64,000 nucleotides of DNA. Origin: Nematopogon swammerdamellus (lineage: Eukaryota > Arthropoda > Insecta > Lepidoptera > Adelidae). A program made the position numbers and the translations under genes. The notes beneath the pieces are model-generated. The model was given only the letters and a program-made list of their open reading frames with translations, searched no databases and was not told the DNA's origin. Below, in pieces: positions 1 through 64,000 of the stretch (the first letter of the stretch is position 1; each line of letters begins with the position of its first letter). The stretch covers positions 22,217,791-22,281,790 of the forward strand of contig OX336344.1 in NCBI GenBank assembly GCA_946902875.1. The letters run 5' to 3'.

Positions 1-330
1 TTGAGCCTATTTTATCGGTACTACTATGGCCGCTGCTCTGACGAACTTGCTTCCCTTATCCATCCTCGTCCTGTTCGCCTTCGCCAAACCCACCATACTC
101 TCGCGGAACACCCTTTTGTAGTCGACAGAAGAGTTCTTCGAACTGCACGATTCTCTAAATCGTTTTTGTGCCGCACTGCAAAGGTGTAGAACGGGTTCCC
201 GGGGAATATCTTTCCCTGCTCCTACAATCCACGGATCTTTAAATCGCGGGTTAATAGCCTTTCCCCAGTGACATTAGTCCACCTCCAAGCCGGACTGGCA
301 CGTCCTCGGCGGTGAAATTGGCTGCGCCTG
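1..330 (+). pseudogene. 3' end of a jockey/CR1-like LINE (RT C-terminus and 3' UTR)
   Basis: The first 189 bases encode a peptide close to the C-terminus of the LINE protein at 53604-56339. Both share the blocks LSLFYRYY.GRCS.ELASLI, HPFVVD and RFSKSFLCRTA.V. A stop follows where the intact relative continues into W-N-C-L-P, so the copy is broken. The tail to about 330 is non-coding and matches, in reverse orientation, the fragments at 37937-38196 and 45710-45922. This identifies a LINE subfamily distinct from the intact one. The element runs off the left edge, and its tail is cut by a SINE A remnant. Confidence 0.75.
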
Positions 331-332
331 TG

Positions 333-398
333 AATGGGCTGACATCACGGATGTTGTAGGTGATGTAGCCAACCGTATCAGTTTCCATAAAAAAAAGG
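333..398 (+). mobile_element. SINE family A, 3' tail fragment
   Basis: It carries the family A 3' core (GGGCTGACATCACGGATG, then GTAGGTGATGTAGCCAACCG) and ends in CCATAAAAAAAA. Only the last ~65 bases of the consensus seen elsewhere in the window are present. Confidence 0.8.
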
Positions 399-614
399 TT
401 ACACCCGAACTGATGAAAATATATTTTGTTCCAGAACATCCCGGACGACGCGCCCTCCTGGCTGACGTACTCCCGAAGAAGATGAGATTTGAGTCACCGC
501 GCCGGACCGCACTAGACTAACCTAACCAACGTTTTCCAAGCCACACCACACTAGCGAACATACTTTATTATCTCTAAGATGTTGCGTTAATATAGCAGCT
601 GTCCACTTTATAAT
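399..614. other. No feature recognised
   Basis: Mixed-composition DNA between the SINE fragment and the TGTTGCAGCAA-rich region. No open frame, repeat or RNA was supported. Confidence 0.5.
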
Positions 615-1205
615 TTGTCAAATGTTGCTGCAACTAAAATGAGGCGTTTTGAAAATATTTTTATCTTGCGTTGCCCATGTTGCAGCAAATAAGCACGCCA
701 TGTATGTTGCAGCAACATACCACTATGTTGCAGCAATATTGCGAGCACGTCTTGCGCTTCTTCTCTGACAATGAACAAGCACGTAGTTCTGGTGACAGGA
801 AATACTGCAACGTGCAACATGCACAAGTAAGCGTATTACTTGTATATGTTGCAGAAATATGCTACGTTTGATTGCTGCAATATTCTGAATGCATCTTGCG
901 ATGCATCTTTTGCAACAAAGAAAACAATGAAACACTCACTGTGTTGCAGTAAAATGCTACGCTTTTACTCGTTGTTACAACATTGCGATTACCTTTTTGT
1001 TTCTCCTCTTTATGGAAGAAGCACAATGTGAAATGTGTAAGTTGTTGCAATGTGTTACGCTCAGTTGCTGCAACATGTTAGACTCAGTTGCTGCAACATG
1101 TTACGCTCATTTGATGCAAAATGTTATGATCAGTTGCTGCAACATGTTATGCTCAGTTGCTGCAACATGTTACGCTAAGTTGCTGCAACATGTTACGCTC
1201 GCCTT
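615..1205. repeat. TGTTGCAGCAAC-rich region with a 23-bp minisatellite
   Basis: From about 1039 to 1202 there are seven imperfect head-to-tail units of about 23 bp, of the form CAGTTGCTGCAACATGTTA plus CGCT. From 615 to 1000 the same core occurs on both strands at irregular spacing. The core GTTGCTGCAAC is nearly self-complementary, so adjacent units can pair. Short open frames here simply reflect the repeat period. Confidence 0.8.
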
Positions 1206-1987
1206 GATTTTTTATAAAGAAGTGAGTGCATTTTAAACCGATAATATTTTAGAAGCAAACAAGAAAATTTATACGATTGTAACCTTTGTAAATCACAATT
1301 TCTTCTGTAAAGTTGACAGCTGTCTAGTGAATCTAGTAGAGTAATTTTGTAACGGGAATATGTACGAGATTTCAATATTATTATTTCATATTATACAGCG
1401 AGTATCTGTGAGCGTGGAGAGATTTAGACGCTCTAGTATTAAAATTATTTTCAACAATGAGAAAAATATATACGATTTTTTTAATTTGAAATAGTGGAAT
1501 AAAATAAAATAAAATATGTTCTTGTTAATATTTCTAAAATTAACTGTTGAGATGACGTAACTATTCCTGTTCTAGCGATGTTAAAATTTTTAAATGTCGT
1601 GTCATAAAATTAACTAAAAAAAAATAAATTAATGTCTTGAATGCGTTTTGCAATTAGTAGGTTGACTTTTATTTCAAAAAATTTTGTGCGACTTTCAAAA
1701 TTAAATATTACCACATTCTATTGCTTAACAAGGAATGCATATCTTGTGTGGATGTCGGTACATAATAATATGTAATTTCATAAAATTGGTTATAGTGTTT
1801 TTTTTTTAATTAAAAAAAATAAAAACAATACATGTATACTTTTTCGAAATACTATTAAAACGGCTGCAACAGCGGCAGCCTTATGTAAAATGGTAAATTT
1901 AATGTTAATAAATATTAGCACATGAAAAATACTTGAAACTACTGTTTTATTTACCAAACACTTTCCATTTCTTGTACTATGTATGTT
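1206..1987. other. AT-rich DNA, no gene seen
   Basis: Very AT-rich sequence with poly-A and poly-T runs. Both strands are dense in stops, and I see no repeat shared with the rest of the window. Confidence 0.5.
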
Positions 1988-2241
1988 CGCTCGACCGTTG
2001 GAGGCTGACCGTGGTTCGGATACCACGTAAAACTGTAGGTCCCTTTCCCTTCTTACCTTACTAGGTGGTAGGGTTTAACCCGCCCGGGTTGGTACCACCC
2101 CACTGAATGAAAGGTCGGTCGAAACGGCTATGTAAATAGTTCGTGTTTTCCGTCCAGTTTAGTGTAGCCGACATGAAATGAAGGGAAGCACTGATATGGC
2201 ACCTAGTTCGCCCGGTGTTATGGGCCGACATCACTGATGTA
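1988..2241 (+). mobile_element. SINE family A, truncated at both ends
   Basis: Starts inside the head (GACCGTTGGAGGCTGACCG and the B-box-like GTGGTTCGGATACCACG). It continues through the body (CCCGCCCGGGTTGGTACCAC, GTCGGTCGAAACGGCTATG) and breaks off soon after GGGCCGACATCACTGATG, so it lacks the CCATAAAA tail. Confidence 0.85.
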
Positions 2242-2261
2242 TTTTTCGTGAGTGGGGTATA

Positions 2262-2315
2262 TCTTAGTAGGGGTGGTCCTTTCATAAATTTAATGAAAGA
2301 ATACCACCCCTAAGG
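2262..2315. repeat. Hairpin (imperfect inverted repeat)
   Basis: CTTAGTAGGGGTGGT pairs with ACCACCCCTAAG, and CTTTCAT pairs with ATGAAAG around a short A/T loop. It directly abuts the truncated SINE A and may be part of a small MITE with the next hairpin. Confidence 0.6.
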
Positions 2316-2411
2316 GTGTGAAATGAAGGGATGAACACTTTCACACTAAGGAATTTGTCAAACAGCCACTTCTAAAAAGAGTGAAATAAAAAAACATTGA
2401 ACTGACTTCAA

Positions 2412-2545
2412 ACCCTAAAAATTATTAAATAATATTTTCATATTGAGTAGAAGGCGGTACAAAAGCACACCTGTAGATGGACCCTTTTGTGCTTTTGTAC
2501 CGCCTTCTACTCAAGATCAAAATATTAATTAATACTTTTTAGGGT
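2412..2545. mobile_element. Small palindromic MITE-like element
   Basis: The inner arms 2445-2469 and 2488-2512 are a perfect 25-bp inverted repeat (GAGTAGAAGGCGGTAC...). The outer flanks continue as diverged inverted repeats beginning ACCCTAAAAA and ending TTTTTAGGGT. The whole segment could fold into one long stem. No clear target duplication was found. Confidence 0.65.
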
Positions 2546-2599
2546 ATAAAGTGGGGTCAATTTTTTTTTTAAACACTTTTTTTAGAACTTATCACGTTT

Positions 2600-3095
2600 G
2601 GCTGTCCATGGTGGAGTGCTGGTATGAGAGTTAAAGTTGGGCATGGCAGACGAAGCATGAAAGCAGGATAAATGCTGTGGAAATGCGCGCGTTGAGGAGT
2701 ATGTTTGGAGTTACAATGAAAGATCCATTAAAAAAATAGTGTAGTGCTAGAGCTAGTGAAAGAAGATATAGTGACAATGATTGACTAAGGAATGCTTCTG
2801 TGGTTGGGGGCTGGGGCATATTGGAAGAATGGATGACAGGAGGGAGACTAACGAAAGAAATTTATCGAGCAAGTGTGAGTGGAAGAGTCGGGAAGGGTCG
2901 CCCTAGACGCACGTACCTGGACCAGATCGGGTATGTGCTCAAAAAGGGTCAAGTTCGTAGTACTCGTAACCGACGAGCATGCATGAAGAATATTATGGGA
3001 GTGGAAGAGGAGGCAGAGGTGTGTCAGGATCGTGGCACGTGGAGATCTGTTGTCTCTGCCTACCCCACCGGGAAACAGGCGTGACGCTATGTATG
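2600..3095 (+). pseudogene. RTE-like LINE fragment, reverse transcriptase C-terminal region
   Basis: The translation carries a pattern familiar from the C-termini of lepidopteran RTE-like LINE proteins. In order it reads RINAVEMRALRSMFGV, then a glycine-rich break, then GRVGKGRPRRTYLDQI, LKKGQVRSTRNRRACMK and VVSAYPTGKQA before a stop. Internal stops and at least one frame change lie upstream of 2800. The stop is followed by a short ATGTATGTATGA tail. This is a dead 5'-truncated copy. A related shorter piece lies at 19393-19560. Confidence 0.7.
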
Positions 3096-3105
3096 TATGA
3101 CACGG

Positions 3106-3700
3106 TTTGCTACATGACTTGCTGCACCCGCGCTGTCAACCCATAACACTTTGGTGAACTAGAAGTCATTTAGTGTTCCCCCCTTTGGTTTCCTAATAAA
3201 TAAAAATAAACTTAAAAAAAATAATTAAAAACAACCTTTTATATTGAAAAATTAACTAAAAAATTAAAAATTAATTTATTTCTATTGGTACAAGTCATAT
3301 TTTACAGGTTTCAAATAAAAGTGTGTTACGCCCTCTTTTTCTCTCCCACTGTCAAATGTAACACGTTTTTATTTGAAAACTGTAAAACATTCTGAAAATA
3401 GCTTGTTTCCAATCGGAATAAATTTACTTTTAACTTTTTAGTTCATTTTTATCAATACAATATGTAAAAGCTTGTTTTTAAAAATGTTTTACAAGCTTAT
3501 TAATTTTTTCTTTTTAGTTTTGTATGATGGCAAAAACGTCATACATATAGGACCAGAGTAATTATGAAGACAAATCAAACGAGCCCAAAATCAATGGGGT
3601 TACGTGGTTTCGTTACAGCTTTCCCGTGGCCACCTTCCGGCTCCATCTGATGATGGAGCCAGCCTGCTATGACATCATTATATTAGATTGTCATCCAATT
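3106..3700. other. AT-rich DNA with one copy of an AACGAGCCC repeat
   Basis: Mostly AT-rich and stop-dense. At about 3563-3660 there is a diverged relative of the tandem repeat at 4745-5090 (CAAACGAGCCCAAAATCAAT ... CCTTCCGGCTCCATCTGATG). No gene was recognised. Confidence 0.5.
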
Positions 3701-3945
3701 TAGATAGATAGATAGATAGAAAATTCTTTATTGCTCCAGTAAACATTAAACAGTAACAAATACATTGGAAAATTTACATAAGGTGCAAAGGCGGACTTAT
3801 CCCTTAGAGAGATTTCTTACAGTCAACCTTTGGATGTTTGAGATTCGATAATATAGTGGAATGTAAGTAGGTAGTAGCAAAAGAGTTGCGTGACAATTGA
3901 AGATAAAAATAATAATAAGAATACTTATACAATACATACATACAA
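3701..3945 (-). mobile_element. LINE 3' end with (TCTA)n tail
   Basis: On the minus strand the segment ends in CAATAAAGAATTTT followed by a TCTATC microsatellite tail. It matches the + strand segment at 14100-14397, including AAGGTTGACTGTAAGAAATC and the CAATAAA motif. Two copies sharing a polyadenylation-like signal and a microsatellite tail fit LINE 3' ends. Confidence 0.65.
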
Positions 3946-4744
3946 GTACATGCTAGTAAAATATAAGCCATACATGTTTAATACATATAAATTACTAAAT
4001 ATATAGAATATTATATACAAATAAATATACATACACACATACTTGTCCATCCTGGTAAGTATGAAACAAAAGTGGTTTTTGTTTTTTAGGTTTTTACTCC
4101 TAATTTATATATGTATGCAAAATTTCAGCCCAATAGAACACTGGGAAGTGGGTCATATTAAACTTGCAAGATTTGCTTACCCACAGACAGACACCTGGAC
4201 AGGTGAAACTAAATAAAAACTCGTAAAATAAATATACCTACATTTGTATGAATAAGCTTAAGCATATGAGTACAAATACCACACGTAATTTGGAATCATG
4301 GCCAAACGTTCCAATAAAAGATTCGATATTCAAAAGGTTATTTTGTTAGGTGAAACTCGGCGCTTCTCATTTCAAGGCTCTCATGAATGTTTTGTCTGAT
4401 AATATCCAATTGAAATCGAACCTCTTTTTTTTACTTGATGAAATTATTGTTCATCCATTTAGTATTTAGATTATGTATCTACGATAGGGAGGAATCGAAT
4501 TGAATTCGTTTGTTAAAAATCTGAGAAAAATTCACAGATCTCATGGATTACACGACCTTCGAGGTACATTGAAAATGAACTCAACAAATAAAAAAAAAAG
4601 TATTACATTTATATATTTTTTATTATTTTTCAAAAACACAAGCAGCTTAAAAATGTAAACTAAAATTTAGACAGAAAAAGAGATAAGCTTGACATTATGT
4701 CTAACTAAAGTAACAAATTAATAAATATCAAATATAATATAGGT
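3946..4744. other. AT-rich DNA, no gene seen
   Basis: Low-complexity AT-rich sequence with short TACATA runs. No coding potential, TIR or recognised repeat was found. Confidence 0.5.
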
Positions 4745-5090
4745 TACAAGACGAATCCAACGAGCCCAAACATGGTGGATTTATCATGTGTAGTTTAGGA
4801 GTTCCTATGGCTTCCTTCTGGCTCCATCATCAGGACCCTGGAAATAACATAAAATATGACTAGAGTACTTGCGAAGAAAAATCCAACGAGCCCAAACACG
4901 GTGGATTTATCATGTGTGGTTTAGGAGTTTCTATGGCTTCATTCCGGCTCCATCATCAGGACCCTGGACATCATACATGACAAGAGTACTTGCGAAGACA
5001 AATCCAACGAGCCCAAACACGATGGCTCATCATGTGTAGTTTAGGAGTTCCTATGGCTTCCTTCCGGCTCCATCATCAGAACCCAACTAA
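4745..5090. repeat. Tandem repeat, three units of about 120 bp
   Basis: Three head-to-tail units each contain AATCCAACGAGCCCAAACA, then ATCATGTGTAGTTTAGGAGT, then TCCGGCTCCATCATCAG. Spacing is about 115-125 bp. A diverged single unit lies at 3563-3660. Confidence 0.85.
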
Positions 5091-5555
5091 CAAACTAACA
5101 AAGTCACCCGAGGATCTGCAGAGCCGTGATTTGATTTTTCACAATTTATTTCATACATTCGGATATTCCTCCTCGCTCTCTACGCTCTGTTGCACTTCCA
5201 AAAGTCGATTTCACACTCTCAGCGAAATTGAGGGACCACCTACAGCACGAACCATCATCGATAGACGAATCCCAAAGTCCAAATCTAAACAGGTTTTTTT
5301 TAATTTTTCGATATTACATTTAGTTTTTTCACAAGAGATTTAGTTCACATTTTTCCATTAAAAAATTTTTTTTTTTACTTTTTCACCATCTTGTAGCCCT
5401 AGCCGATACGCGTCTTTTGAGCCCTCAACCACTCGCGTAGCCCCAAAACTCGCGACACCAGGACGATTTCACACTCTCGGCGAAAATGGGGGCTATACTG
5501 AAGCGATCGAAAAAACATTTATAATGTTAAAACAGCTGTTTTGCTTCAAGTTATT
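5091..5555. other. No gene recognised
   Basis: Contains a short direct repeat, GATTTCACACTCTC followed by GCGAAA, near 5205 and 5466. A 117-codon frame crosses the edge of the tandem repeat and shows no domain. Confidence 0.4.
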
Positions 5556-5699
5556 TAGGGTTTCGTGTCCATACGGAAGCCTATTACTAAGTCTACGCCG
5601 TCCATCTGTCTGTCTTTAGGGGCTATATCTTTTGAACCGTGATAGGTCGCCGGTTGAAATTTTCACAGAATATTTTATTATGGCGGATATGCCAATCTA
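5556..5699 (+). mobile_element. Dispersed repeat family D, 5' part
   Basis: Begins with a variant of the family D start (GGTTTC..GT..CGTACGGAAGCC). It continues with CCTATTACTAAG, a CTGTCTGTC stretch, TTGAACCGTGATAGG, TTGAAATTTTCACAGAAT and TATTATGGC. Other copies in this window run about 350-400 bp and end near GCACTTGGCCGG. Confidence 0.7.
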
Positions 5700-6444
5700 T
5701 ATATACTATCTACATATAATAAAATCGTAGACTTAGCGTGTCTGTACATTAACGATTTTTCCAAAACAATGACTGGGGGACGACGGGAGGAATAAGTAAC
5801 AGAATGTAAAATTACTGTTTTTGAAATTTTTGTCTGTTTGTCGGTTTGTCGGTTTGTTTGTTCGTTTGTGCGCGCATCACGAAAAAGTCAGTCATTGGAT
5901 TCAAAGTATAATTAGTAAACAATATGAAGCTGTATTCTGAGTAACATTTAGTGTTTATTTCTTAAAAATCAACCCACAGCATCAAAGATATTAAATTTTT
6001 AAGTTTAGTTAGAAAATATCTACACGCCACCGCGCCGCAGCGCCACCGCGCCGCAGCGCCGCCGCCGCGTCGCAACGCCGCGTCGCGCCGCGTTGTCGCG
6101 TGGATCTTTTGTTTAGTGTCATGGAAAAGAAACACGGCTGTAGACCCCACCGTCCACTTGGCTCCCTTGGTAGGATCCATCAATGGATCGAAGTGGACTT
6201 TCTAGTGTACTTGAATCCCTTGTGGAAAGACTGGTGAGCGTGAAAAATTTCGTGTGTGCAGTTTTTAACTGGTAGTTAGATTTATTAGTTCTTTTAACAT
6301 TTCAATTCATCTTTCTTATTGTTTGCCTAAATTATATTGTTTGACCTTCCTGATTTCAACAATCTGAAACTAAGATTGCATGCGAGCTGTTAGGTGCTGT
6401 TTTTCTGTTAGGTTCTGTTTATTTAGTTATATTATTACATTTTT
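5700..6444. other. No gene; GC-rich microrepeat at 6020-6115
   Basis: Mostly AT-rich. A GC-rich tract near 6020-6115 is built from GCGCCACCGCGCCGCA-like repeats, which explains the alanine/arginine-rich open frame there. No gene call is supported. Confidence 0.45.
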
Positions 6445-6503
6445 GTCCTCGGTAGCTCAGTGGTGCGTTCGGTCGACTGTTGATAAGCAACCAGGAGCGC
6501 GGG
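6445..6503 (+). mobile_element. SINE family A, head fragment
   Basis: Matches only the extreme head: CCTCGGTAGCTCAGTGGTGC, GGTCGACTGTTGATAAGCAA. It is fused directly to the 3' part of a family D element. Confidence 0.75.
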
Positions 6504-6512
6504 CACAGCTAG

Positions 6513-6689
6513 TACATAAGAACAAAAGCAAAAAGTAAAAAATTAAGGGGTTCCCATACAAGAAACGTGCTAAGAATCGATTAGTACACAATAATGATGG
6601 CGCGACAGTTAGTTTGCAATGCAGACACACAAAAGTAGACAGATATGTTTTTTTTAAAGGTATGGCGGTATTTTTTGACAGATGTGTAT
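6513..6689 (+). mobile_element. Dispersed repeat family D, internal and 3' part
   Basis: Shares AAAAAATTAAGGGGTTCCCA, ACGTGCTAAGAATCGATTAG and GATGGCGC with the copies at 10182 and 14749. The sequence is diverged at both ends. Confidence 0.65.
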
Positions 6690-6690
6690 A

Positions 6691-7162
6691 CAGGTTGTTT
6701 CAGGATAGGGTTTCGTAACATCAGGGTTCAAAAGGGGTTCATATTTGAAGACGAAAAGCACTGAAACTTACTCCCAGATTCGGTCATTTTATAGTATTTT
6801 TTGGTGAAAATCGTTTCGTCTGTGGAAATCTGTGGACGGTTAACGTCCGCCTTTATTAAATAAAAATAAAATGACAAACTTACATGATAACTAGTAAAAC
6901 TATACTGCATGTAGGTAAATTCCAAACACTTAAATTAGAATGATATCCAAAGAAAAAGGGTACTGAACTAGGTCATTGCACTCACTAGACCTAGACATCA
7001 CTGTTGCCAAATCTCACTGTCCATCAAGTTTTTATGACAATTTTCCATTTTTTTATGAAAAAAAAAAACGTAATTTTATTTGAGTGATAAGAATATTTTT
7101 CTTTAATGAATAAAGAGTACTTCCTATTTCTGAAGTCTATCAAGCCTATCCTGAAAACCCCG
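6691..7162. mobile_element. MITE with CAGGGTGTTTCAGGATA-type TIRs (copy 1)
   Basis: Begins CAGGTTGTTTCAGGATAGGG and ends with the reverse complement, CCTATCCTGAAAACCCCG. The interior matches 13438-14058 nearly throughout (ATTTGAAGACGAAAAGC, CCCAGATTCGGTCATTTTAT, GTCCGCCTTTATTAAATAAA, CACTGTTGCCAAATCTC). It is about 470 bp. The flanks read ..TATA and TATA.., a possible short target duplication. There is no transposase frame, so it is non-autonomous. Confidence 0.8.
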
Positions 7163-8025
7163 TATATACCTACATATATACCTATATAAAAAAACTCTGT
7201 GACTGACAGACGGACCCCGGAGTGATCTCAAAATGGTTCCGTTTTCCTTTTAAGGTACGGACTCATAATGTACATAATATAGGGAATCTTAAAAATAAAA
7301 AAATAAATAAAAATAGCGTATCTACGGAACCCTCCATGCGTGAGTAAAACTTTTGTTGACCGATTTTTGGTGCATTGCCTCCATTCGAGCGTTCGTCTAC
7401 CGCACCGATTTATCGTGTCTGCGACAGATGTGCCCAGCCCACTGCCACTTCAGCTTGCAGATCTTCACAGATAAATAAGCACATAGCCTTTTTACCCACT
7501 AAGTATAAAACATCGGAGAGTTTAACAACTTCGCCTACGATAAAAAAAATGTTTTTACAGTTGATCTCCTCGCTACAAATTGTTCCTAGATTAGAGGAGC
7601 AGCGTGCTTGATGAAGTAAAAACAAAGTCAACATTTTTTGTCGCACCCTGTAGCCAGTGAGACAACAAACGAATGCGTTCCCCGCTTTGATGTTCCCGAC
7701 ACATGTGTGTTGTTTGAGAAGGAACATGCTCAAAAAGAATAAAAGTTTAGTAGAAAAAATCAAATGCTAAATCATATTAAAATAAATACAACATTATGTC
7801 AACACGACTTTGTGAAGGGTTCAGGCAGTGGTTTTAGGCTACGAATGTTAAATATTGATTTTGAAATGCTGAAATTTGAAAGGGGCATCTTATTTAAATG
7901 TTTGTATATTGTCCTACTTAAAATGGAAGGGTACATTAAAATGCCCAACTAGGATTTAAGTTCGACTAAAGTTACGTAATGTTCAGATAACTTACTTTAC
8001 ATAGGAAAGGTAGAGGTACCATATA
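7163..8025. other. No gene recognised
   Basis: AT-rich DNA. At 7395-7580 fragments such as CACTGCCACTTCAGCTTGC resemble, in reverse, the TGGCAGTGGGCTGGGCAC part of the RTE LINE at 9234. This is suggestive of an old LINE relic only. No open frame with recognisable domains was found. Confidence 0.4.
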
Positions 8026-8144
8026 TTTTTTTTTTTTTTTTTATGGAAACTTGACACGGTTGGCTACATCACCTACAACATCCGTGATGTCAGCCCATAA
8101 CACCGGGTGAACTAGGTGCCATGTCAGTGCTTCCCTTCATTTCG
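8026..8144 (-). mobile_element. SINE family A, 3' part
   Basis: Poly-T run followed by ATGGAAACTTGACACGGTTG, then TCCGTGATGTCAGCCCATAA and ACCGGGTGAACTAGGTGCC. This is the reverse complement of the family A 3' third. Confidence 0.85.
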
Positions 8145-8431
8145 CGTATATATATTTTTATATGAACACCAGTATTTTATTTTATTTATTTATTAGGAAA
8201 CTTGACAGCTACCTTAACTGTTACATGCAAATAAAAAAAAAAACAAATTACAGAGCAAATAATAAAGTTTGCCGTTTTGCAAAGTATAATATGTAGATAA
8301 CTAAACAAAAGAAGAATAAAAATAAAACAAAAATTTCTAAAAATAAACTACCAAGATGAAAAAAATCTATTAGATTAAACATTATATTAAGCAAGTATTT
8401 TAAATTTATTTTATCTATGGGTGACTGTGCC

Positions 8432-8664
8432 TAAGGGTCAATCGAGGCCGAGGCTGCTATGCGGTCTTCTTACAGCCTACCACCTAGTAATGGAAGGGAC
8501 TTACTACAGTTTTATATCGGTTCCGAACGGTGAAGGTATGCACGTAATTTTTTTTCGTCAAAAAAAACGCATTAGTAGGTATCTACACGCCGATTGGAAT
8601 CGAACCTCGGACCTCTCGCACGAGAAGCCGACGCCCAGTGCACTCGCGGCCACCCTCCGCTGAA
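8432..8664 (-). mobile_element. SINE family C, partial, with tRNA-like head
   Basis: On the minus strand the head is tRNA-like: a degraded A box (GGCCGCGAGTG), then GGCGTCGGCTTCTCGTGCGA, then the B-box GAGGTTCGATTCC. The body has GTTCGGAACCGATATAAAAC. The 3' third found in other family C copies is missing. Confidence 0.7.
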
Positions 8665-8705
8665 AACCGTACCTACTTCGATTTAATAAAAAAGGTTTGA
8701 AATTT

Positions 8706-9062
8706 CCGGGTTCCGTATCCGGTACGAGACCCTATTATTAAGCCTACGCCGTCTGTCTGACTGTCTGTCTGTCCGTCCGTCCGTCCGTCCGTCTGCCTGT
8801 CTGTCCGAGGGCTGTATCTCTTGAACCAAATTATTGCGGCCGATAAAACAACAAATAATAAAAATAACAAAAAGTAAAAAATTCACGGGGGTTCCCATAG
8901 AAGAAACCAAAAGGTGTATGCGCGCGCGCCATCTAACGAATAGTTTAACTAATATTATGAAGCATTTCATAACACGCTATAGATGGCGGGAGTAGCGCTA
9001 TCCATGACATGGCGATACGGAACCCTCGGTCCGCGAATTCGACTCGCACTTGGCCGGTTTTT
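8706..9062 (+). mobile_element. Dispersed repeat family D, near full length
   Basis: Starts TTCCGTATCCGGTACG and carries a CTGTCTGTCTGTCCGTCC stretch, GAGGGCTGTATCTCTTGAAC and GGGGGTTCCCATAGAAGAAA. It ends GACTCGCACTTGGCCGG. The same order occurs at 10182, 57128 and, reversed, at 25915. The last 30 bases contain GAATTCGACTCGCACTTGG, which loosely resembles a pol III B box, so a SINE origin is possible but unproven. Confidence 0.75.
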
Positions 9063-9233
9063 AAGAAAGATAAAAAAGTTTCGGAGAAATGCGTGGACAA
9101 ACATAGGTAAATACATACATACAAACATACATACACGTATAACATTTTATATATTTGTTTGGAAGCCCCAGATTATCGTGAATGTGAGTGCAGTTGCAGT
9201 TCCAATATTATTACATACATACACTGACTAAGT

Positions 9234-9590
9234 CGCTCAGCGAGCTATGGAAAGAGCAATGCTCGGCATTTCTTTGACCGATAAAATCCGTAACGACGTG
9301 ATACGTCAAAGAACTAAGGTAGTCGACATTTCTAAGAAAATAAGCAAGCTGAAGTGGCAGTGGGCTGGGCACATCTGTCGCAGACCCGACTACCGATGAC
9401 GATAGACGGGTGCTCGAATGGAGGCCACGTACAAGCAAACGTAGCGGAACGCCCCCCGGCTAGGTGGACAGATGACCTAAAAAAGGTAGCCGGGAGTGGA
9501 TGGATGAGAAGAGCGGAAGACCGCGTGTGGTGGCGTGCCTTGGGAGAGGCCTATGTCCAGCAGTGGACCGATACAGCTGATGATGATGAC
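9234..9590 (+). pseudogene. RTE-clade LINE, C-terminal coding fragment with (GAT)n tail
   Basis: Translation gives QRAMERAMLGISLTDKIRND and VIRQRTKVVDI.KKISKLKWQWAGHICRRPD. After a frameshift it gives RRVLEWRPR, PPARWTDDLKKVAGSGWMRR and ALGEAYVQQW. This is the pattern of RTE-clade LINE C-termini in Lepidoptera. The coding end is followed by a TGATGATGATGA microsatellite tail, as expected for RTE. It is inactivated by the frameshift and 5' truncation. Tail-only relatives lie at 34492-34548 and 40744-40811. Confidence 0.85.
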
Positions 9591-10181
9591 ACTGACATAC
9601 GTGTCGAATTGAAAATAATAATTTTGTTTTAACAGACTACAAGCGCCATCTAGTATCACGCAATGGCCAAAGCTAAACATTACGTCTTGCACGAAGGATA
9701 TTTATGTTCTAAGAGCGCCATCTCTTGAAAGCTGAAAGTTTTATTTCTAAAGTTGAAGGGCTGCTGTAGACGCTGTAGTGTACTGTGTAGGTAGTGTAAG
9801 TAGGCTCCGTCCGACACTCTATTCGTATATGCACGACATCGTCGAAAGCGACATCTCTGGATAGTTCCAGGCATTTAATAAACAAGAAGTCAGTGACTGA
9901 AGTTAGAAGCAGATAGCGAATGTAGAGTAGTTAGTTTGAATAAGACCGCACAGAATGTAGCACCGTTTTAGCATCACGCGGCCGCTAATAGATGGCGCTG
10001 AGTAAAAAAGTAATATCTCAAAACTAAAATTCATGAATTTCTAAGATGAAACAATATTTTATGGAGCAATACTTGCCTTCAAAACTAGATTACTACTTGA
10101 ATCCATTACTAAGTAGCAATAATTATCGCAATGCGTGAACTGAATATTTTCCATGTCAACAATAATAATGAGATACTTTTT
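9591..10181. other. No gene recognised
   Basis: Contains several short GCGCCATCT motifs (9648, 9716, 9991) typical of the flanks of old repeats here. No supported gene or element boundary was found. Confidence 0.4.
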
Positions 10182-10512
10182 TAGGTTTCCGTATCCCGTA
10201 CGGAAGCCTATTATTAAGCCTACGCGCCGTATGTCCGTCCGTCTGTCCGTCTGTCCGAGGGCTGTATCTCTTGAACCGTATTAGGTAGCCCGATGAAATT
10301 TTCACAGAATGTGTGTTACTATGGCGGATATAACAACAACATAAGAAAAATAAGAAAAAGTTAAAAATTAAGGGGGGCTCCCATACAAAAAACGTCCGAA
10401 AAATCGATTAGTCACACTATTGAATAATAGATGGCGCCACAGGCTTTTATACATTGCATTGTTGAAAGACAAAAGATAGGCGGATAATAGCGGATAGATA
10501 CGGAAACCTATA
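10182..10512 (+). mobile_element. Dispersed repeat family D
   Basis: Opens AGGTTTCCGTATCCCGTACG. It continues through CTATTATTAAGCCTACGC, a GTCCGTCCGTCTGTCC tract, CTTGAACCGTATTAGGTAGC and AGGGGGGCTCCCATACAAAA to about CGGATAGATACGGAAACC. The GCACTTGGCCGG end is missing. Confidence 0.75.
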
Positions 10513-10747
10513 CCTAAATTATTATTTTAATTTTATTTTAACTACGTCGATAATTCTACTTGTTTCAGGGCTTCATTTATTTTTTTAAATTTCAAATGTT
10601 TTTATTTCTTATTCTAAATGTTTTATTTTTATTGGGTTTTAGAATGATCGAAGGTTTTAACGCATAATTGGTTCATTTTCTTTTTTTTCGTATGTTTTAA
10701 CTTTTAACGATTTGATTTTATATCATAATCCTAATAATAATTATGGA

Positions 10748-11069
10748 TTTTTTTTATGGAAACTGACACGGTTGGCTACATCACCTACAACATCCGTGAT
10801 GTCAGCATATAACACTGGGTGAACTTGGTGTCACGTCAGTGCTTTCCTTCGGTCGTGCCGGCTACACTGAACTGAACGGAAAACACAAACTATTTACATA
10901 GCCGTTTCGACCGACCTTTCATTCAGTGCGGTGGTATCAACCCGGGCGCGTTAAACACTACCACCTAGTAATATAAGAAGGGAGTCATATCCCTTAGTCG
11001 CATTTTACGACATACACGGGGAGAGATGCAGTGGGGCTATTCTTTTAAAGTACCGGCCGCACACGGTAT
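10748..11069 (-). mobile_element. SINE family A' (B-type head, A-type body)
   Basis: Read on the minus strand it starts ACCGTGTGCGGCCGGTACTT (the head of family B), jumps at GGGATATGACTCCCTTCT into the family A body, and ends in CATAAAAAAA. The same junction is seen at 20480-20804 and 57750-57961, so it is a propagated chimera and not a one-off fusion. Confidence 0.85.
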
Positions 11070-12211
11070 CCTTATCCTTTCCTTCCTTCCTTCCTTCCTT
11101 ACCTATACTAAAATCCAACGTCTGCTTTCTGTCTGAGTGTCTGAGTGTATGTCTGTCTGTCCGCTTATAACTCGAGAACCACTGAACCGATTTTAATAAA
11201 AAAAAAATCTACGGATAGCTTGATTCTTCCCATCAACTATAGGCTACTTACTATCACGCTAAATGGCTTATGAGGTTAGCAGAGAAGTGAAATATGAGAG
11301 CGGACGGAGCCGCGGGCAAGGCTAGTTACATATAAAGCAACGTTTCTACGGGAGACTGACGACGACGACGGACGCTCGCGTAACTCGCGTTATAACTCGA
11401 GAACCACTTTATCGATTTACATACGGTTTTCACTGTTACATTTTGTCACTTCTCAACATGGTTTTAGACTATAATTCATAACGCTACGTCATCGGCGGCC
11501 TGACCTGTGAGCAAAAACGTAGAACACAAAGATAGTAATATATGCTTTTGAGTTTACGTACCTTATTATTTTTTCTTTCATAAGCAATATTACTTCTTTG
11601 CAGTTTTCACACACTTAATAATTAATTTTAACAGACAATGATGTAACGCTTTCACTCGCTCCGTGAGGCCAATTAAGCGTAACGGAATGAGCTCTTAATG
11701 AGTTCTGCGGCAATTAATTTAATTTTCTCCGAAGACAAGGTCTCGCGAAGTACAGACAGACGCCCGCATCACTCAACTCGCGAAGTGGGCGCCCCGTCGT
11801 TATTCAAACTAACTACCGTCAGCGCGAGCGAAGGCGGCACGCGGAAAATTATTGCCATAATCCGCCAAAGTTACAGGAAAAGACGCCATGAATATGGAAT
11901 TTGGAGAGGCGAGCGGACTTTTTATGAGATTTCTGCGACTTGGAGTGAAAATTAGGAAAGTTCTGTCGCAGAGGTGAGGATGTACTTGCGCCGTCTCGTC
12001 GCCTCCGCGGACTTGAGGATTGTTTCTCGCAACAAACTGACGGACACCAACTGTGTGATAATAATTTTTCTAGTCTTTTCTAGTCATTTAGAAATTTACT
12101 CTAATTTTATTTAAATTTTGTATATTCTTGTAATTTTTGTCCTAATTTTAATTTGTATTTTTAATGTGACTGAATTAACTTAATTTTTAAGTATAGTTAA
12201 AAAAAAATAGA
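11070..12211. other. Low-repeat region, possible unique sequence
   Basis: 11100-11330 resembles common lepidopteran repeats (ATAACTCGAGAACCACTGAA, AGCCGCGGGCAAGGCTAG). 11640-12060 is less AT-rich, shares nothing visible with the rest of the window, and holds clustered homeodomain-type TAATTTA/AATTAA cores. No gene was recognised; the 85-codon frame at 11698 has no domain. Confidence 0.4.
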
Positions 12212-12823
12212 TTTTTTTTTTACGGAAACTGACGCTGTTGGCTACATCACCTACAACATCCGTGATGTCACCATAAGTACCACCATGTTATCATACCCCA
12301 AAGGTACCCTGTTAGAAAATGCCTAGAGGCATTAAGTGTTACCTTTTGCCCATATTCTATTTGAGTGCAATAAATATATACAATACAATACAATACAATA
12401 CAATGTCAAGCCCATAACACCGGGTGAACTAGGTGCCGTGTCAGTGCTTCCCTTCATTTCATGTCGGCTATACTGAACTGGACGGAAAACACGAACTATT
12501 CACATAGCCGTTTCGACCGACGCGACGTTTCGCTCAGTGCGGTGGTACCAACCCGGTCGGGATAAACCTTACCACCTAGTAAGGTAAGAAGGGAAGGGAC
12601 CTACAGTTTAACGTGGAATCCGAACCACGGTCAGCCTCCAACGGTCGAGCGGTCACCCGTCCAAGTACTGACCGCGCTCAGCGTTGCTTAACAACAGTCG
12701 ACTGACCGCACCACTGAGCTACCGAGGCTGACGAATTTCCTTATCCCTTAGTCGACTTTTACGACATGCGACGGGGAGAGATGCAGTGGGGCTATTCTTT
12801 TCAAATATCGACCCCACACGGTA
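12212..12823 (-). mobile_element. Composite SINE (B head + complete A), interrupted
   Basis: On the minus strand the order is: the B-type leader (CCGTGTGGGG..., AGCCCCACTGCATCTC), then the complete family A head (GCCTCGGTAGCTCAGTGG, 5S-like TACTTGGACGGGTGACCGC), then the A body and the A/T tail. The copy is split near its 3' end by the LINE tail at 12271-12402. The same composite arrangement occurs on the + strand at 42062-42534. Confidence 0.85.
12271..12402 (+). mobile_element. LINE 3' end with (TACAA)n tail nested in a SINE
   Basis: The SINE sequence is split between ATGTCA at 12265-12270 and a second ATGTCA at 12403-12408, a 6-bp target duplication. The insert ends GTGCAATAAA then four to five TACAA units. 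It carries ATGCCTAGAGGCATT, the small stem also seen in the LINE 3' ends at 38197 and 57962. Confidence 0.8.
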
Positions 12824-12849
12824 TGCACTTATTTATTTCCTTCATCACC

Positions 12850-12921
12850 AGGTGTTATGGGCTGACATCACGGACGTTGTAGGTGATGTAGCCAACCGTG
12901 TCAGTTTCCATAAAAAAAAAA
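12850..12921 (+). mobile_element. SINE family A, 3' tail fragment
   Basis: GGTGTTATGGGCTGACATCA through GTGTCAGTTTCCATAAAAAA. It is in opposite orientation to, and just beyond, the composite SINE at 12212-12823. Confidence 0.85.
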
Positions 12922-13437
12922 TTTACAAGCATTGTTGAAAGATTTTATATTTCAAACAATGTGGTTCAGAATTCCTAAAAGTATTTTTTTTTTGTCTCGG
13001 TAAAGTGAAAAATAACGATTGCCAGCAAAAGTGGAAGAGGGAGTTGTATCGATGCAGGGAAAGGTCTGAAAGCACAATATATCAAGCCCACAAATAAATC
13101 TCCATAACATTTTTTTTGCCTCGCGTTCTCGTCGCCAAGAAATATTATTTTCCATTTATTTATCCTCTACCCGCTACCCGCTAGTCCGGAATTTAAAAAG
13201 ATAAATGTCAAAAGCATCAGAGGAAGGAAATCGGTCATAAATTTTTGCAAAGACGAAAGAGAGAGTTCCCTTTTTTTTGCAAGAGTTAATATGAAATGGC
13301 GCGTGGATTGAATACCGATTTACCGGACGGAGAGAGAGCCGACGATTTGACTCAGCCTTTGACAGCGTCAGGCATCCGATATTACCTACTATGACCATGA
13401 ACACACTCCATGTCCATCTATATTCTACAGGATGTTT
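12922..13437. other. No gene recognised
   Basis: No repeat, RNA or supported coding region. The 127-codon minus-strand frame at 13174-13557 runs into the next MITE and has no domain. Confidence 0.4.
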
Positions 13438-14058
13438 CAGGATAGGGTTTCGAAACTTCAGGGTTAGAAAGGGGTCCATATTTGAAGACGAAAAGCTCTG
13501 AAACTTTTTCCCAGATTCGGTCATTTTATAGTAGTTTTTTGGGGAAAATCGTTTCATCGAGATTTGGTGGACGGCGGCGTTTATGTCCGCCTTTATTAAA
13601 TAAAAATAAAATTACTAACTTGCATGGCTAGTTGAATTGTACTAAGTATATGTAGCTAAATTCCAAACACATAAATTTGAATAGCATCAAAAGGAAAAGG
13701 GAACTGGACTAGGTCATTGCACTCCCTAGATCTAGACAGCACTGTTGCCAAATCTCCAAATACTCACTGTCCATCGAGTTTTTAATACAATTTACAAAAC
13801 AATTATTTAATTCAGATAGTAAATATTCTAAATTATTTAATAAATAACAAAAAAGTAATACTAATAACTAAAGAAATAAACCTGCCTAACAAACATTAAA
13901 ATAACTATCAAAAGGGGCATTTTCAAATGTTCATACAATTTTCAATTTTTGTATGAAAAAACGTACGGAATTTCAATTTCAGACATAAGGATTTTTTTCT
14001 TCTAATAATGAGTACTTTCTATTCCTGAAGTTTCTCAAGCTTATCCTGAAACACCCTG
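13438..14058. mobile_element. MITE with CAGGGTGTTTCAGGATA-type TIRs (copy 2)
   Basis: Starts CAGGATGTTTCAGGATAGGG and ends CTTATCCTGAAACACCCTG, near-exact inverted ends. It is co-linear with the copy at 6691-7162 but has about 150 bp of extra AT-rich interior around 13800-13950. No transposase is encoded. Confidence 0.85.
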
Positions 14059-14099
14059 TTTAAATTTAGTAATTTATATGTATTTAACACATGTATGGC

Positions 14100-14397
14100 T
14101 TGTATTTAACTAGCCTGTACTAATATGTATTGTTAATAAGTATTCTTATTATTATTTTATGTTCAAATATGTGTTTTACATATTATTTTATGTTCAATTC
14201 TCACGCTCAACTCTTTTGCTACTACATACTTGTGTACATTCCACTATATTATCGAATCTCAAACATCCAAAGGTTGACTGTAAGAAATCTCTGTAAGGGA
14301 TAAGTCCGCCTTTGCACCTTATGTAAATTTTCTTATGTACTTGTTACTGTTTAATGTTTACTGGAGCAATAAAGCATTTTCTATCCATCTATCTCCG
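14100..14397 (+). mobile_element. LINE 3' end with (TATC)n tail
   Basis: Matches the reverse complement of 3701-3945 over AACTCTTTTGCTACTACATA, ATCGAATCTCAAACATCCAA and GGGATAAGTCCGCC. It ends CAATAAAGCATTTTCTATCC with an ATCTATCT tail. Confidence 0.7.
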
Positions 14398-14547
14398 GTT
14401 TTTCAAAGCAGGCGTGAAAGCACTCCTGCTAGGCCGCCATAGCATTCGCAATCCCCGCGCAACACAGAATGTCCATGGACGTCGTTACTCTATCTATACC
14501 AGCCCTTCCCAAAGTATTTTATCAGCTTCTTTTTTTAGCTAGATTTT

Positions 14548-14748
14548 GTCAGCCTCGTTAGCACAATGGTGCGGTCGGTCGGATCAAATGCAAACCTGGG
14601 CGCGGTCAGTGAATGGATGGGTGACCGCTCGACCGTTGGAGGCTGATCGTGGTTCGGATTCCACGTAAAACTGTAGGTGCCTTCCCTTTCTTACCTTACC
14701 AGGTGGTAGGGTTTAACACGCCCCGGTTGGTACCAACAACCCGGGCGG
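14548..14748 (+). mobile_element. SINE family A, 5' half
   Basis: Complete head (GTCAGCCTCGTTAGCACAAT, then GATGGGTGACCGCTCGACC, then GTGGTTCGGATTCCACG) and the start of the body up to GGTTGGTACCAACAACCCGG, where it passes into a family D end. Confidence 0.85.
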
Positions 14749-14905
14749 ACCATACAACAAACGTGCGAAGAATCGATTTAGCCACACTAAATAATAAATG
14801 GCGCCGAAGGCTTTTATAGACGAATACGATTTTTTGACAGGTATGGTATAGCAGATCTACGGAACCCTCCGTGCGCGTGTAAAACTCGCACTTGACCGTT
14901 TTTTT
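14749..14905 (+). mobile_element. Dispersed repeat family D, 3' part
   Basis: CATACAACAAACGTGCGAAG, AATCGATTTAGCCACAC, ATGGCGCC, then GGAACCCTCCGTGCGCGTG and ACTCGCACTTGACCG. Confidence 0.7.
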
Positions 14906-15143
14906 ACGTTTATGTTATCGAAAAATAGGTACCTACCACCTACACATGTCAAGAGTACTGTTTCGTATGAAGATTACTTTGACTGATAAATTTGAATGGA
15001 TTAAGTTTATACTTTGCAACTTTTTTTCCACTTATTTTTTATTATTTTATTTATTTATTTGGAGACACCAAAGAGTAACACATAGAATATGGATTACAAA
15101 ACTTCAACTTCATAAAACATCGGGTTTTGTGTTACCCAGGACC

Positions 15144-15441
15144 CACAGAGCATGAAATGCGCGCGCCCGCCCCTACTAGAGGCGCCGTGAGCGCGATTTC
15201 TCTACAACGGCGTTGAAGCCTGTGGGCGTGGCCTATGACTTACATATGTGTGTTGTGCGTGTGCATTTGTTTTGTGCGTGTGCCTAACTTGCTCCTCTTT
15301 GTGTGTAGTGTCGATACTAGCACACACACACACACATACGAAGCGCTATAGCAGCTCAGCGTACGGTTATTGGGTTTCAAATATTATCGCTTAGGGCGCC
15401 TCTAGTAGGGGGCGCCCGCGGTAGGTATTTGATGCTCTGTG
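15144..15441. mobile_element. hAT-like MITE with perfect 8-bp target duplication
   Basis: Inverted ends CACAGAGCATGAAAT and ATTTGATGCTCTGTG, with further inner pairing of CCCCTACTAGAGGCGCC with GGCGCCTCTAGTAGGGG. It is flanked by identical CCAGGACC at 15136-15143 and 15442-15449. An 8-bp duplication is the hallmark of hAT-superfamily insertion. At 298 bp it carries no transposase. The interior has a (CA)n run. Confidence 0.9.
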
Positions 15442-15449
15442 CCAGGACC

Positions 15450-16109
15450 GTATCCCACAGATTAAATATAAACAGAATCGAAACTTACAGAGAATCCTGG
15501 CAAGCAAATTTAACTAAAACATTTAATAACTAATTTCGCAAGAGGAAAGAAAAAAAAAGACCAACTAAAGCTAACGCTACTCACACAGAATAAGGAAAAT
15601 AATACTAACTATAATATAATATTATAGTACAATCAGGCAACACAGATTTAGGCATATTTATTTAATTTGAGTATAGATTTCGTCCATTGTGGCAAACTCA
15701 GATTCCAAAAATCTAGATCAATGAAATTTTTACTTAGGCTTTCGAAACCTCACAGGTGCTAATTAGTTCATCGTAGGTACATACTAGTATCTAGACTAGA
15801 TGCATAGTCGCTAAAGCCCAGATGCAGACATGCAAAGCCCCGGGGCTCTCCGGCGTTCGGACCAGCCCGCTCCCGAGGGATTTCAATTTCAATTAAAACC
15901 TATTTCGTGTGGAATTTGATCGCGCGTCCGACGAAACCCTGACTCGCAATGTCTTCTAATTTATTTGACCAGGCTCCCGTCCCACGAGCCGGACGAAGGA
16001 CTTCAGGAATTCGTCTTGGGTTTCAATTTTGGGTAATTGAATTCGAATTTATATGATTGTAAATGGAATGTTTAATAGTATATGTATGTAGGTACATACA
16101 TAAGAATTT
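15450..16109. other. No gene; possibly unique sequence
   Basis: 15780-16060 has no match elsewhere in the window and is less AT-rich (AGCCCCGGGGCTCTCCGG, CCCGTCCCACGAGCCGGACG). No open frame with a recognisable domain was found. Confidence 0.4.
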
Positions 16110-16523
16110 GTTTTATGTAATCCGGTATGGGGGGCTGAGCCGGAGGGGACAAAGCACATGCTCCGACCAGCAAATAGCACCTACCAGAAGGTAGGTGCCA
16201 TATCGGAGACTTTCCTGGATTTCTGGTTATACGAAACTAGAGGAGAACACAATCGAGGCTGCTATGCGGCCATCTTACATCCAGTACAGTGGTACCAATC
16301 GGCTACAATTTGAGCCTACCTCCTAGTAAGGTTCAAGGGAAGGGACCTACAGTTTTACAGCGGTTCCAAACGGTGAAGCAGGCTGCAGCAGGTGTAAGTA
16401 TGCTCGTAAATTTTTTCGTCAGAAAAAACTCATTGGTACCAAGATTGGTACACGCCGACCGGATTCGAACCTTGGACCTCACGCATGAAAAACCGATGCC
16501 CAAACCGCTCGGCCACCCGCCGC
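16110..16523 (-). mobile_element. SINE family C, full length
   Basis: On the minus strand: tRNA-like head with A box GTGGCCGAGCGGTTTGGGC and B box AGGTTCGAATCCGG, body (CGTGTACCAATCTTGGTACC, TTCACCGTTTGGAACCGC, GATGTAAGATGGCCGCATAG), then ACCTTCTGG... and the end GGATTACATAAAA. About 410 bp. The head most resembles a Leu- or Ser-type tRNA. Confidence 0.85.
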
Positions 16524-16817
16524 ATGCTGAACCGATTTTGATGAAACAATGTCAAAATACGCGGAATAAAGTCCGCAGACAAAACCATTTGACATTCAGG
16601 TGAAAAGTACCGGGTACCCCGAAATAATAATAAAAAATGTTTTTTGACGTAAATTCGATGAACGTCTTACTTTTGGTTCGTGGGTTGTTCATTCCATCTC
16701 CAAGATCCATCTGATGGCTACAGTAAAACATATGTTTGACCTATTTTCAATTATATCCTGTGGCGATATAGTCCGCCCATGTGTGCCCTAAACTAAAAAT
16801 GTTGTGTCGCGCGGTGC

Positions 16818-16967
16818 CGGCTATATAAATAGTTCGTGTTTTTCTTCCAGTTCAGTGCAGTCGACATGAAAGGAAGGGAAGCACTGACATGACACCTAGT
16901 TCACCCTAGTTCATCACGGATATTGTAGGTCATGTTTCCAACTGTGTCAGTTTCCATACAAAAAAAC
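16818..16967 (+). mobile_element. SINE family A, 3' half, diverged
   Basis: CTATATAAATAGTTCGTGTT, TTCAGTGCAGTCGACATGAA and a shortened core ending GTGTCAGTTTCCATACAAAA. Confidence 0.8.
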
Positions 16968-17645
16968 TTTGTATGATGTGGTCGATCAGCAGCGTCGTCC
17001 CTTAAAAAAATTGCCGACTATATAAAGGTTGTTAGATCATAAAATTAAATCACGAAAACATGAAACACTCTGGATGTATGCGCCCACGAGTCAGTTATGC
17101 GCCCAACGAACGGCCAACCCACATAGGTCCAGAGATGCACTCCGTAGGAACACGAAGACATCGGTATCAATCCGAAATTTTACTTAACTTCAATGATATT
17201 GACGCACGATTTTGAACCTTAATTCCTAGACGATAAGCACCGAATTCAAACGCACTCTGAATGCCTCATACGCCATTTTGACTTATAAAGAAAACGCAAC
17301 TTCACTTTCGCAGCACTCTCACAGGAATAACAGTTTTATGGAGGTGTTTTTAAAGGCGATATTGCTGTGCAATGGGTTGTTAGGATTGAGTTACAAGAGC
17401 CTAGAAGTGGCGTTGGAAGTGTCGCATATAAGTACGGTTTGCTTCGTTACCAGCCACCTAACCGCAGAGCGCCTAATTGAAGGAAGTCAGTGTGATATGT
17501 CTGCGGAATACCTTGTGAGTCTGCGACATATTCACCCCTCGCTGACACCAACGTCGTCTCGCGGTTAAGGGGAATAGTACGTAGCTCTGGTATTTCAGGA
17601 AAATATTTCATTTCAACCTGTTCTACGCAAATGTAGTGTGGTTTT
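16968..17645. other. No gene recognised; 96-codon frame at 17278
   Basis: The + frame at 17278-17568 encodes a peptide with a hydrophobic N-terminal stretch (FLKAILLCNGLLGLSY). It lacks family motifs and a plausible upstream signal. I do not call it a gene. Confidence 0.35.
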
Positions 17646-17822
17646 TAGGTTTCCGTATCCGTCGTACGGGACCCTATTACTGAGCCTACGCCGTCTGTCT
17701 GTCTGTCCGAGGGCTGTATCTCTTGAACCGTAATAGGTATAGCCCGTTGAAATTTTCACATATCCCTCTGTATCGTGGTGATGCATCAGTGCATCATATA
17801 TTTTTCGCGCCATCTCTTCATT
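17646..17822 (+). mobile_element. Dispersed repeat family D, 5' part
   Basis: AGGTTTCCGTATCCGTCGTA, GAGCCTACGCCGTCTGTCTG, TATCTCTTGAACCGTAATAG, TTGAAATTTTCACA, ending near GCGCCATCT. Confidence 0.7.
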
Positions 17823-18203
17823 AATATGTGAAGCTGTGTAAGCTGTTTAGGTTAGACAGCTGTCTAACAAGTTTGATATTCATATAAGTTCATTTGATGG
17901 CCACTAGAGGGCACATTTTTGTTGTAAAATCAATTTATTCATAGTGAGATGTGGAGTGTGTCTTTGAGGTCAGATCTTGTGAAAAACAATTATTTTTAAA
18001 TCAGTCTGTGCGTGGTCCACAATGTCGAGGCGAAAATAAGTGACTATTCCATTGATTCCATGTGGGTGTGTTACGAAAAATAAAAAATTACTCTCAAAAT
18101 CTTCTTCAACATTTATGATGCGCTCGTGCATCATTGCGGAATCTCATTGAAAATATGTGGTAGCGGAGTTCTATAGATGGAAATTTTATTTACGTATTTA
18201 CAG

Positions 18204-18624
18204 GCCTGGACGGACATCCCCTAAATGATACAGAAATTGACGAGCTTCTGCATGACTGGAACGTAAGTGAAGACGAGTATGATTGCGATGATTCGGTAGA
18301 AGATGCGGACTATGTTCCAGACTTTGGAGAAGAAATTGAAATCGTTCAAGGGTCAGACGCTGAAGATGTGCAGGAAAAACAAGAAATGGAGAAAATCACG
18401 ATCAGGCACTCGAGCAGCATCGTCTACCGACACTGGACCATCTACTTCACCAGCAACTTTCTCGCAGTCACCCAGAAGCAATGATGTTTCACAAGCAGAA
18501 GGATGTTCCGTCCGAGACGTAGAAACTTGATATGGAAAAAAGATAATCTAGTGCTTACGTCTGAACAAATCCAGTCCTTGGGCGATACGTCCCTGCCCCC
18601 TGAAACCTTAGAACTAGAAACGGT
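18204..18624 (+). pseudogene. N-terminal fragment of a piggyBac-like transposase
   Basis: After a good acceptor (TATTTACAG at 18195-18203) the frame reads LNDTEIDELLHDWNVSEDEY and continues into an Asp/Glu-rich stretch, the acidic N-terminus usual for piggyBac-like transposases. Two frame changes follow. The third frame gives RRRNLIWKKDNLVL and then GDTSLPPETLELET, a block that resembles the lead-in to the piggyBac core (W.K..L ... LP.E...L.T). The core itself is absent; sequence passes into a tandem repeat at 18625. An ATGTCGAGGCGAAAA at 18022 could be the original start. It is clearly broken and differs from the intact domain at 59652-61722. Confidence 0.55.
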
Positions 18625-19122
18625 TTCTCACAGCTCTTGTCGGATTACAGCAGCGTGTGAAGTATGCACGCATGTATGTATATGCAGAATCAAAACAGTT
18701 ATTCCACTGAGTAAAACTGTTTGCTAACACATAAAACCAAAATGCAACCCGCATATAAACATCACGCCATATTTTCGGTATATTCAAAGGTCTCTCACGG
18801 CTCTTGTCGGATTACAGCAGTATGTGTAGTAGCTATGTACGCATGTATTTGCAGAATCAAAACAGTGATTCCACGGAGTAACACTTTTTGCCAACGCATA
18901 AAACAAAATGAAACCCGCATATAAACATCACGCCATATTTTCGGTATATTCAAAGGTCTCTCGCCGCTCTTGTCGGATTACAGCAGTTATGTGTGGTAGC
19001 TATGTACGCATGTATATGCAGAATCAAAACAGTGATTCCACTGAGTAACACTTTTTGCGAAGGCATAAAACAAAATGAAACCCGCATATAAACATCACGC
19101 CATATTTTCGGTATATTCAAAG
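18625..19122. repeat. Tandem repeat, three units of about 166 bp
   Basis: Three head-to-tail copies begin at 18625, 18791 and 18957. Each has CTCTTGTCGGATTACAGCAG, GCAGAATCAAAACAGT and CATATAAACATCACGCCATA then TTTTCGGTATATTCAAAGG. Units are roughly 90 percent alike by eye. Confidence 0.9.
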
Positions 19123-19681
19123 GTCTCCAATGGACCAATAGGGCGTCACATAAATAACGAAATTCAAGCACACTTTTCCGCCGCAATATTCTCACGGCGC
19201 CGGCGGATGTCTTACTCGCTGGTCTCCCGCGAGAATTTCAAGGAATATTTTTACTCAATCGTAGAATCATAAATTTGCTTCTGAAAGCCGGCGGTAATCT
19301 AAAAGCGATTCACTGGCCGGTGACATACAACGCGCCGGTTCCATAGGATGGTGGAAATTTTCGAGTTCCGGGGATTTTTTGGTGTACTTCTAAATAATAC
19401 AGAAATGCTTCGGTGGTTCGGTCGTGTTGGAAGAATGGATGAAAGTGATTTATGGAGCGAATGTGAGTGGAAAATTCAGGAAGGATCGGCATATGATCTA
19501 TAAAGGTCAAGTAACCGACGATCATGGTATAAAGAACATTAAGAGAGTGGAAAAGGTGGTAGGTCTCCCGCGAGAATTTCGAGAAATATTTTCACTCAAT
19601 TGTAGAATCATAAATCTAGTGAGAAGTATTAGTATAGTCAAGAAAAATTTAAATAAAATAAGATCTAAAAAATAACAGTAC
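19123..19681. repeat. Local direct repeat flanking an RTE-like LINE scrap
   Basis: A block of about 55 bp (TCTCCCGCGAGAATTTC ... TTTACTCAAT ... GTAGAATCATAAAT) occurs at 19222-19273 and again at 19562-19614. Between them, 19393-19560 (+) carries a decayed relative of the 2600-3095 LINE C-terminus (CGGTCGTGTTGGAAGAATGG, GTCAAGTAACCGACGATCAT). It may be insertion-associated duplication or an older segmental copy. Confidence 0.65.
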
Positions 19682-19837
19682 GTATACCAGACGGAGCGAA
19701 CCGCGCGGAGCGATTGGCTGGCCAACCAATCGCTCGATCTGCAGGCGCTCTCCCCGCCGTCGCATCCCGCGCCCTCCACCAAAGATACCCTAAAATCGGC
19801 TACGGCACTGGTCCAAGCTATATGCCGTCTGGTATAC
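19682..19837. mobile_element. Small TIR element (about 156 bp)
   Basis: The ends GTATACCAGACGG (19682-19694) and CCGTCTGGTATAC (19825-19837) are perfect inverted repeats. The interior has a stem with inverted CCAAT boxes (GCGATTGG ... CCAATCGC). No clear target duplication was found. Confidence 0.7.
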
Positions 19838-19918
19838 ATACATGTATATTTACCAAGTTGCATAAGATGGAACCCTGAAATGCGCCATTTCTTGCCAACC
19901 AAAAAATCGTTCCTAAAC

Positions 19919-20251
19919 TCATATATACATACATATCACACACGCTGAATCCCGACAATCGGGGTAAGCAGAGTAATCGGTGTTGTGCTGTAAGAACTCT
20001 GGTAAATTACAGCACAACACCGACCACCACATTTCGCAAAGTATTCGAACAAGATTCAATCGATCAAGCAGCAAGTAAGCCACGATGGCCCACCTGCTGC
20101 ATGACTCGGTGGAAGTACAGTGCTAAGATGAAAGGTGGCGAGTCTGTCGCCCTTTACCACAGCATCTTGTCCTTATCCCTTAGTCGCGTTTTACGACATG
20201 CATGGAGAGAGATGCAGTGGAGCTATTCTTTTTAAATACCGTCCCCACACG
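19919..20251 (-). mobile_element. SINE family B, full length
   Basis: On the minus strand: head CGTGTGGGGACGGTATTTAA, AGCTCCACTGCATCTCTC, CGACTAAGGGATAAGGACAA, the middle (GACTCGCCACCTTTCATC, TGCAGCAGGTGGGCCATCG), then GATTACTCTGCTTACCCC and GGGATTCAGCGTGTG, ending in an ATGTATGTATAT tail. Confidence 0.85.
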
Positions 20252-20479
20252 AACGTTGAAAGAAAGTCGCATTAAAACAATTGAGACAATTTGGTTGAAA
20301 AAGTGGACTTTTTTATCACAAAGAGAGTTCTTAAATAAAATGACTGCAGCTTTTAACTTTTGTATGCAGCTCGCGATAAATCGAGCGCAATAAATACTTG
20401 GCGAGAGCGAGCGCCGCTCACGGAGCATTTGAGCCGCCGCATCCAGCGCAATCGCAAACGATAGTACAGGACCGACTGT

Positions 20480-20804
20480 ACCGTGTGGGGCCGGTACTTT
20501 AAAAGAATAGCCCCACTGCATCTCTTCCGTGTATGTCGTAAAAGGCGACTAAGGGATATGACTCCCTTCTTATATTACTAGGTGGTAGGGTTTAACCCGC
20601 CCGGGTTGGTACCACCGCACTGAATGCAAGGTCGGTCGAAACGGCTATGTAAATAGTTTGTGTTTTCCGTCCAGTTCGGTGTAGCCGGCACGACCGAAGG
20701 GAAGCACTGACGTGGCACCAAGTTCACCCGGTGTTATGGGCTGACATCATGGATGTTGTAGGTGATGTAGCCAACCGTGTCAGGTTCCATAAAAAATAAA
20801 AAAA
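20480..20804 (+). mobile_element. SINE family A' (B-type head, A-type body), full length
   Basis: ACCGTGTGGGGCCGGTACTT, AGGCGACTAAGGGATATGAC, then directly CCCTTCTTATATTACTAGG and the A body with the A' diagnostic GCCGGCACGACCGAAGGGAA in place of the usual GACATGAAATGAAGGGAA. Ends CAGGTTCCATAAAAAATAAA. Confidence 0.9.
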
Positions 20805-20836
20805 TTACTGTATTATTAGGGTTCCGTATTCGTCAT

Positions 20837-21195
20837 GTCAGCCTCGTAGGCTCAGTGGTACGATTGGTCGACTGTCGGTCGTGATCATAAGCACTTGGAT
20901 GGGTGACCGCTCGACCGTTGGAGGCTGACCGTGGCTCGGATTGCACGTACAACTGTAGGTCGCTTCCCTTCTCACCTTACTAGGTGGTAGGATTTATCCC
21001 GACCCACCGCACTGAATGAAAGGTCGGTTGAAACCGCTATGTAGAAATAGGTTCGTGTTTTCCGTCCAGTTCAGCGTAGCCGACATGAAATGAAGGGAAG
21101 AACTGACATGGCACCAAGTTCACCCGGTGTTATGGGCTGACATCACGGATGTTGTAGGTGATGTAGCCAACCGAGTCAGATTCCATAGAAAAAAA
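20837..21195 (+). mobile_element. SINE family A, near full length
   Basis: GTCAGCCTCGTAGGCTCAGT head, 5S-like CACTTGGATGGGTGACCGC, GACCGTGGCTCGGATTGCACG, body, and the end CAGATTCCATAGAAAAAAA. A small deletion lies at the GCCCGGGTTGGTACC step. Confidence 0.9.
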
Positions 21196-21444
21196 TGCCT
21201 TCGTCTATTTAATGCATGCTCTGAACAGCAGTAGCGTTTGCAAGACTTCCCAAGGCGAGTCCTAATTTGAGTCGAGTCGCAGCAACGAGCCAATGCTTTT
21301 AACAATAGCCCCTCAGACAAATGTTCCGGCTCGCACTGCCCTAACTGACTGAGAAGATCTACTGCGCTCGCCGCGTGGGATAGGAACACCGCAAGTCACC
21401 AGAAGCTGCTCGTTGCGATGAGGAAGTGTTGTTGCGATAGCTGT

Positions 21445-22765
21445 CTGTTATGTTATGATTACGAAATGTTACGATGGCGGTCTGTTATAATTACGAACTG
21501 TTACGATGGCGGTCTGTTATGGTTACGAAATGTTACGATGGCGGTCTGTTATAATTACGAACTGTTACGATGGCGGTCTGTTATGGTTACGAACTGTGAC
21601 GATGGCGGTCTGTTATAATTACGAACTGTTACGATGGCGGTCTGTTATGATTACGAACTGTTACGGTGGCGGTCTGTTATAATTACGAACTGTTACGATG
21701 GCGCTCTGTTATAATTACGAACTGTTACGATGGCGGTCTGTTATGATTACGAACTGTTACGATGGCGCTCTGTTATAATTCCGAACTGTTACGATGGCGC
21801 TCTGTTATAATTACGAACTGTTACGATGGCGGTCTGTTATGATTACGAACTGTTACGATGGCGCTCTGTTATGATTACGAACTGTTACGATGGCGCTCTG
21901 TTATAATTACGAACTGTTACGATGGCGCTCTGTTATAATTACGAACTGTTAAGATGGCGCTCTGTTATAATTACGAACTGTTACGATGGCGGTCTGTTAT
22001 GATTACGAACTGTTACGATGGCGCTCTGTTATAATTACGAACTGTTACGATGGCGGTCTGTTATGATTACGAACTGTTACGATGGCGCTCTGTTATAATT
22101 ACGAACTGTTACGATGGCGCTCTGTTATAATTACGAACTGTTACGATGGCGGTCTGTTATGATTACGAACTGTTACGATGGCGGTCTGTTATAAATACGA
22201 ACTGTTACGATGGCGCTCTGTTATAATTACGAACTGTTACGATGGCGCTCTGTTATAATTACGAACTGTTACGATGGCGCTCTGTTATAATTACGAACTG
22301 TTACGATGGCGGTCTGTTATAATTACGAACTGTTACGATGGCGCTCTGTTATAATTACGAACTGTTACGATGGCGCTCTGTTATAATTACGAACTGTTAC
22401 GATGGCGGTCTGTTATGATTACGAACTGTTACGATGGCGCTCTGTTATAATTACGAACTGTTACGATGGCGGTCTGTTATGATTACGAACTGTTACGATG
22501 GCGGTCTGTTATGATTACGAACTGTTACGATGGCGGTCTGTTATGATTACGAACTGTTACGATGGCGGTCTGTTATGATTACGAACTGTTACGATGGCGG
22601 TCTGTTATGATTACGAACTGTTACGATGGCGGTCTGTTATGATTACGAACTGTTACGATGGCGGTCTGTTATGATTACGAACTGTTACGATGGCGGTCTG
22701 TTATGATTACGAACTGTTACGATGGCGGTCTGTTATGATTACGAACTGTTACGATGGCGGTCTGT
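21445..22765. repeat. Minisatellite, about 41 units of 32 bp
   Basis: The unit reads GTTACGATGGCGGTCTGTTA then TGATTACGAACT. Two positions vary between units: GGCGGTC versus GGCGCTC, and TTATGATT versus TTATAATT. Variant types are interspersed on the left and homogeneous (GGCGGTC with TTATGATT) over about the last ten units, which suggests recent local expansion. Every unit contains ATGGC(G/C); the GGCGG units fit the Pho/YY1 site on the reverse strand. Confidence 0.95.
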
Positions 22766-23330
22766 GCATGATGGATTGCGCATTATTAAGATGGAGGTTT
22801 TCTTTCCCTTAGTAAGTTTTTTTTTATATATTATAGGGTTTCAGGAAAGAGTAAATTATTTAACAATACCCCCTGAAACAATGTTCTGCCCCACAGAATC
22901 CTAACTTTTAGCAAAGATCGACAGAGCTCAATGGATGAAATATCATCATCGCAAGTCACAGATGGCAGATTGTTACGATGGCAGACTGTTACGATGGCGG
23001 TCTGTTACGATGTCGGTCTGGTAAGGTGGCGGTCTGTTAATGATGACGCACTGTTAATATGGCGGATTTCTTTTCCTTACTTATAGGTTTTTTTTTTGTT
23101 TATATAGAGTTTCAGGAAAGAGTAAATTATTTAACAATTGCCCCCTGAAACAAATATTCTGTCCCACGATACCCTAAAAGATTAACTGTCCTCGACGCAT
23201 GGAATAGCAACAACGCAAGTGGCAATACAGATAGCAGACTGTTACGATGACGGTTTGTTAAGGTGGCGGTCTGTTACGATGGCAGAGATCTGGTAATGTG
23301 GCAACCTGTTATTATATGAAGGTATCTTAA
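22766..23330. repeat. Degenerate flank modules of the minisatellite
   Basis: A block of roughly 190 bp (GGTTTCAGGAAAGAGTAAAT, CCCCCTGAAACAA, TCTGYCCCAC, CATGG/AATGG, CGCAAGTCACAGATGGCAGA) occurs twice, at about 22830-22990 and 23095-23250. A more diverged copy precedes the array at 21300-21420. Isolated GTTACGATGGCRG units lie between them. Confidence 0.7.
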
Positions 23331-23361
23331 GGTCTCCACGATATAAGGGTCTCTTAAGATG

Positions 23362-23752
23362 TTTTTTATAGGTAATCCTGTATAGGTGACTTGAGTCAGA
23401 GGGGCTAAAGCACATGCTCCGACCAGCCAATATCACCTCCGAGAAGGTAGATGCCGTAACGGAAACTTCTCTTTGGATTGCTGGCCATACTGGACTAGAG
23501 GAGAACACAGCCGAGGCTGCTATGCGGCCATATTACATCCAGTACGGTGTAACCAATCCAGTCAGCTAAAATTTGAGCCTACCACCTTGCAAGGGGCAAG
23601 GGAAGGGACCTATTGTTTTAGACCAGTTCCGAATTGGGAAGCATCAGGTGTAGGCATGCACGTCAGTGGTACACGCTGACCGGATTCAAACTTCGAACCT
23701 CGGACCTCTCGCAATTGTAGCCGACGCCCAAACCATTCGGTAACCCGCCGCT
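23362..23752 (-). mobile_element. SINE family C, full length
   Basis: On the minus strand: tRNA-like head with AGGTTCGAAGTTTGAATCCGG as a duplicated B-box region, body CAATTCGGAACTGGTCTAAA and TTGCAAGGTGGTAGGCTC, the 3' region GCATCTACCTTCTCGGAGGT, and the end GGATTACCTATAAAAA. No poly-A longer than six bases remains. Confidence 0.85.
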
Positions 23753-23831
23753 TACGATGAGATAGCGGTACGCACAGACGACGTTACGATGGCGGTCTCT
23801 TGCTATGGTCGACTGTCAGAATAGTTTACAA

Positions 23832-24001
23832 CAGCGGTTCCCAATTATTTTCGGCTACGGAACCCTAAATTATCGCACTTCCGTTGGCGGAATACCAAGT
23901 CAATTAAAAAAGTTAATTAGCTATTGTGAACATAAAAACTAAATTTATGTGGTGTTATGCGGAACCCCGGGGTTCCGCAGAACACCATTTGGGAACCGCT
24001 G
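23832..24001. mobile_element. hAT-like MITE (170 bp)
   Basis: Inverted ends CAGCGGTTCCCAATTATTT and ATTTGGGAACCGCTG. They are flanked by GTTTACAA (23824-23831) and GTTTCCAG (24002-24009), an 8-bp target duplication with two mismatches. Internal GGAACCCCGGGGTTCC is a palindrome. CAG-GGTTCCCAA ends are typical of hAT-type MITEs. Confidence 0.8.
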
Positions 24002-24330
24002 GTTTCCAGGACGCTGCCACCTCAGGGTGATGTGGAAAGTGAAGTGAATGTGCCAGTTACCGTGTCCGCCGCGTTGGCTCCACGACGACGCGGAGGAGAA
24101 CTGTACGGGGGTGGGTGGCGGCGCGGGGGGCGGTCGACGGTCGCGTGCGGATGAGCAATTTCCGAAAGACTGCGCCGATTTTAATCCACCTCCTTGTGTA
24201 GGTCTTAGAATCGGTTAGACCTGTGTGTGTGTGCAGTGGTAGAAATAGTGCATCTTTTAGGGTTCTAAAACGAGCGGTCGCCGTTCTCAGTAGCTAGGTG
24301 ATGCTGTATACATCGGCGTTTGATAGTCTA

Positions 24331-24689
24331 TGTTAAGCATACCGGGCGCGGTCGCACCTTGTTTGGGTGACCGTTCAACCGTTGCCGTTGAGGCTAACCA
24401 TGGTTCGGATTCCAAGTAAAATTGTACGTCCCTTCCCTTACCTTACTAAGTGGTGATAGGTCAGTCGGAAGCGGCTATGAAAATACCCGTCCTGCCATTC
24501 CGACCAACTAGTTGTGCAGAATGGAAATCGATGAAGGCATTTGTTCCAATCAAACCAACTTGTTGATCAGATAATACTTCGTTCGCGTAGTCGGCAGGAC
24601 GGAAGGGAAGCATTAACATGGTAGGTACCTAGTTCACAAATGTGTTATGGTGTAAATGGTTAGGGAGCCAATGTTGTTCCATAAAAAAT
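24331..24689 (+). mobile_element. SINE family A, strongly diverged
   Basis: Head and body are recognisable (TTAAGCATACCGGGCGCGGT, GGGTGACCGTTCAACCGTTG, CATGGTTCGGATTCCAAG, CCTTACCTTACTAAGTGG) and the end is TTGTTCCATAAAAAATA. Inside it, 24497-24604 is bounded by the inverted repeat CGTCCTGCC/GGCAGGACG and looks like a small insertion. Confidence 0.7.
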
Positions 24690-25312
24690 ACTAATTAATT
24701 GGTTTAACAGAACAGTTCTACAAGTTTCGTAGAGCGTTATTTCAACAGTGTGATAGAAACCTTCCTGTGGATGCAACCGTCAATATGCCTCGGCATTGCG
24801 CGAATCTGCCATAGAATATAGAAAACTAAAGAAATGCCCTGTACGAGGACTGGATAAAATTACACCAAAAACATGTATTTATTTATTCATAGATTAAGGA
24901 CACATGACAGCAATATTTGCAAATATTATTGAATAAATCAAGCACAATTTTAAAAGCTTCAGCCAGTAACTAGGTTTAAGCAATCCTTTTTTTTAGTCTT
25001 TGGTTATTTCACGCGGTAGTATCTGTATTATTTATATTTTTTTAAAACAAACCTACACATGAACCTATAAATAAAACATTTCTTCGAGTTCAAGCGACGA
25101 GGCAGCCATAGTCCCGAGGACGCATAAAGTTTCCAGGCTTATGTTAGATGAAATAAATTGAAATTATTTATGCACACTAAAACATTAACAATGACACTTG
25201 AAGAAAACATACAGAAGAACAATATAAATTATACAATAATATACATAGATTAAATGTAATATAAATTATAATATAAAAAAATATAACATTCGTACCTTAC
25301 AAAAACTTAAAA
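24690..25312. other. AT-rich DNA, no gene seen
   Basis: Stop-dense on both strands; no repeat shared with the rest of the window apart from simple AT sequence. Confidence 0.45.
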
Positions 25313-25454
25313 ACCGTGCTTCGGATTCTACGTAAAACTGTAGCTCCCTCCCCTTCATACCTTACTAGGTGGTGGGGTTTAACCCGGTTGGTATCATCGC
25401 ATTGAATGAAAGGTGGGTCGAAACGGCTATGTAAATAAGTCGTTATTTCCGTCC
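25313..25454 (+). mobile_element. SINE family A fragment fused to SINE C
   Basis: Begins at the B-box-like CCGTGCTTCGGATTCTACG and runs to TTATTTCCGTCC, where it joins the internal GTGTAAAACTGT of a family C copy in the same orientation. Either a template switch or an insertion followed by deletion could make the junction. Confidence 0.75.
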
Positions 25455-25697
25455 GTGTAAAACTGTTTCCCTTGCTAGGTAGGCTAAAATTGTAGCCGAC
25501 TGGGTTGGTACCACCGTAATGGATGTAAGATGGCCGCATAGCAGCCTCGGTTGTGTTCTCCTCTAGCCCAGTATAGCCAGAAATCCAGGGAAGTCTCCGG
25601 TATGGCACCTACCTTCTCGGAGGTGATATTGGCTGGTCGGAGCATGTGCTTTGGCCCCTCTGACTCAGCCACCCATACCGGATTACATAAAAAAAAG
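25455..25697 (+). mobile_element. SINE family C, 3' two-thirds
   Basis: GTAGCCGACTGGGTTGGTAC, GATGTAAGATGGCCGCATAG, CCTCTAGCCCAGTATAGCCA, ACCTTCTCGGAGGTGATATT, and the end GGATTACATAAAAAAAAG. Confidence 0.85.
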
Positions 25698-25914
25698 AGT
25701 ATTAACACTTCTAACTCCATCGCTTCTGTGGCACATATATTCAACTAACGCCATCTGTGGGCCGTCGAATGCAGCTTACGTTGGCTTTGTCTGAGAACCA
25801 GCGTGTGGGCGCGAAATGAAAACGCGAAGGAAGGGAATAAATTGGAACTCTTTCTCTGTTTTATTTGGCCTCTAATCAGTTTCCGCCACATTTCCGTTGA
25901 AATCGTATTAAATT

Positions 25915-26325
25915 AAAAAAATCGGCCAAGAGCGAGTCGAACTCGCGCACCGAGGGTTCCGCATCGCCATGCCATGGTCAGCGCCACTCACGCCATCTAT
26001 GGCGTGTTATGAAATGCTTCATATTAGTTTATTAATGTCATGATTAGTTAAAATGCTTCACGCTCTATTCGGTAGATGGCGCGCGCGCATACACTTTTTC
26101 GTTTCTTCGCTGGGATCCCCGTGAATTTTTTACTTTTTCTTATTTTTATTATTTGTTGTTATATCGACCATAATAATTAATAACACATATTCTGTGAAAA
26201 TTTCAACGGGCTACCTATTACGGTTCAAGAGATACAGCCCTCGGACAGACAGACAGACGGACGGACGGACAGAGAGACGGCGTAGGCTTAGTAATAGGGT
26301 CCCGTGCCGGATACGGAACCCTAAA
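25915..26325 (-). mobile_element. Dispersed repeat family D, full length
   Basis: Reverse orientation: starts AAATCGGCCAAGAGCGAG, CGAGGGTTCCGCATCGCCAT, then AAATTTCAACGGGCTACC and GACAGACAGACGGACGGACG. It ends ATACGGAACCCTAAAA. It is about 410 bp and close to the copy at 57128. Confidence 0.8.
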
Positions 26326-26462
26326 AAGGCGAAATTTTTAAAGTAAATTGATTACGAAAAAACGCTACTAAAAGCCCTTTAAATGCGAACCTTGTTTTTT
26401 TCAAAGGATTTCGTGGCTTCTTGTTTTTTGCTACTCAAAAAAAATGTGCAAAAAAAGAAACG

Positions 26463-26486
26463 CCCCCCCCCCCCCCCCCCCCCCCC
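26463..26486. repeat. Poly-C tract (24 C)
   Basis: An uninterrupted run of 24 cytosines, unusual in this AT-rich window. Length may be affected by assembly error. Confidence 0.9.
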
Positions 26487-26498
26487 AAAGTTCTCCTA

Positions 26499-26690
26499 AG
26501 TTTCTATAGCTAAAATCAGTCCAGACTGGACTGATTGTAGCTATAGAAACTGCTATAGAAAACACTGGACTGTCCAGTGCAGTGCAGTCCTATGCCGTCT
26601 ACTGTTATCTAACGGAGTCCAGTTCAGTCTCGTGCAGTTACTGCTCTGAAGTCCAGTGAAGTCCAGTTCAGTTCAGTCATTTCAAATACA
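26499..26690. repeat. Hairpin followed by AGTCCAGT-rich simple repeat
   Basis: 26499-26551 pairs AGTTTCTATAGCT with AGCTATAGAAACT and AATCAGTCCAG with CTGGACTGATT, with one or two unpaired bases. To about 26680 the sequence is dense in GTCCAGT and its reverse complement ACTGGAC. Confidence 0.7.
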
Positions 26691-27014
26691 CTATTTAGTA
26701 AATTTCAGATCAGTAGCATCCCTCCAAACCTACCAGTTTAATATAATCTAATCTAATGTATATTTCTAATGTCTATTTTATCCGTATTTGAAACGTCCGG
26801 TTTTCCTCCAAAGCGAGTTGTGCCAAAACTGTTAAATTCAGAAATCTCATCAAAGATTCGAAAGAAAAATAAAGAGAGAAACTAGTTACATACGAGCTGA
26901 TCTTCAGCGGATAGCGGATCTTCCATCGCAGTTACGATTGCAGTCTGGAAGAAACTTGTCGGCAAAGACCACAGATCAGGGATACAATGGCTAGATGGGC
27001 GCACCGTATACAGA

Positions 27015-27165
27015 AACTTTTTTTTTAAAGCGCGACTTATGGCGCCGAGCCACCCATAGGGTGTCTGACGACACCCATGGATATTCGGTCGTATGCGGGG
27101 GATGCGAATGCCGTGCCGGCCTGACAGGTGCCCATTCACGCCCTTCTTGAAGGACCCGAGACTGT
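27015..27165 (-). repeat. Dispersed repeat with GGCGCCGAGCCACCCATA core
   Basis: Matches 46350-46500 along most of its length (AAGCGCGAC, GAATGCCRTGCCGGCC, GACAGGTGCCCATTCACGCC, CTTGAAGGACCCGA). In reverse, it matches part of 27820-27925. The minus-strand translation gives NGHLSGRHGI.IPRIRPNIHG, so it may be an old retroelement or gene-derived fragment. Confidence 0.6.
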
Positions 27166-27170
27166 ATGTG

Positions 27171-27517
27171 CATACCTACACCTGCTGCTTCACCGTTCGG
27201 AACCGGTGTAAAACTGTAGGTCCCTTCCCTTGCCCCTTACTAGGTGGTAGGCTCAAATTGTAGTCAATACGGTTGGAACCACCGTACCGGATGTAAGATG
27301 GCCGCATAGCAGCCACGCTTGTATTCTCCTCTAGTCCGGCTATACTGGACTAGAGGAGAATACAAGCGTGGCTGCTATGCGGCAATCCTATAAGCAATCC
27401 AAGGAAGTGTCCGGTATGCCACCTAACTTCTCGAAGGTGATATTGGCTGGTTGGAGCATATGCTTCGGCCCCTCCGACTCCAGCAACCCATCCATATCGG
27501 ATTATATAAAAAAAAAT
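27171..27517 (+). mobile_element. SINE family C with a perfect internal hairpin
   Basis: Standard family C body and tail (CACCTGCTGCTTCACCGTTC ... GGATTATATAAAAAAAAA). At 27301-27337 and 27347-27383 there are two perfectly complementary 37-bp arms around a 9-base loop. The second arm is an inverted copy of the first that replaces the expected SINE sequence. Confidence 0.9.
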
Positions 27518-27734
27518 TATGTCGACAACCTCGCTGCTAAAAGCGGTAACTCTCCGCAACGCGGCGCAGATGCTTCATCGCCCATCTACACATTATAATC
27601 TGATCTACGGCAAAGTCTTTTGTTCCGTAGCGAGAGAACTTTGGCGATGCGCTTCTTATAACACGGATAGCGTTTTAAACTAGGGTTCTCGATGGGAGTT
27701 CAAAACCCACTATATTATTTTCTCAAAATAGTTC

Positions 27735-27925
27735 CTCTGTCGCACCACCGGGGTGCGGAATTGTCTGCCGGCGAGTGTGTTTCCCGATATGCTATATAAT
27801 ATCTCAAACAGATTAACAGTCCGGTGGGGATGGCATTCGCAAACCCCGCATACGGCCGAATGACACGTCGTTAGACACCTTATGGGTGGCTCGGCCTCGG
27901 AGCCACATGTCACGCCTTCAATAAA
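27735..27925. pseudogene. LINE C-terminal scrap beside a GGCGCCGAGCC-type repeat
   Basis: 27735-27790 (+) translates to LCRTTGVRNCLPASVFPD, matching the C-terminus of the intact LINE at 56200-56250. It then passes into 27820-27925, which matches the repeat at 27015 and 46350 in the opposite orientation. Confidence 0.7.
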
Positions 27926-28084
27926 AATAATTGTTGATTTATGTGGCGCTGTCTGCGCTGACGTATTTTTCCGCACCGCGCGCAAGGTTTTCGTTCACTG
28001 CTCAGCCCCTTGGAAAAATATCGTGATGATAAATAGCCTGTAAGCAAACCGAGTTATGCCAGATTCCATTTAAAATGTTAGTGC

Positions 28085-28200
28085 AAGATTTACGGGTTGG
28101 AAAGAGACTTCCCCTGGCATAGGCGCCGACTACGTGGGTGCTCGGGGGCTCCAGCACCCACGAGGGGTGAGTAGTGGGTGCGGAGCACCCACGACGATAG
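28085..28200. repeat. GTGGGTGCTC dispersed repeat with hairpin
   Basis: GGCGCCGACTACGTGGGTGC followed by the complementary CAGCACCCAC. A related segment occurs reversed at 34564-34612 (GAGCACCCACGAGG ... GTCGGCGCC). Confidence 0.55.
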
Positions 28201-28350
28201 ATATTAAAACTGATCAGTAATCGGATGAGAGCTACGATAAAAGTGCCTTATTTACTTACAAGCCTTTGGGTGGCCACATTTACACATTCGCACTAGTGGC
28301 GCGACGAATAGCGTACGTTATAGTTATAGTACTCCTATATTATTATTCTA

Positions 28351-30526
28351 CTAGCTTTTGCCCGCGGCTTCGCTCGCGTGAAATTTGTATTTCAAAGGAA
28401 GAAAGTAAGTAACTAAGGGCGAGCTGGGTTCAGGTAAACGATAAACCATCTCGAAGAAAGTGAGTAACTTTTTGAGGCCGAAGGCGGAGTTGCGTTCAGG
28501 AAGACGATAAATCTTCTCGAGGACAGTAAGTAACTATGGGCGAGGCCGAAGACCGAGCTGCGTTCAGGAAGAGGACAAACCATCTATAAGAAAGTAAGTA
28601 ACAAAGGGCGAGGCCGAAGGCCGAGCTGCGTTCAGGAAGAGGATGACCTTTTCGAAGAAAGTAAGTAACTATGGGCGAGGCCGAAGGCCGAGTTTCGTTC
28701 AGGATGAGGGTAAACTTTTCGAAGAAAGTAAGTAACAGAGGGCGAGGCCGAAGGCCGAGCTGCGTTCAGGAAAACTGAACCTTCTCGAAGACAGTAAGTA
28801 ACTATGGGCGAGGCCGAAGGCCGAGCTGCGTCCAGGAAGAGGATAACATTTTCTAAGAAAGTAAGTAACAGAGGGCGAGGCCGAAGGCCGAGCTGCGTTC
28901 AGGAAGACGATAAACCTTTTCGAAGATAGCAAGTAACTATGGGCGAGGCCGAAGGCCGAGCTGCGTTCAGGAAGAGGATAAACCATCTTTAAGAAGTAAG
29001 TAACAAAGGGCGAGGCCGAAGGCCGAGTTGCGTTCAGGAAGAGGATAACCTTTTCGAAGAATGTAAGTAACCGAGGGCGAGTCCGAAGGCCGAGCTGCGT
29101 TCAGGAAGACCATAAATCTTCTCGAAGAAATTAACTTCTTTGTTACTTACTTTCTTCGAAAAGGTTTATCCTCTTCCTGAACACATCTCGGCCTTCGGCC
29201 TTGCCCATAGTTACTTACTGTCTTCGAGAATTTATCGTCTTCCTGAACGCAGCTCGGCCTTCGGCCTCGCCTATAGTTACTTACTGTCTTCGAAAAGGTT
29301 TATCGTCTTCCTGAACGAAGCTCGGCCTTCGGCCTCGCCCTCTGTTACTTACTTTCTTCGAACAGGTCATCCTCTTCCTGAACTCAGCTCGGCCTTCGGC
29401 CTCGCCCATAGTTACTTACTGTCTTCGAGAAGGTTTATCGTTTTCCTGAACGCAGCTCGGCCTTCGGCCTCGCCCTCTGTTACTTACTTTCTTCGAAAAG
29501 TTTACCCGCATGCTGAATGCAGCTCGGCCTTCGGCCTCGCCCATAGTTACTTACTGTCTTCGAAAAGGTTTATCGTCTTCCTGAACGCAGCTCGACCTTC
29601 GGCCTCGCCCTCTGTTACTTTCTTCGAAAAGGTTATCCTCTTCCTGAACGCAGCTCGGCCTTCGGCCTCGCCCATAGTTACTTACTGTTTTCGAGAAGGT
29701 TTATCGTTTTCCTGAACGCAGCTCGGCCTTCGGCCTCGCCCTCTGTTACTCGCTTTCTTCGAAAAGTTTACCCGCATGCTGAATGCAGCTCGGCCTTCGG
29801 CCTCGCCCATAGTTACTTACTGCCTTCGAAAAGGTTTATCGTCTTCCTGAACGCAGCTCGGCCTTCGGCCTCGCCCTCTGTTACGTACTTTCTTCGAAAA
29901 GGTTATCCTCTTCCTGAACGCAGCTCGGCCTTCGGCCTCGCCCATAGTTACTTACTGTCTTCGAAAAGGTTTATCGTCTTCCTGAACGCAGCTCGGCCTT
30001 CGGCCTCGCCCTCTGTTACGTACTTTCTTCGAAAAGGTTATCCTCTTCCTGAACGCAGCTCGGCCTTCGGCCTCGCCCATAGTTATTTACTGTCTTCGAG
30101 AAGGTTTATCGTTTTCCTGAACGCAGCTCCGCCATCAGCCTCGCCCTCTGTTACTTACTTTCTTCGAAAAGTTTACCCTCATCCTGAACGCAGCTCGGCC
30201 TTCGGCCTCGCCCATAATTACTTACTTTCTTCGAAAAGGTTATCCTCTTCCTGAACGCAGCTCGGCCTTCGGCCTCGCCCTTTGTTACTTACTTTCTTAA
30301 AGATGGTTTATCCTCTTCCTGAACGCAGTTCGGCCTTCGGCCTCGCCCATAGTTACTTACTGTCTTCGAGAAGGTTTATCGTCTTCCTGAACGCAACTTC
30401 GCCTTCGGCCTCAAAAAGTTACTCACTTTCTTCGAGACGGTTTATCGTTTACCTGAACCCAGCTCGCCCTTAGTTACTTACTTTTTTCCTATGAAATACG
30501 AATTTCACGCGAGCGAAGCCGCGGGG
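28351..30526. mobile_element. Foldback element with tandem-repeat arms
   Basis: The outer ends are inverted: CCCGCGGCTTCGCTCGCGTG at 28360 against CACGCGAGCGAAGCCGCGGG ending at 30525. The first ~150 bp of each arm are co-linear in reverse. Inward, both arms consist of about 68-bp units containing GAGGCCGAAGGCCGAGCTGC, TTCAGGAAGA and GAAAGTAAGTAAC. About ten units lie in the left arm and about twenty in the right, and the orientation flips near 29127. Two unit types alternate (CTATGGGCGAGG and CAGAGGGCGAGG), giving a ~136-bp higher-order period. The 191-codon frame at 29140-29715 is a product of the repeat. The ends match the common lepidopteran CTAGCTTTTGCCCGCGGC repeat. Confidence 0.85.
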
Positions 30527-30582
30527 AATTTTTTATCATTACTTATGTCCTCTAGAGGGCGCCATATCCTATAGCCTATAGA

Positions 30583-30630
30583 CGTTGGATGCGTCTTGAC
30601 GACCAGCGTACGGTCAAGACGCATCCAACG
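30583..30630. repeat. Perfect hairpin, 18-bp arms
   Basis: CGTTGGATGCGTCTTGAC at 30583-30600 and its exact reverse complement at 30613-30630, separated by 12 bases. Confidence 0.9.
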
Positions 30631-30639
30631 ATACCTCAT

Positions 30640-31140
30640 TTGTCAAATTATGATAAGTAGTGTCGAAGTTATTATGAGGGAACAGTTGAACATACATACA
30701 TACATACATACCGGTCAAAAACATAACTCTCCTTTTCGCTTCGCCGTAATCGGGTAAAAATAAGAATCTCTTCGCTAATATACCGCGCATACTACACTAC
30801 GTACAATATAATAAACATACGATCAATTAACTTAAATCAAATAGGAACTTCAGTTAAATAAATATCCGCTAACATCGACTCGCAATAACACTTTTATATA
30901 GGTTTGCACCTAAATTAATCAAATAGATACCTAACGAAGTTAACCTACATAATATTATGAATCGAATTAAAATATAAGAAACTCTGCCGAGACAATGCAT
31001 ACACACACACACACCGCGCTCCGCCAGACCACCGAATAGACCGCACCCCGCGCCGCGTCCCGCGCCTTCGCCGCCGCCGGGCTGCCAGTCTCCGCGAGAC
31101 GCGCTACTAACCCCCGCCGCGCCGCGCCGCCCATTATTTC
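30640..31140. other. No gene; GC-rich island at 30995-31135
   Basis: An (AC)n run leads into a very GC-rich, CpG-dense stretch (GCACCCCGCGCCGCGTCCCG, CCGCCGCGCCGCGCCGCCC). The minus-strand frame across it is arginine/glycine-rich low complexity. It could be a CpG island or a divergent repeat; nothing coding is supported. Confidence 0.4.
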
Positions 31141-31440
31141 GGCGCTTGGAACAATTCGATTTGTATGGGAGCCACATCTTAGCGTAGCCGGAAGTGAATT
31201 TTGGTAAGCCTATCCTGTGTCCCGTATAGTAAAATGGGTTTGTACTAAGTTTCATCAAATTCGGATTATGGCTTTAAGAGTTATGGAGGAACATACATAC
31301 ATACATACATACATACATACAGAAAAGATTTCTAAAAATCGTCAATTTAGCTTTAGTATCATACATAGAGGCTACAAACTCAATATTTCCTAAAACAAAG
31401 TAACTTACTCCATGACCATCCCTTACAGATTTATTATTTA
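31141..31440 (+). mobile_element. Dispersed repeat with (ACAT)n, shared with 39471-39845
   Basis: TTTGTATGGGAGCCACATCT, AGCCTATCCTGTGTCCCGTA, TTTAAGAGTTATGGAGGAAC, a CATACATACATAC run, GAAAAGATTTCTAAA, TAACTTACTCCATGACCATC. The copy at 39471 shows its 5' end is the CTAGCTTTTGCCCGCGGC motif. Confidence 0.75.
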
Positions 31441-32067
31441 TTAGTATTAGTATATTAGTATATTAGTATATTAGTATATTAGTATTGATGATACCATGCA
31501 ATACAAATAGCCACCGAGCATACCTACGGGAGTGGCAACCGTCGAGCGCTAATATATAGGAAAATTAGCCGCGTGTTAGAGCATTTGCACTAACATATAG
31601 CGCTGCTGCGGGATCGACCGTCAGTGCGCTCGCGACTTGGGAACGAAGAACACGTATATGTGCACTACGCAAAATGGCGATTTGTGCAGTTCGTGCGTGT
31701 CGAAAGAGCTCAAGATCATGAGGAATGACAAAAGATGGCGTAACCTTTCATAATTAGGTCATTTTAATGATAATACAATGCTTAAAGCGTGTAAAATACA
31801 AAAAATCCGCGAGTTAGGAGCACGACTGCGCGCCATACCGGGCGCGTACACATGATAGGCAAATTTGACAGACTGGAAAGAAATTTGAAATCAATTATTG
31901 TATATGGGTGTTGTTAGTTTTTTATGGCAATGACATGGATGAATTCAATTTATAATATGTATTGTTATTATTTCTTTAATATTACGTTTTCTATTTTTTA
32001 TAATTATAAAACAAATATACCTATACAAAACTAATATATTGTATATTATGTATTAAGTATTATTATT
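31441..32067. other. No gene; (TATTAG)n microsatellite at 31437-31485
   Basis: Short microsatellite, then unremarkable DNA of mixed composition with no recognisable repeats or coding potential. Confidence 0.45.
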
Positions 32068-33919
32068 ATCAGTGATAGGAATAGGTAGGACTTATTTACC
32101 TAAACTTCGAGGAACAGAGTAAAAAATTGGAGACTTCCTTACGACAATATTTTTTTCCGGTTTAATAATATTCATGGTGTTATAATTTCGCGATTTAAAA
32201 AAAGTGGCCGCCATTTTGAACTTTTTAGTAACTGGACAGATTGCTTTCAAAATCGACATCTGGGTGTCAGTGTGGACTCTGAATACGAATCTGTAGTCAA
32301 ATTTAAAAAAAGTAGCCGCCATTTTGAACTTTTTAGTTACTGGACCGATTGCTTTCAAAATCGATATCTGGGTGTCTATGTAGGCTCTGAATACGAATCC
32401 GTTGTCAAAATTTAAAAAAGTGACCGCCATTTTGAACTTTTTAGTTACTGGACCGATTACTTTCAAAATCGATATCTGGGTGTCTGTGTGGGCTCTGAAT
32501 ACGAATCTGTAGTCAAAATAAAAAAAAAAGTGGCCGCCATTTTGAACTTTTTAGTTACTGGACCGATTGCTTTCAAAATCGATATCTGGGTGTATGTGTG
32601 GGCTCTGAATACGAATCTGTAGTAAAAATTAAAAAAAGTGGCCGCCATTTTGACCTTTTTAGTTACTGGACCGATTGCTTTCAAAATCGATATCTGGGTG
32701 TCTGTGTGGGCTCTGAATACGAATCTGTAATCAAAATTTAAAAAAAGCTGCCGCCATTTTGAACTTTTTAGTTACTGGACCGATTGATTTAAAATCGATA
32801 TCTGGGTGTATGTGGGGGCTCTGAATACGAACCTGTAGTAAAAATTTTAAAAAAGTGGCCGCCATTTTGAACTTTTTAGTTACTGGACCGATTGCTTTCA
32901 AAATCGATATCTGGGTGTCTGTGTGGGCTCTGAATACTAATCTGTAGTCAAAATTTAAAAAAAGTGGCCGCCATTTTGAACTTTTTAGTTACTGGACCGA
33001 TTGCTTTCAAAATCGATATCTGGGTGTCTGTGTGGGCTCTAAATACGAAGCCGTTGTCAAAATTTAAAAAAAGTGGCCGCCATTTTGAACTTTTTAGTTA
33101 CTGGACCGATTGCTTTCAAAATCAATATCATATTTTTTATGTTAACTACATATTGTTATTCAGAGCCCACACAGACATGTAGATATGGGTTTTGAAAGTA
33201 ATCAGTCCAGTAACTAAAAAGTTCAAAATGGCGACCACTTTTTTAAGATTTTGACAACGGATTCGTATTCAGAGCCTACACAGACAAACAAATGTCGATT
33301 TTAAAAGCAATCGGTCCATTAACTAAAAAGTTCAAAATGGCGGTCACTTTTTTTAAATTTTGACAACGGATTCGTATTCAGAGCCCACACAGACACCCAG
33401 ATATCGATTTTGAAAGCAATCGGCCCAGTAACTAAAAAGTTCAAAATGGCGGCCACTTTTTTTAAATTTTGACAACGGATTCGTATTCAGAGCCCACACA
33501 GACACCCAGATATCGATTTTGAAAGCAATCGGTCCAGTAACTAAAAAGTTCAAAATGGCGGCCACTTTTTTTAAATGTTTACTACAGATTCGTATTCAGA
33601 GCCCACACATACACCCAGATATCGATTTTGAAAGCAATCGGTCCAGTAACTAAAAAGTTCAAAATGGCGGCCACTTTTTTAAATTTTTACTACAGATTCG
33701 TATTCAGAGCCCACACTGACACCCAGATATCGATTTTGAAAGCAGTCGGTCCAGTAACTAAAAAGTTCAAAATGGTGGCCACTTTTTTCAAATCGCGAAA
33801 TTAAAACACCATGAATATTATTAAACTGGAAAAAAATATTGTCTTAAGGAAGTCTCCAATCTTTTACTCTGTTCCTCGAAATTTAGGTAAATAAGCCCTA
33901 CTTATTCCTGTCACTGATG
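32068..33919. mobile_element. Foldback element with tandem GCCGCCATTTT arms
   Basis: The outer ends are inverted (TATCAGTGATAGGAATA at the left, TATTCCTGTCACTGATG at the right). Both arms then carry GAACAGAGTAAAA / TTTTACTCTGTTC and GGAGACTTCCTTA / TAAGGAAGTCTCC. Inside are nine direct units on the left and six inverted units on the right, each about 110 bp: GCCGCCATTTTGAAC, TTTTTAGTTACTGGACCG, TTTCAAAATCGATATCTGGG, GTGGGCTCTGAATACGAA. The orientation flips near 33130-33170. No transposase is present. Confidence 0.88.
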
Positions 33920-34491
33920 TACAACTTTTCAAAAATATTAAAACAACAGTCTTGTTTAATTTTTCAATATTTTTTTTGGATTCAAACAATAATATTCGTT
34001 CAGTAAAAACTATTTGAAATAATATTACAAATAACAATTTCAAAATTCACAAATATACCGCACCATCATTGTCCGTCAGACTGGCATTCGTAGTGATCCC
34101 GTCAAGTTGCCGTCAAGCAAGGCTTCCGATTGGTCGGACGGTCGGCTCTTACTACCAGATACCCGAGCCAAGCCAGCGATAACAAACCTGTCGCTCGCCT
34201 TGCTCGCTCTGTCTCTCTCCATATCGCGGGGCGCGATATGGGTAACGGAGATAGACAAGTCACGTCATAAAAGATTAAATTGCGATTTCGATTTTCGTAG
34301 TAGTAGGGATTTTTGGCTAGCCGTGCTCCGATACAAACGCAGTAGCGTTGCGTCTCCCGTAGGTATTCTCCTTGCAAATAGCACTACATGCGTAGGTACA
34401 TCGTGCGAATGTGTAAATGCGGCAAATGCTAAACATTGTGCGAACGTTTTTCGAATCCATGTTGCCGGGTGCCGGGCGAATTAATGAAAAA
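33920..34491. other. No gene recognised
   Basis: Includes an overlapping pair of ~90-125-codon frames on opposite strands near 34100-34480 with no domain signature. GGGGCGCGATATGG near 34225 is a short palindrome-like motif. Confidence 0.4.
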
Positions 34492-34548
34492 TTGGAGAAG
34501 CATATGTCCAGCAGTGGACGGCAACACGTTGACGATGATGATGATTGT
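34492..34548 (+). mobile_element. RTE LINE 3' tail
   Basis: GGAGAAGCATATGTCCAGCA then GTGGACGGCAACACG and a GATGATGATGATT tail, matching the end of the RTE fragment at 9234-9590 (GAGGCCTATGTCCAGCAGTG). Confidence 0.75.
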
Positions 34549-34668
34549 TTAATAAAAAAAAAATTGCATGAGCACCCACGAGGATTTTTAAAAGTCGGCG
34601 CCCCTGTCCCCTGGTGTATGAGAAAAGCGGACATCCCGGTCCACTGATTAAACAGTATAGAACCTACA

Positions 34669-34996
34669 ACCGTGTGGGGCCGGTACTTAAATAGCATCCC
34701 CACTGCATCTCTCCCCGTGCATGTCGTAAGAGGCGACTAAGGGATAAGGACAAGAACTGCGCTAAAGGGCGACAGGCTAGCCACTTCTCACCTAGCGCAG
34801 TCCTTCCACCTAGTCATGCAGCAGGTGGATTCTTCGTGCCTTACTTGCCGCTTGATAGTTGCCTTGTCCGTATACTGTGCTAAACGTGGTGGTCGGTGTT
34901 GGGCTGTAATTTGCCAGAGTCCTTATAGCACACCACCGATTACTCTGCTTACCCTGATTGTCGTGATACAGCGTGTGTTATGTATGTATGTATGTA
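34669..34996 (+). mobile_element. SINE family B, full length
   Basis: ACCGTGTGGGGCCGGTACTT, CATCCCCACTGCATCTCTCC, AAGAGGCGACTAAGGGATAA, CACCTAGTCATGCAGCAGGT, GATTACTCTGCTTACCCTGA, AGCGTGTGTTATGTATGTAT. About 330 bp with an (ATGT)n tail. Confidence 0.9.
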
Positions 34997-35011
34997 GAAC
35001 CTACAACTTGA

Positions 35012-35342
35012 ATATACATACATATACATATCACACACGCTGAATCCCGATAATCGGGGTAAGCAGAGTAATCGGTGTTGTGCTGCAAGTACTCTGGTCA
35101 ATTACAGCACAACACCGACCACCACGTTTCGCAAAGTATTCGAACAAGATTAAATCGATCAAGCAGCAAGTGGGGCACGAAGACCCACCTGCTGCATGAC
35201 TCGGTGGAAGTACCGTGCCAAGGTGACGAGCCTGTCGCCCTTTAGCACGGCATCTTGTCCTTATCCCTTAGTCGCCTTTTACGACATGCATGGGGAGAGA
35301 TGCAGTGGGGATATTCTTTTTAAGTACCGGCCCCACACGGTA
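35012..35342 (-). mobile_element. SINE family B, full length, inverted
   Basis: Reverse complement of the preceding SINE B, tail facing tail. The pair is separated by about 15 bases. Confidence 0.9.
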
Positions 35343-36983
35343 CTTGAATATACTTGAATATAATAACTTGAATATAATGTTGCTAAAATAGGTACTTCCT
35401 ATATATGTACATACCCGTATTTAGTTAGCCAATGTATCATCGAAGAGCCCGGAAGCGGAAGCACGACGGGAGCCTGGGGCCTGCGGGATGTTACGTCGCC
35501 GGAAGTAGGAGGTATCGGCGGCGAGGACACACCGGATATCCGGCATTGCGGCGACTCTTGTGCGCCACGATCGTAGCGTTTTGTTTTCCGATTGTGTCTG
35601 GCTTCCGGTGAGGAAAATGTTATCTCGGAGATATAAATGGGTTTTTATCGAGATTAATCGCTGCGATGTTACTCACTGGGTCTTAAGACGGAAACAAGAC
35701 ACAAACCGTGCTACACAGCACCGTACCAAGGTGAGAGTTGGAGAGCCTGTCGCCCTTTAGCACGGCAATCATGCTATCATTATCATATGATTATCATATT
35801 TCGTTTAAACTGGATTTGCTATATTTAAACCGAGTCTAACGCGAGCGAAGCGGCGGGCAAAAGCTAACTGATAAATCGATTTCTCCCACAGCTTCTCCAG
35901 CCAGCTGCCGCACCGTCCGCGTCGGCGCCAGGTCAAAGTTTAATCAAACACTTTTTCAATTAATTTCAAATGAATTTGTTTAAAACGTCCCACGCGAAAG
36001 CGTAGCTCGCTGCCCCGCCCGCCGCCCGCCCGGTCCATCGGGAAATTAATGATCAGCCGGCTAGTCGATGTTTTCGTAAACACATTTTGGCGGTGGCTGG
36101 AGGAGCCCAGAAGAAGGTTGTGGGGGGAAGAGAAGGGGTGGGAGGGGACGCGAACAGTGTTGGTTCTAAGGGGGAAATTTATGAGTACATTTCTTAGCTT
36201 ATAGTTTAAAAATTACAAATTTAAAAAAACTCCCGACCCTTAAAAAGTCAAACATAATTTCAGTTTACTTACTTACCGGGACCGCTATTCCCGCGCAGCT
36301 CTGAGTTTTTATATTTTATTTACTTAGCGGTCCCCCACCTCCTTTAAGTAAACTGCTTTAAGTAAGTAATCGGAAATTATTTTTGAACAAACCGTGTGCA
36401 AATCGGTCCACTTTTTAAGATAATCAATGTTTTGATTACTTAATTACTTGATTATAAACATCGGTAAAAACATTTAGATTAAACCAGCTTTCTAATAAAA
36501 AAAAAACCATCCAAATTGGTCCATCCGTTTGGGAGCTACGATGCCACAGCAGACACACCCGTACACACATACACACACACGTCAAACTTATAACACCCTT
36601 TTTTGCGTCAAGGGTTAAAAGCTGAACGGACGCACGGCTCTGATGGACGCACATGCAGGCTTGTGGACTGTTAGGGTTACTACTTTCGCTACGGTACCCT
36701 AAAGACGCTTCCACAAGCATTTCAGGGAAGGGGAGAGGAGGAATCACCCTGTCACACCACGCCTCCATGGATCCGACGCCGATCGCGAAAGATTTTAATT
36801 GAAAATTGATGCTTAATTAATGATTTCAATGTGATTAATTAGTGGAGCTCGAACCCGCTCTGGGCGAATTTGAGCGCACATGGCGGATTTGAAGTACACG
36901 AAAAGTGTTTTAAAATAAAGTGCTGAAAATGCGGTGTAATGATTAACTTATGACCAGGGTATATACGCGGCATTGCGGGTTTA
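35343..36983. other. No gene recognised; minor repeat scraps
   Basis: 35724-35766 is a SINE B scrap (GAGAGTTGGAGAGCCTGTCG, CCCTTTAGCACGG). 35828-35862 carries the reversed GCGAGCGAAGCGGCGGGCAA repeat end. 35881-35955 follows a good acceptor-like TTTCTCCCACAG and is GC-rich but too short to call as an exon. No other feature is supported. Confidence 0.4.
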
Positions 36984-37191
36984 TTTTTTTTTTTTTTATG
37001 GAAACTGACACAGTTGGCTACATCACCTACAACGTCCGTGATGTCAGCCCATAACACCGGGTGAACTAGGTGCCATGTCAGCGCTTCCCCCTTTGATCGT
37101 GCCGGCTACACTGAACTGGTCGGAAAACACAAACTATTTACATAGCCGTTTCAACCGACGTTTCATTCAGTGCGGTGCCCCGCCCGCGGGT
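36984..37191 (-). mobile_element. SINE family A/A', 3' two-thirds
   Basis: TTTTTATGGAAACTGACACA, CCGTGATGTCAGCCCATAAC, then GTGCCGGCTACACTGAACTG and CAGTGCGGTGCCCCGCCCGC. It lies head to head with the next copy. Confidence 0.85.
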
Positions 37192-37238
37192 GTTAGTATG
37201 TCGTACTATGTAGGCAGTGGCAAACACTTTTGTAAATT

Positions 37239-37629
37239 GTCAGCCTCGGTAGCTCAGTGGTGCGGTCGGTCGACTGTTATTAAGCACACCTGGACGCGGT
37301 CACTACTTGGATGGGTGACCGCACGGCCGTTGGAGGCTTAACGTGGTTCCGATTCCACGTAAAACTGTATGTAGGTCGCTTCCCTTCTTACCTTGGTAGT
37401 CTTACCTTAGGTGGTAGGGTTTATCCCGCCCGGGTTGGTACCACCGCACTGAATGAAACGTCGGTCGAAACGGCTATGTAAATAGTTCGTGTTTTCCGTC
37501 CAGTTCAGTGTAGCTGACATGAAATGAAGGGAAACACTGACACTGCACCTAGTTCACCCGGTGTTATGGGCTGACATCATGGATGTTGTAGGTGATGTAG
37601 CCAAGCATGTCAGTTTCCATAAAAAAAAA
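37239..37629 (+). mobile_element. SINE family A, full length
   Basis: GTCAGCCTCGGTAGCTCAGT, 5S-like CTACTTGGATGGGTGACCGC, AACGTGGTTCCGATTCCACG, body (TTATCCCGCCCGGGTTGGTA, GTCGGTCGAAACGGCTATGT), and the end GTCAGTTTCCATAAAAAAAA. About 390 bp. It is the best reference copy here with 42144-42534. Confidence 0.92.
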
Positions 37630-37652
37630 GTATACTAAGGGGACGTAAAAAT

Positions 37653-37906
37653 CATCCACTGCATCTCTCCCCGTGCATGTTGTAATATGCGATTAAGAGG
37701 TAATGACAAGATACTGTGGTTAAGGGCGACAGGATAGCCACCTCTGGTACGGTCGTTCCATTGTGTCCAGTCATCTACCTACGTGCTTTATACTTGCTGT
37801 TTGTTGGTCTCAATACTTTGCTCAACGTACGTTGTGGTTGGCAATATGCTTATTTACCCGAGCTCTTGCAGCACAACTCAGATTATCCTGCTTTCCACGA
37901 ATGTCC
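37653..37906 (+). mobile_element. SINE family B, diverged
   Basis: CATCCACTGCATCTCTCCCC, AAGGGCGACAGGATAGCCAC, TTGCTGTTTGTTGGTCTC and TCAGATTATCCTGCTTTCCACGA align to the family B order, with many substitutions and no tail. Confidence 0.65.
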
Positions 37907-37936
37907 TTATTTATTATTATATTTTTATTGCTTCGG

Positions 37937-38196
37937 ATCTGGGTAGCTGTGCCCGAGGTTGAAGCCTCAAGCGCAGGCAATTTTACCTCCTAGGAGGTGC
38001 CAGTCCGGCTTGGAGGTGGACTAATGTTGCTGGGGAAAGGCTATTAACCCGCGATTTGATGATCCGTGGATTGTAGAAGTGGGGAAAGATATTCCCTGGA
38101 AGCCCGTTCCATAACTTTGCTGTGCGACACAAGAACGATTTAGAGAATCTTCAGTTCGAAGAACTCCTCTGTCGACTACAAAGGGATGTTCCGCAA
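37937..38196 (-). pseudogene. LINE 3' end (same subfamily as 1-330)
   Basis: Reverse complement of the 1-330 element: CGAGGTTGAAGCCTCAAGCG, GTGCCAGTCCGGCTTGGAGG, GGATTGTAGAAGTGGGGAAA, and coding end TGTCGACTACAAAGGGATGT. It encodes the minus-strand block SFPLVVD.GVLRT, broken by frameshifts. Confidence 0.75.
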
Positions 38197-38823
38197 AAGT
38201 ATGTATGTATATATTCTTTATTGAACACCAATTTATAAAAATTAGGTACAACAGGTGAGCTTAATGCCGCGAGGCATTCTATTCTAACTAACCTTTGGGA
38301 TGTGGGAGAAGTACATGCAGGCGAACAAGAATAGTTTGTGGCAATGTGTTAAGACTGTAAAGAAATATGTATTATAAACTACATACGAATACTACATAAA
38401 TACTTTAATAAACATATATATGTATATAATAAACTTACATATTATGTACATCGATCGGTGGTACCGTTGTGCGACACAACCAACTGAATGACAAGAGAGT
38501 AAGAGAAGGGGAGTAAAGATATGTATCTAATATTATACATTGCATTTACTTCGGTAACGAGAGGAGAAGTTTGTTTAAATTAATCTTAAATACATTCATA
38601 GATGTAGAGGAGCGTAAATGCACGGGCAGATTATTCCAGAGGCGAGCTGTTTGTACTGTGAAAGAGTCCGTGTAGAAAGAGCTTGAGTGAGCCGGTATTG
38701 CCAAGAGTAAGTTGTCAGCAGATCTTAAAGCCAGACCGTGAGAAGAAAGAAATTCAAACCGTTCACTCAAATATTTGTAGTTCACTAAAAGTATGCTTGG
38801 CGGGTTTGGTGAAGGCGAACAGA
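38197..38823 (-). pseudogene. LINE C-terminus and 3' UTR with TACATAC tail
   Basis: On the minus strand the coding part gives NYKYLSERFEFLSSHGLALR, then SSSFYTDSFTVQTARLWNNL and P.HLRSSTSM, aligning to the C-terminus at 58301-58912. The 3' UTR has TGCCTCGCGGCATTAAGC and CAATAAAGAATATATACATA. It abuts the 5' end of a SINE C. It is 5'-truncated and inactive. Confidence 0.8.
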
Positions 38824-39162
38824 AGGCGTGTACCAATGAGTTTTTTCTGACGAAAAAATTTACGTGCATAACCTACACCTGCTGCTTCACCGTTCGGAAC
38901 CGGTGTAAAACTGTAGGTCCCTTCCCTTGCCCCTTACTAGGTGGTAGGCTCAAATTGTAGCCGACTGGGTTGGTACCACCGTACTGGATGTAAGATGGCC
39001 GCATAGCAGCCTCGGTTGTGTTCTCCTCTAGTCCAGTATAGCCAGCAATCCAGGGAAGTCTCCGGTATGGCACCTACCTTCTCGGAGGTGATATTGGCTG
39101 GTCGGAGCATGCGCTTTGGCCCCTCCGACTCAGCCACCCATACTGGACTACATAAAAAAAAA
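38824..39162 (+). mobile_element. SINE family C lacking the tRNA head
   Basis: Starts at GGCGTGTACCAATGAG just after where the tRNA-like head should be. It runs through the whole body and tail (CCACCGTACTGGATGTAAGA, ACCTTCTCGGAGGTGATATT, CATAAAAAAAAA). Confidence 0.88.
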
Positions 39163-39470
39163 GTAGGAGGGATGAGGGAAGCAAGTTCGTCAGAGCAGCG
39201 GCCATAGCACTGATAAAACAGGCGTCATACAGCGTGGGTGGCGTATGTACGTTAGTATATATGGAATCGTCTGGCAAAGTTTAAACTTCACGCACACCAC
39301 AGCAACTCAGCTATCTGTCGCTTCAGCGGGAGAAGTTTCAGAAACTGTTTATATTACCCGCGCGAGGCGCCATTTTGTTGAGAACTTTAATCTGAAATGT
39401 ACTCATCTTGTCGTCCATGGAACTCAAGTATGTATTGTAGATGTATGTAAACGATTATAAATTATTATAT
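39163..39470. other. No gene recognised
   Basis: Short region between repeats; no coding or RNA signal was supported. Confidence 0.4.
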
Positions 39471-39845
39471 ACTAGCTTTTGCCCGCGGCTTCGCTCGCGT
39501 GAGATTCGTATTTAAAAAGAGGAAAGTAAGTAAGCCCGCTACCGATCCTTTATATCGGCGAGCGGAGCAATTGGGTTTGTATCAGAGCTACATCTTAGCG
39601 TAATCGGAACTGAACTTTATTTAGCCTATCCTGTGCCCCGTATAGTTAAATGTGCTTGTACTAAGTTTCATTGAATTCGGATGATCGGTTTAAGAGTTAT
39701 GGAGGAACATACATACATCCAGAAAAGATTTCTAAAGATTGTAAATTTAGTTTTAGTATCATACATATTATAGTCTACAAACGCAGTATCTCATAAAAGA
39801 AAGTAACTTACTCCATGATCATTCCTTACAGATTTATTATTAGTA
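39471..39845 (+). mobile_element. Lepidopteran CTAGCTTTTGCCCGCGGC-type repeat
   Basis: Begins CTAGCTTTTGCCCGCGGCTT, CGCTCGCGTGAGATTCG. It then matches 31141-31440 (AGCTACATCTTAGCGTAATC, TTTAAGAGTTATGGAGGAAC, ACATACATACATCCAG, TAACTTACTCCATGATCATT). The ends of the foldback at 28351-30526 share its first ~60 bp. Confidence 0.75.
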
Positions 39846-39999
39846 CTGATTTATATAAACGATCCTACGTAAATATATAAGTACCTGGCCGACCTAGCTT
39901 CTCTCAGCGTCTACACCTATTTAGATAAACTTGAAATGTTCAGTTTTAAAATCAGTGTCTTCCCGGTTATGGGAAGACGTAAGCTGTGCCTGATACCCA

Positions 40000-40157
40000 T
40001 TCATCAAACATATAAGTTAGTCTTTAAGTTTTATAATTTATTTTTATTTGATTTTATTATCTTATTTAATTTTTTACTTTTATACTTTTATTCTATGCTT
40101 TTTCTTGTCTTATGTTTTCTGAATAAAATATTTTGATTTTGAATTTGAATTTGAAAT
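40000..40157 (+). mobile_element. Probable LINE 3' end with (GAATTT)n tail
   Basis: AT-rich sequence ending GAATAAAATATTTTGATTTT, then GAATTTGAATTTGAAAT. A polyadenylation-like signal plus short tandem tail fits a LINE end; no coding part is visible. Confidence 0.5.
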
Positions 40158-40743
40158 GTTATGTTTATCCAAATACAAAATTTCAGCGATTTTTACTTTT
40201 TCTCCAAATTTAAAGTTGCTCTCCCAATTTTGTACAATAAGAAAGTGAATAAAAAGTCGTGAAATAATTTTAATGTTGTTTAGGTGTAGTTTCAGTTTTA
40301 GGTGTAAAACCTCTCCTCACTAGAACATACACTAACACCGTGTCTTAGTCACTGCCGTAAAACGGTTTCGATCAACATTGGTCGAAACATTTAGACATTT
40401 TAGTGTTATCTCGCTCAGTCTAAGCAATTAAAGAGAGATTCCACTAAAGTGTTAGCCACCATAAAATTTTATGACCCTAGTTCACCTAAACAATGCAACA
40501 ATTGCACATTTACCTATTTGCGATTTACAAAATGCCCTCCGTTTCCAACGCGGATAAATAATGTGCGTTATCAGCGAATTAATAATTAAACGAGGAATTT
40601 TCATTGCATTAATTTGCGTGGAATTGCGGATGCGGGCTGCGGATGCGATGTCCGCAGCTGTGGCGACGAGTGCTGTCCGCGCCGTGCGTGCGGGGGATTC
40701 ATATGTATGGTTGAATTTGAATTTAGAATGTTTTTGTTGAGTG
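40158..40743. other. No gene recognised
   Basis: 40610-40700 is a GC-richer patch with an arginine/cysteine-rich frame and no domain. It may be the edge of an old repeat. Confidence 0.4.
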
Positions 40744-40811
40744 TCATCATCATCATCATCAGCCTGTATCGGTCCACTGCTGGACATAGGCCTCTCCCAA
40801 GGCACGCCGCC
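40744..40811 (-). mobile_element. RTE LINE 3' tail
   Basis: TCATCATCATCATCATCAGC, then GGTCCACTGCTGGACATAGG and CCTCTCCCAAGGCACGCC, the reverse complement of the RTE end at 9530-9590. Confidence 0.85.
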
Positions 40812-41056
40812 ACCTTGTTGAGTGTACTGTTTAGTAAATTGTACCACTTAATTTATGCCAAGGGGGGACTTGTTGCTTCAGGCGATTTCGTCCAGTTAAT
40901 CCAGTTGCAGGTTTTTGTAGTAGAAAAACACATCTACAAGGACTTGTTTGGACGCCGATCGCTATCGAGCGATCTCCGAGGCAAAATGTTGCTCACCAAA
41001 ATTCACGTCGTGCTTGTCCTTGAGGCCCCACTCAGCGAGACTCCAGCGCTATTACT

Positions 41057-41239
41057 TGAGGGGTATAACTGCAAAACTTCTTGTGTCCAATAATTACCGA
41101 AAACGAGTTGTGTATGAGGTATATAGAGTGTGGAGCAAACTCAGTTTTGCAACTCACCTTACTTTTTAGAACATAAACTCATACACAAATCGTTTTCGGT
41201 AAATAGTGGACACAAGAAGTTTTGCAGTTATACCCCTCA
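41057..41239. mobile_element. Long-TIR MITE (about 183 bp)
   Basis: The left 60 bases (TGAGGGGTATAACTGCAAAA, CTTCTTGTGTCC, TTACCGAAAACGA) are mirrored on the right (TCGTTTTCGGTAA, GGACACAAGAAG, TTTTGCAGTTATACCCCTCA) around a ~50-base loop. Confidence 0.88.
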
Positions 41240-41270
41240 CTTAAGACTCATACAGCCCTTGTGGAACTTC

Positions 41271-41525
41271 TATAAGGTCTTTCAATAGTAGGTAACGATA
41301 CGCTAAGGGGTGTATGTGTATCAGATACTGATCACGTTCCCATACGATTTTTTTACGATATAAAAAACGTACTTATTAAGGTGAAATACGCGCACTTCAC
41401 GTATTAAATTTGAGGAGTGAGTAGGTTTTTTGTATCGTAAAAAAATTTTATAGGGAACTTGATCAGTATCTGATACACATCATACACCCTTAGCGTATCG
41501 TTACCTACTAATGAAAGACCTTATA
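41271..41525. mobile_element. Long-TIR MITE (about 255 bp)
   Basis: Arms of about 100 bp. TATAAGGTCTTTCAATAGTA, GGTAACGATACGCTAAGGG and GTATCAGATACTGATCA on the left pair with TGATCAGTATCTGATACAC, CCCTTAGCGTATCGTTACC and TACTAATGAAAGACCTTATA on the right. It lies 31 bases from the previous MITE. Confidence 0.88.
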
Positions 41526-41644
41526 TATTCTATTTTTAATTATTGGCTTCTGAATCGCAGCCAATTCCGGCAGTGTCGAGTCCAGGAGAAACAGTTGGAG
41601 TGGTCATTGTAATAGTGCCAACGTTTTTTTTTTATAGGCGTGAG

Positions 41645-41925
41645 ACCTGTTGCTTCACCGTTCGGAACCGGTGTAAAACTGTAGGTCCCTTGCCCCTTAC
41701 TAGGTGGTGGGCTCAAATTTTAGCCGACTGGGTTGGTACCATACTGGATGTAAGATGGCCGTATAGCAGCCTCGATTGTGTTCTCCTATACTCTAGTCCA
41801 GTATAGCCAGCAATCTAGGGAAGTTTCCGGTATGGCACCTACCTTCTTAGAGGTGATATTGGCTGGTCGGAGCATGTGCTTTGGCCCCTCTGACTCAGTC
41901 ACCCATACCGGATTACATAAAAAAG
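41645..41925 (+). mobile_element. SINE family C, 3' three-quarters
   Basis: CTGTTGCTTCACCGTTCGGA, TTTTAGCCGACTGGGTTGGT, GATGTAAGATGGCCGTATAG, ACCTTCTTAGAGGTGATATT and the end GGATTACATAAAAAAG. Confidence 0.88.
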
Positions 41926-42061
41926 CGAGCTGGCAAGGAGAGTGGCAGGTTGGCTGGTTGAAAGGACCAGAGCCAATAGTACTTCTCCAATTTAACTAAT
42001 TAAGGTCATAGTCAAGGTCAGTAAAGCAAAAGAACAACACCAGTATTTGCACAACAATTTG

Positions 42062-42534
42062 TACCGTGTGGGGTCGGTACTTAAAAAGAATAGCCCCACT
42101 GCATCTCTCCCCGTCGCATTTCGTAAAAGTCGACTAAGGGATAAGAAAATTCGTCAGCCTCGGTAGCTCAGTGGCGCGGTTGGTTAGTCAACTGTTATTA
42201 AGCAACGCTGAGCGCGGTCAGTGATTGGATGGGTGACCGCTCGACCGTTGGAGGCTGACCGTGGTTCGGATTCCACGTTAAACTGTAGGTCCCTTCCCTT
42301 CTTACCTTACTAGGTGGTAGGGTTTATCCTGGCCGGGTTGATACCACCGCACTGAACGAAACGTCGGTCGAAACGGCTATGTAAATAGTTCGTGTTTTCC
42401 GTCCAGTTTAGTGTAGCCGACATGAAATGAAGGGAACCACTGACATGGCACCTAGTTCACCCTGTGTTATGGGCTGACATCACGGATGTTGTAGGTGATG
42501 TAGCCAACCGTGTCAGGTTCCATAAAAAAAAAAA
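42062..42534 (+). mobile_element. Composite SINE: B leader plus complete family A
   Basis: TACCGTGTGGGGTCGGTACT through AAGTCGACTAAGGGATAAG (B leader, about 80 bp), a short GAAAATTC joint, then GTCAGCCTCGGTAGCTCAGT and an intact family A to TTCCATAAAAAAAAAAAA. The same joint (GAAATTCGTCAGCC) occurs in the copy at 12212-12823. Confidence 0.92.
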
Positions 42535-43198
42535 CAACTGCAGAGGTCGCAAACAAGAGACTGCAAGCAAGCAAGAGCAGCAGTGCCAGCCATCAACAGT
42601 AAGCTCACCAAGGGTATGTACGGGCTGTTGTAACGGCCACAAATTATAATTATAATTCTGGAAAAGTAGACACTTCAGAGAAAAACTTTATTTACTTTTT
42701 TGTCTCGGAAAAACATGTTGAAATTAATGTACTGATCGTTCCAAAACCCTGTATACTACCGCTAAAACAAATGTAAAATCAGATTGGTAGTGGTAACTTT
42801 AATTGGACACATCCCACTAAATAAGCACTTATTTATCACTAGCTTTTGCCCGCGGCTTCGCTCGCGGTAGACGTAGAATACAATTTGACGGATTTCATCT
42901 TGTCGATTTAACATAAGGATCCGTCACAGCAGACGCGTCACTTGTCACAGGCCACAGCCCGGTGGTGGGGCGGGGCGGAGCGGTGGCGGCGGCCGTGGTC
43001 GCTCACGGAAGCCTGCCTAATGCAAACACTGGATGGATGGAGGCGGCAGTTACAATACTTCAATATCAGAAATCACTACCAATACATTCTGACAGCTGGG
43101 GGATTGAGGCATTGACGACAAGCGTGGATGGATTGTTCCGTATCAGGCAACTGTATTTAACTTGAGGGTTTGAATATTAAGTGCAATTACATACAAAC
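42535..43198. other. No gene called; GC-rich frame at 42940-43165
   Basis: At 42837-42865 lies another CTAGCTTTTGCCCGCGGC repeat start. From 42950 to 43165 a GC-rich + frame of 67 codons (GRGGAVAAAVVAHGSLPNAN) has no recognised domain and no paired splice signals. A + strand exon is possible but unsupported. Confidence 0.4.
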
Positions 43199-43324
43199 AA
43201 ACCGCACACGCCCTGACAATCGGGGTAAGCAGAATAATTGGTGTTGTGCCGCAAGAACTTCGGAATATTACAGCGGAATTACCGACATCGTGGCTCAGTG
43301 GGAGGACCGCACCGTGCCGATCAC
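43199..43324 (-). mobile_element. SINE family B, 3' part, diverged
   Basis: CACACGCCCTGACAATCGGG, GTAAGCAGAATAATTGGTGT and ACAGCGGAATTACCGACATC correspond to the reversed 3' third of family B. Confidence 0.7.
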
Positions 43325-43337
43325 ATCGACCCCTTTT

Positions 43338-44818
43338 AATTGGACGTAGATACACCAAAATGTACCAATCCACAATCAACTAGTTTTGAGATAATTGAGT
43401 TTAAAGTTTACTTGTGCACTATTCATCCTAAGTAGCTCTTTTCAGTAACTATTTTATACAATAATTTAGAATAGATTTTAATCTATTTTTTGACACTGAA
43501 AAATGAGCTAAAACAAAATCAATTCAAATAGTTTTTCATGAAAAACTTCAGTTGGTACGTTTTTGCATTATAGGGGTTGTCTAATAAAATAATTACACCA
43601 AAATATACCAGCAAAGCTTTAGTGTTATAAAAAAAGGAAAGATACTACTATACTATAGAAAAAAATACTTAAAACTAGCAATACTTAACGTTATAAAAAC
43701 CAATGCAATCTTGTGGAATAAATCTATAGGTATAGACTTTAATATCTGCCAATTTTTTAGAAGCTATTTCTTTCCCATTTGGCCATAATGGCAATAATAC
43801 GTCTTTTGTCAGCTCGGTCTGGTTTCCCCGAATCCTTTTTGCTATGTTAAGTTCTTTAAAGTTCTCTTCGAAGTTCTTTCTCATGAAAATAATATACGGA
43901 CACTCCTTTGGACATTGGAAATGTCTTTTCGATCGCTTTAGTATAATCTCCTATTTCCTGCGAGAGTGCGAAGTGGCCCTGGTGTCGTAAGTTTTGGGGT
44001 TACGGACATAATTAGGTTGTCAAATGACGCGTATCGACGAGAGCTACAAGATTGAGAGAAAAAAAAATTAAACAAGTTTGAGAGTTTTTGAGAAAATCGC
44101 AAAAATTCGCTTAAAATAACCGTTTTTAGGGGGTTTAAAAAGGGCACTTTTAAATATATATTTTAAACATTTATATTTTATATTGTAGATTGACTCAATA
44201 TCTTTGATAGTTTTAAAAAAGTGAAAAATTTGGGAGTTATAATTTTTTTTATTTTCCTTTACGCGAGTTACGAGTCGTCTTTATCTTACAGTGTGAGTAG
44301 TTAAAATGGTTTTCGTGTATGTCAAACATACATTATGTTTTTGCAAAATTAATAATCGTTGCTTGTAACTTTTTTTGTTTTTTGCGAAAATCGACCAAGC
44401 CACGTGGTGGTATGTTTTGGAAAAATAAATAATTACTCCACTTCATAATATTTTATAATAAACAAAAACGTTCCAAGCCTCTTGAGACATTTTCGCATAA
44501 TATGTAGATTGCTTTCATGATTATTTTATCCATCGCAAAAATATTCCAAGCTGCTTGGTTCCTTTTGGTAAATATCCTTCTTGGTCAATTCCTATACTTA
44601 AGGTGTTTTCAAACTGCTTGGTACATTTTGGCAATGTATTTATATTGATTTTTTTAAATTCACCAGACCAACCCACATGCTATCTCGCGCAGCGTTCCTA
44701 AATTAGGGTAGTACATTTTTGCAAAATGAAATATTGGTCTTTAGATACAATTTGGTATATTTAACTCATTTTTGACGAAATTGTGGGTTGGTACATTTTG
44801 GTGTATCTACGTCCAATT
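43338..44818. mobile_element. TIR element of about 1.48 kb with subterminal repeats
   Basis: Both ends carry AATTGGACGTAGATACACC then AAAATGTACCAA.CCACAA in inverted orientation (43338 onward, and reversed to 44818). Toward the right end several subterminal copies of TTGGTACATTTTGGC-like motifs occur (44560-44790). Interior frames are short (69 codons at most) and show no transposase motif, so it is probably a deleted derivative. No clear target duplication was found. Confidence 0.75.
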
Positions 44819-44943
44819 GATGTCACATGATGAAATAAAAAAAAATATTAACTTTCGAATTTGTCTTCCAAAATTGACCCCCAAATTTGAAATTCGTTTA
44901 TTTACGCTATACTTCCGTGATTGGGACGACAGACTCTATAGTA

Positions 44944-44987
44944 GGTATATTATACTCGTATGTTGATACATACGAGTATAATATACC
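44944..44987. repeat. Perfect hairpin, 19-bp arms
   Basis: GGTATATTATACTCGTATG (44944-44962) and its exact reverse complement (44969-44987) around the 6-base loop TTGATA. Confidence 0.92.
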
Positions 44988-45099
44988 CTTTTACATTTTT
45001 ACCTTTTAATTTACACTTTTTTCGTTAAGTAGTCACAAGCTGTGTCCACGCCTTTGTTCGACTAAGATAAATATTTATTTATTATTAGTTTATTATCCT

Positions 45100-45273
45100 T
45101 AATCTAAGTTTCATTCTGTATAAATTTTTTAATTATTTTTACACGTGTCTTTTATTGCATAATTTTGTTATTATGTTTGTTTTTTTAGTGTTAATTTTAA
45201 GTTGTATATTATCTATTTTTTAAGTTATGTATCTGAGCCAACAATAAATATATTTCATTTCATTTCATTTCAA
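45100..45273 (+). mobile_element. Probable LINE 3' end with (TTTCA)n tail
   Basis: AT-rich sequence ending GAGCCAACAATAAATATA, then TTTCATTTCATTTCATTTCA. The CAATAAA signal and microsatellite tail parallel the other LINE ends here. Confidence 0.6.
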
Positions 45274-45709
45274 GTAGATTCGGATAAAATAAGCAGTGAC
45301 AGAAGGACACATACTAATAGACAGACACAAGAGTGATCCAATAAGGATTCAGTATTTTTTTCCTCTTTTGTGGTACGGAACCCTAAAAAAAGTATTAATT
45401 CTAATACATTCCGCTAGTAGATGAACAACGTTTAATTAAATTGCAAAACTATTTCCATTTGAAGGCTATATACAGAGGATCAGAATGTAATACCGCGGAT
45501 TACTAAAGCCATACAAATCATGCAGCACTGACAGTCCCGCCCAGAGGTCGCCCCGCCCGCCCGCCCTAGTCTGTAGGGCCGAAATAAGAGTCTGTAACAT
45601 CTCACATTGCTTCGCACGATACTCTGTTATATCAACAATACTGAAATAATAACTATGTAAAAAAATATATGGTAAAGTTGAGCACTAAATCTAAGTTCGT
45701 AAAACCTTT

Positions 45710-45922
45710 TTTTTTTTCATTGCTACCGAACTGGCTGGCTCTGTCCGAGGTGGCAACCTCAGGCGCAGCCAATTTCACCGCCGAGGAGGTGCCAGTCCGG
45801 CTTGGAGGTGGACTAATGTTGCTGGGGAAAGGCTATTAGCCCGCGATTTGAAGATCCGTGGATTGTAGGAGTGGGGGAAGATATTCCCTGGGAGTCCGTT
45901 CCACACCTTTGCAGTGCGGCCT
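45710..45922 (-). pseudogene. LINE 3' end (same subfamily as 1-330), with poly-A
   Basis: Starts with a poly-T run (the poly-A tail in reverse), then CATTGCTACCGAACTGGCTG, GTGCCAGTCCGGCTTGGAGG, GACTAATGTTGCTGGGGAAA, up to the coding end GTTCCACACCTTTGCAGTGC. It shows the true 3' terminus of this subfamily. Confidence 0.8.
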
Positions 45923-46349
45923 TTGTCGAAAACATGACTTCATTAAATTTTCTCTATAGAAAAAAAAATCTAAATTACCTAAAAATCGTACAATAAAACC
46001 GCTAGTATATTCAACCTATATAAATAAATCAAACTCAACTTTCAGCTAAAATAAAAACAAAATATGTATAAATATTTTTATGTTGTCTAAGTTTTTTCAT
46101 ATTTTCACTGCTTAAATTTTAATTTAATTTTATATCTAGCGAACTGAGGCTGTCGAGGGAATTGCTCTATGACTCTGGCAGTAGGTCAACCCGGATCGTG
46201 ACAGTCTCTCGAGTGGTTCAATATTTTTAAGTTTTGTTTGTTTTGTTTTAGTTTACCTAATTTTAATTTGATAGGTAGTTTTAATTTCTATTTGAATTTA
46301 TAATTACCTTTAATTTGATAGGGTACTTATTTAATTTAATTGATTTTTT
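45923..46349. other. AT-rich DNA, no gene seen
   Basis: Stop-dense AT-rich sequence; no recognised repeat. Confidence 0.45.
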
Positions 46350-46500
46350 TTGTAAGCGCGACATGTGGCGCCGAGCCACCCATAAGGTGTTTTGGGACGC
46401 CCAAGGACATGCGGTCGCAAGTGGGGGCTGCGAATGCCATGCCGGCCCGACAGGTGCCCATTCACGCCTCTCTTGAAGGACCCGATACTATACCTTGGGG
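46350..46500 (+). repeat. Dispersed repeat with GGCGCCGAGCCACCCATA core
   Basis: AAGCGCGACATGTGGCGCCG, GACATGCGGTCGCAAG, GCGAATGCCATGCCGGCCCG and ACAGGTGCCCATTCACGCC match 27015-27165. Confidence 0.65.
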
Positions 46501-46814
46501 GGAAATATGTGGACAGTGTGTGTGTTGTTAATCAAAATAAATATCTTTTAACCCTTGTACCATTTCAAACCCCACTCAGGTTTCCCTACAGTTAATCCGG
46601 GTTGTCCGGCCAAGCAACACTTCTCATTAATAATGAATACAGTCCAGGGTATTAATAACCTGACATTTCGGTATGGAGGCATTTAAATATCATGTAGGGG
46701 TCGCGGAGGCTAATCACCCACGGACGCGACCCCCCGCGGCGGGTGACTTATGGCCGCCTTTATGCTGAAGGCGACTCCATGGTCATATAATTTGAGTGAC
46801 TCTGTAAGTCTATG

Positions 46815-46847
<33 letters not shown>
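46501..46847. other. No gene; (AT)n microsatellite at 46817-46848
   Basis: 46640-46790 has a GC-richer stretch (GGGTCGCGGAGGCTAATCAC, GCGACCCCCCGCGGCGGGTG) with no match elsewhere in the window, followed by about 15 AT dinucleotides. Confidence 0.5.
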
Positions 46848-46852
<5 letters not shown>

Positions 46853-47144
46853 GGAAACTGACACGGTTGGCTACATCAAATACCTACAACATCCGTGATG
46901 TCATCCAATAACACTGGGTGAACTTGGTGCCACGTCAGTGTTTCCCTTCGGTCGTGCCGGCTACACTGGTAGCAACCCGGACGGGATGAACTGGTAATTA
47001 GTAGTGCTTAATAAGTAAAGTAAAGGAAGGTAGCTACAGTTTCACGTGAAATCGGAACCACGGCCAGCCTTAACGGTCGAACGGGCACCGTTCCAAAGTT
47101 CGATCGCGCTCAACGTTGCTTACCTTTGGCGGTCAGACGCCCCG
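46848..47144 (-). mobile_element. SINE family A, diverged
   Basis: ATGGAAACTGACACGGTTGG, a small insertion (ATACCT) in the core, A'-type CGGTCGTGCCGGCTACACTG, then CACGTGAAATCGGAACCACG and the reversed 5S-like head with GCGCTCAACGTTGCTTA. Confidence 0.8.
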
Positions 47145-47248
47145 GTGCATCATATACCGAGTTAATAATAATACAATTTAATATAAAAAAAAATCTTAAC
47201 CATATTTCATAAATTTTCAGAACATATTAATAAACTCTTAGTCGAAAT

Positions 47249-47368
47249 AGACGTGAAATGAAGGGAAGCACTGACATGGCACCTAGTTCACCCTGTGTTA
47301 TGGGCTGACATCACGGATGTTGTAGGTGATGTAGCCAACCGTGTCAGGTTCCATAAAAAAAAAAAAAA
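47249..47368 (+). mobile_element. SINE family A, 3' part
   Basis: GACGTGAAATGAAGGGAAGC through CAGGTTCCATAAAAAAAAAA. It shows the family's typical end with a 14-base A run. Confidence 0.88.
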
Positions 47369-48360
47369 CGTACTTACCCACTGCTTTAAAATACAAAATT
47401 GTTCATAGTCATCATCACACTCTCTGGAAAATTGACCGTCGCCGTACAGAGGTTGCTAAAGGTACTTAAAAAGACACAAGTGCACCTCTGAAAGGCTCAT
47501 TAGAGGTAGCGAGGCGGTGGCGGCGCGGCGGAGGCGGAAGGCGGCGGTCACCGGAAGTAGCCGCTCGCGCCGCCCTAGACGCCGGAAGTCTACTAAGATG
47601 CGCCGCCCGCCCGCCCGCCATGTTTCCGGCGCGGAAGCAGTTTACTTGAATTTGGAACGATTCCATCTTAATGATATCGGGACAAGCGCTTTTATGTTGA
47701 GTAGAGATTTTATTTATTCCTTGAAGTAATAAATGAGAGGGGTTAGAGACATCAGCTTACTTCAGATTAAGCACCATCTATTGAGCGGGTCTCAAACTAG
47801 CTCATATCTACGTATATAACTTTAAATATTTTATAGGAATGTATTTAAAAAAAGAAATTAAACAATGGAATGAATAAAATATATCATTTAATGTTTATTT
47901 TTAGGGTTCCAGAGCACACATCGTTGTAAAAGATTTTTTTTGTACTTGCTTTCCTCGTACTGTAAAACACATGAATGTATCTTTTAATTTAATTTACGAA
48001 CAAACAAAACGAATATATCGGGTTGGGTTGGTTCGTCCGACCGAAAGGAGCCGCAGGAGCCGCGGGAGCTGAGGGAGCTACCTGTCAGGAGTCAAACCCG
48101 AAAAAGTTCCATACCTTTTTTTTTTTATGGAAACTGACACTGTGGTATGAGTATGGTATGAGTGATGGTGTGGTATGTGTGATTGTTTTGGTGGTGGTAG
48201 CGCTAGCGACGCATCTTCTCTATATGCATGTCGTTTAAGTTTCGTTTCAAGCCGAGTGTTTCGTCGATCGAGTCGAGCCGAGTCAACCCGAGCCGTAGGA
48301 GCCGCAGGATCCGCAGGAGCCGCCAGAGCTTTCAGGTGTCAAACCCGTGCCACCACGATC
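47369..48360. other. No gene called; CpG-rich patch at 47505-47640 and foldback-end relics
   Basis: 47505-47640 is CpG-dense with two CCGGAAGT (ETS-type) motifs and GCCATGTTTCCGG, as seen in some housekeeping promoters; no transcript is supported. 48118-48143 is a SINE A tail scrap. 48020-48110 and 48235-48346 resemble the right end of the foldback at 48361 (AGCCGCAGGAGCCG, CAGGTGTCAAACCCG). Confidence 0.4.
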
Positions 48361-48482
48361 GGGTTTGACACCTGACAGCTCTGGCTGATCCTGCGCCTAC
48401 TCCTACGCTCCTTTCGGAAACAATCGGGTTGACTCGGCTCGAAAGCGAACCAACTGAATCCTATATCGTTTGGTCCTTTATG

Positions 48483-48551
48483 TCAGTGGTATAAGAGTGT
48501 AGGATTTTTAATTTTTCGATCTCGACCATGGGTTCGTGTCCCATTTGTAAA
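48483..48551 (+). other. tRNA-like module in the left arm of the foldback
   Basis: CAGTGGTATAAGAGTGTAGG is A-box-like, and ACCATGGGTTCGTGTCCCA contains a B-box-like GGTTCGTGTCC. Not a complete cloverleaf. Confidence 0.5.
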
Positions 48552-49754
48552 AATTTGTTTTGTTTTTTTGACGTGATAACGTCTTATAAATTGATGAACA
48601 CCGGCTGCACGCACGAAAAAGTGTCACGTTCCATCTGAGCCTGTGTGTGCAAGCGAGAGCGCGTAACAAGCGATAGAGAGGCACAATCGGCCCAAGCGGC
48701 AGTGTTGCCAAACGTACGGTAATTGCCGTATCGTACGGTAATCGAGGCTAGAAATCGACAAATGTACGGCGTACAGCAGCGATAGGGGTGCCGTACGAAA
48801 AAATACGGTAATTCTTATAGCTGTGTTTCTTTATGACGTTATCACGTAAAACTATCGTCCGTAAACCGACTTTACAGACAACCAATTTTTTTTTCTAGGC
48901 AATGTTAGGGTGTTAAAATTAGGTTATGTTTATTATTTTTATAACCTTTATTTAGAAAGCTTTATTTTGTTATGTTTTTGGTGGTAAAAAAAAATAACCA
49001 GATTTAATAGGGCAGGGCTATTCGTAGGTTTGCCAAACATAGATTATTAAATAAGAACTGGGAGTGTCCTATTTGATTTCCTGCGAATAGATCTACCAGG
49101 CGGGACAGTGCTATTCGCAGGTATGAGGTATTCCTATGTACGAACTGCACTATGCGAGTTGGTTTAAAAAAAAAACCAGGGTTAAATTACAGAAGATGTG
49201 TCGCGTAGCGAATGAATGATTGTTGAATGCGAAGAATGTTGAGGCGGCGCATGCCGTTTTTGTTACGTTTTGTTAAAAATTCCCATAGTGCAGTTTGCAT
49301 ACCTGCATGCAGGTTTACCTGCGAATAGACATGCCCGATCGGGCAGGGCTATTCGCAGGTAGAATAGCGAATAGACACTTCCGATTTAATAACCAGATTT
49401 ACGACGACGCATTCTTCTCTATTATATATTATCCCTAACCTAATGTTGAGGCGGCGCGGCGCATGCCGTTTTTGTTACGTTTGTATTTCCGAAAATAAAG
49501 CTTACTTAGGTGGTTATAAAAAAAAAATAACTATAACCTAATTTTAACACCCTAACATTGTTTAAAAAAAATTGGTTGTCTGTAAAGTCGGTTTACGGAC
49601 GATAGTTTTACGTGATAACGTCATAAAGTGGTAAGACTACGCATGTCGTTTTTGTTACGTTTGTATTTCCGAAAATAATTCTTAGGTGGTTATAAAAAAA
49701 ACTAAACACCCTAAAAAAATTTAAACAGAAAGAAAAAAAAACAAAAATAATTTT

Positions 49755-49822
49755 GAGGGATTCGAACCCATGGTCAAAAAATACAAATCCTACACTCTTA
49801 CCACTGAGCCACGAAATCACAT
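49755..49822 (-). other. tRNA-like module inside the foldback
   Basis: On the minus strand: GTGGCTCAGTGGTAAGAGTG (fits the A-box consensus), then ACCATGGGTTCGAATCCCTC with the exact B box GGTTCGAATCC, spaced about 35 bases apart. It is the best preserved of three such modules. Confidence 0.6.
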
Positions 49823-50024
49823 AAATGACCAAACGAATATCGGATTCCTTTGGTTCGCTTTCGGCTTGGGCCGATTGTGCCTCTCTATCGCTTGTTACGC
49901 GCTCTCGCTTGCACACACAGGCTCAGATGGAACGTGACATTTTGTTGTGCGTGCAGCCGGTGTTCATCAATTTATAAGACGTGACGTTGTCACGTCAAAA
50001 ATAAAACAAAACAAATTTTGACAA

Positions 50025-50100
50025 AAGGGACACGAACCCATGGTCGAGACTCGAGATCGAAAAAATAAATATCCTACACTCTTATACCACTGAGCCAACA
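50025..50100 (-). other. tRNA-like module in the right arm of the foldback
   Basis: On the minus strand: TTGGCTCAGTGGTATAAGAG and ACCATGGGTTCGTGTCCC. It is the inverted partner of 48483-48551. Confidence 0.5.
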
Positions 50101-50225
50101 AATTACGTAAACGACCAAACGAATATCGGATTCAGTTGGTTCGCTTTCGAGCCGAGTCAACCCGAGTGTTTCCGAAAGGAGCGTAGGAGACGCAGAATCA
50201 GCCAGAGCTGTCAGGTGTCAAACCC

Positions 50226-50601
50226 CAACAACAACACAGTGCCACAGAGTAGGTACATTACACAGACTAGGGTCTCTGGTATAGTAGGTCAGTGCGTTTC
50301 TAGTCGTAGTTGTATTCACAGATTACCAATAAATATGTCTTGCATTGCAGTGCAGTGCAGTGCAGTGCAGCAGTGCAGTGTTAAAACGCAGAGGATAAAT
50401 CCTCTTTGGCAGTGTTATAGTGGCACTTCACTTGTCTTAACGTATTCGCGATTGGTGCAAACATTTTAGTTTTATCTCGTTCTAAACAAGTCATTAAAGG
50501 GAGACGAAACGGAAATTTTTGCCCAATATTTGTGTGCATTGCATACAGCCAAGGGAAGTGTCTGCATTAATTTGAGGTTATATTATTCTCTTTGCGTGCA
50601 G
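50226..50601. other. Region upstream of the proposed first exon
   Basis: Contains a short (TGCAG)n run at 50343-50375. No TATA box is obvious. If 50602-50652 is the first coding exon, the promoter or a 5' UTR intron would lie here. Confidence 0.35.
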
Positions 50602-50652
50602 TGGTGAGGGAGGAAGTGCCTGTGTGTCAGCTATGTTTCCGAAGCGTAGACG
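50602..50652 (+). CDS. Proposed exon 1 of the piggyBac-derived gene (start codon)
   Basis: Bounded on the left by a polypyrimidine tract and acceptor (CTCTTTGCGTGCAG, ending at 50601) and on the right by the donor GTAAAATA (50653). An ATG at 50633 gives MFPKRR and leaves two bases (CG) before the donor. Joined to the A at 51945 they make CGA (Arg), and the frame continues open into the next exon. The frame upstream of the ATG is also open to the acceptor, so the true start could be further 5'. A second frame reads VCQLCFRSVDG, reminiscent of a Cys-x2-Cys start, but would meet a stop at the end of exon 2. The exon is short, and the assignment rests on signals and phase only. Confidence 0.4.
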
Positions 50653-51944
50653 GTAAAATATTTCTCATATTTGGTGTTTTTGGAGTCGCAGTTTATTGTA
50701 AAATGCATAATATTTGAAGCCGGGTCTCCTGCGAATGTTTTTTTCGAAACATTACACCGAAACATTGGCGCTTGGCCATGCACATTTGTATGAAAACCAG
50801 AGAAATAATGTTTTTATTTCATGTTTTTTGTGTATTGTTTCGAAAAAACATGCGCAGGAGACGCGGCTTGATAGTGCGGTGTTTAGAAAATGTCTCAACA
50901 CGCCGAGGTGACGAAATTGGTTTCAATGCGGCGCCGGCGCCGGTGATCGTCGTCCCATACTTTCCACAGAGTATGTAGTATCAAAGAAATTTTATGTAGT
51001 TCAGTAGTTGTTGCATTATCTTTGGATTACACATATTTTTTAGAAAATCCGAATACAGATAAAAATGCCTATGACGCGGTCGGACGCGGGAGATCGCGTT
51101 TGACAGCTTGTGTTGTGACAGCATGTGACAGATTGTCAAAACGAATCGGTCGCCAGTGCATTATCGACCGTAGCCGGGTTGTACTGCGCTGTTCTAAGGT
51201 TCATTCTTGCTTGCATGAATGCTTTGTTATTTTATTCCACTACTGACTGCAAAAACATTCATATACTTACCTACAATGAAAGGATGAAAATTAGTATAGA
51301 TCTAATGGTGATAAAATAATATAGTTAATGTAAGTAAGAAAATAATTTCATATTTATTGGTTATATATGCAAAATCGCTTAAAAGGCGGACTTTTTGCCT
51401 AAGGCAATCAGTAGCAGGCCTAACATTTTGAAGAAAATTTGTATGTAACATTGTAACGTGTTTTGTTGCTTAGGTGCTTTTGTCAGCCTCGGTAGCTCAG
51501 TGGCGTGGTCGGTCAACTGTCGCAACGCTGAGCGCGGTTAGTACTTGGATGGGTGACCGCTGACAGTGGTTCGGATTCTGTAGCTGTCCCTTCCCTTCTT
51601 ACCTTACTAGGTGCTAGGGTTTATCCCGCCCGGGTTGATACCACCGCACTGAATAAAACGTCCGTCGAAATGGCTATGTAAATATTTTGTGTTTTCCATC
51701 CAGTTCAGAGTAGCTGACATAAAATAAAGGGAAGCGCTGACATGGCACCTAGTTCACCAAGTATATCCCTCCTCTCACTATTCCCTTCATAAAATATGTA
51801 GGTAATTCAATATTATTTATTGCTTACGTATGAAAAATAGTTACAATAGGAGGACTTAATACCTAAGGCAATCTCTAAAGTAGTATGTAAAATAAATAAT
51901 CACACCTCTTCAAATATTATAAGAAAAAAATTCATTTGTTTTAG
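50653..51944 (+). other. Proposed intron 1, containing a SINE A copy
   Basis: 1292 bases between a GTAAAA donor and TTTGTTTTAG acceptor. It includes a truncated family A SINE at 51482-51758. Upstream of the SINE no feature was recognised; 51380-51415 and 51845-51885 carry short scraps resembling LINE 3' ends. Confidence 0.4.
51482..51758 (+). mobile_element. SINE family A lacking its 3' end
   Basis: GTCAGCCTCGGTAGCTCAGT, CAACGCTGAGCGCGGTTAGT, ACTTGGATGGGTGACCGC, and body to CATGGCACCTAGTTCACC. It is the copy whose head is closest to 5S rRNA. Confidence 0.88.
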
Positions 51945-52112
51945 ACTATCGAAAGAAGATGACTCCCCATCTCCCGAGCGAGATGGGTCGCAACGCCGGG
52001 ACGCACAGACCGCGGCGAGTGCACCGGGGAACGCGCCCTCGCTGCAGTTGGCGACCGCATCGCCCACGTCGTCGCCGCCGTGCACGCCCCAACTCTCTCC
52101 TGTGACAAGACA
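51945..52112 (+). CDS. Proposed exon 2: Ser/Pro-rich disordered segment
   Basis: 168 bases between TTCATTTGTTTTAG and the donor GTATGTAC. One frame is fully open: one base, 55 codons, two bases. It reads LSKEDDSPSPERDGSQRRDA, a Ala/Gln/Leu stretch, then TSSPPCTPQLSPVTR, a low-complexity segment rich in Ser, Pro, Asp and Arg that would be disordered, with several SP/TP sites. The exon is GC-rich between AT-rich flanks, unlike the repeats around it, and matches nothing else in the window. Phase 2 at both sides fits exons 1 and 3. I do not recognise a family. Confidence 0.6.
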
Positions 52113-52182
52113 GTATGTACTTACTTATATTTTATATTTTTTAATTAGAAAAATTCAAATAGAAAATCATTGAAAAAAATAC

Positions 52183-52254
52183 ATCCCGACCAGGATTTGA
52201 ACCTGGGTCTCTGGCTTGAGCCGCCAACGCGATAACCAACTACACCACCGGGCC
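52183..52254 (-). tRNA. tRNA-like gene or pseudogene (anticodon position CTC)
   Basis: Seventy-two bases fold as a cloverleaf. The A box is TGGTGTAGTTGG and the T arm CCAGG-TTCAAAT-CCTGG is perfect, with B box GGTTCAAATCC. The anticodon stem is TTGGC/GCCAG, and the acceptor stem has one mismatch and two G-U pairs. The anticodon loop reads GGCTCAA, so the anticodon would be CTC (Glu), but position 33 is G instead of the near-universal U. No CCA is encoded, as expected in eukaryotes. The loop defect and weak acceptor stem favour a pseudogene or SINE head. Confidence 0.55.
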
Positions 52255-52445
52255 GTTACATATTATCTCCAAATTTTCGATCTATTGCACCTTCATGAAT
52301 GATGTCGCATAATTTTTGCGATTTTCGATTTGCATTTTTTTAATTAAAAATATATATAAAGCGAGTATGTGCTTAGTACTAACATAAACATAAAATATTA
52401 CTTATATTTTGTTTATTTATTTATTTATTGTAGAATTAACATATT

Positions 52446-52956
52446 TCGTCTTGGTAGAGTAAAACAGAGCCAAGCCACATTTCAGCGAAAACGTGTTTTT
52501 AATGCCAAAATACTCAGAATGAGACGGAGATTATAGTGGAAAAGAGAGCTAAGCGATTACGAGGTTAGAAGTACGTTATTTCAATAATGAATGATAACGG
52601 GATGTTAACTGAAATTCCATATACACACATTTTAAGATAAATGACTTTGGGCGTCATAGTATTAGTTTACTATCAATTTATTTTTCAATATTTCTGTGCT
52701 ACCGAACGAAGCCTAGCCACATAAATACTTTTGACCATCAACATTCACAGAAAATTGGTTCTTATTCTTTCTTAAATTGTAGTGCTAAACGGAGCCAAGT
52801 GTCATGAGTACTATTAATGACTAATAATTTGACACCGGGTGCGATAATACTGGCAACCAAATTGTATGGCAAATTTTCGAGACTTCAAATCTTTAATCGT
52901 CAATATCTCGAAATGTTGCATGTGTGGCTTGGCTCTGTTTATCTCTACCACGACGA
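52446..52956. mobile_element. TIR element of about 510 bp
   Basis: TCGTCTTGGTAGAG, AAACAGAGCCAAGCCACA on the left is mirrored by TGTGGCTTGGCTCTGTTT, CTCTACCACGACGA on the right. Internal copies of the same motif (AACGAAGCCTAGCCACA near 52705, AACGGAGCCAAGTGTCA near 52788) suggest subterminal repeats. No coding region. Confidence 0.78.
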
Positions 52957-53042
52957 TTTACAGTTTCCAACATTGACTTACCTATGTACTGGTTTCCAAC
53001 AATTAAGTAGGTAGTATAAACTTGTACAATATGTTCCGTCTG

Positions 53043-53370
53043 TACCGTGTGGGGCCGGTACTTAAAAAGAATAGCCCAACTGCATCTCTCCCCGTGCATG
53101 TCGTAAGAGGCGACTAAGGGATAATGATAAGATACTGCGCTAAAGGGCGACGGGTTAGCCACTTCTCACCTTGGTGCAGTCCTTCCACCTAGTCACGCAG
53201 CAGGGGGGTTCTTCGTGCCTTAATTGCTGCTTGATAGTTGTTTTGTCTGTATACTGTGCTAAACGTGGTGGTCGGTGTTGTGCTGTAATTTACCAGAGTC
53301 CTTATAGCACAACAGCGATTACTCTGCTTACCCTGATTGTCGGGATACAGCGTGTGTTATGTATGTATGT
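53043..53370 (+). mobile_element. SINE family B, full length
   Basis: ACCGTGTGGGGCCGGTACTT, AGCCCAACTGCATCTCTCCC, GTCACGCAGCAGGGGGGTTC, GGTGGTCGGTGTTGTGCTGT, GATTACTCTGCTTACCCTGA, and an ATGTATGTATGT tail. Confidence 0.92.
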
Positions 53371-53514
53371 TTGTAAACTTGTACAATATAAATACTATGC
53401 CAGATTCAAGCAATATTAATATGATATACCTAAAGTTTGCGTTTGAACTGCATTGTAAGAAAGAGAAATAATATTTTTGTTGAGAAAAAAGTTGAGTTCT
53501 TCAATATTAGGAAG

Positions 53515-53602
53515 GAAGGTGTGGAACTAAGCTTGCGATGGCTTCACCGAACATCTTCGGGCCCATCGGCAGTAGAGGAGGGTGTTAATCGAGGTCGGAA
53601 CT
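53515..53602 (-). other. Left half of a LINE-interrupted unknown segment
   Basis: Nearly identical to 59417-59504. Together with 56450-56475 it makes up one uninterrupted copy there. The minus-strand translation of the shared part reads DMFGEAIASLVPHL in the 59417 copy. I do not recognise the family. It may be a gene-derived or retroelement 5' fragment. Confidence 0.6.
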
Positions 53603-56449
53603 ATTCCAACGTCTATTCCAACGTTTTATACCCAAGAGCGGTGTCTGGTTGTATGGTCGTTCTGACGTCTCCGTCAAGAGACTTTGCCATGTTGAAGACT
53701 CCCGCTTCCCCGTGATCTGGGTCCGTGTGAATCTACCTCATGTGGTTAGAATTTATGCGGGCCTATATCGCTCACCTAACCTGGGTGTCAACGAATCGAC
53801 CTCATTCTTTGAGCACCTTAGCAGTGTGACGGACAAGTTGCTTGGTGAGCTTCCAACGGCCGAAATTGTGATGGTGGGCGACTTCAATGTCAAACACAAG
53901 GAATGGCTTGGGTCCCCCGTCACCGATCACTCCGGCCGGGAAGCTTACAACTTGGCCATAGCTCACGGATTGACACAGTTGGTTTCAGGTTATACGCGTA
54001 TACCTGACAATCCTGCGCATAAGCCCAGCTTGTTGGACCTTGTGCTGACTTCTGAACCTGCAGGATACAGAGTTAGTGTTAGGGCTCCTCTTGGGAGCTC
54101 TGATCACTGTCTCGTGTCCTGTAATGTGCCGACTGTGTACTACGCGCAATCACGCGAGCCTAGTACACGCACAGTCTGGCACTACAAGTCGGCGCAATGG
54201 GAGGAATTCCGATCTTTCCTTGGAACTTTCCCTTGGAGGGAGGTATGCTTTGCCTCAGCGGACCCATCAAAGTGCGCCGTGTCTATTGCCGAGCTGATAC
54301 AACAGGGTATGGAATATTTTGTTCCGTCTTCTGTTGTGCCGGTGGGCGGTAGACACAAGCCCTGGTTCAACCGCCAATGCCGCCTTGCGGTAGAGGCCAA
54401 GAATCAGGCCTTCAGGCAATGGCTGTGCGCCCGTACTGCTGAGGCAAGACGCACACTTAATGCCTCCTCCAGGTCTTGCAAGCGAACGCTCAATGTGGCC
54501 AAGTACAAGCACGACCATAAAATTGGCGAGAGGTTAGTCCGCTGTCCAACCGGCAGCCGAGCATTCTGGTCTCTCGCCAACTCTATTGGTCGAAACTTTT
54601 GTCGCTCTGCTACACCACCGCTGGAACGTCCGGATGGATCACTCGCTATCCTCGCGAAGGAGAAGGCGAACATTTTTGCTCGCCTTTTCGCGTCCAACTC
54701 AAATCTGGATGACCAGGGTGCAACCCCTCCCTCGATACCACACTGTGGGATTTCGATGTTGGAGCCAAGGATGCACCCTAGACAGGTCTACAAGTGCTTG
54801 AAGACGTTGGACACTTCGAAGAGTAGTGGTCCTGATGGCATTCCAGCCATAGTGCTCAAGATTTGTGCCCCTGAGTTGACACCAATCATCTCCCGCCTTT
54901 TCCGTCTCTCCTTCGCCCGTGGGATTGTACCCTCTTGCTGGAAAAGAGCCTCGGTCCAGCCGGTTCCAAAGAAGGGAGACTCCGCGAACCCCTCCAACTA
55001 TCGGCCCATTGCGATAACTTCACTATTATGTAAAGTTATGGAGCACCTTATTAACACCCAGCTCCTAACGTACTTAGAAGCAAATAAACTCCTGGATGAC
55101 AAGCAGTACGGATTCCGGAAAGCGCGGTCAACGGGAGATCTTCTAACGTACGTTACGCATATATGGGCCGAAAGATTGGACAATTTTGGGGAGTCGCTGG
55201 CAGTCGCCCTGGATATTTCCAAGGCTTTCGACCGCGTTTGGCACCGAGGCCTTCTAGGCAAGCTTCCGTCCTTCGGCATTCCACCCAAACTCTGCACCTG
55301 GATCGCCAGCTTTTTGGCGGGTCGTTCCATTTTCGTTACCATCGATGGCTCGAAATCGGACGACTTTCCAATTAACGCTGGTGTTCCGCAGGGCTCTGTT
55401 CTGTCGCCTACGCTTTTCTTAATCTTTATAAACGATCTACTGTCCTTGGGCATGATACACAGCTATGCAGACGACAGCACGGAGCACGAGGGCTATGTTA
55501 AGGACTGGAAGAGTAGAGATTCGCGGCACAGGGAGGCTCAACGTTCAGTTGTCGATAAGGTCGATAACGTTCTCGGAAAAGTAGCTATATGGGGCCAGGA
55601 GAACCTTGTCGCCTTCAACGTTAGCAAGACTCAGTGCTGCGCATTATCTGCTAAGGTCGATCCCTTTCCTTTCCAAGCAAGTTTCCAAGGCAGCGTCGTA
55701 CCTGTCTCGGAACACCTGGACCTCCTGGGCACCACTATTTCCAAAGACGTGGGTTTCCGGCAACTAATCGAGTCTAAGGCCAAAACTGCATCCAGAAAAT
55801 TGGGAATACTTTTCCGCAATCGGCGGTTCTTCTCACCGGCTCAACTATTCCTGTTGTACAAAACACAGATTAGGCCGGTGATGGAGTACTGCAGTCACAT
55901 CTGGGAGGGTAGTCCCCATTATCTGCTAGCATCCTTGGACTCGATACAGCGCCGAGCCATCCGTCTTGTTGGTGACCCGAAACTTACAGATGGTCTGGAG
56001 TCCCTGAGTCACAGACGATTTGTGGGTTCGCTTAGTCTGTTTTACAGATACTATCACGGACGCTGCTCTGCGGAACTAGCATCCCTTATTCCCTGCCACC
56101 CGTCCTATCTCCGCATGACTCGTCGCAGAGAGACTCGGCACCCTTTTGTTGTTGACATTGGGCTTCTGAGAACCCATCGGTTCTCTAAATCGTTTCTCTG
56201 TCGCACCGCTAGAGTGTGGAACTGTCTTCCGGCGAGTGTATTTCCTGAATCCTTTAACCTGGGTGTCTTCAAGCGTCGTATTAACGGGCTAGACAGCCTA
56301 GCAACAGTCCGCAAATCTGCTGGCATGGCACCTAACTGAGCGTGGTTTCGCGAGGAGAGGTGATTTTGGCTCTGTCGACTGCACCATTGGTCCCTCGGCA
56401 CAGTCACCCATGCTGGTTCACATAAAAAAAAAAAAAAAAAAAAAAAAAA
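53603..56449 (+). mobile_element. 5'-truncated LINE, jockey/CR1-like, with poly-A
   Basis: Boundaries are set by comparison with the uninterrupted sequence at 59417-59528. The host part ends GAGGTCGGAACT at 53602 and resumes CTAGCGAGTGGCCACTC at 56450. The element ends in CACATAAAAA and about 26 A. ACT at both junctions may be a minimal target duplication, or chance. Body length is about 2.85 kb. The 5' end lies inside the endonuclease coding region, so ORF1 and the promoter are absent. It sits in the sense orientation within proposed intron 2. Confidence 0.88.
53604..56339 (+). CDS. LINE ORF2: endonuclease and reverse transcriptase
   Basis: One open frame; counting from the TTG at 53649 it is 896 codons, and it is open upstream to the insertion edge. 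The apurinic-type endonuclease lacks its N-terminus but keeps YAGLYRSPN, MVGDFNVKHKEWLGS, LLDLVLTS and the catalytic LGSSDHCLVS. The reverse transcriptase follows with DGIPAIVLK, NYRPIAITS, ALDISKAFDRVWH, AGVPQGSVLSPTLFLIFIND and the SYADDS catalytic motif at 55461-55478 (S605-S610). The C-terminal part has WEGSPHYLLASLDSIQRRAI and SKSFLCRTARVWNCLPASVF. No stop or frameshift is visible, so insertion is probably recent. Family assignment within jockey/CR1-related LINEs is tentative. Confidence 0.92.
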   Translation, partial: FQRLFQRFIPKSGVWLYGRSDVSVKRLCHVEDSRFPVIWVRVNLPHVVRIYAGLYRSPNLGVNESTSFFEHLSSVTDKLLGELPTAEIVMVGDFNVKHKEWLGSPVTDHSGREAYNLAIAHGLTQLVSGYTRIPDNPAHKPSLLDLVLTSEPAGYRVSVRAPLGSSDHCLVSCNVPTVYYAQSREPSTRTVWHYKSAQWEEFRSFLGTFPWREVCFASADPSKCAVSIAELIQQGMEYFVPSSVVPVGGRHKPWFNRQCRLAVEAKNQAFRQWLCARTAEARRTLNASSRSCKRTLNVAKYKHDHKIGERLVRCPTGSRAFWSLANSIGRNFCRSATPPLERPDGSLAILAKEKANIFARLFASNSNLDDQGATPPSIPHCGISMLEPRMHPRQVYKCLKTLDTSKSSGPDGIPAIVLKICAPELTPIISRLFRLSFARGIVPSCWKRASVQPVPKKGDSANPSNYRPIAITSLLCKVMEHLINTQLLTYLEANKLLDDKQYGFRKARSTGDLLTYVTHIWAERLDNFGESLAVALDISKAFDRVWHRGLLGKLPSFGIPPKLCTWIASFLAGRSIFVTIDGSKSDDFPINAGVPQGSVLSPTLFLIFINDLLSLGMIHSYADDSTEHEGYVKDWKSRDSRHREAQRSVVDKVDNVLGKVAIWGQENLVAFNVSKTQCCALSAKVDPFPFQASFQGSVVPVSEHLDLLGTTISKDVGFRQLIESKAKTASRKLGILFRNRRFFSPAQLFLLYKTQIRPVMEYCSHIWEGSPHYLLASLDSIQRRAIRLVGDPKLTDGLESLSHRRFVGSLSLFYRYYHGRCSAELASLIPCHPSYLRMTRRRETRHPFVVDIGLLRTHRFSKSFLCRTARVWNCLPASVFPESFNLGVFKRRINGLDSLATVRKSAGMAPN

Positions 56450-56954
56450 CTAGCGAGTGGCCACTCTAAATTTCCCGCGCATGCTTCACGTTTCGGCTCG
56501 CATCAAGCCCTCGTCAGCTAGTCTGCGTTGACTAGGACGCGGGGAAACCACCAGTCCCGCTCTCGAACTCCCTCTCTCTACCTATCCATATTCTGTAGGA
56601 TGCTTCCAGTGACGTTTTCGAAGCTCTCTCCATATATGAGCTTAGCGTCGTCCATTGGCAGCCCTAGATTCTTGAAGGGACTGTAGAGCGACTTCGCTTC
56701 GCACAATGAGTTCTTTTCACCTGATGATTTGAAAATTGCACTAATATATATTTTTTTTGCATTGTGTTTAGCCTGTGGCTTTGTCCATAGCGGCTATATG
56801 AAAGGCTCTTTCACTTTCAGAAATCAGCAGGGTCTTTTGATATGTTGTTATAGTCATCTTTTTCTGAGTTCAAAAGTGCCGTGGGCCAACCTCTACTATG
56901 CTTAGGTCTAGCTAGTAGGGTAATGAGTGAAATTAATGAAATAATTTTTTTTAG
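56450..56954. other. Right continuation of the interrupted segment, then no feature
   Basis: 56450-56475 equals 59503-59528. From 56476 the sequence (CGCGCATGCTTCACGTTTCG, CGCGGGGAAACCACCAG, ATTCTGTAGGATGCTTCCAG) has no further match here. It could be more of the same unknown segment. The last bases form the acceptor of proposed exon 3. Confidence 0.45.
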
Positions 56955-57098
56955 CTTCAAAACCATTGCGGCCAGCTACCGTGTGTCCGCCACTCCCGAG
57001 GGTTCGATCCTGCCTCTGAAAGACGAAAGGCTCCTTTTCGGAGTAACTCCCGGGGACTCCGTCAGGCAAATCCAAGATGATACTCCAGGTTCATTTTT
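56955..57098 (+). CDS. Proposed exon 3 of the piggyBac-derived gene
   Basis: 144 bases between AATTTTTTTTAG and the strong donor GTAAGCAC. The structure is one base, 47 codons and two bases, fully open only in this frame. It encodes FKTIAASYRVSATPEGS, ILPLKDERLLFGVTPGDSVR, then QIQDDTPGSF. The leading C completes the CA left by exon 2 (CAC, His), and the final TT with the G at 59652 makes TTG (Leu). It is not repetitive in this window and is GC-richer than its flanks. I do not recognise the domain; it may be an N-terminal extension specific to this transposase lineage. Confidence 0.6.
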
Positions 57099-57127
57099 GT
57101 AAGCACTTTATTTATGTAAATCAATTT

Positions 57128-57520
57128 AGGTTTCCGTATCCCGTACGGAAGCCTATTACTAAGCCTACGCCGTCTGTCTGTCTGTCCGTTCGTCTGTCGT
57201 CTGTCCGAGGGTTGTATCTCTTGAACCGTAATAGGTAGCCTGTTGAAATTTTCACAGAATGTTTTATTATGGCCAATATAACAACAAATAATAAAAATAA
57301 GGAAAAGTAAAAAAATCACAGGGGTTCCCATAGAAGAAACCAAAAAGTGTATGAACTGCATTGATTATGAAGCATTTTAACTAATCATGACTTAACTAAT
57401 ATTAGTAGTAGTAGTTATAATAGCATTTCATAACACGCTATAGATGGCGTGAGTGGCGCTAACCATGACATGGCAATAAGGAACCCTCGGTGCGCGAGTT
57501 CGATTCGCACTTGGCCAGTT
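57128..57520 (+). mobile_element. Dispersed repeat family D, full length
   Basis: AGGTTTCCGTATCCCGTACG, AAGCCTACGCCGTCTGTCTG, GTATCTCTTGAACCGTAATA, GGGGTTCCCATAGAAGAAAC, CTATAGATGGCGTGAGTGGC, and GTTCGATTCGCACTTGGCCA. Confidence 0.82.
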
Positions 57521-57749
57521 TTTTTTTTTATAACTTCTTTAGGCAGAATGAAGTTTTATTCATCATTTTTCAAGTCTGATTAAAAAGTTATTCACTATGA
57601 AAAAAAAAACTACCATCCCTGTCTCTACATATTATAAGGTCTAACAGTTTGCAGTTTTTTTTCTATGTTATGCGACATACCTCCGCCACTGTTCTTAAAA
57701 CGAAACAAGTTATTATGTCGCTTTTATCTTGTCTCCCCAAGTATTGATT

Positions 57750-59031
57750 GTAGCTGGCACGACCGAAGGGAAGCACTGATATGGGATATGACTCCCTTCT
57801 TATATTACTAGGTGGTAGGGTTTAACCACTGTTGGTACTACCGCACTGAATGAAAGGTCGGTCGAAACGGCTATGTAAATAGTTTGTGTTTTCCGTCCAG
57901 TTCAGTGTAGCCGGCACGACCGAAGGGAAGCACTGACGTGGCACCAAGTTCACCCGGTGTTCAAATCAAATCAAATCAAAAAACGTTTATTGCACATAAA
58001 GTCGTACAGAAGGTAGTACTTAATGCCTATGGCATTTTCCGCCAGCCTACCCTTTTTACATATAAAAACCAGGGTAGGTGCAACAAAACATAGTCTTAGA
58101 TAATAGAAGAATAGAAAAACAAAGATTTATATTATATATACATACAATACATACATATAATAACCATATAGTAACCATAGTAAATCGTAAATATATATAA
58201 GCGTATACAAAAATAAAACTCAGACAATGATGAAAGACAGACAAACATGTTATGAATTTTCTCAGAAACCGATGAACTCCGAAACAGAAGGAGATGAGGT
58301 TTAGGGTTTGAGGAGATGGTCTTTCAAGAGCACTCTGAACGTGTGGATCGATGCACACTGTCGTAAACGAAGAGGAAGTTCGTTCCACATGCGTGCAGCG
58401 TGCACTGTGAAAGAGTCAGTGTAAAAGACTGAGGAGTGGGACGGGATAGCAAGAACAAGGGTGTCAGAGGATCTTAATGATACTCCGTGGGAGGAAAGCA
58501 TTTGGAAACGGTCGGAGAGGTATTTAGGAGCAGCAGGGTCATTCAGTGTGCAGTACAAGAGAGAGAGGACATGGGAATTTCTGCGACGACGAATGTCGAG
58601 CCACTGAAGGCTAGATCGGAACTCAGAAATGTGATCATATTTCCGCAGACCGAAAATGTAGCGGATGCACATGTTTAGTAGCCGGTCCAGCTTATTCAGC
58701 AGCTCTTCATTGACGTCGAGGTAACAGATATCCGCGTAGTCTAGAATAGGGAGGAGAAGAGATTGCACCAACATAGTCTTTGTGCTGATAGGTAGGAAAT
58801 TCTGCAGACGCTTGAGAGAATGCATGCTGGCGAACACTTTCCGGCTAACCTCACCGACTTGTACGTTCCATGATAACGTCTCATCAATGTATAGGCCAAG
58901 GTTTTTTACCACCTTAACCAGAGGGACCGCGACACCATTAAATAGAATATGTGGTAAAGATGTTTTGTCAAGTTATGGGCTGACATCACAGATGTTCTAG
59001 GTGATGTAGCCAACCGTGTCAGTTTTTTTAT
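57750..59031 (+). mobile_element. SINE family A' split by a LINE insertion
   Basis: The left part is 57750-57961 (GGATATGACTCCCTTCTTAT ... GTTCACCCGGTGTT) and the right part is 58972-59031 (GTTATGGGCTGACATCACAG ... CAACCGTGTCAGTTTTTTTA). Joining them at the shared GTT restores the family sequence, so the LINE piece between inserted after the SINE. Confidence 0.88.
57962..58971 (-). pseudogene. 5'-truncated LINE, RT C-terminus and 3' UTR, (TTTGA)n tail
   Basis: The minus-strand frame 58912-58301 encodes 203 residues of a LINE RT C-terminal region: VKNLGLYIDETLSWNVQVGE, LPILDYADICYLDVNEELLN, KLDRLLNMCIRYIFGLRKYD and SVFYTDSFTVHAARMWNELP. The 3' UTR contains TGCCATAGGCATTAAG and GCAATAAACG, then TTTGATTTGATTTGATTTGA. 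It belongs to the same group as 38197-38823. The frame is intact but the element lacks endonuclease and catalytic RT. Confidence 0.88.
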
Positions 59032-59199
59032 GAACAGATACATTCACAAAAAAAAAACATATAAAAAATATGTAGAATGCCTAACACATTTTATTACACA
59101 GAACATTAACCATAAAATACCAGTGTAGCCTACTGTGTCGTTTCATATAATATTTCTTGCTTGTGTTGGTTTTTTAGATAAAATATTTTTTTAGATACC

Positions 59200-59640
59200 T
59201 ACCGTGTGGGGCCGGAACTTAAAAAGAATAGCACCACTGCATCTCTCCTCGTGCATGTCGTAAAAGGCGACTAAGGGATTAGGACAAGATGCCGTGCTAC
59301 AGGTCGAGAGGCTAGCCACCTCTCACCTTGGAACTGTAATTTCAACGAGTCATGCAGCGGGTGGGTCTTGTACCTTACTTGCTGCTTGATAGTTATCTTG
59401 TCCGAATACTTTGCTAGAAGGTGTGGAACTAAGCTTGCGATGGCTTCACCGAACATATCCGGGTCCATCGGCATTAGAGGAGGGTGTTAATCGAGGTCGG
59501 GACTAGCGAGTGGCCACTCTAAATTTCCCATGGCGGTCGGTGTTGTGCCGTAATTTACGAGAGTACCTGTGTGAGAGTTGTGCAACTCCGATTACTCTGC
59601 TTACCCTGATTTTCGGGATGCAGAGTGTAGTATGTATGTA
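59200..59640 (+). mobile_element. SINE family B with a 113-bp foreign segment
   Basis: ACCGTGTGGGGCCGGAACTT through CTTGTCCGAATACTTTGCTA, then the unknown segment 59417-59529, then GGTCGGTGTTGTGCCGTAAT, GATTACTCTGCTTACCCTGA and the ATGTATGTA tail. The tail encodes the first two dozen residues of the open frame that begins at 59578. Confidence 0.88.
59417..59529 (-). other. Uninterrupted copy of the unknown segment (LINE empty-site paralogue)
   Basis: Equals 53515-53602 joined to 56450-56475, with a handful of substitutions. On the minus strand it contains ATG at 59474 followed by PMDPDMFGEAIASLVPHL. It sits inside a SINE B in place of about 8 bases of that SINE. Confidence 0.75.
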
Positions 59641-59651
59641 ATTATTTTTAG

Positions 59652-61722
59652 GAACCGCGTAGAAGAAATCCCGGAGGTCCACCCGTTGCCTGTGGAGTCG
59701 GAGACGAATGCCCTGCTGTCCGAACCGCAATGGCACCTAGATATCAAGAGCTGGATCCATAGGAACCATACGTCGAGTGCACCGGTGCGGGCGGCATCAC
59801 CCGTTGCCGGTCCAACCAGTGAATCGATGGTGTTGGTGGAACCATCTACATCACTACACGGTACACTGGATGAACCGGTGCGGGTCGAGTCACTTGTTGC
59901 CGGTGCTCTGGGACCGGAGCGGGCACGGGTCGAGGCGCGGGCTTCATCCGTTGCTGAAAAATCTGCGCCGTCATTACGTGCAAATTCTTCGGCCATTGCT
60001 CCGGAGTATTCGGAACACTGGAGCGAAGCTGAATCCGAATCAGACGATGAGGAGGTTGATGAGGCACCTCATAGGTTCGCTCCCGCGGCAGAAGCTCGGG
60101 AGGAGGCCGCAGAAATTGCTGAGGAAGAAAATATTGCATTGGCAGAGACCGATCGCATTATGGATGTGGTACACGAAGGTCTGCCGGGCATAAATGTTGA
60201 TTTCGAGTGGTCACAGGATTTCAGCATGTTCAGAGGGGTGAGGGAAATCTTTACTGCGGGTCCTTCTAAACACGCTGTATTCTACGATACACCGTATGAT
60301 GCTTTGGTCGCAATATGGGACGAAAGCATCATGAGGCATATCGCAACAGAAACCAATAGATATGCCCTCCAGACCATCGATGGCATGGTTGAAACGGGAG
60401 ATTTGAAGTTGAATGCCAGAGTGAACAAGTGGGTTGAAACTGAAATAAATGAAATGTATGTCCTTTTCGGAATATTCATAATTATGGGGTACAGTCCCCG
60501 ATTGAGGTTGGCCGATTATTGGTCGACCGAGCGCTATTTAAACATGCCGGGCTTCAGGGAGACTATGCCCTATAACAGATACATCCTCCTGAATAGGTTC
60601 ATGCATTTTGTAAATAATGAGGACCCTGAGTCGCACAACGAACAAAAATTGGCCAAATTACAGCCCATCATCGATCATTGTAACGCTAAGTTCGAAAGTA
60701 TCTACGAACTTGGCGAACATATATCGATCAATGAGTCGCTTACCTTATGTAAGGAACGGCTGAGCTGGTCCCAATGCATAAGGTCGGAAGCGGCACGATT
60801 TGGTATTAAGTCGTTCGAGCTGTGCGACTCAAAGACCGGCTATTTATGGAGGTTCATGATATACACAGGTAAGAACTCAGCTCAGTCTTACAGTGTGCCT
60901 ATCAAAGAGCTCGCAGGAAAGAGTATAGGAATTTTGCTAAAGCTCCTGAATGGGCTGGAGGGGAAGGGTTATTATCTGACCATGGATAATTATTATAATA
61001 GCCCTCTCTTGGCGAGATTCTTGAAGTCCCGCGGGTTTGACTGCGTCGGGATACTGCGTGTGAACCGCAAACGTGTTCCCGACGCAATAAAGATCAAAGA
61101 GTCTGCCCCGTCAGGTACTATCGTGGCTCGCCATTCAGGGGATGTATCTGTATTCGCGCGGAAGGACTCCAAAGTGGTGAGTAGCATCTCTACCTTCCAT
61201 GACGCTCGAACATTTTTTAGCCAGAAATCTGGCAAGGCGCTTACCAAGCCAGTAGTGATAAGGGACTACAAGTATATGGGTGGTGCTGATCACAAAGAAC
61301 AAAAACTCGCCACGTACTTGTTGGAGCGTAAGCGCTGTATCAAATGGTACATTAAAATGTTCAAGCGGTTGCTCAACGTTAGCGTCCACAATGCCTACGT
61401 TCTCCATCGTCGCACGCTGGAACGTAGAAACGAGACGCTGCTGAGCCACAGAGACTTCCGCGAGGCGTTGGCTGAAGCTTTGGTGAAACGCCATTCTACC
61501 TCCGTCTCCAAAGTTAATCGGCCACGCTCCTCGGAAACACGTTTGCAGGCGAACCCCGTGCACGTTCCAGACAAGTCGTCGCGTAGGCGTTGTGCGAGGT
61601 GCTCAGCGTTGGGCATTTACAAAAGGTGCAAAATCTCATGCACCACATGCGATGTGGGCTTGTGTTTGGGCGCTTGTTGGAAGGAATACCACTCGGAGTC
61701 CGACCTAAGTGTAAGGAAGTAA
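59652..61722 (+). CDS. PiggyBac-family transposase-derived protein, terminal exon
   Basis: An open frame from the ATG at 59578 (714 codons), but the first 25 codons lie in a SINE tail. The acceptor AATTATTTTTAG at 59640-59651 suggests the true start is upstream; the exon would begin G-AAC with NRVEEIPEVHPLPVESE. Residues 26-200 (numbered from 59578) are low-complexity and acidic (SEAESESDDEEVDEAP). Residues 217-610 match the piggyBac (DDE_Tnp_1_7) core: MFRGVREIFTAGPSK, ADYWSTERYLNMPGF, MPYNRYILLNRFMHF, YYLTMDNYYNSPLLARFL, YMGGADHKEQ. The catalytic triad Asp-Asp-Asp appears as N385, D470, D571, and the fourth acidic position is E574. The C-terminus has a zinc-finger-like CRD (C672, C675, C684, C688, C691, C696, C700, H705). 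Length is normal for the family. No TTAA-flanked piggyBac ends were found beside it. Loss of the first Asp in an otherwise intact frame suggests DNA binding without transposition. A recently inactivated transposon remains possible. Confidence 0.88.
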
Positions 61723-61749
61723 TAATTATCACTTCGCTATGTTATGATG

Positions 61750-63073
61750 TTTTTTTTTTATGGAATTGACACGGTTGGCTACATCACCTACGACATCCGT
61801 GATGTCAGCCCATAACACCGGGTGAACTAGGTGCCGTGTCAGCACTGGCGGCTGGTCCTAAAGTGCGCTCGTGCGCCGCACTACCATACCACGAGAGTCT
61901 TCACTTCACTCAATAATACCTTACAACATACTACTTAAAACCATAAAGATCGTACTCCAAATAAATACGAATGTGAATTCGACCTTATTTTATAGATCAC
62001 AAGGCACGTTTTTGCGAGTGAACGCGCGAGCCGTGCGGAATATAAATCGCACGCCGGTCTCCCATACTGAATGTATGGGGATCGGCAAAATACCGCTGGC
62101 GCGTGAGACAGAAGATACTTCATAGAAACAGTATGGGCCGAAAGGAGTACTGCGTGCGGCGCACGAGCGTCAAACAAGGACGCTATATCGTGATACCCGC
62201 GCGTGCGACACGTCGCGTCGCGAGCGATTCGTTTTGCACGAGTCCGTCTTACAAACTCTTGCCAGCGCGCTGTCATGTGATGTTGATGTCACATACCCGT
62301 TAGCGCGCGAATATTTAAAATGGGATATGGTTAGGTTTTGTGCTTTCTGTCACGTGATACTGTGAATTAAGTGGTGCCGATATTTGCCTAAGCGTTGGTT
62401 AAAGGTAAGGCTTTACAATCAGGTGATCCCGGGTTTAATTCCTACTTTTCAAATGCTTTTATTTTTATATATTTTTTGAAGTATTTTTGGGACATTACTA
62501 CTGTTTTCTTTTTGAAAGCTGCAGTATTGTTGTGGTCTATGGGTGTATTCATAAAGGTACTAAAAATAAGTTAAAAAACTTGTTTGGATTTTTTTTCTTG
62601 TTTTTTGCAACTCATTGAGTGTCTTGAGTATATTCATACTAGGTACGTAAATAATAAAACGCAGGCGTTTAAAAAATTCGTAAGTCCCGATCTTAAAATA
62701 ACATGACGGGAATGTGTTGGGTTTGGTATTTAAGTAGGTATGTACTTAGCGCACTACCGGTCACTGAAGTCACCAGCCGCCACTGCGTGTCAGTGCTTCC
62801 CTTCATGTCGGCTACACTGAACTGGACGGAAAACACGAACTATTTACATCTCCGTTTCGACCGACGTTTTGCTCAGTGCGGTGGTACCAACCCAACCCAG
62901 ACCGGGATAAAGCCTACCACCTAGTAAGGTAAGAAGGGAAGGGACCTACAGTTTTACGTGGAATCCGAACCACGGTCAGCCTTCAACGGTCGAGCGGTCA
63001 GCCATCCAAGTACTGACCGTGCTCAGCGTTGCTTAACAACAGTCGACCGACCGCACCACTGAGCTACCGAGGC
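61750..63073 (-). mobile_element. SINE family A split by a hAT-like element
   Basis: The tail part is 61750-61842 (TTTTTATGGAATTGACACGG ... GGTGAACTAGGTGCCGTGTC) and the rest is 62786-63073 (CAGTGCTTCCCTTCATGTCG ... CACTGAGCTACCGAGGC). The two parts join exactly at the duplicated CGTGTCAG. Confidence 0.9.
61843..62785. mobile_element. hAT-like non-autonomous element, 943 bp, 8-bp target duplication
   Basis: The ends are CACTGGCGGCTGGT and ACCAGCCGCCACTG (13 of 14 paired), the CAG-GGCGG type common in hAT elements. They are flanked by identical CGTGTCAG at 61835-61842 and 62786-62793. The interior has no transposase. It contains AATAAA at 61960, the first polyadenylation-like signal downstream of the piggyBac-derived stop codon. 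It also has a loosely tRNA-like piece near 62385-62450 (CCCGGGTTTAATTCC). Confidence 0.92.
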
Positions 63074-64000
63074 ATGTCTCGTTTGTGTTTTGCATGCGTG
63101 AACGTAAGGGTAATTGTTACTTCCTTTCTCTGACCTGGCATGCGTCATTGAACTGGACGGAAAACATGAACTAATAATCCGTATTGGTGATTGTGGATTG
63201 AATGGATGGAGAGTGAAACGGATGAGTATGAATGAAATTTTTATTATTATGGAAGAGGCGACAGGGGTGTGACAGGACTGTGGACGTGGCGATATTGTGT
63301 CTCTGCCAAACAATTTAGGTTAGAATTTTTAGGCCTCCGTAGCCATGTATAGGAAATAAAATACCTACTAGTGCCTACACTACCTAATATAATACCTAAT
63401 AGTACAATACCTAATAGTGACACTTCGTCCGGGTCATTTCCCATCCTATAATATGGTTGAGGGAGGTGATGGCTGGCCCTGTGGTGCTCGTGAACGGGTG
63501 CAGTTTGTGGAGACTGACCTGCTTCATGTGGCAGTGTGGTGGGTATATAATTTCATACAATTTCAAAGTAAAAATGTTTTCACTTTGTCATGAATTGCTG
63601 CATCTGTCATAAATCAGCACATGCGTGTCTAGGCAGTGGCAAACATTTTTGTAAAGTAGACTAAGTGTACATTGAAAAAATTTCCAGTGAAGTTTCTTGT
63701 AAGTTGTTCTTCGCTGTGATAATCGAACTGGCGGAATGTTACAATGTAAATATGACAAATCTGAGCGCAGTGTATTGCCAATAGATGCTAAATAAACAGT
63801 AAACAACCCTTACCGACACGCGCTTGTCAATTTTTTTTTTTTTGGTATTATTTTAATTTTATTGTTATTAGAATATATTTTTATCTATATTTGAATTTGG
63901 TTACATTGGTATTCATTATATTGTATTGTATTCAAACGATGAAGCGAGGGGAAACACAATTTGTTATTAGAACTTTTTGTGTCCTTATTTGAATGTGGTT
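63074..64000. other. No gene recognised; LINE scrap at 63245-63313
   Basis: 63245-63313 (GGAAGAGGCGACAGGGGTGT, GTGTCTCTGCC) resembles the end of the RTE-like fragment at 2600-3095. A short CTACCTAATATAATACCTAATAG repeat lies at 63374-63415. The rest is AT-rich with no supported feature up to the window edge. Confidence 0.4.

Follow-up and report, generated by a model that had tools for sequence, protein, structure and literature searches.

The window analysed here, a 64,000-nt stretch of Nematopogon swammerdamellus contig OX336344.1, contains a four-exon piggyBac-derived gene model (gm) with an ATG at 50633. Its spliced frame encodes 800 amino acids, and the exon junctions (CG+A, CA+C and TT+G) are all phase 2. 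A survey of the species' own genome with exon 4 (65 of 231 candidates scored) yielded six copies of at least 60% identity, on five contigs: gm itself, C28, C21a, C21b, C29 and C16. The locus is laid out as follows.

50633..50652, + strand: coding part of gm exon 1, MFPKRR and the CG of the next codon; donor gtaaaa
51945..52112, + strand: gm exon 2, 168 nt, phase 2/2, Ser/Pro-rich
53589..56336, + strand: LINE open frame (endonuclease and reverse transcriptase) in gm intron 2; Pfam RVT_1, E = 3e-30
56955..57098, + strand: gm exon 3, 144 nt, phase 2/2, with the motif pair TPxGS...TPxxSV
59652..61722, + strand: gm exon 4, with an acidic linker, the piggyBac DDE transposase domain, a C-terminal cysteine-rich domain and the stop
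63115..63320, + strand: segment common to C28 and C21a, and in part C29; a 3' UTR or an old element end

The exon model and its support by paralogy

Exon coordinates and phase-2 junctions given in the initial annotation were exact on recheck, and its description of the surroundings also held. Exons 1–4 have GC contents of 0.50, 0.66, 0.54 and 0.50, above those of the introns (0.39, 0.46 and 0.41, the second being 0.37 ahead of the LINE frame). Exons 1–3, described as non-repetitive, have no second copy within the window, and the reported LINE content is borne out by the RVT_1 frame in intron 2. The argument that three compatible phases would arise by chance only about once in 27 proved weak. 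The real 9 kb holds three candidate phase-2/2 internal exons (exon 2 qualifies, exon 3 fails the criteria), and 60 Markov simulations gave 1.9 on average and up to 8, with none in 15 of them. Splice signals alone were rejected as proof of the exons, since similar candidates arise in simulated sequence. Coding potential was set aside as well: it placed exon 2 within the top 1.2% of open windows, with another frame equally high, and for exon 3 it was unremarkable, 18% of windows scoring the same or above.

We accept the predicted four-exon model because of homology to the paralogues, by which it is confirmed. In C28, upstream exons of 20, 186 and 144 nt (20, 168 and 144 in gm) lie in the same order, all phase 2, in one open frame with exon 4, and both proteins start MFPKRRRLSK. 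Around exon 1, C28 DNA is 88% identical over 50630-50680, with ATG and donor shared; C21b has this exon without the ATG. The 186-nt counterpart of exon 2 shows 48% amino acid identity (E 2e-7), and the 144-nt counterpart of exon 3 shows 57%, with further support from the own-genome search. Intron 2 of C28 measures only 223 nt, at the place where that of gm houses the LINE frame. The exon-4 acceptor, as judged by eye, sits at the same place in all six paralogues. Within the limited upstream flanks, an exon-1 match with donor was found in three of the six copies and a clear exon 2 in two.

Comparison with N-termini of other lepidopteran piggyBac proteins bore out the expectation of related peptides for exon 3 and not for exon 2. 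None of 500 shuffles of exon 3 reached its real profile score, so that exon resembles those N-termini, whereas 258 of 500 reached the score of exon 2, which shows no homology to them. Pairwise, exon 3 beat shuffles against P0008 and P0024 (3 and 5 of 1000 reached the score) and did not rise above them against P0001 and P0029 (109 and 92 of 1000). A protein search with gm residues 1–150 returned 614 candidates, none at E <= 10, and exons 1–3 contain no Pfam domain at E <= 1. A fusion to a host domain of the CSB-PGBD3 type was considered and rejected: no Pfam host domain lies upstream, and the exon-3 segment is common to other piggyBac proteins.

Catalytic site, selection and family divergence

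Exon 4 matches Pfam DDE_Tnp_1_7 (PF13843, E = 5e-76), and gm matches the PDB sequences of piggyBat (1e-35) and piggyBac (3e-21). The top Foldseek matches are 9c0f and 6x67, the fold agreeing with the piggyBat and piggyBac structures. The gm product thus belongs to the piggyBac superfamily. Active-site geometry was not read from the AlphaFold model, which has a mean pLDDT of 67.8, 228 of 689 residues below 50 and weak loops near the catalytic positions. The positions below use T. ni numbering.

60730..60732, + strand: position D268, AAT = Asn, residue 471
60985..60987, + strand: position D346, Asp kept, residue 556
61288..61290, + strand: position D447, Asp kept, residue 657
61297..61299, + strand: position D450, GAA = Glu, residue 660
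61582..61692, + strand: cysteine-rich domain, presumably zinc-binding, CxxC..CxxC..CxxxC..H, from the alignment of the six paralogues

With D268N and D450E, gm is without the complete DDD(D) catalytic set. Four of the six copies are altered, each differently: besides gm, these are C28 (D268N/D447H/D450Y), C21a (D346E) and C21b (D447E/D450V). C29 and C16 keep DDD(D), with the triad intact. The C-terminal cysteines are preserved in the family. Pfam zf-Tnp_2 matches this domain weakly (E 0.034, under its cut-off), and as a whole it is not strongly constrained (omega 0.09–0.77 over 43–46 codons).

The six paralogues form one clade (support 1.000), with dS among them of 0.35–1.5, and none of their exon-4 frames contains a stop. 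Among the 65 of 231 own-genome candidates scored, the copies closest to gm share 68–70% protein identity, recent near-identical copies of gm are absent, and the next best long match after the six stands at 44%. Stop-bearing fragments at 52–53% identity lie at C24:2636854 and C23:18901963. A set of 19 proteins chosen from other species has 123 nearly invariant sites. Each paralogue breaks 8–20 of these; 12 of the 19 proteins break 0–1, and the remaining seven break 4–23. A separate comparison limited to exactly invariant sites, of which gm breaks 3 out of 18, has too few columns to be very informative.

The open frames of the family are under purifying selection, as estimated from codon comparisons. 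Pairwise omega is 0.22–0.54 across exon 4 and 0.13–0.26 in the core. The branch test covered three of the four damaged copies (C21b was left out): terminal-branch omega for gm, C28 and C21a was 0.27–0.59 across three ts/tv settings and two regions, with neutrality at P 7e-12 to 9e-3. On the C29 branch, neutrality was rejected weakly (P 0.004–0.14). The catalytic loss may fall partway along each terminal branch, so some of the shortfall of omega below 1 is owed to earlier constraint. If the branches were wholly neutral, about 4–13 nonsense changes would be expected in each of gm, C28 and C21a; none was seen in exon 4 from LAETD on.

Element ends and mobile relatives in the same genome

No TIR/TTAA pair was found in the fetched flanks of gm and its paralogues, apart from SINE-like hits at C21b. 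Around the gm locus, the strongest candidate among inverted pairs with flanking TTAA was rejected as a TIR, being a SINE. As a control, the automatic test found both ends in only four of eight tested members of two mobile families (L005, L006, L010 and L014), so the absence of TIRs on old copies is modest evidence. A motif scan of these families found CCCATTA-type ends on both sides (at most 2 mismatches) in eight of nine members. On the 3' side the copies cease to be homologous near AACAATTTA(A); the C28 version of this sequence includes TTAA and could be a decayed element end. The initial annotation had also raised the case of a transposase at many TTAA-flanked sites, with exons 2 and 3 lacking in relatives; no TTAA-flanked copies of the subfamily were found, and exon 3 does occur in relatives.

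Multi-exon structure had been taken as a sign of domestication, and here the argument fails. One mobile-looking piggyBac family (L011/L012/L014/L015) spans 2.55 kb, with copies 99.2–99.96% identical, DDD present and TTAA-associated CCCATTA TIRs (exact on both sides in L014, exact on one side and degenerate on the other in the remaining three). All four copies examined have a phase-2 intron after 11 codons. This family shares with gm a piggyBac transposase and an N-terminal phase-2 intron, but differs in its TIRs, near-identical copies and DDD. Consequently, having introns is a feature of the piggyBac lineages in this genome.

Probable host retention and its alternatives

We consider that gm is probably one of six host-retained paralogues from an intron-bearing lepidopteran piggyBac lineage, forming a lineage-specific and partly non-catalytic chromatin- or DNA-binding family. 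Domestication, which the initial annotation proposed, is favoured because six diverged, intact, TIR-less copies exist under purifying selection and catalytic residues have changed in four of them; the intron part of that proposal is given up. The reading builds on a four-exon structure established by paralogy, a piggyBac domain, altered catalytic residues, an intact frame and kept C-terminal cysteines. The gm protein would no longer cut DNA. Its basic N-terminus (PKRRR) may carry it into the nucleus, where binding to chromatin or to DNA resembling piggyBac ends would fall to the RNase H fold and the cysteine-rich domain. Its role there could be regulatory, or it could partner the triad-keeping C29 and C16 without itself catalysing, with the fast-evolving Ser/Pro-rich N-terminus as an adaptable interaction part.

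Relatives found outside the species are distant. In a search of a 5.8-billion-protein set, where scoring covered the 7995 candidates sharing most words, the best match reached about 57% identity in the core and 52% across the aligned part, with no closer orthologue; long cross-species conservation is consequently not supported. A viral contig scan with exon 4 found no relative. Proteins of Colias (P0001), Tuta (P0024) and Aricia (P0029), annotated as "piggyBac transposable element-derived protein 4-like" and similar, resemble gm in domain order, an exon-3-like TPxGS and a similar exon-4 start, but are at best 52–57% identical to it and have DDD in the sequences seen. Other species' proteins include degenerate ones, among them Ostrinia P0011, which carries D268N as gm does. 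The lack of a closer orthologue among those 7995, the detection of exon 3 in only two of six copies (upstream flanks limited) and the two triad-intact copies are points against a retained host gene.

It is appreciably less probable, though still to be taken seriously, that these are old, undomesticated intron-bearing copies that were mobile until recently, lost their ends and have catalytic residues drifting without host function. The spliced transposase of the mobile-looking family, the two copies with the triad, the stop-bearing fragments and the missing high-identity orthologue all fit such a history, but the missing TIR/TTAA pairs, the lack of near-identical copies among the 65 of 231 candidates scored, the dN/dS below 1 and the nonsense changes expected and not seen speak against it.

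Known systems offer partial parallels. Domesticated piggyBac genes are described in vertebrates, other chordates and ciliates in the accounts consulted (PMC6143343, PMC8086355, PMC3902484). Human PGBD3 (CSB-PGBD3) has a single D-to-N triad change and keeps DNA binding (PMC3902484, PMC6143343). It is piggyBac-derived with a D-to-N change, as is gm, for which binding would hold by analogy; PGBD3, however, is fused to a host gene, and gm has no known host domain and an exon 3 common to piggyBac proteins. Chordate PGBD5 has introns, and its DDD(D) motif is not conserved (PMC3902484), both points of likeness, but it is a single-copy gene with introns inside the transposase domain, conserved for more than 500 My, whereas the introns of gm are N-terminal only and its family is lineage-restricted. 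The activity of PGBD5 is disputed, with work finding it active cited in PMC6143343. In Paramecium, PiggyMac and PiggyMac-like proteins are paralogues mixing intact and broken triads (PMC6143343) and bear a cysteine-rich domain (PMC8086355). By analogy, C29 and C16 might cleave, with gm, C28, C21a and C21b as architectural or targeting subunits, all acting jointly on host or transposon DNA. We hold this to be improbable. The likeness lies in paralogues with and without the triad (four altered, two intact), but the PiggyMac set has one triad-keeping member rather than two, and for the gm family complex formation and programmed DNA elimination would be conjectural.

There is a slimmer chance still that the model is partly wrong, with transcription of exon 4 beginning at a start of its own or at different upstream exons, so that exons 1–3 are remnants left unjoined to it in gm. 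The long gaps between exons (LINE included), the failure to find exon 3 near four of six paralogues in limited upstream flanks and an exon 2 pN/pS of about 1 against C28 would suit this, but every junction is repeated in C28 within a single open frame, and the donor of exon 3, with the bases that open its intron, turns up again in an exon array on C16. Least probable is that gm is a working transposase, one that mobilises relatives in trans or draws on a different acidic residue. Its sharing of D268N and an acidic residue eight positions on with P0011 might suggest so, but in T. ni piggyBac excision is lost or almost lost with D268N (PMC2533014), D450 is changed too, and C28, likewise D268N, is without that acidic residue.

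Our literature searches, covering listings and the beginnings of abstracts, found no published description of the family, which is not proof of absence. Multi-exon structure alone should not serve as proof of domestication, since mobile-looking piggyBacs in this very genome have spliced transposases. What host retention would mean is a six-member lepidopteran family, with an exon structure common to at least two members, in which catalytic residues have changed several times and the frames have stayed open.

Exon structure of the window gene

The initial annotation proposed four segments joined by phase-2 introns and ending in a piggyBac domain, and all four were found where it had placed them. 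Spliced from the ATG at 50633, exons 1–4 form a single open frame of 800 codons, which stays open across the junctions CG+A, CA+C and TT+G, all phase 2 as claimed.

Exons of the window gene
50633-50652, + strand: exon 1, starting with the ATG
51945-52112, + strand: exon 2, 168 nt, a multiple of three
56955-57098, + strand: exon 3, 144 nt, a multiple of three
59652-61722, + strand: exon 4, DDE_Tnp_1_7 domain (E 5e-76)

The exons are also GC-richer (0.50, 0.66, 0.54 and 0.50 for exons 1–4) than introns 1–3 (0.39, 0.46 and 0.41), as had been noted. Exon 4 matches piggyBat and piggyBac entries of the PDB in sequence, and its predicted model matches their folds. Within intron 3, a 223-aa open frame (58304-58972, minus strand) had no Pfam match; by eye, we take it to resemble the C-terminal part of a LINE reverse transcriptase. 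Directly upstream of the gene, at 48500-50076, lies a large nested inverted repeat with arms of 119 nt (97%) and 65 nt (100% complementary), perhaps a non-autonomous element.

Compatible phases and splice signals had been offered as evidence for the exons, but on their own they do not rise above chance: when the 9-kb upstream stretch was simulated 60 times with a Markov model, a mean of 1.9 candidate exons arose (maximum 8, none in 15), against three in the real stretch. Under the simple exon criteria of this test, exon 2 passes and exon 3 fails. At the level of sequence, it is homology rather than splice signals that settles the four-exon structure. The same exons occur in the same order on one strand in a paralogue on contig C28 of the same genome (L038, C28:10016500-10024500), where exons of 20, 186 and 144 nt with the same phase-2 junctions precede exon 4, and the complete open frame begins MFPKRRRLSK. 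The exon 4 acceptor, judged by eye, is in the identical place in all six copies of the family, while an exon-1 match was seen in three of the six, a clear exon 2 in two and exon 3 in two. Compared with C28, the window gene has a pN/pS of 1.06 for exon 2, 0.61 for exon 3 and 0.38 for the bulk of exon 4.

Of the exon 2 and exon 3 peptides, which the initial annotation proposed to look for in other Lepidoptera, exon 3 resembles an N-terminal segment of Colias, Papilio, Tuta and Aricia piggyBac proteins, and exon 2 showed no such likeness. Against a profile of ten N-termini (the exon-3 part is covered by four), the unshuffled N-terminus scores 17.0 bits, a value reached by none of 500 exon-3 shuffles (maximum 10.8) and by 258 of 500 exon-2 shuffles. 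Shuffling exon 2 thus had no effect, which leaves C28 as the sole support for that exon. Pairwise, the exon-3 match was clear for proteins P0008 and P0024 (3 and 5 of 1000 shuffles reached the score) and not clear for P0001 and P0029 (109 and 92 of 1000). A profile of four sequences puts the exon-3 frame first among 1688 frames of the window, although at E 0.33, and we place little weight on this ranking because the motif had already been seen when the profile region was chosen.

A small family among many piggyBac matches

A PF13843 search of the genome gave at least 117 matches (116 of 346 candidates scored). Searching with exon 4 (65 of 231 candidates scored, so that match lists are lower bounds), we found at least six places with 60% identity or more, all without stops: the window gene (C12), C21:19737460, C28:10021721, C29:5380976, C21:18276622 and C16:21188500. 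In that search the next long match has 44% identity, and pieces with stops at 52-53% identity lie at C24:2636854 and C23:18901963. A degraded relative (L044, C23:18901801-18903300) carries an open exon-3-like segment with part of an exon-4-like frame close behind. The six copies form a single clade (support 1.000), with partly weak internal nodes, in a tree that also includes other lepidopteran proteins and nine further piggyBac frames from the genome. Among the 7995 proteins sharing most words, to which scoring was limited, no high-identity orthologue of the window gene was found in other species; the best relative has 52% identity across the alignment, with a core value of at most 57%. In a related clade, P0001 of Colias croceus is a predicted fusion of a SAP domain and a piggyBac transposase (13 sequences in its cluster), which may reflect a genuine host-transposase fusion or an artefact of the gene model.

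piggyBac-domain matches are clustered at C16:3.06-3.28 Mb, C16:21.07-21.19 Mb, C18:3.33-3.44 Mb and C24:2.50-3.04 Mb, each cluster holding four to nine matches that are mostly open and differ in score. This distribution is unusual for a transposon. Among clustered piggyBac frames, eight exon-3-like units stand in a tandem array (L042, C16:21126001-21131000, minus strand), the last six spaced 518-561 bp apart. The first unit is truncated, and seven of the eight have an open frame with an acceptor and a donor like that of the window gene (TT/gtaagca). Single units score weakly in the genome search (E 0.04-2.3); they look like duplicated, possibly alternative exons.

Transposon or host gene

That typical piggyBac transposons carry one uninterrupted frame, a premise of the initial annotation, fails in this genome. 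A mobile-looking family (L011, L012, L014 and L015) with CCCATTA terminal inverted repeats (TIRs) and copies 99.2-99.96% identical has an interrupted frame in all four copies: an ATG plus 11 codons, a donor and a 212-216 nt phase-2 intron precede the transposase frame, and unspliced, the frame ends in a stop after 12 codons. Consequently, introns, which in the window gene all lie upstream of the transposase domain, do not tell a transposon from a host gene. Neither the window gene nor its paralogues showed a TTAA-flanked TIR pair in their surroundings, apart from SINE-like pairs at C21b (one of two C21 copies, C21a and C21b). Applied as a control to two mobile families (copies 99.2-99.96% identical), the same test was positive for four of the eight members examined, and a motif scan allowing at most two mismatches located CCCATTA-type ends at either side of eight out of nine members. 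Since the test misses some control members, TIR absence in old copies is modest evidence.

Four copies have altered catalytic residues (T. ni piggyBac numbering): the window protein carries D268N and D450E, with D346 and D447 retained; C28 carries D268N, D447H and D450Y; C21a, D346E; and C21b, D447E and D450V. C29 and C16 are intact. In T. ni piggyBac, D268N abolished excision or nearly so (PMC2533014). C28 groups with C29 (bootstrap 97) rather than with the window gene; D268N may therefore have had two origins. P0011 of Ostrinia furnacalis, from a separate subfamily, shares with window 60730-60756 an Asn at the first catalytic position and an acidic residue eight positions on. Of 123 near-invariant sites, 15 are broken in the window gene and 8 to 20 in each of the five remaining copies. 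Among 19 reference proteins (chosen from 33 returned by protein searches), 12 break at most one site and the rest 4 to 23, a comparison that favours the 19 because the sites were defined on them.

Pairwise dS among copies is 0.35-1.5, and dN/dS is 0.22-0.54 in exon 4, 0.13-0.26 in the core and 0.39-1.04 in the N-terminal part of the exon. Terminal-branch omega, calculated under three transition/transversion settings and for two regions, is 0.27-0.59 in three of the four damaged copies (the window gene, C28 and C21a), where neutrality is rejected (P 7e-12 to 9e-3). For C29, omega is 0.39-0.73 and rejection is partial (P 0.004 to 0.14). From LAETD on in exon 4, no nonsense changes were seen, against approximately 4-13 expected per damaged branch (the same three) if neutral throughout. 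These branch results are support rather than proof, as the catalytic change may have come only partway along each branch. In all six copies the cysteine-rich C-terminus retains its cysteines and histidine, but omega for this domain as a whole is not low (0.09-0.77, 43-46 codons). Overall, we lean towards the window gene and its paralogues being a retained host gene family.

A possible role for the window protein

The window protein would most likely be a piggyBac protein that has lost catalysis but can still fold and bind. A precedent is PGBD3, still able to bind DNA despite a single D-to-N change (PMC3902484). The basic N-terminus may serve nuclear entry, and the cysteine-rich domain may contact chromatin or DNA. 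In Paramecium PiggyMac, this domain makes a weak contact with histone H3 and none with DNA (PMC8086355), so for the window protein we can only infer that its cysteine-rich domain binds DNA. The protein possibly works with its triad-intact paralogues. A further precedent is the piggyBac set of Paramecium, in which a single catalytic protein is accompanied by several that are non-catalytic (PMC6143343).
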